From positions 1-42,450 of the forward strand of contig DASWIS010000019.1 of the NCBI GenBank assembly GCA_036397555.1: 42,450 bases of DNA, in the 5' to 3' direction. This DNA comes from Candidatus Zixiibacteriota bacterium (GTDB taxonomy: Bacteria; Zixibacteria; MSB-5A5; WJJR01). A program made the position numbers and the translations under genes. The notes beneath the pieces were generated by a model. It saw nothing but the letters and a program-made list of their open reading frames with translations. It did no database searches and had not been told where the DNA came from. Every line of letters begins with the position of its first letter. Position 1 is the first letter of the stretch. Shown here piece by piece: positions 1 to 42,450 of this stretch.

Positions 1-161
1 TAGGCGAACATCGGCATGACGAAGTATTTCTTCCGTGGATCAGGGATCTCCGGCGCGCGGAACAGCCCCATCTGCTCCCAGCGCTGCTGCCATTTCGCCG
101 AGGGATCGGGGAGTTTGCCGCGGAAGACGACGGCGGGTGCGGATGTTGATTCGGGTGTCAT
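1..161 (-). CDS. leuS: leucyl-tRNA synthetase, N-terminal fragment (runs off left edge)
   Basis: Reading the minus strand from an ATG at 161 gives about 53 codons that stay open to the window edge. The peptide contains WQQRWEQMGLFR followed by KKYFVMPMFAY, which matches the start of bacterial leucyl-tRNA synthetase, where a KWQ..W...G.F segment precedes a YV..MFPYPSG..HMGH signature. The HIGH-type motif itself would lie just past the edge. LeuRS is a class I enzyme that charges tRNA-Leu in the cytoplasm. The next gene upstream on the same strand is a RAYT transposase, then asnS, so two aminoacyl-tRNA synthetase genes are split by a mobile gene. No strong Shine-Dalgarno is visible before the ATG. 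Another class I synthetase is possible but less likely. Confidence 0.85.
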   Translation of the reverse strand, partial: MTPESTSAPAVVFRGKLPDPSAKWQQRWEQMGLFRAPEIPDPRKKYFVMPMFA

Positions 162-171
162 GGACCGTCTC

Positions 172-191
172 GGGCACGGCACGCCGTGCCC
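172..191. repeat. REP-like palindrome between leuS and the RAYT gene
   Basis: Two 9-base arms, GGGCACGGC and GCCGTGCCC, flank a 2-base centre. The flanks extend it to a CCCCTAC end. A near-identical palindrome lies at 454-473, inside the adjacent transposase gene. Palindromes next to a RAYT gene are the expected substrates of that enzyme. Confidence 0.75.
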
Positions 192-205
192 CTACAATGC
201 GAAGA

Positions 206-751
206 TCACACGCCTGAGGTGTCTTCTGCGACTGATTTCAACGATAGCGCCAGCGGGTTGGTCCGGATGTACCCGCGAATACGATGCAAGTCGGCCTCGG
301 TCCGGATGATGTGATCATAAAACCCGCGTTGCCAGACGGCAATGCGCTGCCCGCCCGCTTCTTCGCACACCCGTCTGGTAACAGCACTCTTAAAGGATCT
401 GACAATCGTCGGGATTGATCCTGGAACGGGCCGCCCGAACGCCTCTGGCGTAGGGGCACGGCGTGCCGTGCCCTCTTCCGTAGAGGGTGGAATCACAATG
501 ATTCCGTGGAGATGACTCGGCATGATGACGTATTCGTCCAACTGGATTCCTGGCCTGAGAGTGCCTGTTTTCAACCACTCGTCGCGCACAATCAGACCGT
601 AATCATTCAACGACGTCTTCTCGCCATCGATGGTTCCGAATGTGTGCTGTTGACGGTACGCACACACCGTCACGAAATACGCCCCCGGCTGCGCGTAATC
701 ATAGTCGCGCAAACGGAGCGATCGGCGTGTTTGTGTTGTCGATCCGGCCAT
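206..751 (-). CDS. REP-associated tyrosine transposase (RAYT, IS200-like Y1 family)
   Basis: The 181-residue product has the layout of RAYT/TnpA-REP proteins: RRSLRLRDYDYAQPGAYFVT near the start, the HUH motif as MPSHLHGIIV in the middle, then SFKSAVTR, VWQRGFYDHIIR and YIRTNP. These enzymes are single-strand endonucleases thought to move or process REP palindromes. The longer reading frame upstream is rejected because it runs antisense-like through asnS; the ATG at 751 starts at the family's usual N-terminus. That ATG overlaps the asnS stop by one base (TGATG), so the gene may be translated by re-initiation. A GC-rich stretch encoding EGTARRAPTPEA between the HUH motif and the C-terminal half is itself a REP palindrome. 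I cannot assign the catalytic tyrosine with certainty; FYDH is one candidate. The frame is intact. Confidence 0.9.
   Translation of the reverse strand: MAGSTTQTRRSLRLRDYDYAQPGAYFVTVCAYRQQHTFGTIDGEKTSLNDYGLIVRDEWLKTGTLRPGIQLDEYVIMPSHLHGIIVIPPSTEEGTARRAPTPEAFGRPVPGSIPTIVRSFKSAVTRRVCEEAGGQRIAVWQRGFYDHIIRTEADLHRIRGYIRTNPLALSLKSVAEDTSGV
454..473. repeat. REP palindrome embedded in the RAYT coding sequence
   Basis: The sequence has the same arms as the copy at 172-191 (GGGCACGGC / GCCGTGCCC), with the 2-base centre in the opposite orientation. It lies in frame inside the transposase gene and encodes roughly GTARRAP, in a stretch between conserved blocks where an insertion would be tolerated. Confidence 0.75.
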
Positions 752-2052
752 CACGGATACAAACGGCTCAATGTCCGCGCGAAGGGGATCGTCTCGCGGA
801 CATGATCCAGTCCGCAAATCCAGCCGACCGTGCGCTCCAATCCCAGGCCGAAACCGGCGTGCGGCACCGAGCCGTACTTGCGCAACTGGAGATACCACTG
901 GTACGATTCTTCCGGAAGCCCCTGCTCGCGGATGCGCGCCAACAACCGGTCATGATCGTCCTCGCGCTGCGAGCCGCCGATCAATTCGCCGTATCCTTCC
1001 GGCGCCAACAGATCATTGCAGAGCACCAGATCGTCGCGCGTGGGATGCTGCTTCATGTAAAACGCCTTGCAGACCCTCGGCCAGTCGTAGACAAACAACG
1101 GGCGCTCGTATTCTTCCATCAGTTTTTCTTCGTCCGGGGCGCCGAAGTCATTGCCCCACTGGATCGGCAATCCGGCCTTTTGCAGCCGCGTGACCGCATC
1201 GTCATAGGTGATTTTCGGAAACGGCGCCCGGATCGCCTCCAGTTTCGCGACATCGCGCTCCAGCGTCGCCAATTCCGCGCGCGACTTGTCGAGAACCCAC
1301 GCGACGATGTAACAGACAAACTCCTCTTGCAGCTTCATGTTGCCGTCGCTGTCGGCCCAGGCGACTTCCGGCTCGATCATCCAGAATTCATTGAGATGCT
1401 TGCGCGTCTTGGATTTTTCCGCGCGAAAAGTCGGGCCGAAGCAATAGACCCGGCCGTGCGCGACACAGGCCGCCTCGACATACAATTGCCCGGTCTGCGC
1501 CAGGTACGCCTTGCCCAGATCGAAATACTCGGTTTCAAACAGCGACTGCGCGGTCTCGCCGATCGCGCCGGTCAGGATCGGCGTGTCGATGATGACAAAG
1601 TTGCGCTCGTAGAAAAACTGGCGTGTCGCCATGATGATTTCATTGCGCACACGCATGATCGCGTGCTGCCGTGACGAACGCAGCCACAGGTGGCGGTGCT
1701 CCATCAGAAACGCGGGGCCGTGATCTTTGGGTGAAATCGGATACTCAGCGGCGATCTGCACGATCGTGATCGCCTGGACACCCATCTCGAATCCGCCGGG
1801 GGCACGTTTCTCTTCCCGGACAGTCCCGGTCATCGTGAACGACGATTCCTGCGTCAACTGATCGAAACGCGCAAAGGAATCATCGTCGCACTCGCTGCGC
1901 GCAAGTACTCCCTGCAGATAGCCGGTGCCGTCGCGCAGGACGGCGAAACTGATCTTGCCGCTGGAGCGCTTCTGGTACAGCCAGCCGCGCACCGTGACGG
2001 TTTCGCCGACATGCTGTCCCAGTTCGTTGATGGTGACGATCGGCGCGGCCAC
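751..2052 (-). CDS. asnS: asparaginyl-tRNA synthetase
   Basis: This 433-residue class IIb synthetase ligates asparagine to tRNA-Asn. The N-terminal OB-fold anticodon-binding domain (about residues 10-110) contains VTVRGWLYQKRSSGKISF. The catalytic core follows, with motif 2 as CFGPTFRAEKSKTRKHLNEF and the C-terminal motif 3 as GFGLGLERTVGWICG. EFWMIEPEVAW and the overall length match AsnRS rather than AspRS. The start is a GTG at 2052, one base after the stop of the upstream deacetylase gene, with a good Shine-Dalgarno (AGAGGGG) inside the end of that gene. The two are therefore probably co-transcribed. The stop overlaps the start of the RAYT gene by one base. Encoding AsnRS means asparagine need not be made only by tRNA-dependent amidation. 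Confidence 0.97.
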   Translation of the reverse strand: MAAPIVTINELGQHVGETVTVRGWLYQKRSSGKISFAVLRDGTGYLQGVLARSECDDDSFARFDQLTQESSFTMTGTVREEKRAPGGFEMGVQAITIVQIAAEYPISPKDHGPAFLMEHRHLWLRSSRQHAIMRVRNEIIMATRQFFYERNFVIIDTPILTGAIGETAQSLFETEYFDLGKAYLAQTGQLYVEAACVAHGRVYCFGPTFRAEKSKTRKHLNEFWMIEPEVAWADSDGNMKLQEEFVCYIVAWVLDKSRAELATLERDVAKLEAIRAPFPKITYDDAVTRLQKAGLPIQWGNDFGAPDEEKLMEEYERPLFVYDWPRVCKAFYMKQHPTRDDLVLCNDLLAPEGYGELIGGSQREDDHDRLLARIREQGLPEESYQWYLQLRKYGSVPHAGFGLGLERTVGWICGLDHVRETIPFARTLSRLYP

Positions 2053-2053
2053 G

Positions 2054-2908
2054 TTACCCCTCTGCCCTGATGTGCGGTCTCGGCGTCATGATCATCTCGG
2101 GCGCTGCCTGCGGCTCGGCGGACTGTCCGCCGCGGCGTTTCATCCGGCGCCAACTGATGACCGTCGCGCTCCCGGCATTGAGATGCTCGAGAAAGCGGTG
2201 AATGCCGCGAGTCATCGCATGGGCACGACGTGGCGTGCCCGGTTGCGTCGCGCTGGATAGTATCGACGTGAACTGACTGAGCGTCATCAATCCATTCACC
2301 GTTGTTCGTGGAAGCGCAAATGTATTGCCCGATGATAACCCGCCGGACGTCGCAAACGCAGCCCGGTATCCGCATTCCCCGGCGATCGCGCGAACGCGGG
2401 TATTGTGGCGTCCAAATGGATACGACAAGTACTCGATGCGCCGCCCCAACTCGTCCTCGATGAGCACTTTGGAAGTCCGCAGTTCGTATCGGAGCGCGCG
2501 CTCCGAGAGCGCTGTCGGGTCCGCGTGTGTCATGGTATGCGATCCAAAGCAGATTCCGCAACGGCTCCACGCCCTGACTTGATCCCAGGAGAGCATGCGA
2601 CGGCGGCGGCCCAGGATGCGTACATCCCAGTCGTCGTAACCCGACACCGATCCCGCCACCAGAAAGACCAGCGCGCTCCAGCCACGGCGCACGATCCGGG
2701 GCAACGCGAATTCGGCGATCGACTCGAAGCCGTCATCGAAGGTCAGCAGGATGTCGTGACCGCCCATCTGAATGCCATCATCCGGCCTGGCAACCCGTAG
2801 ACCGCTCGTTTGGATCAGGTCGAGAAAGCGTTCCAATCGTCCCGGCGACAAACGCGTGATCTCAAAACCCGTTGCCGTCTCGACGCGATGGAAGTTCAGC
2901 ACCAGCAC
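2054..2908 (-). CDS. polysaccharide deacetylase (NodB-like)
   Basis: The 284-residue protein has the NodB/CE4 fold motifs: LTFDDG (motif 1, catalytic Asp and metal Asp), SHTMTH (motif 2, the H-x3-H metal ligands) and LSYPFG (motif 3). These enzymes remove N- or O-acetyl groups from peptidoglycan, chitin-like or exopolysaccharide chains. There is no clear signal peptide; the N-terminus MLVLNFHRV is typical of the form seen in cell-surface glycan clusters. The assigned start is a GTG at 2908 with only a weak Shine-Dalgarno. The C-terminal 60 residues after the catalytic domain are basic and low in similarity to anything I recognise, and include a degenerate REP palindrome at 2221-2240. The gene lies just downstream of tRNA-Ala and just upstream of asnS. 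Confidence 0.88.
   Translation of the reverse strand: MLVLNFHRVETATGFEITRLSPGRLERFLDLIQTSGLRVARPDDGIQMGGHDILLTFDDGFESIAEFALPRIVRRGWSALVFLVAGSVSGYDDWDVRILGRRRRMLSWDQVRAWSRCGICFGSHTMTHADPTALSERALRYELRTSKVLIEDELGRRIEYLSYPFGRHNTRVRAIAGECGYRAAFATSGGLSSGNTFALPRTTVNGLMTLSQFTSILSSATQPGTPRRAHAMTRGIHRFLEHLNAGSATVISWRRMKRRGGQSAEPQAAPEMIMTPRPHIRAEG
2221..2240. repeat. degenerate REP palindrome inside the deacetylase gene
   Basis: The outer arms GGGCACG and CGTGCCC match the REP copies at 172 and 454, with an altered centre. It encodes PGTPRRAHA in the variable C-terminal tail of the deacetylase, similar to the EGTARRAPT encoded by the copy in the RAYT gene. Confidence 0.5.
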
Positions 2909-2929
2909 GTTTTTCGCTCTCTAACGAGC

Positions 2930-2953
2930 GGGCCGGATCGGTTGATCCGGCCC
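2930..2953 (-). terminator. strong hairpin after tRNA-Ala, possible terminator
   Basis: A perfect 10-bp stem (GGGCCGGATC / GATCCGGCCC) with a 4-base loop lies between the 3' end of tRNA-Ala and the deacetylase start. No U-tract follows on the minus strand, so it may be a processing or Rho-related structure rather than an intrinsic terminator. Confidence 0.4.
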
Positions 2954-2967
2954 GGGGTCGCAATCTT

Positions 2968-3043
2968 TGGTGGAGCTGACGGGATTCGAACCCGTGACCT
3001 CTTGACTGCCAGTCAAGCGTTCTCCCAACTGAACTACAGCCCC
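2968..3043 (-). tRNA. tRNA-Ala (anticodon GGC)
   Basis: The minus strand folds as a complete 76-nt cloverleaf with an encoded 3' CCA. The acceptor stem GGGGCTG / CAGCTCC includes the G3:U70 pair that defines alanine tRNAs. The anticodon stem-loop CTTGA-CTGGCAG-TCAAG gives anticodon GGC. The T-arm carries GGTTCGAATCC. Confidence 0.96.
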
Positions 3044-3201
3044 ACGTTCCGCCCGCCGGGGGATCGCACGGGCGACGCGGAATATACCGCTAAGCCATGG
3101 CAAGTCAAGGCACTACGCCGGACGGATGGCCCGCCCCTCGGGGCGTGGTGAAAGACCTCTCTTCGCGATTCCGCTATAAACGGATTGAGATGCCTCGGGC
3201 C

Positions 3202-3293
3202 GTCATTCCGGGCCCGCTGGGCGAGGAATCTCCAACGAGTTGTCGGCATCCGCGCGCGCACAGATATGCCTCGCCCGAAGGGCTCGGCATGAC
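3202..3293. repeat. composite REP, diverged copy
   Basis: It begins with GTCATTCCGGG and GGGCGAGGAATCTCC and ends with GGGCTCGGCATGAC on the other arm. This is a diverged form of the GTCATTCTGAG...GCGAAGAATCTG repeat seen at 7193, 11540 and 13513. Confidence 0.55.
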
Positions 3294-3471
3294 ATTGTCG
3301 TGGGGTTTTGCAACACTCCCCTTGGTCCGGGTTTTACACATCAGTTTCCAATACGCACTCCCTCAGGTTGTCCGAGACGCGAGGCATATGGAACGTCTCG
3401 CCTTGGTCCGGGGCACGTCATTGAAATCCGGACCAAGGTCCGGGCCCCCCCTGGGGTGACTAACCGCGCCG

Positions 3472-3499
3472 TTGACGCCCTGAGGGAATGCGTTAGATT
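3472..3499 (+). promoter_or_regulatory. candidate sigma70 promoter for the surface protein
   Basis: The -35 box is TTGACG (3472-3477) and the -10 is TAGATT (3494-3499), with a 16-base spacer. It lies about 120 bases before the ATG at 3622 and is the only good match in the intergenic region. Confidence 0.4.
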
Positions 3500-3621
3500 A
3501 CGGTCGTATCGCTTTTGCTCGGCTTCATATTACGACAGACTGAGGATCCACCTTTTCCTTCCGCTCCCATTCACGCCGGGTGGTGAGCACTAAACCTGCA
3601 ATTTCGCAAGGAGCAGAAGAC

Positions 3622-5760
3622 ATGCATGACGTAGCAGTGAAACGCCTGTTGTTAGTCGGCGTGGCCATGGCGCTTGGCGTCGCCCCGGCGCAGGCCGATG
3701 TGCCGACGAACATGACGATCCAGGGCCGGTTGTCGGACGCGGGCGGCAGTCCGCTCGGTTCGACGCCGGTCGATTTGTATTTCAAGATCTTCGACGACCC
3801 GCTGGCCGGATCGGTCCTGTGGCCCGTCGATCCCGACGGCGAAATTCACGCGTTGACGACCGACGCGGGAGGATTGTGGACCTTGACGCTCGGCTCAGTC
3901 TATGCCATTCCCGATTCGATTTTCGGGGACACGTCGTTGTGGCTGTACATTCTCGTCGTCGACGGCATCAATCCCGACACCGAGCTGCCGCGCATCAAGC
4001 TCAACAGCGGCCCATTTGTGTTTCGCGCCGCGTGGGCGCAGAAAGCGGACACCGCATTGGCGGTCGCCGGGGGCGGCGCATTCCTTCCACTGTCGGGCGG
4101 CACGATGACCGGGCCGATCGGCAATACCGGCGACCCGGACATCACGATGGGGAAAGGGAATTTCGGATCGGGAAATACGAATGCCGGAACTCAGGCATTT
4201 GTCGCGGGGCAATTCAATAATTCAGTGGGCGACTGGTCGACGGTCGGCGGCGGCGTCGGCAACAGTGCGGCCGATGAGTATGCCGTAGTCGCCGGCGGCA
4301 CCGACAACGAGGCCAACAACGGCTTCACGGCGATCGGCGGCGGCGGCTTCAATGTCGCCGATGGGTATTGCAGCGGGATTGCCGGAGGGTTGCAGAACCT
4401 GTGTGCCAATACCGGCGCCTTCATCGGCGGCGGCAAATGGAACCGTGCTCGCGGTCTGTTCTCGACCATCGCCGGCGGCGGGGGATTCGACCAGATCGAC
4501 TCCAATTCGGTGAAAGGCGATTACTCCGTCATCAGCGGCGGGCGCCGGAATCTCGCGCTCGGACTCAGCGCGGTCGTCTGCGGCGGGTCGGGCAATCAGG
4601 CCGAGGGTAACTACGCATTCATCGGCGGCGGTGATATCAATAACGCCCCGGGCTACGGGACAGTGATCGCCGGTGGGTACGCGAACACCGCTGATCAGCA
4701 GAATGCAACGGTCGGGGGCGGCGCCCAGAACCATGCATCGGGCACCGGATCGACGGTCGGCGGGGGCACACAGAATACCGCGGCCGGTGAGTATTCGGTG
4801 ATCGGCGGCGGGTCTGGTAGCTTAACCAACGGCGATTTCTCGTTCCTCGGCGGCGGCTGGTTTAACGAGGCAGACGGCTTGTCATCGGTGACCAGCGGCG
4901 GGCAGCAAAACGCCGCCGATGGCAACTACTCATGTGTCGGCGGCGGCACTGCCAATACGGCCGCCGGAATCGCCTCGGTTGTCGCGGGCGGCTCCAGCAA
5001 TAGTGCCGACTCTCTGAGTTCAACCGTCGCCGGCGGCGCGGAGAATACCGCCGGCGGCATCAATGCCACAGTCGGCGGCGGCCATCAAAACTCCGCGGCT
5101 GCGACTGCGGCAACCGTGGCGGGCGGCGAATCCAATCTTGCTGACGGCACCCATGCCGTCATCAGCGGCGGATATAACAACGGCGCAGCCGGGGATTATG
5201 CCGTTATTCCCGGAGGCGATGCCAATGTCGCCGACGGCGCCAAAAGCTTCGCCGCGGGGCATCGCGCCAAGGCAATGCACGCCGGATGCTTCGTCTGGGC
5301 CGACACGACGGAGGCCAATTTCACATCATCGGCCGACAACCAGTTCCTCGTCCGCGCCGGCGGCGGCGTCGGCATTAACACCACGACCGTGACCAATGTC
5401 CTGACACTCCCCAACAATGCCGACGCGACGGGCAGCGGGCTGGCTTTCGCCTGGGACACCTATTCATCGAAGCGCTGGAAAACTGACATCACACCGATCC
5501 CGAATGCACTCGAAAAAGTCCAAAGACTGCGCGGCGTGACCTACAAGTGGACTTCCAACGACCGTGCAGACATCGGACTGATCGCCGAGGAGGTCGGCGC
5601 GGTCATTCCCGAAGTCGTGCAGTATGAGGACAACGGCATCGATGCCCGTTCGGTCGATTACGCGCGGCTGGTGGCGCTGCTGATCGAAGGGATGAAAGAA
5701 CAGCAGGCGCAGATTCGCGACTTCCAGAGTCGGCTTCGCGTCCTCGAAAGGGAGAGGTAA
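3622..5760 (+). CDS. secreted surface protein: YadA-head-like repeats plus S74 chaperone domain
   Basis: The 712-residue product starts at an ATG with a well-placed AAGGAG. It has a signal peptide (KRLLLVGVAMALGVAPAQA) and then a beta-rich N-terminal domain to about residue 150. Residues about 190-550 are tandem short repeats of the type GGGxxNxAxGxxSxVxGG, the pattern of trimeric adhesin heads (YadA/Hep_Hag), which form left-handed beta-roll trimers. The last 100 residues match the peptidase S74 / endosialidase intramolecular chaperone domain: SSKRWKTDI, VTYKWTSNDRADIGLIAEEV, then a coiled-coil tail (EGMKEQQAQIRDFQSRLRVL). S74 domains trimerise fibrous proteins and usually cut themselves off. 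There is no YadA membrane anchor, so the folded trimer is probably released or attached some other way. The next gene is 2 bases downstream. Confidence 0.88.
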   Translation: MHDVAVKRLLLVGVAMALGVAPAQADVPTNMTIQGRLSDAGGSPLGSTPVDLYFKIFDDPLAGSVLWPVDPDGEIHALTTDAGGLWTLTLGSVYAIPDSIFGDTSLWLYILVVDGINPDTELPRIKLNSGPFVFRAAWAQKADTALAVAGGGAFLPLSGGTMTGPIGNTGDPDITMGKGNFGSGNTNAGTQAFVAGQFNNSVGDWSTVGGGVGNSAADEYAVVAGGTDNEANNGFTAIGGGGFNVADGYCSGIAGGLQNLCANTGAFIGGGKWNRARGLFSTIAGGGGFDQIDSNSVKGDYSVISGGRRNLALGLSAVVCGGSGNQAEGNYAFIGGGDINNAPGYGTVIAGGYANTADQQNATVGGGAQNHASGTGSTVGGGTQNTAAGEYSVIGGGSGSLTNGDFSFLGGGWFNEADGLSSVTSGGQQNAADGNYSCVGGGTANTAAGIASVVAGGSSNSADSLSSTVAGGAENTAGGINATVGGGHQNSAAATAATVAGGESNLADGTHAVISGGYNNGAAGDYAVIPGGDANVADGAKSFAAGHRAKAMHAGCFVWADTTEANFTSSADNQFLVRAGGGVGINTTTVTNVLTLPNNADATGSGLAFAWDTYSSKRWKTDITPIPNALEKVQRLRGVTYKWTSNDRADIGLIAEEVGAVIPEVVQYEDNGIDARSVDYARLVALLIEGMKEQQAQIRDFQSRLRVLERER

Positions 5761-5762
5761 TC

Positions 5763-6419
5763 ATGAACCGGACGAACTGGAGACGGCTGGCCATCTCGAC
5801 GTTGGCGCTGATTGTCTCGCTGACGACCGCCGATGCAGCCGAACGGCGAGATGAACGCGGCCGGCCATCGCCGATCGACACGGCGATCTCGGCGGAATCG
5901 TCCGCGGGCGTTTCGGGGGATACTCGGACGACAATGCCGGCGCCGCCGAATGCATCTGCAGTGTCCGTCGCGGGAACATCCGTCCGATTGGATTGGTACA
6001 GCATCAACTACGGCGGTGTGACGGAAGCGGCTGAGGGGCCCTACCGGATGGGCGTGTCGATCGGACAGACGGCGGCAGGATTTGTCGAGGAGGGACCGTA
6101 CCAGATGGGTTTGGGCTTTTGGTACGGCGCCGCGCCTGCGCCGGAGTGCGCGTGCGACTGTTTCGGCGATGCGCAGTGCGACAGCGTCATCACTAATGTC
6201 TTCGACGCGGTGATCGTCGTCGACGTGGCGTTTCGCAACGGGACCAGCCCGGTCGATCCGAATCCGAATTGCCCGTATTGGCCGACCGATGTCACCTGCG
6301 ACGATGTCGTGAACATATTCGATGCGGTGCTGGTGGTCGATGTCGCCTTCCGCAACGGTGACCCGGCGGCGTTGTTTTGCGATCCGTGCGCGCCCGCTTT
6401 GACCGCCGGACTAAAGTGA
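5763..6419 (+). CDS. secreted protein with C-terminal Cys-rich dockerin-like module
   Basis: The product has 218 residues and a signal peptide (residues 1-25, cut near TTADA). A low-complexity linker is followed by a short beta domain (about 75-122) with SIGQTAAGF and LGFWYG. The C-terminal module (about 129-209) contains two dockerin-like repeats, CDCFGDAQCD...NVFDAVIVVDVAFRN and TDVTCD...NIFDAVLVVDVAFRN, closed by CDPCA. The paired repeats resemble the calcium-binding loops plus helix of dockerin type I, with added cysteines. The same module ends the subtilase at 38127-40232. The gene starts 2 bases after the S74 protein with a GGGAGAGG ribosome site, so the two are likely co-expressed and may act together at the surface. 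The true function is unknown. Confidence 0.8.
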   Translation: MNRTNWRRLAISTLALIVSLTTADAAERRDERGRPSPIDTAISAESSAGVSGDTRTTMPAPPNASAVSVAGTSVRLDWYSINYGGVTEAAEGPYRMGVSIGQTAAGFVEEGPYQMGLGFWYGAAPAPECACDCFGDAQCDSVITNVFDAVIVVDVAFRNGTSPVDPNPNCPYWPTDVTCDDVVNIFDAVLVVDVAFRNGDPAALFCDPCAPALTAGLK

Positions 6420-7114
6420 TGATTACCCTACGCCCCTCCGATGCACGCGGCCAGACGCGCACCGGCTGGCTGGACAGCCGTCACACGTTTTCCTTTAACC
6501 GCTACTACGATGCCCGGCACATGGGCTTTCGCGCGCTGCGTGTGATCAACGAGGACTTTGTCGAAGGCGGGCAGGGCTTCGGGCAGCATTCGCATCAAAA
6601 CATGGAGATCCTCACCTACGTCGTCAGCGGCGCATTGGAACACTCCGACAGTCTGGGCAATGGTTCGGTGATCCGACCAGGGGAATTGCAACGCATGAGC
6701 GCCGGGACCGGGATCGCACACAGCGAATGGAACCATTCGCCCGAACAGCAACTGCATCTGCTGCAAATCTGGATTCTCCCCGAACGCGAAGGGACCAAGC
6801 CGTCGTACGAAGAGCAGACGCTGCCGGAACCGGAGCCCTCGGCGCTCCGTTTGATGGCCTCGCCGCCGGGACGCGACGGCATCGTGACGATCCATCAGGA
6901 CGTCGACGTATACGACGCGCATCTCTCCCCCGGCTCCGTCGTTGCCCATGCAATCGGGCCGGGGCGTCACGCGTGGCTGCAACTGATCAGCGGCTCGGTC
7001 GTGCTCAACGGTACAACGCTCGCCGCGGGCGACGGCGCCGCTGTCTCCGATGAGAACGCGCTGGACATCTCGGTTGATGGCGCGTCGAACTTCCTGTTGT
7101 TCGATCTGGCGTGA
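6419..7114 (+). CDS. pirin family protein
   Basis: The 231-residue bicupin starts at an ATG overlapping the previous stop by one base (TGATG). The N-terminal pirin motif is clear: RHTFSFNRYYD, MGFRALRVINEDFV, then GQHSHQNMEILTYVVSG, where the two histidines and the Glu are the metal ligands. A third ligand lies in RMSAGTGIAHSEWNH. The second cupin domain follows PSALRLMASP. Pirins of this size are cytoplasmic metal-binding proteins; several (YhhW type) have quercetin dioxygenase activity in vitro, and the physiological role is often unknown. No signal peptide is seen, so its tight coupling to two secreted proteins is odd. Confidence 0.93.
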   Translation: MITLRPSDARGQTRTGWLDSRHTFSFNRYYDARHMGFRALRVINEDFVEGGQGFGQHSHQNMEILTYVVSGALEHSDSLGNGSVIRPGELQRMSAGTGIAHSEWNHSPEQQLHLLQIWILPEREGTKPSYEEQTLPEPEPSALRLMASPPGRDGIVTIHQDVDVYDAHLSPGSVVAHAIGPGRHAWLQLISGSVVLNGTTLAAGDGAAVSDENALDISVDGASNFLLFDLA

Positions 7115-7192
7115 CCGACCAGTAGCATCGGCGCGTGGCCCGGACTTTAGGCGGTTGCTGAAAGACCCACCGTGATCGCCACAACGCAGTCT

Positions 7193-7272
7193 GTCACCCT
7201 GAGCGAAGCGAAGGGTCTGCTTTCTGCCCCATAGGAGAAAAACAGCAGATGCTTCGCTCCGCTCAGCATGAC
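7193..7272. repeat. composite REP, paired inverted arms (within the 7115-7568 gap)
   Basis: The arms GTCACCCTGAGCGAAGCGAA (from 7193) and GCAGATGCTTCGCTCCGCTC (from 7245) are inverted copies of one 28-base element, separated by about 24 bases. The rest of the 7115-7568 gap shows no supported gene. It carries the region where the kinase start is uncertain. Confidence 0.7.
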
Positions 7273-7568
7273 GAAGGTGGCTTTTCTGCACTTCCTGGAG
7301 TTTTTCATCCGCCTTTTAGGCTGTCCTGAGAACTCTCCGACAATGTCATGCCCCGTCCCGCCTTCTCGTGAGGGACGGAGCGAAAGGCAGACTGACATCG
7401 AAAGGCAATTCGGATCGATCAGCGAGCAATCGCGCGACGGAAGATCATTGGTAAGTCCCAGTGCCGGGCCGCGTGTTGACTCGGCTGCCGTCGGGGTTGC
7501 CCCTCAAACGACGGCATTGCCCGATGCACGATGACGCGGTATCATGCTCCGACGCTTGGGGGCACACG

Positions 7569-10508
7569 GTGCCGACGATCAATCAGACCATCCTTCACTA
7601 TCGAATAATCAGAAAGCTCGGCGAAGGCGGGATGGGCGAGGTCTATCTCGCGGAGGATGCCAGACTCGACCGACAGGTGGCGTTGAAGTTTCTCCCGGCA
7701 TCGTTGTCGCAGGACCACGAGGCGCGCGAGCGGCTGATCCGCGAAGCCAAGGCCGCGTCGCGTCTGAATCACAAAAACATCCTGACCGTGCACGCGGTGG
7801 AGCACGCCGATGAGCGCGACTTCATCGTGATGGAGTATGTCGACGGCCTGCCGCTGCGCGAGTGGATGTCCGGCAATAAACCGTCGTTGACGCAGACGCT
7901 GCGCATCGCCATGCAGATTGCCGACGGTCTGCAAACGGCCCACGAGGCCGGGGTCGTGCACCGCGACGTCAAACCGTCGAATATTCTCGTCACCGCCAAA
8001 GAGCAGGTGAAGATCGCCGATTTCGGGCTGGCGACCTGGCGCGGCGCATCGGAACTCACGAAATCGGGATCGACCGTGGGCACGGCCGCTTACATGTCAC
8101 CGGAGCAGGCGCAAGGACAGAAGACCGACCAGCGCTCCGATCTCTTCAGTCTGGGGGTCGTGATTTTTGAGATGCTCACCGGACGGCCGCCCTTCGGGGG
8201 CGAGCATCAGGCGGCGATTGCGTATGCCATCGCGCACGAGCCGGCAGCGTCGCTGTCGCAGTATCGTCCCGACCTCCCCACCGGTCTCCAACACATTATC
8301 GACAAGTCGCTGCAAAAGGATCCGTCGGTGCGCTATCAAAGCGCCGCCGACCTGATCGCCGATCTGAAACGCGAGCGGCAGCTTTTGGATTCCACACCCA
8401 GCAGCCGGTCGCATGTCACCCCCATCGCTGCGGTGCAACCGCGACGGTCCCTGCGGCCGATAACGGTTTCCGCGATCATCGCGGCGGTATTGGTCGCGGC
8501 GGTGCTGATTCTGCGTCCGTGGCGATTCACGGTCGAGCCGACGCATGATGCGGCTGCGGTCGAAAACCGATTGGCGGTCATGTATTTCGACAATGTCGCC
8601 GAACCCGACGACCCACAACGTTTGGGGGAGATCGCCACCAACCTGCTCATCACCGATCTGTCCGGGTCACAATATGTGCAGGTCGTCTCCAGCCAGCGGC
8701 TCTACGACATCCTCAAGCTGATGGGGTACGAGGGCGCCAAGAAGATCAGCCCCGACATTGCGACGCAGGTGGCGCAGAGGGCCGGCGCCCGCTGGATGCT
8801 GGTCGGCAGCATTCTGCGCACCGCACCCAACATGGTCCTGACTGCGCAACTGATCGATGTCGCATCGGGCAACTCGATCGCGCCACAGCGCATCGACGGC
8901 GCGCCCGGCGAGGACATCTTCGCGCTGGTGGACCGGCTGCGCGGGAAGGTCACCGAAGGGCTGTCCATACCCGCCGGCATCGACGCACAGCAATCCACTC
9001 ACATTGCCACGACGACGTCGACCGACGCGTACCGGCTCTATCTGGAAGGCATGGACCTGTGGCACAAGTACTACACCGATGAAGCAAACGAAAAGTTTTA
9101 CCAGGCCATCGCCATCGATTCGACCTTCACGATGGCGTACTTCCGGATCGCCCAGAGCCAGTTCTCGGGCGCCGAGGTCGACAGCGAGAATCGTCGGCAA
9201 CTGGACATCGCCCTGACTCAGATTGACCGCGTCGGCCCCAAAGAACAACTGCAACTGCGCGCGCTCGACGCCGGCCTGGATGGTGACGCCCCACGCGCAA
9301 TCGCAACACTGACAGAGCTGCTAAAGCAGTATCCGGATGAGAAGGAGGCGTGGTGGATTCTCGGCAACATTCAGGGGTTGTGGCTGCGGGATTACGAAGT
9401 GGGAGCGGCCGCGCTCAGGCAGGCGATCGCCATCGACCCGATGTATAAACTGGCCTATAACAGTCTGGCCTACTTATACAATTTCATGGGGGATTTCGAA
9501 CAGTCGCTCTGGGCGATCAATCAATACATCGCCGTCGCCCCGGACGAGGCCAACCCCTACGATTCTCGCGCCGATCTGTACGCCTACAATGGCCAGCCCG
9601 ACAAGGCACTGGAGTCGTATACGCTGGCTCTCTCGAAGAACCCGGCGTACACCGTGTCGCGGCGCAAGCAGGCGTTTATGTGCCTATTCCTGGGTCGTTA
9701 CGCCGACGCAGACAGCATCCTGCAATTGGAGGCCTCCGGCCCCTCGCCGGCTGCGCGCGCGGAAGGCCGCTTCCTGCTCGCCAAAGTGCCGGAACACCAG
9801 GGACGCTTGCGGGAAGCGATCGCCATTCTGAACAAGGGAATTGCCGCCGACGAATTCGATGGGATCGACAGCGCCATCTCGGCCCGGAAGCTGAATTGGC
9901 AGGCACTCCTCCTGTCCGAACTCGGCAAACACGACGACGCCATCCTCACTCTTCACGCGGCGCGGCAGAAACTCGATTCCACGCACGGGGAGGATTACGC
10001 GTGGACACTCTTCGATGAAGTCGAATTGTCCTGGCGGGGCGGCGACTTCGCCGCGGCCGAGCGTGCATTACAAGAACTGGATCAGTTCAAATCCCATCCC
10101 GATCCGCGGCGGGCCGCAATTCCGTCCCTGGCGAAAGGGCTGCTGGAATCGGCGCGCGGCCATCACGCACTGGCCACCACACTCATGGAATCGGCTCAGA
10201 GTTTCAGCGACGAATACGGGTACGTCTATGAATTGGGATGTCAGTACCTCCGGGCAGGCGAATTGAGTCAAGCGGTCGAAACCCTGGAGAGGGCGGCCGC
10301 CGAATACAGCGAGCAACGGGCGCACTTCGGTGTGATGTCGACGAAAGTCCATTACTACCTGGCCATGGCCTATGAGCAATCCGGATGGAATGACAAAGCC
10401 ATCGGGCAGTACGAGAAGTTCCTCGGAATCTGGAAAAACGCCGATCCCGAACTGACGTTGGTCGATGACGCCAAATCGCGGCTGCAACGACTCCGCAGCG
10501 GGGCGTGA
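7569..10508 (+). CDS. membrane Ser/Thr protein kinase with TolB-like and TPR domains
   Basis: The 979-residue protein carries a Hanks-type kinase domain at residues 11-275: glycine loop GEGGMGEVY, Lys40 in VALKF, Glu59, HRDVKPSNIL with catalytic Asp133, DFGLA with Asp151, and MSPEQ. A transmembrane helix follows (about 298-317). The extracytoplasmic part has a FlgO/TolB-like alpha-beta domain (LAVMYFDN, about 330-450) and then many tetratricopeptide repeats to the C-terminus. Such proteins sense or scaffold partners outside the membrane and phosphorylate targets inside. I chose the GTG at 7569, giving VPTINQTILHYRIIRKLGEG, the usual N-terminus of this class; upstream in-frame starts at 7524 (ATG) and 7461 remain possible. 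It is monocistronic, followed by a strong hairpin. Confidence 0.93.
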   Translation: MPTINQTILHYRIIRKLGEGGMGEVYLAEDARLDRQVALKFLPASLSQDHEARERLIREAKAASRLNHKNILTVHAVEHADERDFIVMEYVDGLPLREWMSGNKPSLTQTLRIAMQIADGLQTAHEAGVVHRDVKPSNILVTAKEQVKIADFGLATWRGASELTKSGSTVGTAAYMSPEQAQGQKTDQRSDLFSLGVVIFEMLTGRPPFGGEHQAAIAYAIAHEPAASLSQYRPDLPTGLQHIIDKSLQKDPSVRYQSAADLIADLKRERQLLDSTPSSRSHVTPIAAVQPRRSLRPITVSAIIAAVLVAAVLILRPWRFTVEPTHDAAAVENRLAVMYFDNVAEPDDPQRLGEIATNLLITDLSGSQYVQVVSSQRLYDILKLMGYEGAKKISPDIATQVAQRAGARWMLVGSILRTAPNMVLTAQLIDVASGNSIAPQRIDGAPGEDIFALVDRLRGKVTEGLSIPAGIDAQQSTHIATTTSTDAYRLYLEGMDLWHKYYTDEANEKFYQAIAIDSTFTMAYFRIAQSQFSGAEVDSENRRQLDIALTQIDRVGPKEQLQLRALDAGLDGDAPRAIATLTELLKQYPDEKEAWWILGNIQGLWLRDYEVGAAALRQAIAIDPMYKLAYNSLAYLYNFMGDFEQSLWAINQYIAVAPDEANPYDSRADLYAYNGQPDKALESYTLALSKNPAYTVSRRKQAFMCLFLGRYADADSILQLEASGPSPAARAEGRFLLAKVPEHQGRLREAIAILNKGIAADEFDGIDSAISARKLNWQALLLSELGKHDDAILTLHAARQKLDSTHGEDYAWTLFDEVELSWRGGDFAAAERALQELDQFKSHPDPRRAAIPSLAKGLLESARGHHALATTLMESAQSFSDEYGYVYELGCQYLRAGELSQAVETLERAAAEYSEQRAHFGVMSTKVHYYLAMAYEQSGWNDKAIGQYEKFLGIWKNADPELTLVDDAKSRLQRLRSGA

Positions 10509-10582
10509 CGTCCGGCCCTGTCTGCTTCTCTGTCAGCTACTGATTCAACGAGGCCTGTCGGACCGACAACGGTGACAACAAC

Positions 10583-10614
10583 AACGGCCGCAAGGTTGCG
10601 GTCTTGCGGCCGTT
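10583..10614 (+). terminator. hairpin terminator after the kinase gene
   Basis: A perfect 12-bp stem, AACGGCCGCAAG / CTTGCGGCCGTT, with an 8-base loop lies 74 bases after the kinase stop. It is followed by a weak T-run (TTTC). It sits in the gap between convergent genes and could serve both strands. Confidence 0.6.
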
Positions 10615-10784
10615 TCATGATCCCTGCCACCCTCTGTGTGTGCAATCAAAGTGAAGGGGCGCCCTTGTGGGGTCGGTCGGGATGGGGCGACGCCGCCTCA
10701 CCGCATCGGGGATGAGGCCCGATGCCGGCGCCGCTTAATGTATTCAACGATGAACGGGGCGATAAGTTTCAGGAATCGAGGCGG

Positions 10785-11426
10785 CTATGGGCTGCTCGTG
10801 ATACGGTGACGGTCGGGGGTCCTGACATCAATATCATTGATGTGCACCGAGGTCAAAAGCCACTGGGTTGGTCCGGAAATGCTGATCGTCTCCCAATAGA
10901 CCGGCCCGACCGCGCGCGCAACGCTGACCGATAAACCACGATCGAGACAGCCGTTATCGATGACGATGATGGTCGCGCCGTCGAATCGCGCGTAGGGCGT
11001 TTCTACCACGGCGTAGTCGTCGGCCATCCACGACGACCCGCAATCGCTTAAGTGCGACTCCCATTGTTCGTTGACGTCGGCGTCGAACCGCAAGAACGGC
11101 GACGCGGCCGATCCGGGATGGTCGACCCACTGCAAGTTCCCGCTGCGGTCACGGTAGACCCAGAGGGATATCGGAAAACCGCTCAGGTGAAAGTACCGGC
11201 GATGATCCCTTGTGACGGCGGAGTCAATCGCTAATGTCCGCTTCTCCCCGTCCTGAATCCCCCCCTGGGCGAGGTAAGTCCATTCGTTGCCGAGTTCCAG
11301 GGGGAAGAGCGGCCTGGTCTGGGCATCGACTTGAACCCGCTGACACCCCGAAACCCCGGCAATGGCCACGACGGCCACCACCAACATCAGGCCGAGATTG
11401 AGTCGCTTCGTCGCGAGTGGAATCAT
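10785..11426 (-). CDS. predicted lipoprotein of unknown function
   Basis: The 213-residue product begins MIPLATKRLNLGL and has a hydrophobic helix ending in a lipobox (VSGC), so the mature protein should be lipidated at that Cys. The mature part starts with a segment resembling LFPLELGNEWTYLA, common at the start of secreted beta proteins with a single globular domain. I recognise no enzyme motif. Of two in-frame ATGs, the one at 11426 is preferred because GGAGAGG sits correctly before it; the one at 11438 would put the Shine-Dalgarno inside the gene. A TATTAT sequence about 80 bases upstream (11508-11513) may be the -10 of its promoter, but no good -35 box accompanies it. Confidence 0.7.
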   Translation of the reverse strand: MIPLATKRLNLGLMLVVAVVAIAGVSGCQRVQVDAQTRPLFPLELGNEWTYLAQGGIQDGEKRTLAIDSAVTRDHRRYFHLSGFPISLWVYRDRSGNLQWVDHPGSAASPFLRFDADVNEQWESHLSDCGSSWMADDYAVVETPYARFDGATIIVIDNGCLDRGLSVSVARAVGPVYWETISISGPTQWLLTSVHINDIDVRTPDRHRITSSP

Positions 11427-11539
11427 GCGCCTCTCCATCGCTAATACCCATGAAGAGGCAGCTTATTCCAGCCATGACATGTGGAAGCGGAACTTCAGGC
11501 GGGGCATATAATACATTGTCACACAATACGATACGAATT

Positions 11540-11602
11540 GTCATTCTGAGTCCTGTCCTCACGCCCGCATCAGGCGGGCGTGAGGACAGGGCGAAGAATC
11601 TG
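11540..11602. repeat. composite REP with 17-bp hairpin core
   Basis: The flanks GTCATTCTGAG and GCGAAGAATCTG are those of the repeat at 7193. Between them lies an extra perfect 17-bp hairpin (11552-11568 with 11574-11590; arm CCTGTCCTCACGCCCGC). The copy at 13513 has the same flanks but a different core. Confidence 0.7.
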
Positions 11603-11668
11603 TTGTGGAAGCTTCGGGTGCGACGAGACCGGCGAACACGGGCAGACCCGGACAGCGCATCCGTTGCG

Positions 11669-12493
11669 CTATTGCGGCGGCGGCAGACGTTTCTTCATCA
11701 ACTGGTAGCGGTCTTTGAAGTCGGGGAGGTCTTTGACCGATGCAGGCATGGCATCGATCTGCTCATTGATTTTGGCGATGCGTTCCTGCGTTTCGGGATG
11801 CGATGAGGTTAGGTTTTCGAAAAACCCCCGGTCGCGGTCGCCGGACAATTCGGCCAGCTTGGTGAACATGGTGACCGCGCCATTGGGATTGTACCCGGCC
11901 TCTTTCATGTAATGCAGTCCGTATTCGTCGGCTTCGAGTTCGTGGCTGCGGCCGTAGCCGGTCAGCGCCAGCCCGAGCACAATGCCGGTGACCTGTCCGG
12001 CCGCGCCCGAGGCGGCATCGCCGAGCGCGATCTGCGCTAAGACCGATGCCCCCAGCGCCGTCTGCAAGTGTTTGACCGAATGCCGTCCGACCACATGTGA
12101 AATCTCATGCGCCATGACTGCCGCCAGTTCGGCTTCGGAATCCATCATCTGCAGAATGCCGGTATAGAAATAGACAAAGCCACCGGGACAGGCGAAGGCA
12201 TTGATCTGGTCAGACTCAATGACCTTGAATTGGTAGTCGAGATCGGGACGGTCGCAGACGCGGACGATCTTTTGCCCCACTTCGGTGAGATACGCCTGCC
12301 AGACCGAATCAGCGAGAACCGTCTGCGTCGCCTCGACTTCAGTCGCGACACCGCGTCCGAGCTCGACCTCCTCGGCATCGGAGATGATGATAAACGACCT
12401 CTTCCCCCCCGGCCCGGTGGTGACGCAGGAGAGGAGGAGGGTGAGGAGGGACAGGAGTAATACTCCTGTCTTAATCCGGCCAATCGTAAACAT
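11669..12493 (-). CDS. M48-family metalloprotease lipoprotein
   Basis: The 274-residue lipoprotein has the signal IKTGVLLLSLLTLLLSC with the lipobox Cys at about residue 23. The zinc protease motif HEISH (HExxH) is in AAVMAHEISHVVGRH, and the third ligand Glu is in SHELEADEYGLHYM. The size and layout match single-domain BepA/LoiP/YcaL-like M48 proteases, which degrade misfolded outer-membrane proteins in the periplasm. AFACPGGFVYFYTGIL is the conserved substrate-edge strand of this group. There is no TPR domain as in full BepA. A cluster of REP hairpins separates it from the upstream nucleotidyltransferase gene, and no near neighbour suggests its substrate. Confidence 0.93.
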   Translation of the reverse strand: MFTIGRIKTGVLLLSLLTLLLSCVTTGPGGKRSFIIISDAEEVELGRGVATEVEATQTVLADSVWQAYLTEVGQKIVRVCDRPDLDYQFKVIESDQINAFACPGGFVYFYTGILQMMDSEAELAAVMAHEISHVVGRHSVKHLQTALGASVLAQIALGDAASGAAGQVTGIVLGLALTGYGRSHELEADEYGLHYMKEAGYNPNGAVTMFTKLAELSGDRDRGFFENLTSSHPETQERIAKINEQIDAMPASVKDLPDFKDRYQLMKKRLPPPQ

Positions 12494-12514
12494 ACGAATC
12501 CACTTTTCATGTGC

Positions 12515-12682
12515 CGGTCAGCCCTCGGGCTGACCGCGTGCCGCAGGCCCAAATCGAATCTGCCGATATTTCTGTGCCCGCCATGCGCCCTCACGTGGCG
12601 GCATGGCGGCGTCACCCGAGAGCGGGTGACGCCACATCGAATCCGGATTCGCAATGCCGTCAGCCCAAGGGCTGACCGGCAC
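12515..12682. repeat. cluster of three REP hairpins
   Basis: The hairpins are CGGTCAGCCC-TC-GGGCTGACCG (12515-12536), GTCACCCG-AGAG-CGGGTGAC (12611-12630) and GTCAGCCC-AA-GGGCTGAC (12659-12676). The first and last are the same family as the arrays near 18000 and face each other with GTGCC/GGCAC flanks. Confidence 0.75.
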
Positions 12683-12692
12683 AATAATCCCT

Positions 12693-12989
12693 TCAGACAG
12701 TTATCGCTTCGTTCAGAATATGTTGGTGCCGCCCTACCCGAACTGATCGCATCGGCACCAGATCAACTTTGACTCCAATCACCTCCGTCAGATACAACTC
12801 CGCGCCCACCAACTCCAGCAGACTGACGGGCCGTACGAATTCAGCCAGCAAATCGAGGTCGCTGTCTGGCTCCTGATCACCGCGGACGTACGAGCCGAAA
12901 ACGCCGGATACCCTCAAGCCGTAGCGCTCGATTAAATTGTCCTGATTCCGCCGAATCACATCGCGGATTTCATCGAGCGACTTCCTCAC
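12693..12989 (-). CDS. MNT-type nucleotidyltransferase (orphan MntA-like)
   Basis: The 98-residue protein has the minimal nucleotidyltransferase signature GSYVRG followed by DSDLDLL, with the third acidic residue in VDLVP. This is the fold of MntA antitoxins, which AMPylate HEPN-domain toxins to silence them. The GTG at 12989 overlaps the upstream stop in a 4-base GTGA, with AAGGTG in front, so it is preferred to the ATG at 13013. In known pairs the HEPN toxin gene is adjacent. Here the downstream side is a REP cluster followed by a protease, and the upstream partner is a small membrane protein, so no HEPN gene is present. It could be a solitary antitoxin, a remnant, or act on something else. 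Confidence 0.82.
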   Translation of the reverse strand: MRKSLDEIRDVIRRNQDNLIERYGLRVSGVFGSYVRGDQEPDSDLDLLAEFVRPVSLLELVGAELYLTEVIGVKVDLVPMRSVRVGRHQHILNEAITV

Positions 12990-13363
12990 AGCTTCACCTT
13001 CTCCTCGAACCATTTCCCTGCGAAGGGCACGGTCCAGTCTTTGCCGTGCAGCGCGTGGTAGATGCCGGTGATGATTGACGCCAGACAGGCGAACACGACG
13101 GTCACCCAGAAATACTCCGAGAGTCGCGGGATGAGAAAGAGTCCCGCGAGGATTTCGGCCAGGGTCAACAGCAGCCCCTGCCGCGCATGGTTCATGGCGA
13201 ATTTGTTGTGACGGTAATTCAGCAGGGTGATGAAGCAGCCGAATGGGACATACGCCAGGATGGCCGGGCCGCGCCCCTCTTCAATTTCTTCGGCGCGGGT
13301 GTCCGCAATCGGCGACTCGACCACGGGGGCCGGGCGCTCCACCATCGGATCGGCTGGGTCCAT
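12986..13363 (-). CDS. small membrane protein, DUF4870-like
   Basis: The product has about 125 residues, with a proline- and acid-rich N-terminal tail (MDPADPMVERPAPVVESPIA) and then three predicted membrane segments: ILAYVPFGCFITLLNY, LLLTLAEILAGLFLIP and FWVTVVFACLASIITGIYHA. The segment HNKFAMNHARQGLLLT matches the DUF4870/Tic20-like pattern in which a polar FxxxHAxQ stretch precedes the second helix. The ATG at 13363 is the likely start although no Shine-Dalgarno is evident; the frame is open further upstream. The stop overlaps the start of the nucleotidyltransferase gene by 4 bases, so the two are translationally coupled. The function of this family is unknown. Confidence 0.65.
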   Translation of the reverse strand: MDPADPMVERPAPVVESPIADTRAEEIEEGRGPAILAYVPFGCFITLLNYRHNKFAMNHARQGLLLTLAEILAGLFLIPRLSEYFWVTVVFACLASIITGIYHALHGKDWTVPFAGKWFEEKVKL

Positions 13364-13512
13364 TGTGGGCACAACATAGAGCGCGGGTGGCCCGGCGGCA
13401 AGAATGAAGGGGAGGCAGGCCCTCCTCCGACCCGACGCCGTACTGCTGGCGTACAGCGAGTTACCCGGATCGCGGATCATCCCTGGGAGGTGTGAAGTGA
13501 CCCCATGTGATT

Positions 13513-13616
13513 GTCATGCTGAGTCACACGTCCCGCCTCAGACGGGACGCTGGGCGAAGCATCTGCGTTCATTCGGGAGCGGAAGAAAGCAGATTCTTCG
13601 CTTCGCTCAGAATGAC
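13513..13616. repeat. composite REP with hairpin core and inverted partner
   Basis: The left part has the flanks GTCATGCTGAG and GCGAAGCATCTGC around a hairpin core (CGTCCCG..CTCAGA..CGGGACG). The right part (13589-13616) is a plain inverted copy ending in CAGAATGAC. It combines the forms seen at 7193 and 11540. Confidence 0.7.
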
Positions 13617-13688
13617 CCGCTGCGTATGCCAGGCGTCTGGCGGGGTGGCCCCGGCGCTAAACTGTCGTCAGGGAAGCGCGAATGGTGT

Positions 13689-14387
13689 TCAGCGGTTTGG
13701 GTCGAGGATGCCCTTCTCGACGAGCATCTGGCGGGCGATCAGCGTGTTCTCGCCGCCGGCGGGATAGTCTTTCTCGAGGCGGTCGAATGCGGCCAGCGCT
13801 TTGGCAGAATCGCCGGAAGCGACCGCTGCGCGGATAAGTCGCCGCAGATAGTCGGGCGCCTGCGGTCCGGTCGGGTCGACATCGATGGCCTGCTCGTAAT
13901 GGGCGATGGCGTTGGCGGGGAAGTTCGCCTGCTCTTCAATGGCGCCCAATCCCGCCCAGGCCGCGGCGACCAGCAACGGATCGTCGCCGTAGTCGTCGAT
14001 GTACCGCTCCCAGGCGACGCGCGCGTCATCGAACGACCGCTCGAGGAAATGCAGGTGCCCCATCTGGAAGCAGCCCGGCCCGGCAACCGCGGCGCCGGAG
14101 TGCTCATCGATCAATCGTTGCAGCAGCGCGGTGGCGACCGCAAAATTGCCGGAGCGCATTTCGATCCCGGCTTCGCCATAGAGCCGCTGCGCGTCGAGCT
14201 TCCGATCGGCGAAATGCGAGGTGAGGGCCCAGACCCCGACCACCAGTGCGATTACGGCCCCGACGGCAATCGCCACGGTACGCACGTTTTGCTCGGCCCA
14301 TTCACGGGCGCGAAAAACGCCGGTCGTAAAGGCGTCGGTCCTCAGATCGTGCTTGGTCAGTCGGTGTCGTGTCGGTGCGGTTGCCAT
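13689..14387 (-). CDS. membrane-anchored TPR protein
   Basis: The 232-residue product has a basic N-terminal region, one transmembrane helix (VAIAVGAVIALVVGVWAL, about residues 37-55) and then tetratricopeptide-like helical repeats, including DAQRLYGEAGIEMRSGNF and NAIAHYEQAIDVDPTGP. The layout resembles YfgM/TPR_21 proteins, anchored ancillary factors of the Sec translocon and periplasmic chaperone network; this is a resemblance only. The ATG at 14387 is taken as start, with a GTG one codon earlier as alternative; ACGAGAG lies just upstream. The gene follows the FadL-like gene by about 95 bases on the same strand and may share its promoter. Confidence 0.75.
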   Translation of the reverse strand: MATAPTRHRLTKHDLRTDAFTTGVFRAREWAEQNVRTVAIAVGAVIALVVGVWALTSHFADRKLDAQRLYGEAGIEMRSGNFAVATALLQRLIDEHSGAAVAGPGCFQMGHLHFLERSFDDARVAWERYIDDYGDDPLLVAAAWAGLGAIEEQANFPANAIAHYEQAIDVDPTGPQAPDYLRRLIRAAVASGDSAKALAAFDRLEKDYPAGGENTLIARQMLVEKGILDPNR

Positions 14388-14484
14388 CACTCTCGTTTCC
14401 CGGCGGCGTTGCCGTCCCCCCTGTCAGCAATCGTCTGTCGGCCGAATGTCCTTTACGAGTGGGTGGGGGGCGCTGTCAGTGTGT

Positions 14485-16050
14485 CTAAAATTGTCCCGTG
14501 AAATTCAGGAAGAGCCGCACGCGGCTGACGTCGAAGGCGCGTGTGTAGTTTCCCCAGCGGTACAGTTTCCGGCGTCCGTATTCGTCATTGTTGACATCGG
14601 GGTCGACCAGTGGGTCGCAATCCAGACAGCGTCCGATCATGAACATCTCCCCCGCTTCGCTGTAGTCGTAGCCGCCGAATTCCAGCGCAAAATCGAACCC
14701 GACCTGCGACCACTGAATGCCGGTGCCCATCGACAGGATGATCGGATTGATCTGGTCGCCGGTGCCGCTGGCGGCCGCGATCGGAATGAAATACGGAAAC
14801 TCCGCGGTTTGGTCGCGTCCCAGTCGCTGATCGTATGTTACGATGGCCCCGGACGGTTCGCCGATGACGTACGGCTCGTTGCGAATCCCCAGCCGGATCG
14901 GAATCACGCCGAAGCGGGCCTCATGGCGATATTCGATCCCGGCGCGAATCTGATGCAGATTGTACCAGCCGACCGGCTGCGCCTCGAACGGCGACAACGG
15001 GTCGGCGGGCTCGGTCTGATAACGCAGCCCGGAATCGCCGCTGCCCGTCTCGGAATCGCTGTTCTTAAACGGGCGCAACTGGTAGTCCACCGCGATCAGC
15101 AGATTGTCCGACGCGTTGTATGACCCGCCGAGCCCGATGGTATAGGGGATGTCGATTTCGCGGTCGGTGCCGTCCAGCGGACCGTAGAGGGGTCCGTTCG
15201 TCGGGTTCATTTGCGGGATCTGATTGGTGGTCGTGATGCGTACCGCGCGGAAATCGAGGTTTTGCGTCAGGGTCCAGCCCGGCGATAAGATCGCGCCCAC
15301 GCTCCAGTTGTCGGCCCGGTACATCGCCGATAGCTGCGCCGTAAAGCCGCCGTAATCGATGTCGGAATCGTTGATCCAGCGCACATAATCGACACCCCGG
15401 CTGGTCACGCGCGTGGAGTCCAGATCGATGACGTGGTTTTCCGTGCCATCCCCGGTGATGATGCCGATCATCCCGCCGATGGACAAACGGTCGGTCACCG
15501 ACGTCCCGAACGCGCCGCCGAGGATGTTGATGTTGCCTCGGATGGCATAGCGCGATTCGATCGGGGACCGCTGCTCGAACGGCGTTCCCGGAGTGTGCCC
15601 GTCGGCGGCGAATTCGCCCTCGGCGTAGGCCTGCTGCAATCGGTTGTAGAACGCCGTCAGTGTAAACTCATGTTCTTTGATCGTCACTGGGGCGACGAAC
15701 GCCGCGGAGGGGAGATTGCTGAAACTGTTGTCGGAGGAAAACAACGACAATGGCGTCCCGCCCGGCGAGCCGCCCAGATCCGACGAGAAGCTGGTGTGCG
15801 CGTAATTGACGGTCAGCAGGACGCCTTCGTTGTAAACCAACCCGGCAGGGTTCCAACTGCCCGCATCGGGATCGTCGGCGACGCCGAGAAACGCGCCGCC
15901 CATGCCGCGCGCGCGCGCGCCGCCGCCCAAAAAATTCCAATCCTGAAACGTGTTGACCGAAAGGCCCTGTGCGATGACCGGTGAGGAGCCCAGCAGGGAT
16001 GTCGCGAGAACCGCGAGAGTTGTTGTCCGCAACCGTTGCTTAACCACCAT
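14485..16050 (-). CDS. FadL/OMPP1-family outer-membrane protein
   Basis: The 521-residue beta-barrel has a signal peptide (TTTLAVLATSLLGSSPVIAQG). The mature N-terminus has ARARGMGGAFLGVADDPDAG and WNPAGL, the hallmark of the OMPP1/FadL/TodX family and its PorV-like relatives. Amphipathic strands follow to the end and the last residue is Phe, the usual outer-membrane assembly signal. FadL proteins take up hydrophobic molecules; PorV-type members serve the T9SS. The sequence alone does not decide between them, though a T9SS-like substrate is encoded at 34568-35416. The start is secure, with AGGAGG six bases before the ATG. A good sigma70 promoter lies 59 bases upstream. Confidence 0.88.
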   Translation of the reverse strand: MVVKQRLRTTTLAVLATSLLGSSPVIAQGLSVNTFQDWNFLGGGARARGMGGAFLGVADDPDAGSWNPAGLVYNEGVLLTVNYAHTSFSSDLGGSPGGTPLSLFSSDNSFSNLPSAAFVAPVTIKEHEFTLTAFYNRLQQAYAEGEFAADGHTPGTPFEQRSPIESRYAIRGNINILGGAFGTSVTDRLSIGGMIGIITGDGTENHVIDLDSTRVTSRGVDYVRWINDSDIDYGGFTAQLSAMYRADNWSVGAILSPGWTLTQNLDFRAVRITTTNQIPQMNPTNGPLYGPLDGTDREIDIPYTIGLGGSYNASDNLLIAVDYQLRPFKNSDSETGSGDSGLRYQTEPADPLSPFEAQPVGWYNLHQIRAGIEYRHEARFGVIPIRLGIRNEPYVIGEPSGAIVTYDQRLGRDQTAEFPYFIPIAAASGTGDQINPIILSMGTGIQWSQVGFDFALEFGGYDYSEAGEMFMIGRCLDCDPLVDPDVNNDEYGRRKLYRWGNYTRAFDVSRVRLFLNFTGQF

Positions 16051-16108
16051 GAATCCTCCTGAAAATCAGCGTCCGCGCGGGCAGTTTCCCGTCAAGCACA
16101 AGGCGGGT

Positions 16109-16137
16109 AAGCTATTCGCGCACAAATCGATTGTCAA
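16109..16137 (-). promoter_or_regulatory. candidate sigma70 promoter for the FadL-like gene
   Basis: On the minus strand, a perfect TTGACA (16132-16137) is followed by a 17-base spacer and TAGCTT (16109-16114). Transcription would start near 16102, leaving a leader of about 50 bases before the AGGAGG and ATG at 16050. Confidence 0.55.
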
Positions 16138-16253
16138 CCGTCAACTGGAACCGACGCGGCCTGGGGCAGTCGCATCCTCCACCTCCAGTTACCGATGGAC
16201 GGCGCTGATATTCCCGGCGGATTCGCCGACTACGTCTTTGTCCCGCAGAGAAA

Positions 16254-16327
16254 TACCCCCGGACGGATTTGAACCGCCGACACGCGGTTTAGGAAACCGC
16301 TGCTCTTTCCACCTGAGCTACGGGGGC
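16254..16327 (-). tRNA. tRNA-Arg (anticodon CCT)
   Basis: The minus strand folds as a 74-nt cloverleaf: acceptor GCCCCCG / CGGGGGT (with a G1:U72 wobble), D-arm GCTCAGGTGGAAAGAGC, anticodon stem-loop GCGGT-TTCCTAA-ACCGC and T-arm GGCGGTTCAAATCCGTC. The discriminator A is followed by TTT, so CCA is not encoded and must be added by the nucleotidyltransferase. Confidence 0.93.
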
Positions 16328-16379
16328 GTTGAGGCATCGCGGCCGGCCGGAATGTCTCGGGGCCGGTAGCTCATAATGG

Positions 16380-16916
16380 CTATCCGGTCTCGTAGGCAAC
16401 CACGGCAAAGACATCATATCCATCCAGCGCCTCGCGTCCCGGCAGAAACGCCAATTCGATGACCACGCCGATCCCGGCGACAACGCCGCCGGCGCGTTCG
16501 ACCAGCTTTGCCGCCGCGCGCATCGTGCCGCCGGTCGCCAGGAGATCATCGATCAGGACGACCCTCTGCCCCGGTTCGATGGAGTCGATGTGCATGTTGA
16601 TCGTGTCTTCGCCGTATTCGAGCGCGTACGTCTCCGACATCACGGTCGCAGGCAGTTTGCCCGACTTGCGCAAGGCGATGAATCCGCAGCCCAACTCGTG
16701 CGCCAATGCGCCGCCGAAGATAAAGCCGCGCGCCTCGATTGCGGCGATCAGATCGGGACGTCGCGGCTGATAGTGCTCCGCGAGCGCCGACTGGGCGGCG
16801 GCGAACGCTTTCGGATTCTTCAGAAGTGTCGTGATATCCTTAAAGACGATCCCCGGCTTGGGGTAGTCGGGAATGTCACGAATGGCCGATTTGATGAGCG
16901 ACGTGCGATCGTTCAT
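16380..16916 (-). CDS. apt: adenine phosphoribosyltransferase
   Basis: The 178-residue protein salvages adenine with PRPP to make AMP in the cytoplasm. It has the Apt N-terminus IRDIPDYPKPGIVFKDIT, the hood residues AIEARGFIFGGALA, the conserved RKSGKLPATV and the PRPP-binding loop VVLIDDLLATGGT. The length is the family's usual. The ATG at 16916 has GGAGG eight bases in front. It is followed downstream by tRNA-Arg and preceded by acylphosphatase on the same strand, 24 bases away, so the three small genes upstream probably form one transcript. Confidence 0.97.
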   Translation of the reverse strand: MNDRTSLIKSAIRDIPDYPKPGIVFKDITTLLKNPKAFAAAQSALAEHYQPRRPDLIAAIEARGFIFGGALAHELGCGFIALRKSGKLPATVMSETYALEYGEDTINMHIDSIEPGQRVVLIDDLLATGGTMRAAAKLVERAGGVVAGIGVVIELAFLPGREALDGYDVFAVVAYETG

Positions 16917-16940
16917 TGGTCACGCCTCCGTTGCCCCGAA

Positions 16941-17213
16941 TCAAAACCGCACATCGAAACTTTCGTATCGATGGTCATCGTCGAACCAGTGTGTCTCGAC
17001 GCCGTACACATGCGCCGCCGGCGGGCCCACGCGCACATAACTGAGGAACCCGTCGAGCGCGCCGCGCTCGCCGACCGCCTCGATTTCAACAGTGCCGTCG
17101 GCGCGATTCTTCACCCATCCTTTGACCTGCGCCGCACGCGCGCGGCTCACGACAAAGTAGCGATACCCCACGCCCTGGACCACGCCGGTGATGCGAATCT
17201 GCAAGCGGGTCAC
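16941..17213 (-). CDS. acyP: acylphosphatase
   Basis: The 90-residue enzyme hydrolyses acyl phosphates such as carbamoyl- or acetyl-phosphate. The active-site loop GVVQGVGYR, with its catalytic Arg, and the conserved Asn in KGWVKNRADGTVE are both present. The ferredoxin-like fold is complete and ends with the usual strand YESFDVRF. The start is a GTG at 17213 that overlaps the upstream SLOG gene stop in a 4-base GTGA, a typical coupled arrangement. Confidence 0.95.
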   Translation of the reverse strand: MTRLQIRITGVVQGVGYRYFVVSRARAAQVKGWVKNRADGTVEIEAVGERGALDGFLSYVRVGPPAAHVYGVETHWFDDDHRYESFDVRF

Positions 17214-17689
17214 GTCGCGGCTCCGGCCCGGCCGACAGCGCTGAGGATGAGACGCACGGCCGTTTCGGCGTCGCTGGCTGCGATCACCGCCGGATCGGGT
17301 CGCCAGCTACCCAGCGAGACGACGGGCTTGCCATAGAGCAGCGCGAAGGCGACTTCCGAGAGCGTACCAAACTGCCCCGGCAATGCGATGACACCATCGG
17401 CGGTCTGGATAATCATCACGTTACGTCCCTCGGCCATGCCGCTGGCAATGGCAATATCGACGCTCTCATTGGCCAGTTCGGTTTTGACGCCGGGAACGAT
17501 GGCGATGGTGACACCGCCCGCCTTCCGGGCGCCGCGACTGGCCGCTTCCATGACCCCGCCCAATCCCCCGGTGAGCACGCGAGCTCCGGCCTCGGCCAGC
17601 CGTCGGCCGACTTCCTCCGCCTGCGCGCAAACATCTCCGTCAGCCGCACCGCCGCCGCAGACGGCGATTGTCGCCGGACGTGGTGCCAT
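17210..17689 (-). CDS. SLOG-fold protein, TIGR00725/LOG-like
   Basis: The 159-residue Rossmann-like protein has TIAVCGGG at the N-terminus, VLTGGLGGVMEAASRGA for phosphate binding and VIALPGQFGTLSEVAFAL, matching the TIGR00725/YvdD-LOG superfamily (SLOG). Relatives include cytokinin-riboside phosphoribohydrolases, which have PGGxGTxxE; here the Gly pair is replaced by GQF, as is common in the TIGR00725 branch whose substrate is not established. The ATG at 17689 gives the normal N-terminus. An upstream TTG at 17701 is possible, since neither has a clear Shine-Dalgarno. The stop overlaps the acyP start by 4 bases. It likely handles a nucleotide-like ligand in the cytoplasm. Confidence 0.85.
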   Translation of the reverse strand: MAPRPATIAVCGGGAADGDVCAQAEEVGRRLAEAGARVLTGGLGGVMEAASRGARKAGGVTIAIVPGVKTELANESVDIAIASGMAEGRNVMIIQTADGVIALPGQFGTLSEVAFALLYGKPVVSLGSWRPDPAVIAASDAETAVRLILSAVGRAGAAT

Positions 17690-17778
17690 GCGAATAAACA
17701 AACCGCTAAAACGATGATGGGCAACTCAAAAGACAACCACGGCGATGTCACCGGAAGGCCGCGTGGCGGGAATGATCA

Positions 17779-17855
<77 letters not shown>

Positions 17856-17980
17856 ACCTGTTTGTTTCACCGGGCCCCGTCAGGCGGGGCCGAACGGTCA
17901 ATTATTCCATTCGGACAGTGCAAAACAAACTGTTTTCGGATGTGCGCCGCCCGGCTCACGTGCGATGTTCGCGCACGGTG

Positions 17981-18002
17981 CGGTCAGCCCAAGGGCTGAC
18001 CG
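17981..18002. repeat. single REP hairpin (CGGTCAGCCC family)
   Basis: CGGTCAGCCC-AA-GGGCTGACCG is a 10-bp perfect stem. It is the same unit that forms the six-copy array starting about 95 bases further on and the copies near 12515 and 12659. Confidence 0.8.
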
Positions 18003-18032
18003 CCACATGACGTCGGCACGACATTGCAACTT

Positions 18033-18053
18033 AGGGGCGGGGTCTCCCCGCCC
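18033..18053. repeat. hairpin of the GGGGCGGGG family
   Basis: Arms GGGCGGGG and CCCCGCCC face each other across TCT. A related structure, also beginning with a GGGGCG..TCTCCCCG arm, lies at 22251-22315. Confidence 0.5.
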
Positions 18054-18095
18054 TGACGCGCGTCCACTAACTGGTCAGGGCGCCAGCACTGTCTC

Positions 18096-18379
18096 GTGCC
18101 GGTCACCCCTTGGGCTGACGCGCACGAGTCGACGGTTCGCATCCGTGTGCCGGTCAGCCCTTGGGCTGACGCACACGAGTCGACGGTTCGCATCCATGTG
18201 CCGGTCACCCCTGGGGCTGACGCACACGAGTCGACGGTTCGCATCCGTGTGCCGGTCACCCCTTGGGCTGACCCGCACGAGTCGACGGTTCGCATCCGTG
18301 TGCCGATCAGCCGTTGGGCTGACCCGCACGAGTCGACGGTTCGCATCCATGTGCCGGTCAGCCCTGGGGCTGACCGCAC
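18096..18379. repeat. 51-bp tandem array, six hairpin units
   Basis: The hairpin GGTCAGCCC-TT-GGGCTGAC (or a close variant) recurs at 18101, 18152, 18203, 18254, 18305 and 18356, an exact 51-base period. The linker CGAGTCGACGGTTCGCATCC is nearly invariant, and its flanks (GCACACG / CGTGTGC) can form a second stem, with base changes in some copies. Since 51 is a multiple of three, several reading frames stay open through it on both strands; these are not genes. The array fills most of the gap between tRNA-Pro and surE (17856-18393) and ends 15 bases past the surE stop. Confidence 0.9.
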
Positions 18380-18393
18380 TGGCGCCAGAAGTT

Positions 18394-19170
18394 TCACGCC
18401 AATCTCCACGAACGCATTTCGTCCACCAGCGATGTATCCGTCATGTCGATTTTGAGCGGGGTAATGGATACATATCCCCGTCGGACGGCCGCGGCATCGG
18501 TTTCCTCGGTGTGGTCCCATGACGGCTCCCCGCCGATCCAGTAATACGCCAGACCACGCGGGTCGCGATTGGTCGAGATGATTTCGGTGTAGATGCGTCG
18601 TCCCAGTCCGGTAATCTGAGTCTTGCGATAGCCGCCGCGCGGCATCTTCGGAAAGTTGATGTTCAGCAGCGTGTGCTTTGGCAGTCGGCCGATGATGCGC
18701 GGAATCAGACGGCGGATGAACTTCGCCGCCGAGGTGAAATCGCGCCAATCGCGGTCGCGCGGTATGACCGAGGCGGCGATCGCCGGCACACCCATCAGCG
18801 CGCCCTCGATCGCGGCGGCCACGGTTCCGGAGTAAGTGACATCCTCGCCCATGTTGGCCCCGTGATTGAGGCCCGACACCACGAGGTGGGGACGACGACG
18901 ACGCAGGATTTCGTGGAACGCCAGCGTCACCGCATCCGTCGGGGTGCCATCGACCGAGTACACCCCGTCCTCGTGCCGGCGAATTCGCAACGGACGCGTA
19001 AGCGTCAGCGAATGGCTGGACGCCGATTGGTCGGTGCCGGGCGCGACAATCGTCACGTCGGCCACGCGCCTCAATTCGTGCGCCAGAATGTTGATCCCCG
19101 GCGCATAGACTCCGTCATCGTTGGAAATCAGAATGCGGAGCACTTTGGGGATGCGCTGCGTTCTGGTCAT
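18394..19170 (-). CDS. surE: 5'/3'-nucleotidase SurE
   Basis: The 258-residue SurE family phosphatase dephosphorylates nucleoside monophosphates and short polyphosphates, a stationary-phase housekeeping function. Metal ligands are visible as the Asp pair in ILISNDDGVYAPG, the Ser in DQSASSHSLT and the Asn in SGLNHGANMGEDVTYSGTV. LNINFP is also typical. The ATG at 19170 lies one base after the upstream glycosyltransferase stop and gives the usual N-terminus; the frame extends nine codons further but that part overlaps the upstream gene. Its C-terminus, ITPLKIDMTD, is complete, and the 51-bp repeat array begins directly downstream. Confidence 0.96.
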   Translation of the reverse strand: MTRTQRIPKVLRILISNDDGVYAPGINILAHELRRVADVTIVAPGTDQSASSHSLTLTRPLRIRRHEDGVYSVDGTPTDAVTLAFHEILRRRRPHLVVSGLNHGANMGEDVTYSGTVAAAIEGALMGVPAIAASVIPRDRDWRDFTSAAKFIRRLIPRIIGRLPKHTLLNINFPKMPRGGYRKTQITGLGRRIYTEIISTNRDPRGLAYYWIGGEPSWDHTEETDAAAVRRGYVSITPLKIDMTDTSLVDEMRSWRLA

Positions 19171-19171
19171 T

Positions 19172-19885
19172 TCAGTGTGTCGGTTCCGATGTCGCACGCG
19201 CGGTGATGGTACGCGGGCTGCTGACGATCAATCGCAGCATCGCGCCGATGAACTCGAATGTGTCCCGCCAGGGATGAATGTAGCTTTTCTCATCCTGATA
19301 CACCGTTCCGATCGACACCGCTCCGATGCGAAATCCGGCTTTCCCCGCCAGCACGAGATACTCCGGCTCGAATGTATACCCGCCGCTGCGCGGATGCACG
19401 GTTTCCATCACGGCCCGTGAAATCAGACGATAGCCGCACTGCGAATCGGCGACCGATTGACGAGCCAGCGCCGAAACGGTCCAGGAGCACAGCGTGTTGC
19501 TGAGACGACGCGAGAACGGCATGTGGCGGGCGGACAGGTCACGCGAGCCGATGATAACGTCTCCCTCACCTCTCTCGAAGGCCTCGACGAAATCCGGCAA
19601 CGATTCGGGTTCATGCTGCAAGTCGGCGTCCATGTGAATCACGGCCTCGGCGCCCCGTTCCATGGCTGCGCCAAATCCCGTCATCAGCGCGGCCCCTTTG
19701 CCGCGATTGACCGGATGGGAGATCACTTCGACCCCGGCGTGCCGGGCAACCGTCTCTGTCTCATCCGCCGAACCGTCATTGACGATGAGAATGCCGATAC
19801 CGGGGGCGGACGTGCGAATACGGGCGATCAATTCGGGCAGATGCCCGGCGGCATTATAGGCGGGAATGACGACGAGGCATCGCAT
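19172..19885 (-). CDS. family 2 glycosyltransferase (DPM-synthase-like)
   Basis: The 237-residue single-domain GT-A enzyme begins with VVIPAYNAAGHLPELIARI and ILIVNDGSADET. The metal-binding DxD is in HMDADLQHEPESL, and a downstream SQCGYRLISR block matches the dolichol-phosphate-mannose-synthase-like branch, which transfers sugars to lipid carriers. There is no C-terminal membrane domain, so it probably acts at the inner face of the membrane by partner binding. It is co-directional with surE, one base apart, and the two are probably translated together although the pathways look unrelated. Confidence 0.9.
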   Translation of the reverse strand: MRCLVVIPAYNAAGHLPELIARIRTSAPGIGILIVNDGSADETETVARHAGVEVISHPVNRGKGAALMTGFGAAMERGAEAVIHMDADLQHEPESLPDFVEAFERGEGDVIIGSRDLSARHMPFSRRLSNTLCSWTVSALARQSVADSQCGYRLISRAVMETVHPRSGGYTFEPEYLVLAGKAGFRIGAVSIGTVYQDEKSYIHPWRDTFEFIGAMLRLIVSSPRTITARATSEPTH

Positions 19886-19975
19886 GGATTCGATCCAATC
19901 ACGCCGCGACGCTTTTCAGTTGATTGGATAGAACGGCTCGGGTGAGCCCGTGTCGCGGAACAGCACTACCTTTAT

Positions 19976-20049
19976 CGGGGCGAGCCGATTTGAACGGCCG
20001 ACCTCTCGCACCCCAAGCGAGTGCGCTAACCAGGCTGCGCTACGCCCCG
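19976..20049 (-). tRNA. tRNA-Pro (anticodon GGG)
   Basis: The minus strand folds as a 74-nt cloverleaf: acceptor CGGGGCG / CGCCCCG, D-arm GCGCAGCCTGGTTAGCGC, anticodon stem-loop CTCGC-TTGGGGT-GCGAG and T-arm GGCCGTTCAAATCGGC. The discriminator A is followed by TAAAG, so unlike the tRNA-Pro at 17779 this one lacks an encoded CCA. Confidence 0.94.
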
Positions 20050-20083
20050 AACAAGCAGATTCACGGAAATCGTTGCGGCTCCC

Positions 20084-20452
20084 CTATGAGAGCATCTCGA
20101 CGATCGCTTCGAGTTCCCGTCGGACCTCGCCGATCATCTTGCGGGTCTTCAGACTCTCCGGCGGCGCCTTCTCCCCGGCGGATTCGGCCCGCAGCCGCTG
20201 GCGCGCCCCTTCGATGGTGTACCCCTCGCCGTACAGCAGGTGTTTAATGCGCATAATCAGTTCGATATCGCGGCGTTGGTACTGACGGTTCCCGGCCCGG
20301 TTTTTTTTGGGGCGCAACATCGGGAATTCCTTTTCCCAGAAACGGAGGACATACGGCTGCAAGTCGGTTTCGATGGCGACATCGGAGATCGCGTAGTACT
20401 TGCGCTCCGGCGGCCGCTTCAGCTTGAGCTTGGTCGTGTCGGTGGCGCTCAT
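20084..20452 (-). CDS. MerR-family transcriptional regulator
   Basis: The 122-residue protein has the winged-helix MerR DNA-binding domain at residues 18-85: YYAISDVAIETDLQPYVLRF, WEKEFPMLRPKKNRAGNRQY and RDIELIMRIKHLLYGEGYTI. A short helical tail follows, without an effector-binding domain or cysteines, so it is not a metal sensor. This WEKEFPML subgroup is typical of small regulators encoded beside tRNAs in many bacteria. It lies between gpsA and tRNA-Pro on the same strand. The regulated target is unknown. Confidence 0.9.
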   Translation of the reverse strand: MSATDTTKLKLKRPPERKYYAISDVAIETDLQPYVLRFWEKEFPMLRPKKNRAGNRQYQRRDIELIMRIKHLLYGEGYTIEGARQRLRAESAGEKAPPESLKTRKMIGEVRRELEAIVEMLS

Positions 20453-20505
20453 GACGACGGATGATACTCAAATGGTGGCGGCAGCCAAAGTGGAACTTTA
20501 AGTGC

Positions 20506-21537
20506 TCAAGCGGGGGCATCCAGCGGCATTTCCGAGCGCAATGGACGCAACATCAGTTCGGTCAACGCCTCACGCGGATGGGTTTCGCCGTTTAAGACAC
20601 GGTGTACCGCCTCGGCAATCGGCATTTTCACTTCGAGTCTTTGCGCCAGAACCACAGCGGCACGGGTGGTGTTAACCCCCTCGGCCACCATCGACATCGC
20701 AGCGAGCGTTTCTTCGAGCGTACGGCCGCGTCCGATTTGCTCTCCGACATGGCGATTGCGCGAATGGCGCGACAGGCAGGTCGTCACCAGATCACCGATA
20801 CCGGCCAGACCGGCGAACGTCTCGGGTTTGGCTCCCATCCGAATTCCGAGACGGCTGATTTCGGTCAGGCCGCGCGTCAACAGCGCGCCCTTCAGATTGT
20901 CCGCGGACTCGTATCCCAGTCCGTCGGCGATTCCGGCCGCGATGGCGATGATGTTTTTCAACGCGGCCGCGACTTCGACTCCGACGACATCATCGCTGGT
21001 GTAGACGCGAAAAGTCTCGCCGGAAAACAAACTCTGGATGCGTTCCGCCGCCGCGCGATCGTCGGATGCCGCTACAACAGCGGTCGGCACGCCCCGGACC
21101 ACTTCTTCGGCATGCGAAGGACCGGTTAGTGCCACTATGGGAATGGCGGGAAGCTGCTCGGCGATGATCTCGGTCATCCGCCGACCCGTGCCGACCTCCA
21201 TACCCTTGGCCAGACAGACGACAACACGGGCGCGCGGCCGGACTGCCGCGACCATCGCCGCGGTGCTGCCAATGGCCGATGTGGGGGTGACCAACAGGAC
21301 AACATCGGCATCGCGGGTAATGGCCGACGCCATATCCGTTACTTGAATCGAAGCGGGCAACCTAAATCCGGGCAGCTTGTTATGCCGTTCGCGCGTGCGG
21401 GCCAATTGCTGCGCCTCCTGGGGATTGTGCTCCCAGATGGAGACGACATGTCCGGATTTGTGCAAGTGAGTCGCCACGGCCATTCCCCAACTCCCGGCGC
21501 CGAGCACCGCGACGTTCTGTGAATCGTGGTGAGACAC
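20506..21537 (-). CDS. gpsA: glycerol-3-phosphate dehydrogenase [NAD(P)+]
   Basis: The 343-residue cytoplasmic enzyme reduces dihydroxyacetone phosphate to sn-glycerol 3-phosphate, the backbone for phospholipids. The nucleotide-binding VAVLGAGSWGMAVATHL is at the N-terminus. The catalytic lysine sits in VAAALKNIIAIAAGIADGLG, and GLAGIGDLVTTC and SRNRHVG follow as in all GpsA proteins. The start is a GTG at 21537. Its neighbour upstream is plsY, which consumes the product, so the two form a logical phospholipid unit 53 bases apart. Confidence 0.97.
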   Translation of the reverse strand: MSHHDSQNVAVLGAGSWGMAVATHLHKSGHVVSIWEHNPQEAQQLARTRERHNKLPGFRLPASIQVTDMASAITRDADVVLLVTPTSAIGSTAAMVAAVRPRARVVVCLAKGMEVGTGRRMTEIIAEQLPAIPIVALTGPSHAEEVVRGVPTAVVAASDDRAAAERIQSLFSGETFRVYTSDDVVGVEVAAALKNIIAIAAGIADGLGYESADNLKGALLTRGLTEISRLGIRMGAKPETFAGLAGIGDLVTTCLSRHSRNRHVGEQIGRGRTLEETLAAMSMVAEGVNTTRAAVVLAQRLEVKMPIAEAVHRVLNGETHPREALTELMLRPLRSEMPLDAPA

Positions 21538-21590
21538 GATGGTGAGAATAGAGCGTGCGAGGCGGCCGAATCAATCGAATTGGCAGATGC

Positions 21591-22217
21591 TCAACCCGAG
21601 CGTCGAAACCGATGTTCGGTCCCGGCGCGGATTCGCATGATGTTGGCGCGATGCGTGTAGAACACCAGCGCCAGCAATACGACGGAGATCGAAAGCAGCG
21701 CGTCATGGATCGGCTGACCGAGCACGAACCGCCGCACCGCGACCGCTGCGCAAAATGCCACGGCGGCGCTCAGCGAGCCCAGGGAAACAATCCGCGATAT
21801 GCCGAAGACTATCGCCCAGACACCGAGGGCGATGGCGGCTTCGATCGGCAACAGGGCCACGAACATCCCCAGCGCGGTGAGAACACCCTTCCCGCCCCGG
21901 AATCCGGCAAACACCGGGAAAAGATGTCCGACAATCGCGGCGACACCGACTGAGATTCCGGCAATAACCGGATCCCAGCCGAGCGGGTGCGCGGCGATGG
22001 GGCCGAGCCAGAAGACCGGGGCAAATCCTTTGGCAATGTCAATGGCGGCGGCCAGCAGCCCCCAGCGCAGTCCGAGCACGCGCGCGGCATTGGTCGCGCC
22101 GGGATTCCCCGATCCGTGCTGGCGGATATCGATCCCCCTGACCGCATGTCCGATCCACAACGCCGACGGGATCGATCCGGCAAGATAGGAGGCAAGCAGG
22201 GAGGCGATCATCAACAT
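21591..22217 (-). CDS. plsY: glycerol-3-phosphate acyltransferase PlsY
   Basis: The protein has about 208 residues, is integral to the membrane, and transfers an acyl group from acyl-phosphate to glycerol 3-phosphate. The three conserved loops are present: SYLAGSIPSALWIG, GSGNPGATNAARVLG with the phosphate-binding Gly/Asn residues, and GHLFPVFAGFRGGKGVLTALG. About five hydrophobic helices are visible. I use the ATG at 22217; a GTG one codon upstream and ATGs slightly downstream are also possible, and the Shine-Dalgarno is weak. It sits between the DUF6504-like gene and gpsA in a der-plsY-gpsA order. Confidence 0.96.
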   Translation of the reverse strand: MLMIASLLASYLAGSIPSALWIGHAVRGIDIRQHGSGNPGATNAARVLGLRWGLLAAAIDIAKGFAPVFWLGPIAAHPLGWDPVIAGISVGVAAIVGHLFPVFAGFRGGKGVLTALGMFVALLPIEAAIALGVWAIVFGISRIVSLGSLSAAVAFCAAVAVRRFVLGQPIHDALLSISVVLLALVFYTHRANIMRIRAGTEHRFRRSG

Positions 22218-22250
22218 CACTTCACGACCCGTCCGGCACCGACATTCGCA

Positions 22251-22315
22251 GGGGCGTGGTCTCCCCGCACTTTCCCGTCCCGCCGCAAGGGTTCGGACGG
22301 GGAAACTCCGCCCCT
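22251..22315. repeat. imperfect hairpin between plsY and the DUF6504-like gene
   Basis: The arms GGGGCGTGGTCTCCCCG and CGGGGAAACTCCGCCCC are imperfect inverted copies about 30 bases apart. This is the same family as 18033-18053. The right arm ends at the stop codon of the upstream gene (22314-22316), so it could slow transcription between the two genes. Confidence 0.55.
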
Positions 22316-22619
22316 ACGCGGCACTGCTTTCGTCACCATCCAGTTTTTGATACAAATACCACTCGCCGGTGCCGCTGGGCGTTTTGCGGTCAAAATAGAT
22401 TTCGAAGATGTCGCCGGAATCGGTGCGCACGCGGTAATACCGACGGTGCCGTCGTGTCTTCCAGTCGCGCTGCATGGCGCCGGCGGGAAAGCCCCAATCG
22501 AACCAACTGACGATGATTTCGGCGACGGTGAATACGGACTTGTTCCAGCGAAATGTCACCGGGGCGGGGATTTCCCCCTGCGTCGTCACCGTGATGCGTT
22601 CGCCGACAAACTTCGTCAT
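22314..22619 (-). CDS. DUF6504-like small protein
   Basis: The 101-residue protein begins MTKFVGERITVTTQGEIPAP and continues with FRWNKSVFTVAEIIVSWFDW, HRRYYRVRTDSGDIFEIYFD and GEWYLYQKL. This pattern of an initial FxGxxI.V segment, a W-containing beta core and a final W.LY strand resembles the DUF6504 family of short beta proteins. No function is known for it. The frame stays open upstream through the 24-bp repeat array for a further 58 codons, encoding an octapeptide repeat (YGERSRTV), but the only start there is a TTG at the der stop. The ATG at 22619 matches where the family normally begins. A read-through form cannot be ruled out. Confidence 0.72.
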   Translation of the reverse strand: MTKFVGERITVTTQGEIPAPVTFRWNKSVFTVAEIIVSWFDWGFPAGAMQRDWKTRRHRRYYRVRTDSGDIFEIYFDRKTPSGTGEWYLYQKLDGDESSAA

Positions 22620-22787
22620 GGTTCGGCTCCGCTCACCATCAACGGTTCGGCTGCGCTCACCATAAATGGTTCGGCTGCGCTCACCATCAATGGTTCGGCT
22701 GCGCTCACCATAAACGGTTGGGCTCCGCTCACCATAAACGGTTCGGCTCCGCTCACCATAAACGGTTCGGCTGCGCTCACCATAAAC
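22620..22787. repeat. 24-bp tandem array, seven units
   Basis: Copies of GGTTCGGCTGCGCTCACCAT plus AAAC/CAAT/AAAT start at 22620, 22644, 22668, 22692, 22716, 22740 and 22764. They differ at single positions (G/C in the eleventh base; CAAC, AAAT, CAAT or AAAC at the end). The array lies exactly between the der stop and the next ATG. Because 24 is a multiple of three, the downstream frame is open throughout; another frame repeats MVSAAEPF and ends in a TGA that overlaps the DUF6504-like ATG. Confidence 0.9.
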
Positions 22788-22789
22788 GG

Positions 22790-24136
22790 TCAATTCTTCT
22801 TACGGAAGACCAGACGAATCGGCACACCCTCGAATCCGTAGCGTTCGCGCAAGCGGCGTGTCAGGTAGCGAATATACGGCGCCGCGATCAAATCGGGGTG
22901 ATTGCAGAACAGGATGAAGGTCGGCGGCGGGTCCGGGAGCTGGGTCACGTAGTTGATTTTGATGTAGCGTCCCTTGATCGCCGGCGGCGGCTTGGAGGCG
23001 GCATCGGCCAGGACGCTGTCATTCAACTCCGATGTGGCGATCCGTGTCTGCAGTGTTCCGGCAATCGTGCGCGCCATGGTCAGAACCCGCGCGGCGCGCT
23101 GCCCGGTCAGCGCCGAGATGAACACGATCGGCGCCCAACTGATGGTGCGGATGCGGCTGCGCAGATCCTTCGCATAGGCGCCGGCGGTGTCGGTGTCCTT
23201 CTCCACGAGGTCCCACTTGTTGACCGCGAAAAACAGCCCCTTGCCCGCTTCGATGGCGGTTTCTGCGATTTTGAAATCCTGGAGTGAGAGCGGCTCCGAC
23301 GCATCCAGCAGGACACAGACGATATCGGACCGATGCACCGCACGGATGCTGCGCAGCGCGGTGAAGAACTCGAGCTGATCTTTGACGCGCGCGCGTTTGC
23401 GGAGCCCCGCGGTGTCGATCAACACGAACGGCTGACCCTCGTAGGTGAGTGTCGTATCGATCGAATCACGGGTGGTCCCCGGCTCGGGCGAGACGATCAT
23501 CCGTCCGCTGCCCAGCAGCACATTCGCCAATGATGATTTGCCGACATTCGGTCGTCCGACCAGCGCGACGTGAATCGGACGTTCACCCTCTTCTTCCCCT
23601 TCGCCATCGGACAACGGCGCCACCGCCGCACCGATTCGTTCAAGCAGATCGGGAATACTCTGTCCGCCGAGCGCGGAGATTCCGAGCGGATCAAACGGCC
23701 CAAGCTTGGTGAATTCGTAGATGTCGCCTTCCTGAGCGCGTTTGTCGATCTTGTTGACGACAAAAACAGCGGGCTTTCCGGACTTCAGGAGGAACCGCGC
23801 AATCTGACGATCCTCGGGCTGCGGTCCGGCGATGCCGTCGACGACAAACACAACCGCATCGGACTCCTCGATGGCCAGTTTCGATTGCGCGGTGATGTGC
23901 CGCTGCATCTCCTCTGTCCCAAGCGAAGCCGGGGGATCGTCCGAATGCAAGACGAGGCCGCCGGTATCGACCAACGCGAAATGCCGGTCGTCCCATTCGG
24001 CCACCGCATAGTGGCGGTCGCGCGTCACTCCCGAAACCGGCGAGACCACCGCCACCCGCCGTCTCAGGATGCGGTTAAAGAGGGTCGATTTGCCGACATT
24101 CGGCCGACCGATGATGCAGACCACGGGCAGGCGCAT
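22790..24136 (-). CDS. der: ribosome-assembly GTPase Der (EngA)
   Basis: The 448-residue protein has two tandem GTPase domains and a C-terminal KH-like domain, the EngA layout. Domain 1 has the P-loop GRPNVGKSTLFNRIL with DTGGLV and NKID; domain 2 has GRPNVGKSSLANVLL, DTAGLRKR and NKWD. The end, FVLIDTAGLRKR through GVPIRLVFRKKN, is complete. Der binds the 50S subunit and is essential for its maturation. The ATG at 24136 has only a weak Shine-Dalgarno. It heads the der / DUF6504-like / plsY / gpsA minus-strand series. Confidence 0.98.
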   Translation of the reverse strand: MRLPVVCIIGRPNVGKSTLFNRILRRRVAVVSPVSGVTRDRHYAVAEWDDRHFALVDTGGLVLHSDDPPASLGTEEMQRHITAQSKLAIEESDAVVFVVDGIAGPQPEDRQIARFLLKSGKPAVFVVNKIDKRAQEGDIYEFTKLGPFDPLGISALGGQSIPDLLERIGAAVAPLSDGEGEEEGERPIHVALVGRPNVGKSSLANVLLGSGRMIVSPEPGTTRDSIDTTLTYEGQPFVLIDTAGLRKRARVKDQLEFFTALRSIRAVHRSDIVCVLLDASEPLSLQDFKIAETAIEAGKGLFFAVNKWDLVEKDTDTAGAYAKDLRSRIRTISWAPIVFISALTGQRAARVLTMARTIAGTLQTRIATSELNDSVLADAASKPPPAIKGRYIKINYVTQLPDPPPTFILFCNHPDLIAAPYIRYLTRRLRERYGFEGVPIRLVFRKKN

Positions 24137-24224
24137 AGGGATTCCCCAAGGGGCGGGAATATACGGCGGCGGTGCCTCGACAGGTAACCTTGATCCTCGG
24201 ACGTGCGTTTCAAAGACGAAGAAG

Positions 24225-24839
24225 TCATTCCCTCCACTCGCGTGGGCAGGAGATCGTTCTGCCGCCGTCCAGGCGAATCTCCCAAGGCAGCAGACTCGTG
24301 CGGAGATGTTTCTCCTTCATTCGCTGGCAAAAGTCCGCCTCCCTTTTCATTGCTTCAGCGGCTCGGCCCACCGGTATCACGACACGAATCTGCTTGGAGG
24401 GAAATACCTGACGGACAGCGCGAATCGACGGTATCAGATCGCTGTCGCCCGAGACCAGTACTGCGGTGTCATACGCATCCTCAACCGAAAGTCGGAACAA
24501 GTGTATTGCGATGTTGACATCGGTCTGCTTTTCCTCAAACGTCTGATAGCGTTGATGGCACAAGCGACACGTGCGATCCCGCCGTTTGAACTCCCCATAC
24601 ACGACATGTACGCCGCGCGTCTCGAGCGCCCTGATGTATGTCCGATGTCGAGACAGCTTTTTCTGATTCCAGGTAACGAGCGATGTGAAGTAATGGACAC
24701 CAACGGAGATATCTCGCGGCAACAGGAACCGTCTCGCAAGCTGGTTCAGATCAAGCCACTTGAATCTGCGCCAAACCGCATTCTCGTTAATCGCATGGTA
24801 TAGGTTGAAGCCGTCAATGAGGAAAACCACCCGGTTCAT
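24225..24839 (-). CDS. NYN-domain (PIN-like) RNase with a zinc knuckle
   Basis: The 204-residue product begins MNRVVFLIDGFNLYHAINEN, the NYN-domain start with its first catalytic Asp (D9). A second acidic cluster is in EEKQTDVNIAIHLFRL (D107), and a third is GDSDL (D132, D134). These four acids are the metal-binding site of PIN-like RNases. A small CRLCH motif before the second cluster suggests a zinc site that such enzymes sometimes insert there. The ATG at 24839 overlaps the stop of a short upstream leader ORF (ATGA). A strong minus-strand terminator lies in the leader, so expression may be attenuated. Substrate RNA is unknown. The next gene downstream is der, 88 bases away. Confidence 0.88.
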   Translation of the reverse strand: MNRVVFLIDGFNLYHAINENAVWRRFKWLDLNQLARRFLLPRDISVGVHYFTSLVTWNQKKLSRHRTYIRALETRGVHVVYGEFKRRDRTCRLCHQRYQTFEEKQTDVNIAIHLFRLSVEDAYDTAVLVSGDSDLIPSIRAVRQVFPSKQIRVVIPVGRAAEAMKREADFCQRMKEKHLRTSLLPWEIRLDGGRTISCPREWRE

Positions 24840-24901
24840 GCTCGCGAGTATAGCAGAAAAAAACCCGGATCCACGAGGAATCCGGGGCCAAAGGGGCACA
24901 T
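24836..24901 (-). CDS. possible 21-codon leader peptide of the NYN gene
   Basis: An ATG at 24901 opens a 21-residue frame, MCPFGPGFLVDPGFFLLYSR plus Ala, whose TGA overlaps the NYN gene ATG by 4 bases. AAGAGGG precedes the ATG with slightly short spacing. The intrinsic terminator at 24857-24886 falls inside this frame, the arrangement of a transcription attenuator in which ribosome position controls hairpin folding. The peptide is rich in Phe (5), Pro (3) and Gly (3), but there is no run of a single amino acid. It could also be chance, since 21 open codons are common. Confidence 0.35.
   Translation of the reverse strand: MCPFGPGFLVDPGFFLLYSRA
24857..24886 (-). terminator. intrinsic terminator / attenuator before the NYN gene
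   Basis: On the minus strand the stem CCCGGAT / ATCCGGG (9-base loop) is followed at once by seven T residues (24863-24857). It would end transcripts 18 bases short of the NYN start codon. It is the best U-tract terminator in the window. Confidence 0.75.
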
Positions 24902-24927
24902 GGCCCTCTTGGGAGAATCTGTTGAAC

Positions 24928-24955
24928 TTTATACGTATATTATTCGAGGTTTCAA
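24928..24955 (-). promoter_or_regulatory. sigma70-like promoter before the NYN leader
   Basis: On the minus strand TTGAAA (24950-24955) and TATAAA (24928-24933) are separated by 16 bases in an unusually AT-rich stretch. Transcription would start near 24921, giving a transcript of about 65 nt up to the terminator: either a leader or a small RNA. Confidence 0.55.
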
Positions 24956-24984
24956 GAGAATTCTTGTGGTTTTCTCGAAAAATC

Positions 24985-25136
24985 CTAAGAGCATCTAACA
25001 GAATGAGGCATTGCGACTAAGTTAGGCTCAGCAGAAGCTTCGCCCTCCCCCCTGATCGCGCGGGAGGGCGAGGCTTCCGCCGAGCCTGCATCTGACCGAA
25101 TGGATGGTGGCCAGTCATTCTGTTAGACCCTCTAAG
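24985..25136. repeat. 150-bp nested inverted-repeat element
   Basis: The outer arms contain a perfect 13-bp match, TCTAACAGAATGA (24994-25006) and TCATTCTGTTAGA (25115-25127), extended outward by CTAAGAG / CTCTTAG-like bases. Inside are AGGCTC / GAGCCT (25023, 25082) and a perfect 10-bp stem TCGCCCTCCC / GGGAGGGCGA (25040, 25062). The whole can fold as one long hairpin. It lies between the capsid block and the NYN gene. The rest of 24840-25268 has no gene. Confidence 0.75.
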
Positions 25137-25268
25137 TAATTGTCCTGAAAGGGGCCAGACGGTCCTCCGGCAATAATGCGGACAGACGGATGATTGCTCG
25201 TCGCATCCTCGATGGCCACTCGGCACAACCACAAGACATACAATGGTCTCCAAAAAGGGCGGCGACTC

Positions 25269-26510
25269 TCACCACGTAAAAAACCACGTCGCCGAATCGG
25301 GGACTGCGACAGTGCGGCGCAGGATGGCGCCGGAGCCGAGACGGATTTCAAATTCGTATTTCGTGTCGGCTGGGTCGAGCGTTTCGCTCGGGAATACATC
25401 CAGCGCCCAGTATCCGGTCGAATCGGAAGTTGACGAAACCTGATATGGAGAGACTATCAAGTTTGCGTGTCGCAGCGGTGACGCTACGATTCGAGCCAAC
25501 ACAGACGCCCCCTCGACAGTCCCGGCAGTCAGATCAGACACCCAGCCGTAGACACGACAAAGATCGGGTTCCGCCGGTGAACCGGGGTCGAACGCGGTGG
25601 CCCAGGCGGTGTCGGTCACACCGGCGGGTGTGACGACGACAATCTCCGGCTGCGGCGCAAAGATCAGGCCGCCCTGATAACCGTAGACATGGAACGTGTC
25701 GGCATCGAGCGCAAAGATCACGCGGCCGTTGGCATCCGACACACCCGTTGCGGCGGTGGCAGTTTCATCGGAGTTGTAGACGCGCAGCAAAACGCCCTGC
25801 AATGCAACTGTGTCATCGAGAACGGCCTTGAGCACGTAAACGGTGCAGGGGTACGCGCCGCCGCCCGAACAATCGCTGCCTGCTGCGGCCCCGAAATTGT
25901 CGTCGTGGGGAGCGTGATCGTTGACCGTGTCACGCACTTGCTGCGCATACTCCCGCGCCGCCTGGACCGTGCGGCCGAAACTCCAGCCGTTGTCGAAGAC
26001 CGTACCTGCGGTGTCCCGATTCAGCAGCGTATCGGCCAGCTCGCGCGCGGCCGAACCCTCGATCGCGGCCGCGGTGATCGCATTCGTGCCCAGCAGGTTG
26101 ACCAGACCAAGTTGTGTGCCCGATAGATTGACCGATGCTCCCTGATTGGCGACGTCGTCCCAGTTGATGCCGATGTTGTCGGCCGTCGTCAGCGTGGAGA
26201 CGCCGTAGGATGACAAGGCCGCATCGACCTGCGCCCGGACCGCCGAATCGACATCCGTCTCATGCTCATAGCGCACAACGTCGGCGTACAACGTGTCGGA
26301 CGACAGGGCGATCCCGTACGCGATGAGTGTCGATTCGACCGCCGCGCGGATCAGCGAATCCAGCCAGGCGCACGCCAGCGTGCAGGCGGGCGTGTCGGCC
26401 CGCGCCGTCGTGACGACGGTCAATGGCCCATCGACCGACAGGCGGGCGGAGAAGACAATCGCACTTGCAAGGCACGCCAGCAACGCGACGCGTTTGACTC
26501 TGTTTGTCAC
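25269..26510 (-). CDS. signal-peptide protein with Ig-like domains, last gene of capsid block
   Basis: The 413-residue product starts at a GTG (26510) that overlaps the previous stop in GTGA, with CGGAGG upstream. The N-terminus TNRVKRVALLACLASAIVFS reads as a signal peptide, cut perhaps after TTARA. A helical, alanine-rich middle follows (about 50-210). Then come two carboxypeptidase-regulatory-like (transthyretin/Ig) domains: VLLRVYNSDETATAATGVSD..GRVIF and VYGWVSDLTAGTVEGASVLA with SDSTGYWALDVFPSETL. The tail TVAVPDSATW resembles the ends of some phage fibre proteins. A longer frame upstream reads the antisense of the previous gene and is rejected. Its role could be a fibre, spike or surface partner of the capsid proteins. 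Confidence 0.65.
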   Translation of the reverse strand: MTNRVKRVALLACLASAIVFSARLSVDGPLTVVTTARADTPACTLACAWLDSLIRAAVESTLIAYGIALSSDTLYADVVRYEHETDVDSAVRAQVDAALSSYGVSTLTTADNIGINWDDVANQGASVNLSGTQLGLVNLLGTNAITAAAIEGSAARELADTLLNRDTAGTVFDNGWSFGRTVQAAREYAQQVRDTVNDHAPHDDNFGAAAGSDCSGGGAYPCTVYVLKAVLDDTVALQGVLLRVYNSDETATAATGVSDANGRVIFALDADTFHVYGYQGGLIFAPQPEIVVVTPAGVTDTAWATAFDPGSPAEPDLCRVYGWVSDLTAGTVEGASVLARIVASPLRHANLIVSPYQVSSTSDSTGYWALDVFPSETLDPADTKYEFEIRLGSGAILRRTVAVPDSATWFFTW

Positions 26511-27259
26511 GGAATTTCCTCCGGATTGACGATGATGATGCGGCATGAGTCGGGCTCGATGATCACCTGACATTCCGCCCCGCACGCATCCACGGTGTAC
26601 GTGCAGTAGATATTGGCGTCCGCCAGACCGGTGGCCGTGACGAGACCGCCCGGATCGGGATATGTGCCCGTGTACGTGTATGACGTGCGCCGCCAGTACG
26701 TAAACCCGACATCGAACTCCGCTTTTATCTGCGTACTGAAGCTGGCCCAGGCGACCAGGAAGTATTGTGTGCCCGCTTCCAAACACACGTCGCCGTCGAT
26801 TGCCAGCGACGACCAGCCCGCGCCGTTGACGCCGGGGTCTTGTTCGACCGTCACGCCGACCAACGACGTGTCGGCCGCCAGGTAAATCGCGCATTTGAGC
26901 TTGTTACCCGCCGTGCCGCCGCCGTCGGACAGATAGACGGTGATCGAGTCAGCCGTCCCGCCGGACGCGCCGATCGTGTAGTTGTCGCCGACAATCGCGT
27001 TCTGAATCGACGCGCCGCTGGCTCCGGGCGTGCCGTTGTTGCCGAATATCTCGGCATGCAATGCAGTTGGTATTGCGAACACCATCATCGCCGAAGTGAC
27101 CATCCCGCCAAAATAACGGCGGGCAAGTCTCAAGAGAGGACCTGCGGCGACCCGCAGACCCCGCCTGAAGGCGGGGCGACTATCCGCCAAATTAACGGCG
27201 GTCAAGTTTATCCGTAGAGATTTCCGAAGGATCACTATCGGGAGCGGCAACAGTTTCAT
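26507..27259 (-). CDS. secreted beta-rich protein in capsid block, start uncertain
   Basis: From the ATG at 27259, which has a strong GAGGAG, the frame gives 250 residues. That start lies 68 bases inside the end of the upstream gene. The region has alternatives: a TTG at 27133 would give LRLARRYFGGMVTSAMMVFA, a textbook signal-peptide start, and the ATG at 27103 gives MVTSAMMVFAIPTALHA with no positive n-region. In every case a hydrophobic stretch ending in ALHA looks like a secretion signal. The mature part (AEIFGNNGTPGASGASIQNA onward) is glycine- and threonine-rich beta structure, jelly-roll-like, with cysteines near the end (CGAECQV). The function is unknown. Its stop overlaps the last gene by 4 bases. 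Confidence 0.6.
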   Translation of the reverse strand: MKLLPLPIVILRKSLRINLTAVNLADSRPAFRRGLRVAAGPLLRLARRYFGGMVTSAMMVFAIPTALHAEIFGNNGTPGASGASIQNAIVGDNYTIGASGGTADSITVYLSDGGGTAGNKLKCAIYLAADTSLVGVTVEQDPGVNGAGWSSLAIDGDVCLEAGTQYFLVAWASFSTQIKAEFDVGFTYWRRTSYTYTGTYPDPGGLVTATGLADANIYCTYTVDACGAECQVIIEPDSCRIIIVNPEEIP

Positions 27260-27362
27260 GTTTCTCCTCAGCCCTCAAGAGAGGACCTTCGGCCCTCAAG
27301 AGAGGACCTTCGGCAAATTCAAACCGATGCCGATGGCCGAAGGTCCTCTCTTGCCGAAGGTC
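27129..27362. repeat. 21-bp repeat family inside capsid block
   Basis: CCCTCAAGAGAGGACCTTCG plus G occurs twice in tandem (27271-27291, 27292-27312), then as an inverted copy at 27334-27362. Partial copies are at 27129-27143 and, altered, at 27655-27686. The tandem pair encodes AEGPLLR repeats in the small helical gene. A separate hairpin CCCCGCC-TGAA-GGCGGGG (27159-27176) adjoins the first copy. Confidence 0.75.
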
Positions 27363-27629
27363 TTCATCAGGCGGATGGTCCCCGCCTGCGGCGGGTGAGT
27401 CGAATCCGTCGGACAAGCGATCCTTGTCGGTCTTAAGGGCTGCGTTGTCGCCGTACTCGGCCAGCTCTTCATGGCGCATCCGGTCGATCATGCCCCAGAA
27501 TGTTCGTTCGGCATCGGCCGCCGGCGACAGTCGCGATTTCAATTCCATCAGACGCACGAGATCGGTCAGCTTGACATTCAGTTCCGTACCGTCGAGTTCA
27601 TCCCAGCAGCGATCGAGCAATTGCTGCAC
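27192..27629 (-). CDS. small helical protein of capsid block with duplicated tail
   Basis: The core LLDRCWDELDGTELNVKLTD and LVRLMELKSRLSPAADAERTF is predicted helical. From about residue 110 the tail carries the duplicated octad AEGPLLRAEGPLLRAEE, encoded by the 21-bp repeat. The start is unclear: the frame is open back into the previous gene, and I place it at the first GTG (27629) after the repeat at 27655-27686. There is no Shine-Dalgarno there. I recognise no family. Its length and position suggest a structural or accessory protein of the block, expressed with its neighbours. Confidence 0.5.
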   Translation of the reverse strand: MQQLLDRCWDELDGTELNVKLTDLVRLMELKSRLSPAADAERTFWGMIDRMRHEELAEYGDNAALKTDKDRLSDGFDSPAAGGDHPPDEDLRQERTFGHRHRFEFAEGPLLRAEGPLLRAEEKHETVAAPDSDPSEISTDKLDRR

Positions 27630-27700
27630 ACGCAGCAGATCGCCGGAGGTACTCTCTTGAGGGAGGGCCGAAGGTACTCTCTTGAGTGCTGGGGGCGGTT

Positions 27701-28072
27701 TTAGTGTCGCGCTTCGACGATCCACAGGTCCACCAGTGCGTTCTCCGCGGCGTCGGTCATGGCCAGGCGCACGCTGGTATCGGTCGGGATGCCGACCACG
27801 GCGACGCCGGCAGCGCCGCGGGCGATCGGGATCACGACCGGCTGCTCGATGGTCGTCGGAAGCGGGTTGCCGCGATGATCGGTCAGTGTCGCAAACGCAA
27901 TTGTCTGCGCCTGGCCGCCGATGTCGAATTGAGAGAATACAACCCGCGTGCCATCGTCGTGCGTCTCCGTCGCAACGGCCGCAATCGTCTCGGCGACCAA
28001 ATCGCCGTTCACCGATACCGTCGGGACAAACCACGCGCGCCGGCCCGTCAATTGTGCCAGTGTCGTGTTCAT
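27701..28072 (-). CDS. small beta-rich protein of capsid block
   Basis: The 123-residue product starts at an ATG (28072) with GGAGGAG eight bases upstream. It is almost all short beta strands (FVPTVSVNGDLVAETIAAVA, RVVFSQFDIGGQAQTIAF, VVIPIARGAAGVAVVGIPTD) and has no cysteine and no signal peptide. This composition fits a minor capsid, neck or tail-end protein, but I do not recognise a family. It follows the 274-residue protein after a 300-base gap that contains only a REP-like hairpin. The long alternate frame covering it on the same strand is a shadow. Confidence 0.55.
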   Translation of the reverse strand: MNTTLAQLTGRRAWFVPTVSVNGDLVAETIAAVATETHDDGTRVVFSQFDIGGQAQTIAFATLTDHRGNPLPTTIEQPVVIPIARGAAGVAVVGIPTDTSVRLAMTDAAENALVDLWIVEARH

Positions 28073-28372
28073 AGACAGTGCTCCTCCAACCAGACACATC
28101 CTCCGTCACTCAGAGGCGGGTGGTCCGCCCCCAGTGACCAACATGTCCAACTCACAAGGGGCGGACCCGCAGGCGGTGTTGGGAGGAGGTTGGCGGATGA
28201 TGACGCGTGACCGAGACCATCGATCACACGCCGTTGATTGTTCAGCTTGCCACTTGGGCCCAACTCATCCAACCCTCAAACGAGTTTCTCCATGCTCCCT
28301 CTCGCTGTAGCCAGGGGTCCCGAGCGAAGCCGAGGGAGAGAGGGCCGGGGTGAGGGGCGCTGTTGGAGCGAT
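28073..28372. other. 300-nt gap in capsid block with a REP-like hairpin
   Basis: No gene is supported here. A G/A- and C/T-rich inverted repeat, CCCTCTC (28298-28304) with GAGAGGG (28338-28344), encloses GGGGTCCCGAGCGAAGCCGA. The rest holds the ribosome site of the next gene (GGAGGAG). The 300-base break may mark a lost or never-present gene. Confidence 0.5.
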
Positions 28373-29197
28373 TCACGTCCGCCTCCCACTTTGCAGCCCC
28401 GAAACCGGCGCGGCAAAGCGCGACAGCCGGACCCGACCGCTCTCTTCGTATTGCGCGGCGATCTCCATCCATGTCTGCGAAACGGCGCGAGACTGGCTGG
28501 AGAGCAATCCGGCATCGGCCAGTGTGGCGACCGCGCGCATCCGGCAGACTGCGGCCACCGCCCAATGGGTCTCACCGATGACGATGCCCGGTGTCGGCAC
28601 ATCGCGGTATTGCGGATCGATCATGGCCAGCACAGCGTCGCCGACATCACTGATGGCGGTATCAATCACTTCATCGGAGACCGTTCCCAAGGCCACGAGA
28701 TAATCAACCAGCACACGCTGCCCGTCGGCGATTGCGCCGGTGCTGCGGCGCGACAGCTCGCCTGTTGTGAGACTGATGGCGTAGTCATCGCCCTCGACGT
28801 ATTGATGATAATATTCGTACCAGACTGTCACCGTCTGCGGCGAAACGATCGACCCGGCGGCGAGACGTTTGATCCGCCCGTCGTCGTAATCGACGATGAA
28901 ATCGGTGTTTTCGCTGTAAACGGTGCCGAGTGAACTATCCGCTGCCACAACGACCGCATCGGGAATCAGACGCTGATGTGACAGATTCACCCAGTCGGAG
29001 GCGAGGGTTACAGTCTCACGGATCAGCGACGGCGGTCTGAGCGCCTTGACGATCACGGATCCGGACACCAGTCCCCCGTGGGCGAGCCCAATCGCCTCGA
29101 TACCGTCGAGCGTGACGGCGAAGTCGCTGATCGCCGCTTCGCCGACGCGCAGTTGTGTCAGGTGCCGGCGCACAAGCTCCGGCGACGTAAATGCCAT
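28373..29197 (-). CDS. phage-like structural protein with a duplicated beta motif
   Basis: The 274-residue product starts at the ATG at 29197 (MAFTSPELVRRHLTQLRVGE); the frame is open further upstream but only as antisense of the previous gene. Two copies of a beta motif occur in the middle: FIVDYDDGRIKRLAAGSI..TVWYEYY and YAISLTTGELSRRSTGAI..VLVDYLV. A helical C-terminal part follows (TLADAGLLSSQSRAVSQTWM). Duplicated motifs of this DxxxGxixR..GSI type are known in phage head-tail and fibre-like proteins. It sits directly behind the beta-propeller gene. No enzyme motif is visible. The placement makes it a probable particle protein. Confidence 0.6.
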   Translation of the reverse strand: MAFTSPELVRRHLTQLRVGEAAISDFAVTLDGIEAIGLAHGGLVSGSVIVKALRPPSLIRETVTLASDWVNLSHQRLIPDAVVVAADSSLGTVYSENTDFIVDYDDGRIKRLAAGSIVSPQTVTVWYEYYHQYVEGDDYAISLTTGELSRRSTGAIADGQRVLVDYLVALGTVSDEVIDTAISDVGDAVLAMIDPQYRDVPTPGIVIGETHWAVAAVCRMRAVATLADAGLLSSQSRAVSQTWMEIAAQYEESGRVRLSRFAAPVSGLQSGRRT

Positions 29198-29237
29198 GGT
29201 CAGTCTCGTAGAAGATTGAAAGGTTGACGGCCCGGTT

Positions 29238-30665
29238 TCATGATAACGTGCGCACGCCCGACGTGTCGACGAGCGCTGTGAGCTGCGATCCGACCGGCGG
29301 CGTGGTGAATGATCCCGAGACAACGGCGCGGACCCAGTAGCGGTTGATGCCGTTGACCGATGCGCGCTGCCAATCGCCTGGCGCGGCGGTCCCGTCGGCG
29401 AACAGACGGACTGTACGGTCGGCTTGGTTGAAATGGTAGAGGCCCGAATCGGGCGCAAAAGTGATCCACTCCTGCCCATTCCAATACGACCACTCGACTG
29501 CGCCGCCGGAGCCGGTGGTCGCCAGGATTGCGTGAACGACGGTGAAACGATCCTCGCCGCCGAGATAGACACTGTCGCCGATGTCCGCCATCAGCGCCGA
29601 TGAGCTCGGATGCAGAATATCGGCGCCGCCGGCATCGGCGGCGGCGGCCGTCAGATCGACGAACGGCGTCGGTGCATCGGCGTCGTGGCACAGCACTGTG
29701 GCAAACACGGACAATTGTGACAGCGCGTTGACCGGCGTCGTGAAGACGGTGCCGTCGCGATGAGTCTCGACCAATTGATTCTGCCCTGTGCCGATCGATC
29801 TCAGGTAGAGCATGTGCGGCACGGTCCGGATGTATCGCAGCAACGGTGCGGAAACGGGCGTCGTGCTCACTGTTTGCAGTGCGCCCCATGCCGCGCCATC
29901 ATATTCCTTGAGAAACAGCTCACCATCGGCGGCGAAGCAGACACCGAGCCGCGCATCGGCTGCGACCGCCGCATGGAAATCCGATCCCGCGCCGGCACCG
30001 GTGTAGAGAGTTTCTTCCGAGCTCCAGAGCGCCGCATCCAGGTGACGTGGCCGATGTCGCAGCGATGTCCCGTCCACCGAATACAGACAGTGAATGAAAG
30101 CCGCACGGGCGATGAGCAAACCATACCCCGAGCTCACGCTTCCTGACACGTCCGTCCCGGCGTCGGTCGATCCGGACCCGAATGTTGCGCCGTCGTCGAC
30201 CGACGATTTTGTTCGCACGGTGACGGTGCCCGCGTCATTGCGCGTCCAGACCACCCAGAGACGATCGTATGCGTCCTTGAGAATCGACGGATCGCCGTTC
30301 GACGACGACGCCGAGTCGTAGACGGTCGACGCCGTCTGGGGAATCCAACTGCCGTTGCTGTGGACCAGCTTGAGGGAGCGCAGCGCGCCGGTGATCTCCT
30401 GCGTGTACGCCAGGTAGAGATTGCCATCGTCATCCATCACGCCGCTGAACGATGCATCTGCTGACTCGGTCACGACATCCAGCGGATCGCTCCAGTTGAC
30501 ATAGGGCGCGTTCGCGTACGAGACCGACAGGATCGACGGCGTGCGGGCATACAGCGCCGGCATCCGTCCGGCATACGGGCCGGATGCCAGGCGAAACAGC
30601 CGATGCTGCGTCGCCAGACCGGTCGGAACCGTGGCGGTCGATGCGCCCAGTGATTTGTGGATCAT
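29238..30665 (-). CDS. BNR/beta-propeller-like protein of capsid block
   Basis: The 475-residue product has repeated segments ending in short aspartate or glycine turns (SGVMDDDGNLYLAYTQEITG, DGDPSI-type, VDGTSLRHRP), the look of BNR/sialidase-like propeller blades. The C-terminal part has VEWSYWNGQEWITFAPDSGL, VRLFADGTAAPGDWQ and NGINRYWVRAVV, a domain seen at the ends of large phage baseplate or tail proteins. There is no signal peptide. It starts 12 bases after the capsid gene with no obvious Shine-Dalgarno, so translation may be coupled. A catalytic sialidase site (Arg triad, Asp) cannot be confirmed. It may be a receptor-binding or particle-surface protein. Confidence 0.65.
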   Translation of the reverse strand: MIHKSLGASTATVPTGLATQHRLFRLASGPYAGRMPALYARTPSILSVSYANAPYVNWSDPLDVVTESADASFSGVMDDDGNLYLAYTQEITGALRSLKLVHSNGSWIPQTASTVYDSASSSNGDPSILKDAYDRLWVVWTRNDAGTVTVRTKSSVDDGATFGSGSTDAGTDVSGSVSSGYGLLIARAAFIHCLYSVDGTSLRHRPRHLDAALWSSEETLYTGAGAGSDFHAAVAADARLGVCFAADGELFLKEYDGAAWGALQTVSTTPVSAPLLRYIRTVPHMLYLRSIGTGQNQLVETHRDGTVFTTPVNALSQLSVFATVLCHDADAPTPFVDLTAAAADAGGADILHPSSSALMADIGDSVYLGGEDRFTVVHAILATTGSGGAVEWSYWNGQEWITFAPDSGLYHFNQADRTVRLFADGTAAPGDWQRASVNGINRYWVRAVVSGSFTTPPVGSQLTALVDTSGVRTLS

Positions 30666-30677
30666 GGTCGTGTGATC

Positions 30678-31784
30678 TTATGTCCAGACCGAGTCGAGGA
30701 CTTTGACTGCTCCTGGGACCATCTTCGCATAGGCGACCGACTCGGAGATGACCGCCTCTTCGAAGCGTTGGTCGATGATCTTGTCGTATTCGACGGTCAG
30801 CGGCTGCGTGATGACTTCCTCGGCGGCGAATCGTTTGTCCATGCCGATGACCAGGTCGGTCGCGACTTCATCGGAGCGAACCAGCGTGGCGCCCAGCGGG
30901 CTGACCAGCTCACCGGTGCCTTGAAACTTGAATCCGGCCAACGGGTCCTTGAACTCGGCCATGGTGAGGATGCTGTTGACCTTCGCCTTGGAGACGATGA
31001 GCGTGTTCATTTCAAACGGGTGCAGCTCCGACCAGAACGAGACCAGGTCGGCGTACGCGAGCGTTCCCGAGGCGGCTGTGTTGATCACCGTCGCGGCGTT
31101 GTCGTTGCCGTCGCCGTTGATGAGCACGTCGACCAACAATCCCAGCTTGTCGACCTGCATGCGGTAGCCGATGTACCACAACAGCACTTTGAACTGCGCG
31201 GTCGTGCGATGGCGCAGCGCTTTGTATGAGGCCTTCAGCGCCAGCCCGTAATCCTGCACGTCGATTGAGTGAAGCCGTTCGGTCACGACCACCGCGGGGA
31301 CATTGGCGCCGTCACCGACGGGCCGCAGCGACCATTGCGCGTCGTCGGTGTCGGAGTTGATGTCGAACGGCGTGTAGCGGTTCGAACTGATGGTCGAGCT
31401 CGAACCGACCAACCCGGCCAATTCCGGTCGCATCTCCATGCCGCGCCGGATTTCCCGCATCATGAATTCCGGCAGCAGCGCCGGCGCCGCCCGCAAGAAC
31501 AGTTCGACGGTGATCGGCCGCGATCCGCCGACGCGCACACCGCGCGCGGCCAACTGGCGCTCGAACGCATCCAGCGGCGAATGGACCGGCGAAGGATCGT
31601 AATCGTCGGTTTCCAGAAGCTCCGAAACCGTCAATCCCCGCGCTTCCGCCTCCAGGTAGGTGTCGCGCGAAACATCAAGCTGACGCGCCCGCCGCAGATC
31701 GACCGTACCGTCGATGCGCGGTTCCTCGGACGCTTTCTGCAGCATGCTGCGCGGTGCGTCCATCAGCATTTTGTCCAAATCCAT
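30678..31784 (-). CDS. major capsid protein, HK97-fold-like
   Basis: The 368-residue product starts at an ATG (31784) with a strong AGAGGAGAGAGG. A charged N-terminal region of about 95 residues (MDLDKMLMDAPRSMLQKASE, DLRRARQLDVSRDTYLEAEA) resembles the delta or scaffold domain that a prohead protease would remove. The body has LAGLVGSSSTISSNRYTPFD, then a long spine-helix candidate ALKASYKALRHRTTAQFKVL and a P/A-domain region, DLVSFWSELHPFEMNTLIVS through ITQPLTVEYDKIIDQRFEEA. This matches HK97-type capsid proteins in layout; I identify it by pattern, not by search. It could equally be an encapsulin-like shell protein. Confidence 0.75.
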   Translation of the reverse strand: MDLDKMLMDAPRSMLQKASEEPRIDGTVDLRRARQLDVSRDTYLEAEARGLTVSELLETDDYDPSPVHSPLDAFERQLAARGVRVGGSRPITVELFLRAAPALLPEFMMREIRRGMEMRPELAGLVGSSSTISSNRYTPFDINSDTDDAQWSLRPVGDGANVPAVVVTERLHSIDVQDYGLALKASYKALRHRTTAQFKVLLWYIGYRMQVDKLGLLVDVLINGDGNDNAATVINTAASGTLAYADLVSFWSELHPFEMNTLIVSKAKVNSILTMAEFKDPLAGFKFQGTGELVSPLGATLVRSDEVATDLVIGMDKRFAAEEVITQPLTVEYDKIIDQRFEEAVISESVAYAKMVPGAVKVLDSVWT

Positions 31785-31823
31785 TCCTCTCTCCTCTGTT
31801 CGTTGTTTCGCTCAGCGGCGTGC

Positions 31824-31891
31824 GTCAGGAGCCTCGCGCCGACGACATAGTTTCTGAGTGAATCACCACGTGCGGACGCGGTGCTCCTGAC
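31824..31891. repeat. inverted repeat between capsid and decoration genes
   Basis: GTCAGGAGC (31824-31832) and GCTCCTGAC (31883-31891) are a perfect 9-bp pair with a 50-base loop, in a 139-base gap. Could alter relative expression of decoration and capsid genes, or be another mobile palindrome. Confidence 0.5.
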
Positions 31892-31923
31892 CTACGCGAG
31901 GTTTTTGACTTCGGCAGGAGCGC

Positions 31924-32346
31924 TCAATTCAACAGGATCGTGCACTCGGTGGTACCGTTGACGGCAAGAACTGTGCCGCGCGCGATGTTGCCGCCCGCCG
32001 GATCGTTGCCGCCGAGCGCGGGTGCCTGTTTAATCGTGCCCGATGCGCCGCACACGACACGGTTGCCGACTTCGGGGTAGGTCGTCGTGATCGGCAACGT
32101 GCAAACCCCGGCGATCTGCACCGTGGCCAGACGATCGCCGTCGTCGCCGTCTTCCAGCGTCAGATCGATCAGTTTGCCCAACAGTATGTCGCCGTCGCCG
32201 CCCGGACCGACCTCGTGATCGTCGGTGAGCGTCACCGCGTTGCCGATGTCGGCATCGGCCAGCGTGTCGGCGCCCGTGTCTTGCGCGACTTTGAATGTGG
32301 CGAAGACTTCGCCGATCGATTCCAGATTGTGATCGCGTACCGTCAT
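31924..32346 (-). CDS. capsid decoration / cement-like protein (DUF2190-like)
   Basis: The 140-residue product, with start ATG at 32346 and AGGAGGAG in front, begins MTVRDHNLESIGEVFATFKV and has the feature set of small decoration proteins: an initial ATFKVAQDTG segment, a beta core with VGPGGDGDILLGKLIDLTLE and a terminal GTVLAVNGTTECTILLN. DUF2190 capsid cement proteins lie directly before the major capsid gene in many siphophages and bind to its outer surface. The order protease, decoration, capsid is exactly as expected. No membrane segment is present. Confidence 0.7.
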   Translation of the reverse strand: MTVRDHNLESIGEVFATFKVAQDTGADTLADADIGNAVTLTDDHEVGPGGDGDILLGKLIDLTLEDGDDGDRLATVQIAGVCTLPITTTYPEVGNRVVCGASGTIKQAPALGGNDPAGGNIARGTVLAVNGTTECTILLN

Positions 32347-32431
32347 TCACTCCTCCTGGATTGTGCCCGATTCATCACTCTCTCTCTCTTTCCCGTGGAG
32401 ACGGCTGGTGTGAGATCGTATCGACCCACCC

Positions 32432-32734
32432 TCAATCCTTGTTTGCATGGGAATCCGACAATGCCACGCGTCGTGCGCGCGGGGCGAAGGCGCGCTCGAG
32501 CTGCTGTTCGAGTTGTTCGTCCAGGCCCCAAAGTTGATCCGCGTCATCGCCGATTTGCGTCAGGCGTTCGTCCAGCGCCGCCAGAGCGTCATCGTCGTCT
32601 GAGAGCTTCTGCAGCGCGCGAAATCGGCGTCGGATGCGCTCGCACAACAGCGATTTGATCGTGTTCCAGTTGTGCCCGGCATCAGGCCGCCCGGGTGATT
32701 GCGGAGCCGCACGACGATTGACCGAGGCACTCAC
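32432..32734 (-). CDS. small acidic helical protein, possible scaffold
   Basis: The 100-residue product starts at a GTG (32734) with GGAGG four bases upstream; the frame is open earlier but that part overlaps the preceding gene. The body is predicted helical and acidic with heptad-like leucines (LSDDDDALAALDERLTQIGD, DQLWGLDEQLEQQLERAF), a composition like phage scaffolding proteins. Its position between the membrane coiled-coil gene and the decoration gene suits that role, but this is an inference. No motif identifies it. Confidence 0.55.
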   Translation of the reverse strand: MSASVNRRAAPQSPGRPDAGHNWNTIKSLLCERIRRRFRALQKLSDDDDALAALDERLTQIGDDADQLWGLDEQLEQQLERAFAPRARRVALSDSHANKD

Positions 32735-32759
32735 GCTTCCTCCAACTTTTTTGAGTTCA

Positions 32760-33101
32760 TCAGGGGTTGCTCGATTTCCCTTCCAGCAGGACCTCAATGC
32801 GGGTCAGCCGCCGATCCATCGACGTTTCCAGCCGGAACAAATCGTCGCGGCTCGCCACGTCGGTGCGCAGAACCGTCTCGATGGCGACCAGGCGCCGATC
32901 CAGATCGGCGACCGAAACGCGGTCGGCCTTTTCGCTGACGGTCAGGCGAATGCCGTAGACGGTGGTGTAATAGGCCGTCAGCGCTCCGGCGAGCATCACC
33001 ACGATCGTCATGATGACCCGCATCACCGGCTGCGGAATCGGTCCGCCGCCGTGGCTACCGGCGACACGGCTCCCCGGCCGGACCACTGTTCGCGTGATCA
33101 T
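32760..33101 (-). CDS. small membrane coiled-coil protein (holin- or tether-like)
   Basis: The 113-residue product starts at an ATG (33101) overlapping the protease stop by 4 bases (ATGA). A basic N-terminus is followed by one transmembrane helix (VMRVIMTIVVMLAGALTAYY) and a coiled-coil C-terminus (DLDRRLVAIETVLRTDVASR..DDLFRLETSMDRRLTRIEVL). XhlA-type phage membrane proteins have a coiled-coil plus one helix, though usually in the reverse order. It could also tether particles to the membrane. Longer reading frames upstream are not needed. Confidence 0.6.
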   Translation of the reverse strand: MITRTVVRPGSRVAGSHGGGPIPQPVMRVIMTIVVMLAGALTAYYTTVYGIRLTVSEKADRVSVADLDRRLVAIETVLRTDVASRDDLFRLETSMDRRLTRIEVLLEGKSSNP

Positions 33102-34156
33102 GTCTGATAGAGGCGTGTGATGAGCCGGCCCGGCTCGTTGCGTTTGCTGCCGGATCGACATGCAGCACGACGCATGGGCCATCGCCCCGTCACCTCGCGA
33201 CGGCCCACGGTCGTGTACATCGCCCACATCAATCCGGCGGCGATGCCTATGGTTTGTTCGCCTTGAGCGGCGTCGGCCGATTCGAAATGGTCAGCCCGCC
33301 GCCATGATCCCTTCTGCTCGGTCAGACGCTCACCGACGGAAAACAATTCGCATGAATGGATTGTCAGTTCATCGCACACGGCGGGATCGGCGTTATCGCG
33401 CAATGCCAGCAGATAGTCAAACTTGCCGTCGCCGGTGCTCGACCGATCCAGAACGACGGCATGCGTTCCACACTGCGGCGCACGCGGCGAATCGGATTTG
33501 CAGAAGACCGGTGCGGCAAAGTGAGTTCCCGGCGTGGCGCCCCGATAGACCAGTGACGTTTCCAGCACGCGGGTGATCTGGCGGTATTCGTAATGAGCGG
33601 ATTGCGATTGCCCGGTCGCGTCGGCGTACTCGTGTCCGGGAATGTGATCGCACGTGCGGATGTCCTGCCCGCAAACCGAGCAGCGCGGCAAACGAAATTC
33701 AAAGCCGATCGACCCCTCCTTGACGATGCCGCTGTCGATGTCGGCCGCCAGGCGGTCACCGTGCGGACTGCGAAGCCAATAGAATGAAACTTCGATCCAC
33801 GATCGACCCTGTACGGCCGGGCGCGCATCGAAATTGCGGGCGACCGGAAGCCGCGTGCGGTCGTGTCCGATGAGCACCGGCGTATCGATCAACAGCGCAC
33901 AGAGGGGTCCATATTCTTCGACCGGGAAGCGGCCGCCGTGATCGTTGACCTCATCGGAGATCAGCCGCAGACTTCGGATATGAACGTCCTCGCTTCTTAA
34001 CAGAATGGGCGGCTTGATGCGTTGATTGATGAGAGCCATCAGCTCGCCGCATCGTGTCCGCTTCGACTCTTCGGCGGTTTTGACAAGTTCGGCTCGCCCC
34101 AACTGAAGCTGCCCCCGCAACATCACGCCGTTGCCTGCCGTGGTCTGTTCGATCAT
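33098..34156 (-). CDS. prohead-protease-like protein with a Cys/His insert
   Basis: The 352-residue product starts at an ATG (34156) with GGAGG six bases upstream. After a first helical part it reads DTPVLIGHDRTRLPVARNFD, IDSGIVKEGSIGFEF and then CSVCGQDIRTCDHIPGHEY, a pattern found in phage prohead maturation proteases: a catalytic His in GHD, a Ser in the GSIGF strand and a zinc-like CxxC...CxH insert. It also has LETSLVYRGATPGT. Such a protease cleaves the scaffold and the N-terminal arm of the capsid protein during assembly. It is the first gene of the capsid block. The catalytic residues are a proposal from spacing. Confidence 0.65.
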   Translation of the reverse strand: MIEQTTAGNGVMLRGQLQLGRAELVKTAEESKRTRCGELMALINQRIKPPILLRSEDVHIRSLRLISDEVNDHGGRFPVEEYGPLCALLIDTPVLIGHDRTRLPVARNFDARPAVQGRSWIEVSFYWLRSPHGDRLAADIDSGIVKEGSIGFEFRLPRCSVCGQDIRTCDHIPGHEYADATGQSQSAHYEYRQITRVLETSLVYRGATPGTHFAAPVFCKSDSPRAPQCGTHAVVLDRSSTGDGKFDYLLALRDNADPAVCDELTIHSCELFSVGERLTEQKGSWRRADHFESADAAQGEQTIGIAAGLMWAMYTTVGRREVTGRWPMRRAACRSGSKRNEPGRLITRLYQT

Positions 34157-34567
34157 CGACTGCCTCCACCCTACCCGGCAAGGGCCGATCACCCCCGGAG
34201 CGGGGACGCCGACAGATTCAAAGACAAATTGAAGACCACCGGTGGTAATGCCCTTATCCACTGACCGACAAAAGGTCGGCCGCGATAACTTAAAGCGTTA
34301 CTCGAAGCACCGGACGGCAACAGCGCAAAACGCCGCAACCGTGCTGCTCTCACTCTCGTCTGAATGTCGAGTCAGGCGCGCTTCTGCGTGGTGGAGGTTG
34401 AGCATTGATCGAGTTGGCTTGACGATGAGCTTCTTTTGAGTCAGTATAATCAACGCGTATCGGCACAAGGTCCGACGCGCGAGACCAAGACAACGATCCG
34501 CCGTTCGTCCGCCCTCACAAGACCGGACGATCGGCGGTCAACACCCCACTTTGTGGCAGGAGGGTCT
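34157..34567. other. 411-nt divergent intergenic region
   Basis: This stretch separates the capsid block (minus) from the T9SS-like gene (plus). The first 105 bases are open in the protease frame but have no start with a ribosome site. It contains a small hairpin (CCGAC-AAAAG-GTCGG, 34264-34278) and the plus-strand promoter candidate at 34419-34450. I find no convincing minus-strand promoter for the capsid block. Confidence 0.5.
34419..34450 (+). promoter_or_regulatory. candidate promoter for the T9SS-like gene
   Basis: A perfect TATAAT (34445-34450) has TTGACG (34419-34424) upstream, but with a 20-base spacer, longer than usual. The -10 alone is very good. Transcription would begin near 34457, giving a leader of about 110 nt. 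Confidence 0.45.
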
Positions 34568-35416
34568 ATGTTCAAGCGCACCATGCTTTGCACTGCCTTG
34601 GTCGTCTGTCTGTATCTGTCACCGGTTCAAGCGCAGTTCGGCATCGACGACGGCCCGCGCGGCAACTCCGGCGCCATCACGATGCGGATTGATGTCATGC
34701 CGGGCTGGTGCCCGAACTCCGTTTTCATGTCGCCCGTGTATGAAGTCTACACCGTGCGACCCGGGCGCGCGGTTGCGCCGGATTTGATTGCGGTGGCCGT
34801 TGCGGGAACGCCGACGTTGCAGGCCGCCGCCTATGATCCCACGACCGCGAATCTGGAAGGCGTTTCACCCTTGCGGTATGAATTCAGGGACATTATGGCC
34901 GCCGACGTTCCCGAAGGAGGTCCATGCGCCTGCCGACGGTCGATGCCCGATGGACTCGAAGACGTGGTCCTGTATTTCCCGCGCGGCGAGTTTGTCGCCG
35001 CGATGGAGCCGATTGTCGACACCGAGCGCCGGATGGTCCAACTGGACATGATGTACGGCGGATACATGCAGTCGGGCCTGGATTGTGTTCGCTTCTATAC
35101 ATCGGTCAAGACCATCAGCCCGGCCGCGGCGGAGCTGCCCGCTGTCGCCAATCTCGTCAACTATCCCAACCCGTTTAACGCCGAGACCGTGATCACGTTC
35201 GAACTGGGTACGCCGCAGGATGTGACACTCGACGTGTACGACGTGCTCGGGCGACATGTCGCGCGGCTCATGGACGGGCTGCAGGCCGCCGGAGTGCACT
35301 CAGTCGGCTGGGACGGCATCGCCGACAACGGCGCACCGCTCGGATCGGGAATGTACTTCTACCGTGTGCAGAGCCGGCAGTTCAGCGAAGTACGCAAGAT
35401 GATCCTGTTGCGATGA
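34568..35416 (+). CDS. secreted protein with T9SS/FlgD-like C-terminal domain
   Basis: The 282-residue product starts at an ATG with GGAGGG in front; upstream in-frame codons are leader. The signal peptide is FKRTMLCTALVVCLYLSPVQ with cleavage after AQA-like residues. The body contains cysteines, including the CACRRSM stretch, and a beta core. The last 90 residues are the classical C-terminal domain: NYPNPFNAETVITFELG, VTLDVYDVLGRHVARLMDG, WDGIADNGAPLGSGMYFYRV and ending KMILLR. This domain directs secretion through the type IX system in Bacteroidetes and relatives (or is a FlgD-Ig-like anchor). The body itself is not recognised. It reads divergently from the capsid block. Confidence 0.82.
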   Translation: MFKRTMLCTALVVCLYLSPVQAQFGIDDGPRGNSGAITMRIDVMPGWCPNSVFMSPVYEVYTVRPGRAVAPDLIAVAVAGTPTLQAAAYDPTTANLEGVSPLRYEFRDIMAADVPEGGPCACRRSMPDGLEDVVLYFPRGEFVAAMEPIVDTERRMVQLDMMYGGYMQSGLDCVRFYTSVKTISPAAAELPAVANLVNYPNPFNAETVITFELGTPQDVTLDVYDVLGRHVARLMDGLQAAGVHSVGWDGIADNGAPLGSGMYFYRVQSRQFSEVRKMILLR

Positions 35417-35653
35417 GACGTTCTCGGGATCGGTGCACGTGAGGTCGCCAAATTGCCGGCGACCGAGGGTCTTTGGGCCGTCCTGCTGCGCGGGGCGGCC
35501 CTGCTGGTTTTGCGCGAACCGCTCTCAGAATGGAAGTGCCGGGCGCAATTCACTGTGGAGAGCGGGCGGACTGCGGACACCGGCGAGGACGCCCGGTGCT
35601 CACAGTCAATTCAACTTCCGATTGCTCGGAATGCCCGCGAATCGCCCGGTGGT

Positions 35654-37324
35654 TCAACGGCGGCGCTTGCGGCCGTCCGTCAGCTCAGCCGCGTACTCGA
35701 GCGTCCTTTCGGTGATCCGATCACCGGCCACCATGCGCGCCAACTCGCCGATTCGCTCTTCTCCACGTAGAAGACGCAGGCGGACTTTGGAGCGACCCCG
35801 CACGGTTTGCTTTGAAATTTGCACGTGCGAATCGGCGGGCGCGGCCATCTGTTGCAGGTGGCTGACCAAAAAGACCTGGGCATGCTTCGAGAGATCCGCA
35901 ATGCGCGATGCCACTTTGTGCGCCGTTTCGCCGCCGATTCCAGAGTCGATTTCGTCAAAGACGTACAGCCGATTGTCGTGCGGGCCCCCGGTGATCGTCT
36001 TGAAAGCGAGCAACAGACGCGACAACTCGCCGCCGGAGGCGATCTTGTCCAAGGGCTTGAATCCCTCGGCGGGGTTCGCCTCGAAGAGAAACCGGATGCG
36101 CTCGGCGCCATTCGGTCCGATCGCATCAGTCCCGTCAATAACTGTTGGGGCCATCTCGACCTGGATGCGCGCCCCCGACATGCCCAATGTCGACAGCAGG
36201 GCATCGACCTTCTTCTCCAGTGTCGGCGCCGCGTGACGCCGCTGTGCGCTCAACGCGGATGCCAAAGCGGTGAGCTGCCCCTGCAATTGTCCGACTGCGT
36301 CGCTCAGTTTCCTGACACGCACTTCCAGATCACCCGCTGATTGTTCCTCGGTTTGCAATTCGTCCAGGCGCGCGAGAATGGCTGCGCCGGTGGCGCCGTA
36401 TTTGGACTTCAGACGATGCAACAGCGCCAGGCGCGATTCGATCCGGTCCAACTGTCCGGGGTCGAACTCCAGCGATTGCCGATAGTCCGCAAGCGAACGC
36501 GTGGAATCGGCGACGGCCTCCTGTGCAGCGTTCAATTGTTCGGCGATCTTGCTCCAGCGCTCATCGAGCTCGGCCAGCCGTCCGGCATCGCGCACCAGCC
36601 GCGCGATGATGTCCGACACCGAGCCATCGGTCTCACTCAACGCCGAGAGCGCACGTTCGGCGCCCTCGATCAGGCGATGGCCATGGCGTAAGATCGAACG
36701 CTCAGAGACAAGCCGTTCCTCTTCGTCGGCGACGATGGCGGCGGCCCTGATCTCATCGATCTGGAAACGGCGGAGCTCCTCGCGGCTGCACTCAGATTCC
36801 CATGCGGCGGTCGCCTCCGTCAGACGCCGTCGTGCGTCGGACAATTCGGCATGGACGTCGGCGACCGACGAGGACAGTTCGACGCAGCCCCCGAAGCGAT
36901 CAAGCAGCTCGGCATGACGGTCGGAATCGAGCAATAGCTGCTGCTGATGCTGGCCGCACAAATCGGCCAAGGATTCGCCCAGTGCGCGCAACTCCGTCTG
37001 CCTGAGCTGCCGCTCGCCGACAAACGCGCGTGTCGTTCCCGACTGCGCCAGTTCGCGGCGCAGCCACAACGATCCGGTCGGCAGCGACAGCGTCGCGGCG
37101 ACGGCGGAATCGATGGCATCGAATTCCGCTTCGACCATCGCTTCCCGCGCACCGGTGCGCACCATCTCCGACACGACACGTCCGCCCAGCAGAAAACGGA
37201 TCGCCTCGACAATGACTGTCTTGCCAGCGCCCGTTTCGCCGGTGAATACCGTCAGCCCCGGCGCGGCGTCGAACTCCAGATCATCGACGATGGCGAAGTT
37301 GCGGATGCGCAGACGGGTCAGCAT
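35654..37324 (-). CDS. recN: DNA repair protein RecN
   Basis: The 556-residue SMC-like ATPase helps repair double-strand breaks. The N-terminal Walker A is in VFTGETGAGKTVIVEAI (K35), the middle is a long coiled coil, and the C-terminal half holds the signature KIASGGELSRLLLAF and Walker B LYVFDEIDSGIGGETA. The length is the family's norm (about 550). The ATG at 37324 gives the usual MLTRLRIRNFAIVDDLEFDA start. A small membrane protein lies 43 bases upstream on the same strand. The short 35417-35653 gap downstream holds no supported gene. Confidence 0.97.
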   Translation of the reverse strand: MLTRLRIRNFAIVDDLEFDAAPGLTVFTGETGAGKTVIVEAIRFLLGGRVVSEMVRTGAREAMVEAEFDAIDSAVAATLSLPTGSLWLRRELAQSGTTRAFVGERQLRQTELRALGESLADLCGQHQQQLLLDSDRHAELLDRFGGCVELSSSVADVHAELSDARRRLTEATAAWESECSREELRRFQIDEIRAAAIVADEEERLVSERSILRHGHRLIEGAERALSALSETDGSVSDIIARLVRDAGRLAELDERWSKIAEQLNAAQEAVADSTRSLADYRQSLEFDPGQLDRIESRLALLHRLKSKYGATGAAILARLDELQTEEQSAGDLEVRVRKLSDAVGQLQGQLTALASALSAQRRHAAPTLEKKVDALLSTLGMSGARIQVEMAPTVIDGTDAIGPNGAERIRFLFEANPAEGFKPLDKIASGGELSRLLLAFKTITGGPHDNRLYVFDEIDSGIGGETAHKVASRIADLSKHAQVFLVSHLQQMAAPADSHVQISKQTVRGRSKVRLRLLRGEERIGELARMVAGDRITERTLEYAAELTDGRKRRR

Positions 37325-37367
37325 CGAAGTGACATCGGATCAAGGTCCCGGAACAACCGTCACACAC

Positions 37368-37838
37368 TCACAGCGGACGCAGCAGCGCCAGGCAGATGGC
37401 GCACAACAGCGAGATCACGCCCGCCGCCCACAACCCGATCGCCCAGTACAGGTCCTCGATCTTGCGGCGCGTGATCCGTTCGATGGCGCGGCGCGACGAG
37501 TCCGGCGAGTTGGCGAAGTATCGGTACCGTCGCACCAGCAGCACACGCAACGCCCAGAGGCCGGATAATGCCCACCAGATCATCGGCGACAACCACATGA
37601 TGACGCGGGCAGCGGTCGCGCCGGACAAGGCCAGGGGGCCGAAGATCAATCCCAAGACGACTGCCAGCCATCCGAGAACAGACCACGCGAGCACTCCCAA
37701 TGCGGCGACTTCGGCGGAGCGCATGACGCCGGTACGGATCTGACGCATCGCCTCAAGCCAGTACAGATCGTCCTGCGTGGGCACCGACGCCGGTTTGGTG
37801 TGGCCGCTGGAAACGGTACTGACGGTTTCAAGGGACAT
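37368..37838 (-). CDS. small membrane protein of unknown function
   Basis: The product has about 156 residues from the ATG at 37838. A soluble N-terminal region (MSLETVSTVSSGHTKPASVP) precedes hydrophobic segments EVAALGVLAWSVLGWLAVVL, ARVIMWLSPMIWWALSGLWA and WAAGVISLLCAICLALLRPL. A basic loop (RRYRYFANSPDSSRRAIERI) lies between the second and third. I recognise no family. No Shine-Dalgarno is obvious; translation may depend on the zinc-ribbon gene whose stop is 8 bases upstream. It is followed by recN. Confidence 0.65.
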   Translation of the reverse strand: MSLETVSTVSSGHTKPASVPTQDDLYWLEAMRQIRTGVMRSAEVAALGVLAWSVLGWLAVVLGLIFGPLALSGATAARVIMWLSPMIWWALSGLWALRVLLVRRYRYFANSPDSSRRAIERITRRKIEDLYWAIGLWAAGVISLLCAICLALLRPL

Positions 37839-37846
37839 GGGGACGC

Positions 37847-38035
37847 TCAGGGCCGAATGACGATTTGGCGGTGGCAGTGCGTGCACTCCACCAACAGCCG
37901 TTTGGGAAGGTCGAGTTTTAAGTTTTGACGCCCGTCGATGGAGCGCAACAGATCGGTTTCCCCCGCTTCCAGTTCGGCGTGCAGATCAATGTTACAGGTC
38001 TTGCCGCAATGCGGGCAGGAATACAGTTCAATCAC
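37847..38035 (-). CDS. small zinc-ribbon protein
   Basis: The 62-residue product has two CxxC knuckles, CPHCGKTC near residue 7 and CTHCHRQI near 51, separated by about 40 residues, forming one zinc ribbon. GTG at 38035 has GGAGG eight bases upstream. The middle is acidic with a repeat of LDLPKRL-like residues. Such proteins often bind nucleic acid or act as adaptors. The function is not known. It is likely translated together with the membrane protein that follows. Confidence 0.75.
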   Translation of the reverse strand: MIELYSCPHCGKTCNIDLHAELEAGETDLLRSIDGRQNLKLDLPKRLLVECTHCHRQIVIRP

Positions 38036-38126
38036 CCAGGCAACCTCCGGCCGTCACGGACTGATTCTATCGCGACCGGGACGGTTGCACAATGACAAAC
38101 ATCGGCAGGACAATCGGTCGCGGGCG

Positions 38127-40232
38127 TTACGAGCAGGGGTCGCAGTAGGCCGCTTCCGGCGTCGCCGATCGGAAGGCCACATCGATGATGCCGATGACGT
38201 CGAACACGTTGGTCACGCCGTCGCAGGTCACATCGGTCATTTCCCGGGGACACAGGGGATTGGGGTCAGGCGATGCGGGCTGGCTGCGGAAGGCGACATC
38301 GACGGCGGCGACGACGTCGAATACGTTGATGGTGCCCTCACACTGCGCAGGGTCGCCATGGCAGTCGCAGACACAGTCGCAGGCGTCGCCGACGCTGTTG
38401 CCGTTGAGGTCTTCCTGGCCGGGGTTGTAAACCGTGGGGCAGTTGTCGCAGACGTCGCCGATTCCGTCGGCATCCCCGTCAGTCTGCGAGACATTCGCGT
38501 CGTCGGGACAATTGTCGCAGGCGTCGCCACGGGTGTCGCCGTCGGAGTCGGTCTGCGCTGGGTTGGATACGGAAGGACAGTTATCGCAGGGATTGCTGAC
38601 GCCATCGGCGTCGAGATCGTCGCCACGCGCCGCGATCACCCCTTCGAATCCGTTGACCAGACCGTGGCCGAACGATTCATCCCAACCGGCGGGCCCCAAG
38701 TCGAGCGCCGAACACATCAGGATTTCATGAGCCTCATCGGCAGTCAGCGCCGGATTTTCAGAGAAAATCAGGGCCGCCACGCCGGCCGCATACGGTGATG
38801 CCGCCGAGGTGCCGCCAAACCATGTGTAATCCGTTCCGGAATACCCCACCGAGCCGGTGCGGTCAGTCGTGCGAATGCTGGTCCCCGGCGCGCAGATATC
38901 GATCGAGTTGCCGTAGTTGCTGAAGCTGGCGAGGTTACCTGATGGTGTGATCGCGGAGACCGCCAGGACATACGGGTCGTTGGCGGGATACCCCACATAG
39001 GGAAGCGCGGAATTGCCTGCCGCCGCGATATGGACCATGCCATCCTCGTGGGTCTGTCGATACTTGGCCTCCAGCGCCAGGGAGTTTGGGCCGGTGTAGC
39101 TGTGATTGGTGACCCGGACGCCCATCGCCTCGGCGAATGTCAATCCGTTGAGAATCCACACCGCCTCGGCGGTGCCGAAATTGGAACAGGGAACATCGGT
39201 GATGAATATCCGAATCGGCACCACCGGAGAGGCCGGCGAAACGCCGACCACGCCCAGCGAATTGTTGATGACGGCCGCAATGCATCCCGCCACCGAAGTG
39301 CCGTGGTGATCGCACGAGTTGACCGGACTGCCGTCGAGGAAATCATCGTTGTCGGAGGCAAAATTGTATCCGGGAATCGTGTTCAAATCGGGATGGTCAA
39401 GCTGCACACCGGCATCGAACACCGCGACGATGACGCCCGGCGAACCGGTCGTAATGCCCCATGCCTGCTCGCAATCCAGGTCGACATCGGGCGTGCCGCC
39501 GAACTGCCCGTAGTTGAACATACCCCACAAGTTGCCCCACTCCGGGTCATTGGGGATCAGATCGTCTTCGGCATCCGACAAATCGACGGAGAACTGGTAG
39601 TTTGGTTCGGCCCATTCGATTCGGGGATCGAGCGCCAGGTTGTTGGCTTGCTGAAGGACGTCGAAGCCGCTTTTGGACAGGCCGCGGAGACGGTACGCGC
39701 CATCCAATTCGGCCAAATCCGATTCCACGATTTGCCAATCAGGCGCCAGCGCCTGAAGAAGGCCCATGGCGTCCTGACGGTGGTCCTTCGCGATCCGCAC
39801 CAGAAGGTCCGGCGTGATGATCAGCCAATGCTTCGGTGTGGCGCCCCACTGGAAGACGGGGGACACGAAGGCGATATCCGGTTCCGATGCGAGCACGGTC
39901 AGACTGTGATTCAACTCGGTCGCCTCGCCGCCGCCCTGAGACACATCAAGCAATTGCCAGCTTCGTACCCCCGTGGAAACCGATTCCTTGATGTCCAATC
40001 CGCCGGCGGCTTTGGCTTGCTCCTGTCGGGCGGTCTGAACGCCCTCGCGAAACACGACCGCGAGACGGTCCCGCTGCAGCGTCAATTCCTCGCGCTGCCC
40101 GTCGATGATCCGCCAGGTCGGAAGACGTGGATCGTGCAGGGCGGCTTTGGCGTGTTCATCGGGCGCGTGAACCGCCAGGCAAAGTGCGGCCACGATGCTG
40201 ACGCCGCCGAACGCTCTGAGAGCACGATACAT
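38127..40232 (-). CDS. secreted subtilisin-like serine protease with TSP3 and dockerin-like C-terminus
   Basis: The 701-residue product has a signal peptide (residues 1-30) and a propeptide-like region (to about 230). The S8 catalytic domain (about 250-530) has Asp273 in VAVFDAGVQLDH, His310 in HHGTSVAG, the oxyanion Asn407 in AAGNS and Ser476 in FGGTSAASP, all intact. Then come thrombospondin type 3-like calcium repeats (about 538-620), with units such as DSDGDTRGDACDNCP. Last is the same Cys-rich dockerin-like module as in the gene at 5763: CDCHGDPAQC...NVFDVVAAVDVAFRS and TDVTCDG..NVFDVIGIIDVAFRS, closed by CDPCS. It is predicted to be exported and bound to a surface partner through that module. 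Proteolytic substrates are unknown. Confidence 0.94.
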   Translation of the reverse strand: MYRALRAFGGVSIVAALCLAVHAPDEHAKAALHDPRLPTWRIIDGQREELTLQRDRLAVVFREGVQTARQEQAKAAGGLDIKESVSTGVRSWQLLDVSQGGGEATELNHSLTVLASEPDIAFVSPVFQWGATPKHWLIITPDLLVRIAKDHRQDAMGLLQALAPDWQIVESDLAELDGAYRLRGLSKSGFDVLQQANNLALDPRIEWAEPNYQFSVDLSDAEDDLIPNDPEWGNLWGMFNYGQFGGTPDVDLDCEQAWGITTGSPGVIVAVFDAGVQLDHPDLNTIPGYNFASDNDDFLDGSPVNSCDHHGTSVAGCIAAVINNSLGVVGVSPASPVVPIRIFITDVPCSNFGTAEAVWILNGLTFAEAMGVRVTNHSYTGPNSLALEAKYRQTHEDGMVHIAAAGNSALPYVGYPANDPYVLAVSAITPSGNLASFSNYGNSIDICAPGTSIRTTDRTGSVGYSGTDYTWFGGTSAASPYAAGVAALIFSENPALTADEAHEILMCSALDLGPAGWDESFGHGLVNGFEGVIAARGDDLDADGVSNPCDNCPSVSNPAQTDSDGDTRGDACDNCPDDANVSQTDGDADGIGDVCDNCPTVYNPGQEDLNGNSVGDACDCVCDCHGDPAQCEGTINVFDVVAAVDVAFRSQPASPDPNPLCPREMTDVTCDGVTNVFDVIGIIDVAFRSATPEAAYCDPCS

Positions 40233-40341
40233 TCGATTCTCCCGGTGGGGCAGGACCGTGTTACATTCGCCTTCTGGATGAACGGACGGGGCGATTCAAC
40301 TCTCTGACACCCGGTGTCCGAAGAACGACCGACATCCCAAT

Positions 40342-40833
40342 ATGCCCGATTCCGACGAACTGTCAACGCTCAAGATCAGGGTCGCCGCCTTCACGGGTGT
40401 CCCCGATGACGGCACGGTCGAGCAGTTGCGGTTCCTGCACCGGGCCATCTTCGCCGACGGACGCGAACACGAGTTTGTCGAGACGCTGCGCGGGCGGTCT
40501 GGAATCCACGGCCTGATCGCCTGTGACCGCGACGATGCCGTGGGATACAAGATCGGGTACGCACTGGACGCGAAGACCTACTACAGTTGGATGGGCGGTG
40601 TCCTCTCCGGCTATCGACGGCGCGGCATCGCCTCAGACCTCCTGCGGCGCCAGCACGATTGGTGCGTCCGGCAGGGGTATGAGCGGATTCGGACGCGCAC
40701 CCAGAATCAGTGGCGCGGCATGCTCGTGTTGAACATCCGGTGCGGATTCGATGTGATCGCGACGGAGATTGACGAGCGCGGCGAGCACAAAATTATCATG
40801 GAGAAGACCCTGCGACGTCCGGGTCCGGACTGA
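40342..40833 (+). CDS. GNAT-family N-acetyltransferase
   Basis: The 163-residue product has the GNAT core: GYKIGYALDAKTYYSWMGGV, then the acetyl-CoA loop VLSGYRRRGIASDLLRRQHD (R/Q-x-x-G-x-A type) and YERIRTRTQNQWRGMLVLNI, followed by GFDVIA and a final strand. It is cytoplasmic and should acetylate an amine or alcohol of unknown identity. ATG at 40342 has no clear Shine-Dalgarno. It converges with the lipoprotein gene, whose stop is the next base, so no terminator separates them. It is divergent from the subtilase. Confidence 0.9.
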   Translation: MPDSDELSTLKIRVAAFTGVPDDGTVEQLRFLHRAIFADGREHEFVETLRGRSGIHGLIACDRDDAVGYKIGYALDAKTYYSWMGGVLSGYRRRGIASDLLRRQHDWCVRQGYERIRTRTQNQWRGMLVLNIRCGFDVIATEIDERGEHKIIMEKTLRRPGPD

Positions 40834-41463
40834 TCAGAGCATCGGCGGCATGTTTTCAGGATACGACAGATCCGGGCAGCGATAGCGAATGCTCATGTGC
40901 GGCTTGTAATTCGGATGACGGAGATATCCAAGCAGGACTTCTGTCTCCGGACTGAACCATTGCACGCCGGGACCCAGTGTATCGCTCGTCTCGCGGATCC
41001 AGGCGGGGTCGCCATACTCGCCGCTCGCCATGGCGTTGCAGTGATCGAACGCCTTCATGATGGTGGTGCTGTCCATGCCCTCGATGTTGAAGTCCAGATG
41101 CACGGCGTACAGTCTGTTCTTGTTGAATGAGAATGACACCTCGCAGGACAATCCCATCAGCGTGTCGAAGTACTGCACAAGCGGCTCGCCGAGCCGGTTG
41201 CGGCCGACACTGAGATACTCATCCTTAAAGCGCTCACGGACCGCTTCACTCGAACTGCCCCAGACGAGATCACCGTAGCCCTCGGTGAACACCGTTTTTC
41301 GGGTGGTGTCCGATTCGGAGCGACCCTGGCTGGACTCATCGAGCGGGGTTTGCGCCTGTGTCGACGGCGCGGACTCTCGCGCCCGGTCGGAGGATTGACA
41401 TGCGGCCCCGATGACTAACAGAGCGCCGACCAGCAGACAGCGTGCGATGTGCGTGCCCATCAT
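40834..41463 (-). CDS. predicted lipoprotein
   Basis: The start is uncertain. The ATG at 41463 gives MMGTHIARCLLVGALLVIGA followed by the lipobox AACQSS, an ideal lipoprotein signal. An upstream ATG at 41529 overlaps the previous stop as ATGA but would put 22 extra residues in front, which is unlikely. The mature protein has a Ser/Thr/Gln-rich linker and then a domain around GYGDLVWGSSSEAVRERFKD, a segment that resembles short calcium- or metal-independent periplasmic domains; I do not recognise it. Two cysteines occur in the later part. It is encoded directly after the GT-C membrane protein. Confidence 0.68.
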   Translation of the reverse strand: MMGTHIARCLLVGALLVIGAACQSSDRARESAPSTQAQTPLDESSQGRSESDTTRKTVFTEGYGDLVWGSSSEAVRERFKDEYLSVGRNRLGEPLVQYFDTLMGLSCEVSFSFNKNRLYAVHLDFNIEGMDSTTIMKAFDHCNAMASGEYGDPAWIRETSDTLGPGVQWFSPETEVLLGYLRHPNYKPHMSIRYRCPDLSYPENMPPML

Positions 41464-41525
41464 GTTCGGATTATCGGCGAATCGCGCGTTGAAGGCAAGA
41501 CCCTGATGAGAGAACGAGTCTGGGC

Positions 41526-42450
41526 TCATCGGGCGCTGTCCTTGACCGAAGATGTGTCATGACGTTCATAGAATGTGAAGGTCAGGGTCCCGTCGTGCGC
41601 CGCGCGCGATCTGTCCATCCCGGGATATCGTGACACGTCGATTTCAACCTGACGCATCTGATATGCTGCGCGAAACGCGTGGTTGACCTTCAATTCGGCG
41701 TCGGTCCGAAACACCGGCGAAGACACCGGCGATCCCTGTGCGAATCCGCATATGATGTAGTCCGGTTGGCGCGACAGGACGTATGCGCCGTCGCCTTTTT
41801 CGTGACCGGGAAGCACTTCCGCAGGACGAGAATAATGCGACGGCTGCCGGGCAATGTGGCGATCGTTGATCCCGAGCATGTCGATATAGCGATTGTCCGG
41901 CGCAAAGTACGGGGTCGCGCCGGCGGTGTTCAGCGCGATGAGGCATCCCTTCGGCCAATGACTGGAAATGTACTCCCCGATGACTTGTGCGATGGGCGGC
42001 TGCAAACCGTCCGGCGGGGCAGGACGCATGTAGTGGATCGGGATGACCAACTGCAGCGCGCACAGCACCACGGCCCCACACGCGATGAGCCATCGCTCGT
42101 GTGTCACGGGTGACGACCACATTTCCCGCAGCACCAGCGACAGGAAGATCGCAAGCGGCGGGATGACCGGCACGACCAACCGGAATCCCGGCATGAAATC
42201 GCCGCCGACGCGCGCGACATACAACACGTACCCCGCGGACAAAACCGCCAGATACGCAAGCGACGCGCGCCAGCGCCGTGCCACTGTCAGGTACACGCCC
42301 CCGGCGGCGAACAACGGCAGCAGATACGGCGGGCCGAAACCCCAAATCCGCACATACTCCAGCCCGCGTCGCATCTTCATCCACACGTAAGACGATTTGG
42401 CATAGTATGGGTTCGGCAACAGGTCGCCGTAGTACAAAACCCTCCAGACA
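41526..42450 (-). CDS. GT-C membrane glycosyltransferase, C-terminal part (runs off right edge)
   Basis: The frame continues to the window edge, reading VWRVLYYGDLLPNPYYAKSS, so the true start lies outside. The pattern R..YYGDLLPN.YYAK is typical of lipid-linked-sugar transferases of the GT-C superfamily (ArnT, AftB and PMT-like). Hydrophobic helices follow, such as LPLFAAGGVYLTVAR, LAYLAVLSAGYVLYVA and IPPLAIFLSLVL, then a soluble domain with NTAGATPYFAPDNRYIDMLG. The product would sit in the inner membrane and use a polyprenyl-phosphate sugar. Substrate is unknown. Its stop overlaps an alternative lipoprotein start. Confidence 0.72.
   Translation of the reverse strand, partial: VWRVLYYGDLLPNPYYAKSSYVWMKMRRGLEYVRIWGFGPPYLLPLFAAGGVYLTVARRWRASLAYLAVLSAGYVLYVARVGGDFMPGFRLVVPVIPPLAIFLSLVLREMWSSPVTHERWLIACGAVVLCALQLVIPIHYMRPAPPDGLQPPIAQVIGEYISSHWPKGCLIALNTAGATPYFAPDNRYIDMLGINDRHIARQPSHYSRPAEVLPGHEKGDGAYVLSRQPDYIICGFAQGSPVSSPVFRTDAELKVNHAFRAAYQMRQVEIDVSRYPGMDRSRAAHDGTLTFTFYERHDTSSVKDSAR

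Follow-up and report, generated by a model that had tools for sequence, protein, structure and literature searches.

A cassette of phage-type head genes was identified on contig C19 of a Candidatus Zixiibacteriota genome (G000), in a window of 42,450 nt that comprises the whole stretch of DNA analysed. Codon-scored gene calling predicted exactly 11 genes, all on the minus strand and running from position 34156 to 25269 (Table 1). None of these genes contains an internal stop. Two pairs overlap by 4 bases (F0 with F8, and F22 with F6), and the remaining intergenic gaps are 12-300 bases. The cassette is flanked by chromosomal genes, with recN (35654-37324) on one side and der/engA (22790-24136) on the other. 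Gene calling confirms the initial annotation in these respects, which had described eleven intact co-directional genes with 4-base overlaps between chromosomal neighbours. Relatives of all 11 genes were found across the host's class, which excludes the cassette as a chance observation.

Table 1. Predicted genes of the Zixibacteria cassette, in the direction of transcription
Gene	Coordinates	Strand	Length (aa)	Product	Basis
F0	33098..34156	-	352	Prohead-protease-like protein	PHROG_16951; invariant residues; 31/32 sampled genomes
F8	32760..33101	-		Small protein	Same position in 23/32 sampled genomes
F21	32432..32734	-		Small, apparently helical protein	Protease-decoration slot; kept in close relatives
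F1	31924..32346	-	140	Decoration protein	PHROG_4588; class-wide relatives
F2	30678..31784	-	368	HK97-type major capsid protein (MCP)	PHROG_3922; 111/132 class genomes
F3	29238..30665	-	475	Beta-propeller with C-terminal beta domain	AF2 model; Foldseek
F4	28373..29197	-	274	Structural protein	N-terminal helix, beta repeats, three-helix C-terminus
F5	27701..28072	-	123	Small protein	Adjoins F4; 29/32 sampled genomes
F7	27192..27629	-	145	Small helical protein	25/32 genomes
F22	26507..27103	-	198	Predicted exported protein	Hydrophobic signal-like N-terminus; family in related genomes
F6	25269..26510	-	413	Predicted exported protein	Ig-like C-terminal half conserved; 29 genomes

The MCP matches the 'major head protein' family PHROG_3922 (E = 3.9e-59) and Pfam Phage_capsid_4 at 1.4e-5, slightly short of the Pfam cut-off. 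The decoration protein matches PHROG_4588, annotated as 'virion structural protein' (E = 2.3e-5), and shares 47-82% amino acid identity with its relatives within the class. F0 matches PHROG_16951, a family of unknown function (E = 3.1e-16). Its residues His98 and Ser149 (KECSIGF context) are invariant in 19 class members, a pattern which we take to be that of a prohead protease; the protein also has a CxxC..CxH motif, and its relatives carry a long C-terminal extension. The capsid, decoration and prohead-protease-like assignments made at the outset are upheld by these three families and the two invariant residues.

The other products have candidate roles. Foldseek matches the AF2 model of F3 (pLDDT 93.4) to PLL-type lectins, sialidases and, at E = 2e-10, 9efk_M of the portal-tail complex of phage LME-1. 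On this model F3 may form the nozzle of a short tail or be a tail protein that binds carbohydrate. The beta-repeat region of F4 matches tail protein family PHROG_807 (E = 6e-9); fold searches with F4 (AF2 pLDDT 86.9) gave only weak, partial matches to phage tail and neck folds, and homologues also occur in cassettes of other phyla. F4 is a candidate head-tail adaptor, and the small protein next to it, F5, may be a head-completion protein. Homologues of F7 stand between portal and TerL in G009, G010, G017 and L046; from gene position alone F7 is a candidate small terminase subunit, and database searches with it gave no match backing this role. F8, with one N-terminal membrane helix followed by a coiled coil, possibly has a lysis or spanin-like role, and F21 may be a scaffold. 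A signal-like N-terminus was found in 27 of 29 F6 members by a crude rule that fires on many Der proteins too, and the export of F6 rests mainly on aligned N-termini. The F6 member in L043 matches tail fibre family PHROG_892 (8e-7), and F6 is predicted to be a surface, receptor or fibre-like protein. In relatives, F12 looks holin-like. The Zixibacteria cassettes contain no recognised gene for a tape measure, sheath or tube, and no integrase or replication gene was recognised near them; neither an endolysin nor a long tail was found for the element. The tail and lysis parts of the element are weakly assigned.

Neither portal nor TerL is encoded inside the window, as had been noted, and the only match of each in G000 is a single gene on contig C15 (76.3–78.8 kb). 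In most class-mates the two genes stand immediately upstream of the cassette; the C19 cassette and the C15 genes are parts of one element. The earlier description of a capsid block without packaging genes is therefore wrong genome-wide, and the heads appeared to lack such genes because of the bounds of the window. In class-mates, the portal matches PHROG_3753 and TerL matches PHROG_2 and Terminase_6N. TerL is near-invariant in its Walker A (GNRWGKS), Walker B (DE) and STP motifs and in the nuclease residues D291, D345 and D424. Its solved-structure relatives are phage TerLs, and its best full-length phage matches are Thermus phages P23-45, P74-26 and G20c, which are headful packagers. Profile searches of the PDB found nothing for MCP, protease or portal at E-values up to 1. 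Contig C15 was considered as contamination and rejected (contamination of 0.06%; the head-gene tree including portal and TerL groups G000 with its own family).

Seen through the window alone, capsid genes without packaging genes would fit a DNA-free domesticated shell, an encapsulin-like compartment, as initially proposed. Encapsulins consist of a single shell gene with cargo and need neither portal nor terminase. Here, however, both are kept, with catalytic residues intact, and co-occur with MCP throughout the class, and we consider such a shell very unlikely.

Among 132 class genomes, MCP was detected in 111, TerL in 113 and portal in 111, and MCP and TerL occur together in 102 (Fisher p = 5e-5). 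All three genes are present in 50 of the 54 high-quality genomes, almost always in single copy. G023, a single contig of 99% completeness, lacks TerL but has the other two genes, and G039 (98% complete) and G109 (92%) have none of the three. In family f1 the cassette occupies a fixed chromosomal site flanked by recN and der; its site in f8 and f18 is also fixed, between common neighbours. Packaging and capsid genes have repeatedly been separated in relatives, by 60 kb, 91 kb, 0.41 Mb and 1.29 Mb, with intact frames; some of the long separations come from MAGs with unchecked assembly, and the TerL match in G059 is partial. We know of no self-propagating phage that tolerates packaging genes so far from its capsid genes. 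In G081 the MCP is split, probably through rearrangement or faulty assembly. The initial annotation had also raised a satellite element hijacking a helper phage, and the compact set of about 12 genes would suit one. Satellites such as PICIs are mobile and depend on the helper capsid, whereas this element has its own MCP, portal and TerL, occupies fixed sites with no integrase seen, is not mobile between hosts and has parts lying far apart. A satellite is thus extremely unlikely.

To a large extent, the head genes follow the phylogeny of their hosts. Head-gene and housekeeping trees have 14 of 23 splits in common (shuffle null: mean 0.27, maximum 3), and single-gene trees are also congruent. 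The class MCPs form one clade with a support of 99. Two close pairs give a dN/dS of 0.013–0.021 for MCP, lower than that of Der or RecN, and every head gene has a low value when close pairs are compared. Across the class, the gene set is single copy, strongly purified by selection and co-diversifying with its hosts. An IMG/VR search with a single MCP sequence gave no match, and a search with the MCP alignment retrieved 287 relatives; among the matches listed, one is close (62%) and the others share 35-40%. The close match, L217, is near-identical to the chromosomal sequence of G011. The tailed-phage origin of every part, together with the distant MCP homologues of phages and prophages, would be expected if the genes were remnants of decaying prophages or if a phage lineage specific to Zixibacteria had infected these hosts repeatedly. 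Prophages, however, combine replication, integration and structural genes and are patchily spread. The Zixibacteria set is class-wide, near-always one copy per genome, dispersed, host-congruent and at conserved sites, with dN/dS down to 0.013; genes for replication or integration were not seen, and the only close viral match listed, L217, is near-identical to a chromosomal sequence. The block does not occur merely as variable leftovers of complete prophages, and both forms of this explanation are highly improbable.

Among the viral-labelled records listed, the nearest MCP relatives outside the class are from PBSX-like clostridial cassettes (PHROG_3922, 33-40% identity). PBSX of Bacillus and these cassettes have the same gene order, TerS-TerL-portal-protease-decoration-MCP, but differ in having a contractile tail (sheath, PHROG_279) and often lie within longer prophage-like regions. 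FpGTA of Faecalibacterium (Nat Commun 2026) has a ~10.5 kb operon with a TerS candidate, TerL, portal and MCP, podovirus-like proteins without a long tail, and a second operon ~125 kb off; it is near-ubiquitous in the genus, and particles with packaged 9-kb DNA were seen (PMC12946183). The Zixibacteria element resembles FpGTA in its head and packaging genes, split loci and apparent lack of a long tail, a likeness at the level of gene content. FpGTA belongs to one genus of Bacillota and its particles have been seen, whereas the Zixibacteria set spans several families of a class and is known from genes alone. The kinship with PBSX-like cassettes suggests another reading, in which particles package host DNA without delivering it, for PBSX-like killing or as decoys, or for use of the DNA outside cells. 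No clear DNA-injection apparatus was identified in the Zixibacteria set, and for FpGTA, too, delivery is left an open question by its authors (PMC12946183). Against this, the cassettes show no obvious killing tail, since none of their genes was recognised as encoding a sheath, tube or tape measure, and the adaptor-like and nozzle-like proteins are conserved. Packaging without delivery is unlikely in our judgement.

The alphaproteobacterial type I GTA (RcGTA, Rhodogtaviriformidae) shows deep vertical inheritance and co-diversification, with a structural cluster and further genes at other loci (PMC9662315, PMC10883770). The Zixibacteria element shares these properties, but the siphovirus-like tail genes of RcGTA (tape measure, hub, megatron) were not recognised in it. 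The Brachyspira GTA (VSH-1/BhGTA) has a single-copy terL outside the structural cluster (PMC9662315), as in G000, but has a flexible 65-nm tail and belongs to a different phylum. GTAs are defined by six features, among them particles filled mostly with random host DNA and delivery of that DNA to other cells (Kogay et al., 2022; PMC9662315). Caudoviricete-derived proteins are represented here by MCP, portal and TerL. The genome is endogenised at more than one locus, on C19 and C15 in G000 and by the separations in relatives. Vertical inheritance and co-diversification are evident from the tree splits and the MCP clade. In several lineages, the separations of 60 kb-1.29 Mb would probably keep the genome of the element from being packaged whole in one head.

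Collectively, we interpret the cassette as encoding the capsid and neck of a GTA-like element that Zixibacteria have domesticated and inherit vertically (probability about 0.77). The initial suggestion of a domesticated capsid or GTA relative is well supported by single-copy class-wide retention, congruent trees, purifying selection and fixed sites. On the best reading, the element is newly recognised, independently domesticated and probably short-tailed. We infer that it packages and transfers DNA; the intact TerL sequence is only suggestive of random host DNA encapsidation. Upon induction, MCP, protease and decoration protein would assemble into small heads. These would be filled by TerL, possibly aided by F7 as its small subunit, through headful packaging of any DNA present, mostly chromosome. 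F4, F5 and F3 would seal the head and make a very short tail, lysis (with the holin-like F12 in relatives) would release the particles, and the DNA would be delivered to kin, perhaps with exported F6 and F22 as surface partners.

Zixibacteria are known mainly from environmental MAGs, and to our knowledge GTAs with known genes are confined to few lineages. A GTA-like system appears not to have been described previously in this phylum; literature searches on gene transfer agents in Zixibacteria yielded no paper, with subscription journals and bioRxiv mostly outside their coverage. The class-wide set would add an independent, probably short-tailed GTA origin in a phylum with none found reported, and its retention would imply long-term selection for packing own DNA. 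The repeatedly split loci are natural tests of why such genes persist. The set also suggests how others might be found, by looking for conserved head genes whose portal and terminase lie at another place in the chromosome.

A more tentative and rather doubtful extension is that the genes encode a short-tailed gene-transfer system of ancient origin, inherited from the ancestor of the class and related to cassettes of other phyla, in which the operon's Sec-exported surface proteins would be the docking or uptake partner in recipients. If so, donor and receiver parts would be inherited as one. Outside the class, the MCP profile matched 11 of ~277 genomes. Head cassettes of other phyla (G286, G328, G274, G409 and G138) likewise encode MCP and decoration homologues and, in most of them, an F4 homologue, sometimes with TerL adjoining and often with signal-peptide proteins, but they are sporadic, unlike the class-wide Zixibacteria set.

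On the minus strand of the window, from 34156 to 25269, eleven genes form a cassette flanked by recN and, at the opposite end, der. All eleven are intact, two gene pairs overlap by 4 bases, and the remaining intergenic gaps are 12–300 bases, in agreement with the gene block and chromosomal flanks described in the initial annotation. No base-composition difference was found between cassette and flanks. The capsid call was borne out by a profile match of the major capsid protein (MCP) to PHROG_3922. The product of the first gene carries an invariant His98 and Ser149, compatible with a prohead protease. The host genome (2.63 Mb; the window is its entire contig C19) is rated 100% complete with 0.06% contamination. 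Among named genome contigs, the close MCP relatives are all from Candidatus Zixiibacteriota or MAGs, one of them filed under candidate division GN15.

Features of the capsid cassette and of the packaging locus in the same genome
Feature	Contig	Coordinates	Strand	Match
MCP	C19	30678-31784	-	PHROG_3922, 3.9e-59
140-aa protein	C19		-	virion structural family, 2.3e-5
First gene of cassette	C19		-	PHROG_16951 (unknown function)
Portal	C15	76290-77411		single match
TerL	C15	77510-78796		single match

In many class-mates, genes encoding the portal (PHROG_3753, 1.3e-18) and the large terminase (TerL; PHROG_2, 1.2e-32; Pfam Terminase_6N over cut-off) lie directly upstream of the protease gene. Both genes are also present in the host genome, on contig C15. 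The earlier claim of a capsid block without packaging genes thus holds for the window locus but not for the genome, and the block is one locus of a split element. The cassette order is portal, TerL, protease, F8 (small membrane protein), a small helical protein, decoration protein, MCP, F3, F4, F5, F7, one variable gene and F6, followed in many genomes by holin-like F12. The Walker A, Walker B and STP motifs and the three nuclease aspartates of TerL are near-invariant. TerL is similar to the TerLs of Thermus phages P23-45, P74-26 and G20c, which are headful packagers, and to solved phage TerL domains.

Among 132 genomes of the class, MCP was detected in 111, TerL in 113, portal in 111 and all three in 96, nearly always as one copy apiece, with absences blurred by MAG incompleteness. 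All three occur in 50 of the 54 genomes with completeness ≥95% and contamination ≤5%; exceptions among good genomes include G023, lacking TerL, and G039, lacking all three. MCP and TerL co-occur (Fisher p 5e-5), a signal to which genome completeness adds. Outside the class, the MCP profile matched 11 of approximately 277 genomes.

The head-gene tree (MCP, TerL, portal and decoration protein) has 14 of 23 splits in common with that of the housekeeping proteins Der and RecN (1000 label shuffles: mean 0.27, maximum 3). Single-gene trees are concordant, with most well-supported splits in common (TerL 12/13, decoration 6/6, MCP 8/10, portal 8/11). The class MCPs form a single clade (support 99) relative to outside homologues. 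MCP has a mean pairwise identity of 62%, higher than Der (51%) and RecN (38%). In two close pairs, dN/dS of the capsid gene, a measure named in the initial annotation, was 0.013 and 0.021, below the 0.076 and 0.034 of Der.

Family f1 cassettes (window, G002 and G005) lie between recN and der; families f8 and f18 have other common neighbours, F16-F14-F15 upstream and F9-F19-F13 downstream. On more than one occasion, portal and TerL have shifted away from the capsid genes, by 60 kb (G002), 29 kb (G030), 91 kb (G050), 0.41 Mb (G097) and 1.29 Mb (G059); some distances depend on unchecked MAG assemblies, and the TerL match in G059 is a partial one. They remain 6–7 kb from the capsid genes in G024 and G063, which are congeneric with G050 and G059. 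A set split in this way is beyond what a virus could propagate, but not beyond a host-serving element. In G081, the MCP gene is broken, its parts lying 0.6 Mb apart on contig C1 (near 1725304 and 2322220) with a duplicated stretch, probably reflecting an inversion or an assembly fault.

The F3 model (pLDDT 93) comprises a beta-propeller and a C-terminal beta domain, and by fold matches lectins, sialidases and chain M of the LME-1 phage portal-tail complex. As beta-propellers are widespread, we infer rather than assign the short-tail nozzle role with which F3 appears compatible. The F4 model (pLDDT 87) combines tail-like beta repeats with a helical terminus. Genes for a tape measure, sheath or tube were not recognised in the cassettes. 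In G009, G010, G017 and L046, the F7 gene is placed between those of portal and TerL, and F7 is therefore proposed as a candidate small terminase. Repeated stretches, e.g. GAAGGTCCTCTCTTGAG, occur within and around the F7 gene (window 27140-27700) and may be repeated genome-wide. F6 and F22 have signal-like N-termini, which are unusual among virion proteins.

In the definition of Kogay et al. (PMC9662315), gene transfer agents (GTAs) have six features. Three of these were found in the Zixibacteria set, and the element, known here from its genes, is therefore termed GTA-like. From assembly onward, we infer a likely cycle in which particles would assemble, be packed with chromosomal DNA by a headful mechanism, receive a short tail and be released through lysis. 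A literature search, with incomplete journal coverage, retrieved no paper linking Zixibacteria with GTAs. By architecture, the closest described analogue is FpGTA of Faecalibacterium, which is described as having two operons, head genes spanning approximately 10 kb and 9-kb DNA, with no tail visible (PMC12946183). PBSX-like clostridial cassettes encode homologues of the Zixibacteria MCP (33–40% identity), yet also have a contractile tail.

A decoration-MCP-protease cassette with a downstream EF-P-like gene (L205 and L206) is shared by G274 and G409, which represent two genera of a single family in another phylum, suggesting that similar inherited elements may exist in other phyla. In G138, also of another phylum, one contig has the MCP and decoration homologues and a second carries portal, protease and F4 separated by unrelated genes (L127/L128), an even more scattered set. 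Three unannotated, Firmicutes-like "Bacteriophage sp." sequences from human faeces (MT835508, MT835952 and MT835769) carry PBSX-like cassettes, and MT835508 also has ribosomal-protein operons. The IMG/VR "viral" contig IMGVR_UViG_3300027896_005586 carries the cassette, its MCP being near-identical to that of chromosomal G011, and is probably mis-filed bacterial DNA.

Beside the window cassette, 34568-35416 encodes a protein with a type IX secretion sorting domain (Por_Secre_tail, 2.5e-6), and a short tandem repeat (22620-22800; readings ALTINGSA/TVYGERSR) lies between der and a DUF6504 gene. In G015 (L114:7982-10183), a protease-family protein is fused with an ATP-dependent DNA ligase domain (Pfam, 3.6e-30), and its tail resembles a LigD phosphoesterase by eye; other protease-family members have a degenerate, YDGL-like C-terminus.
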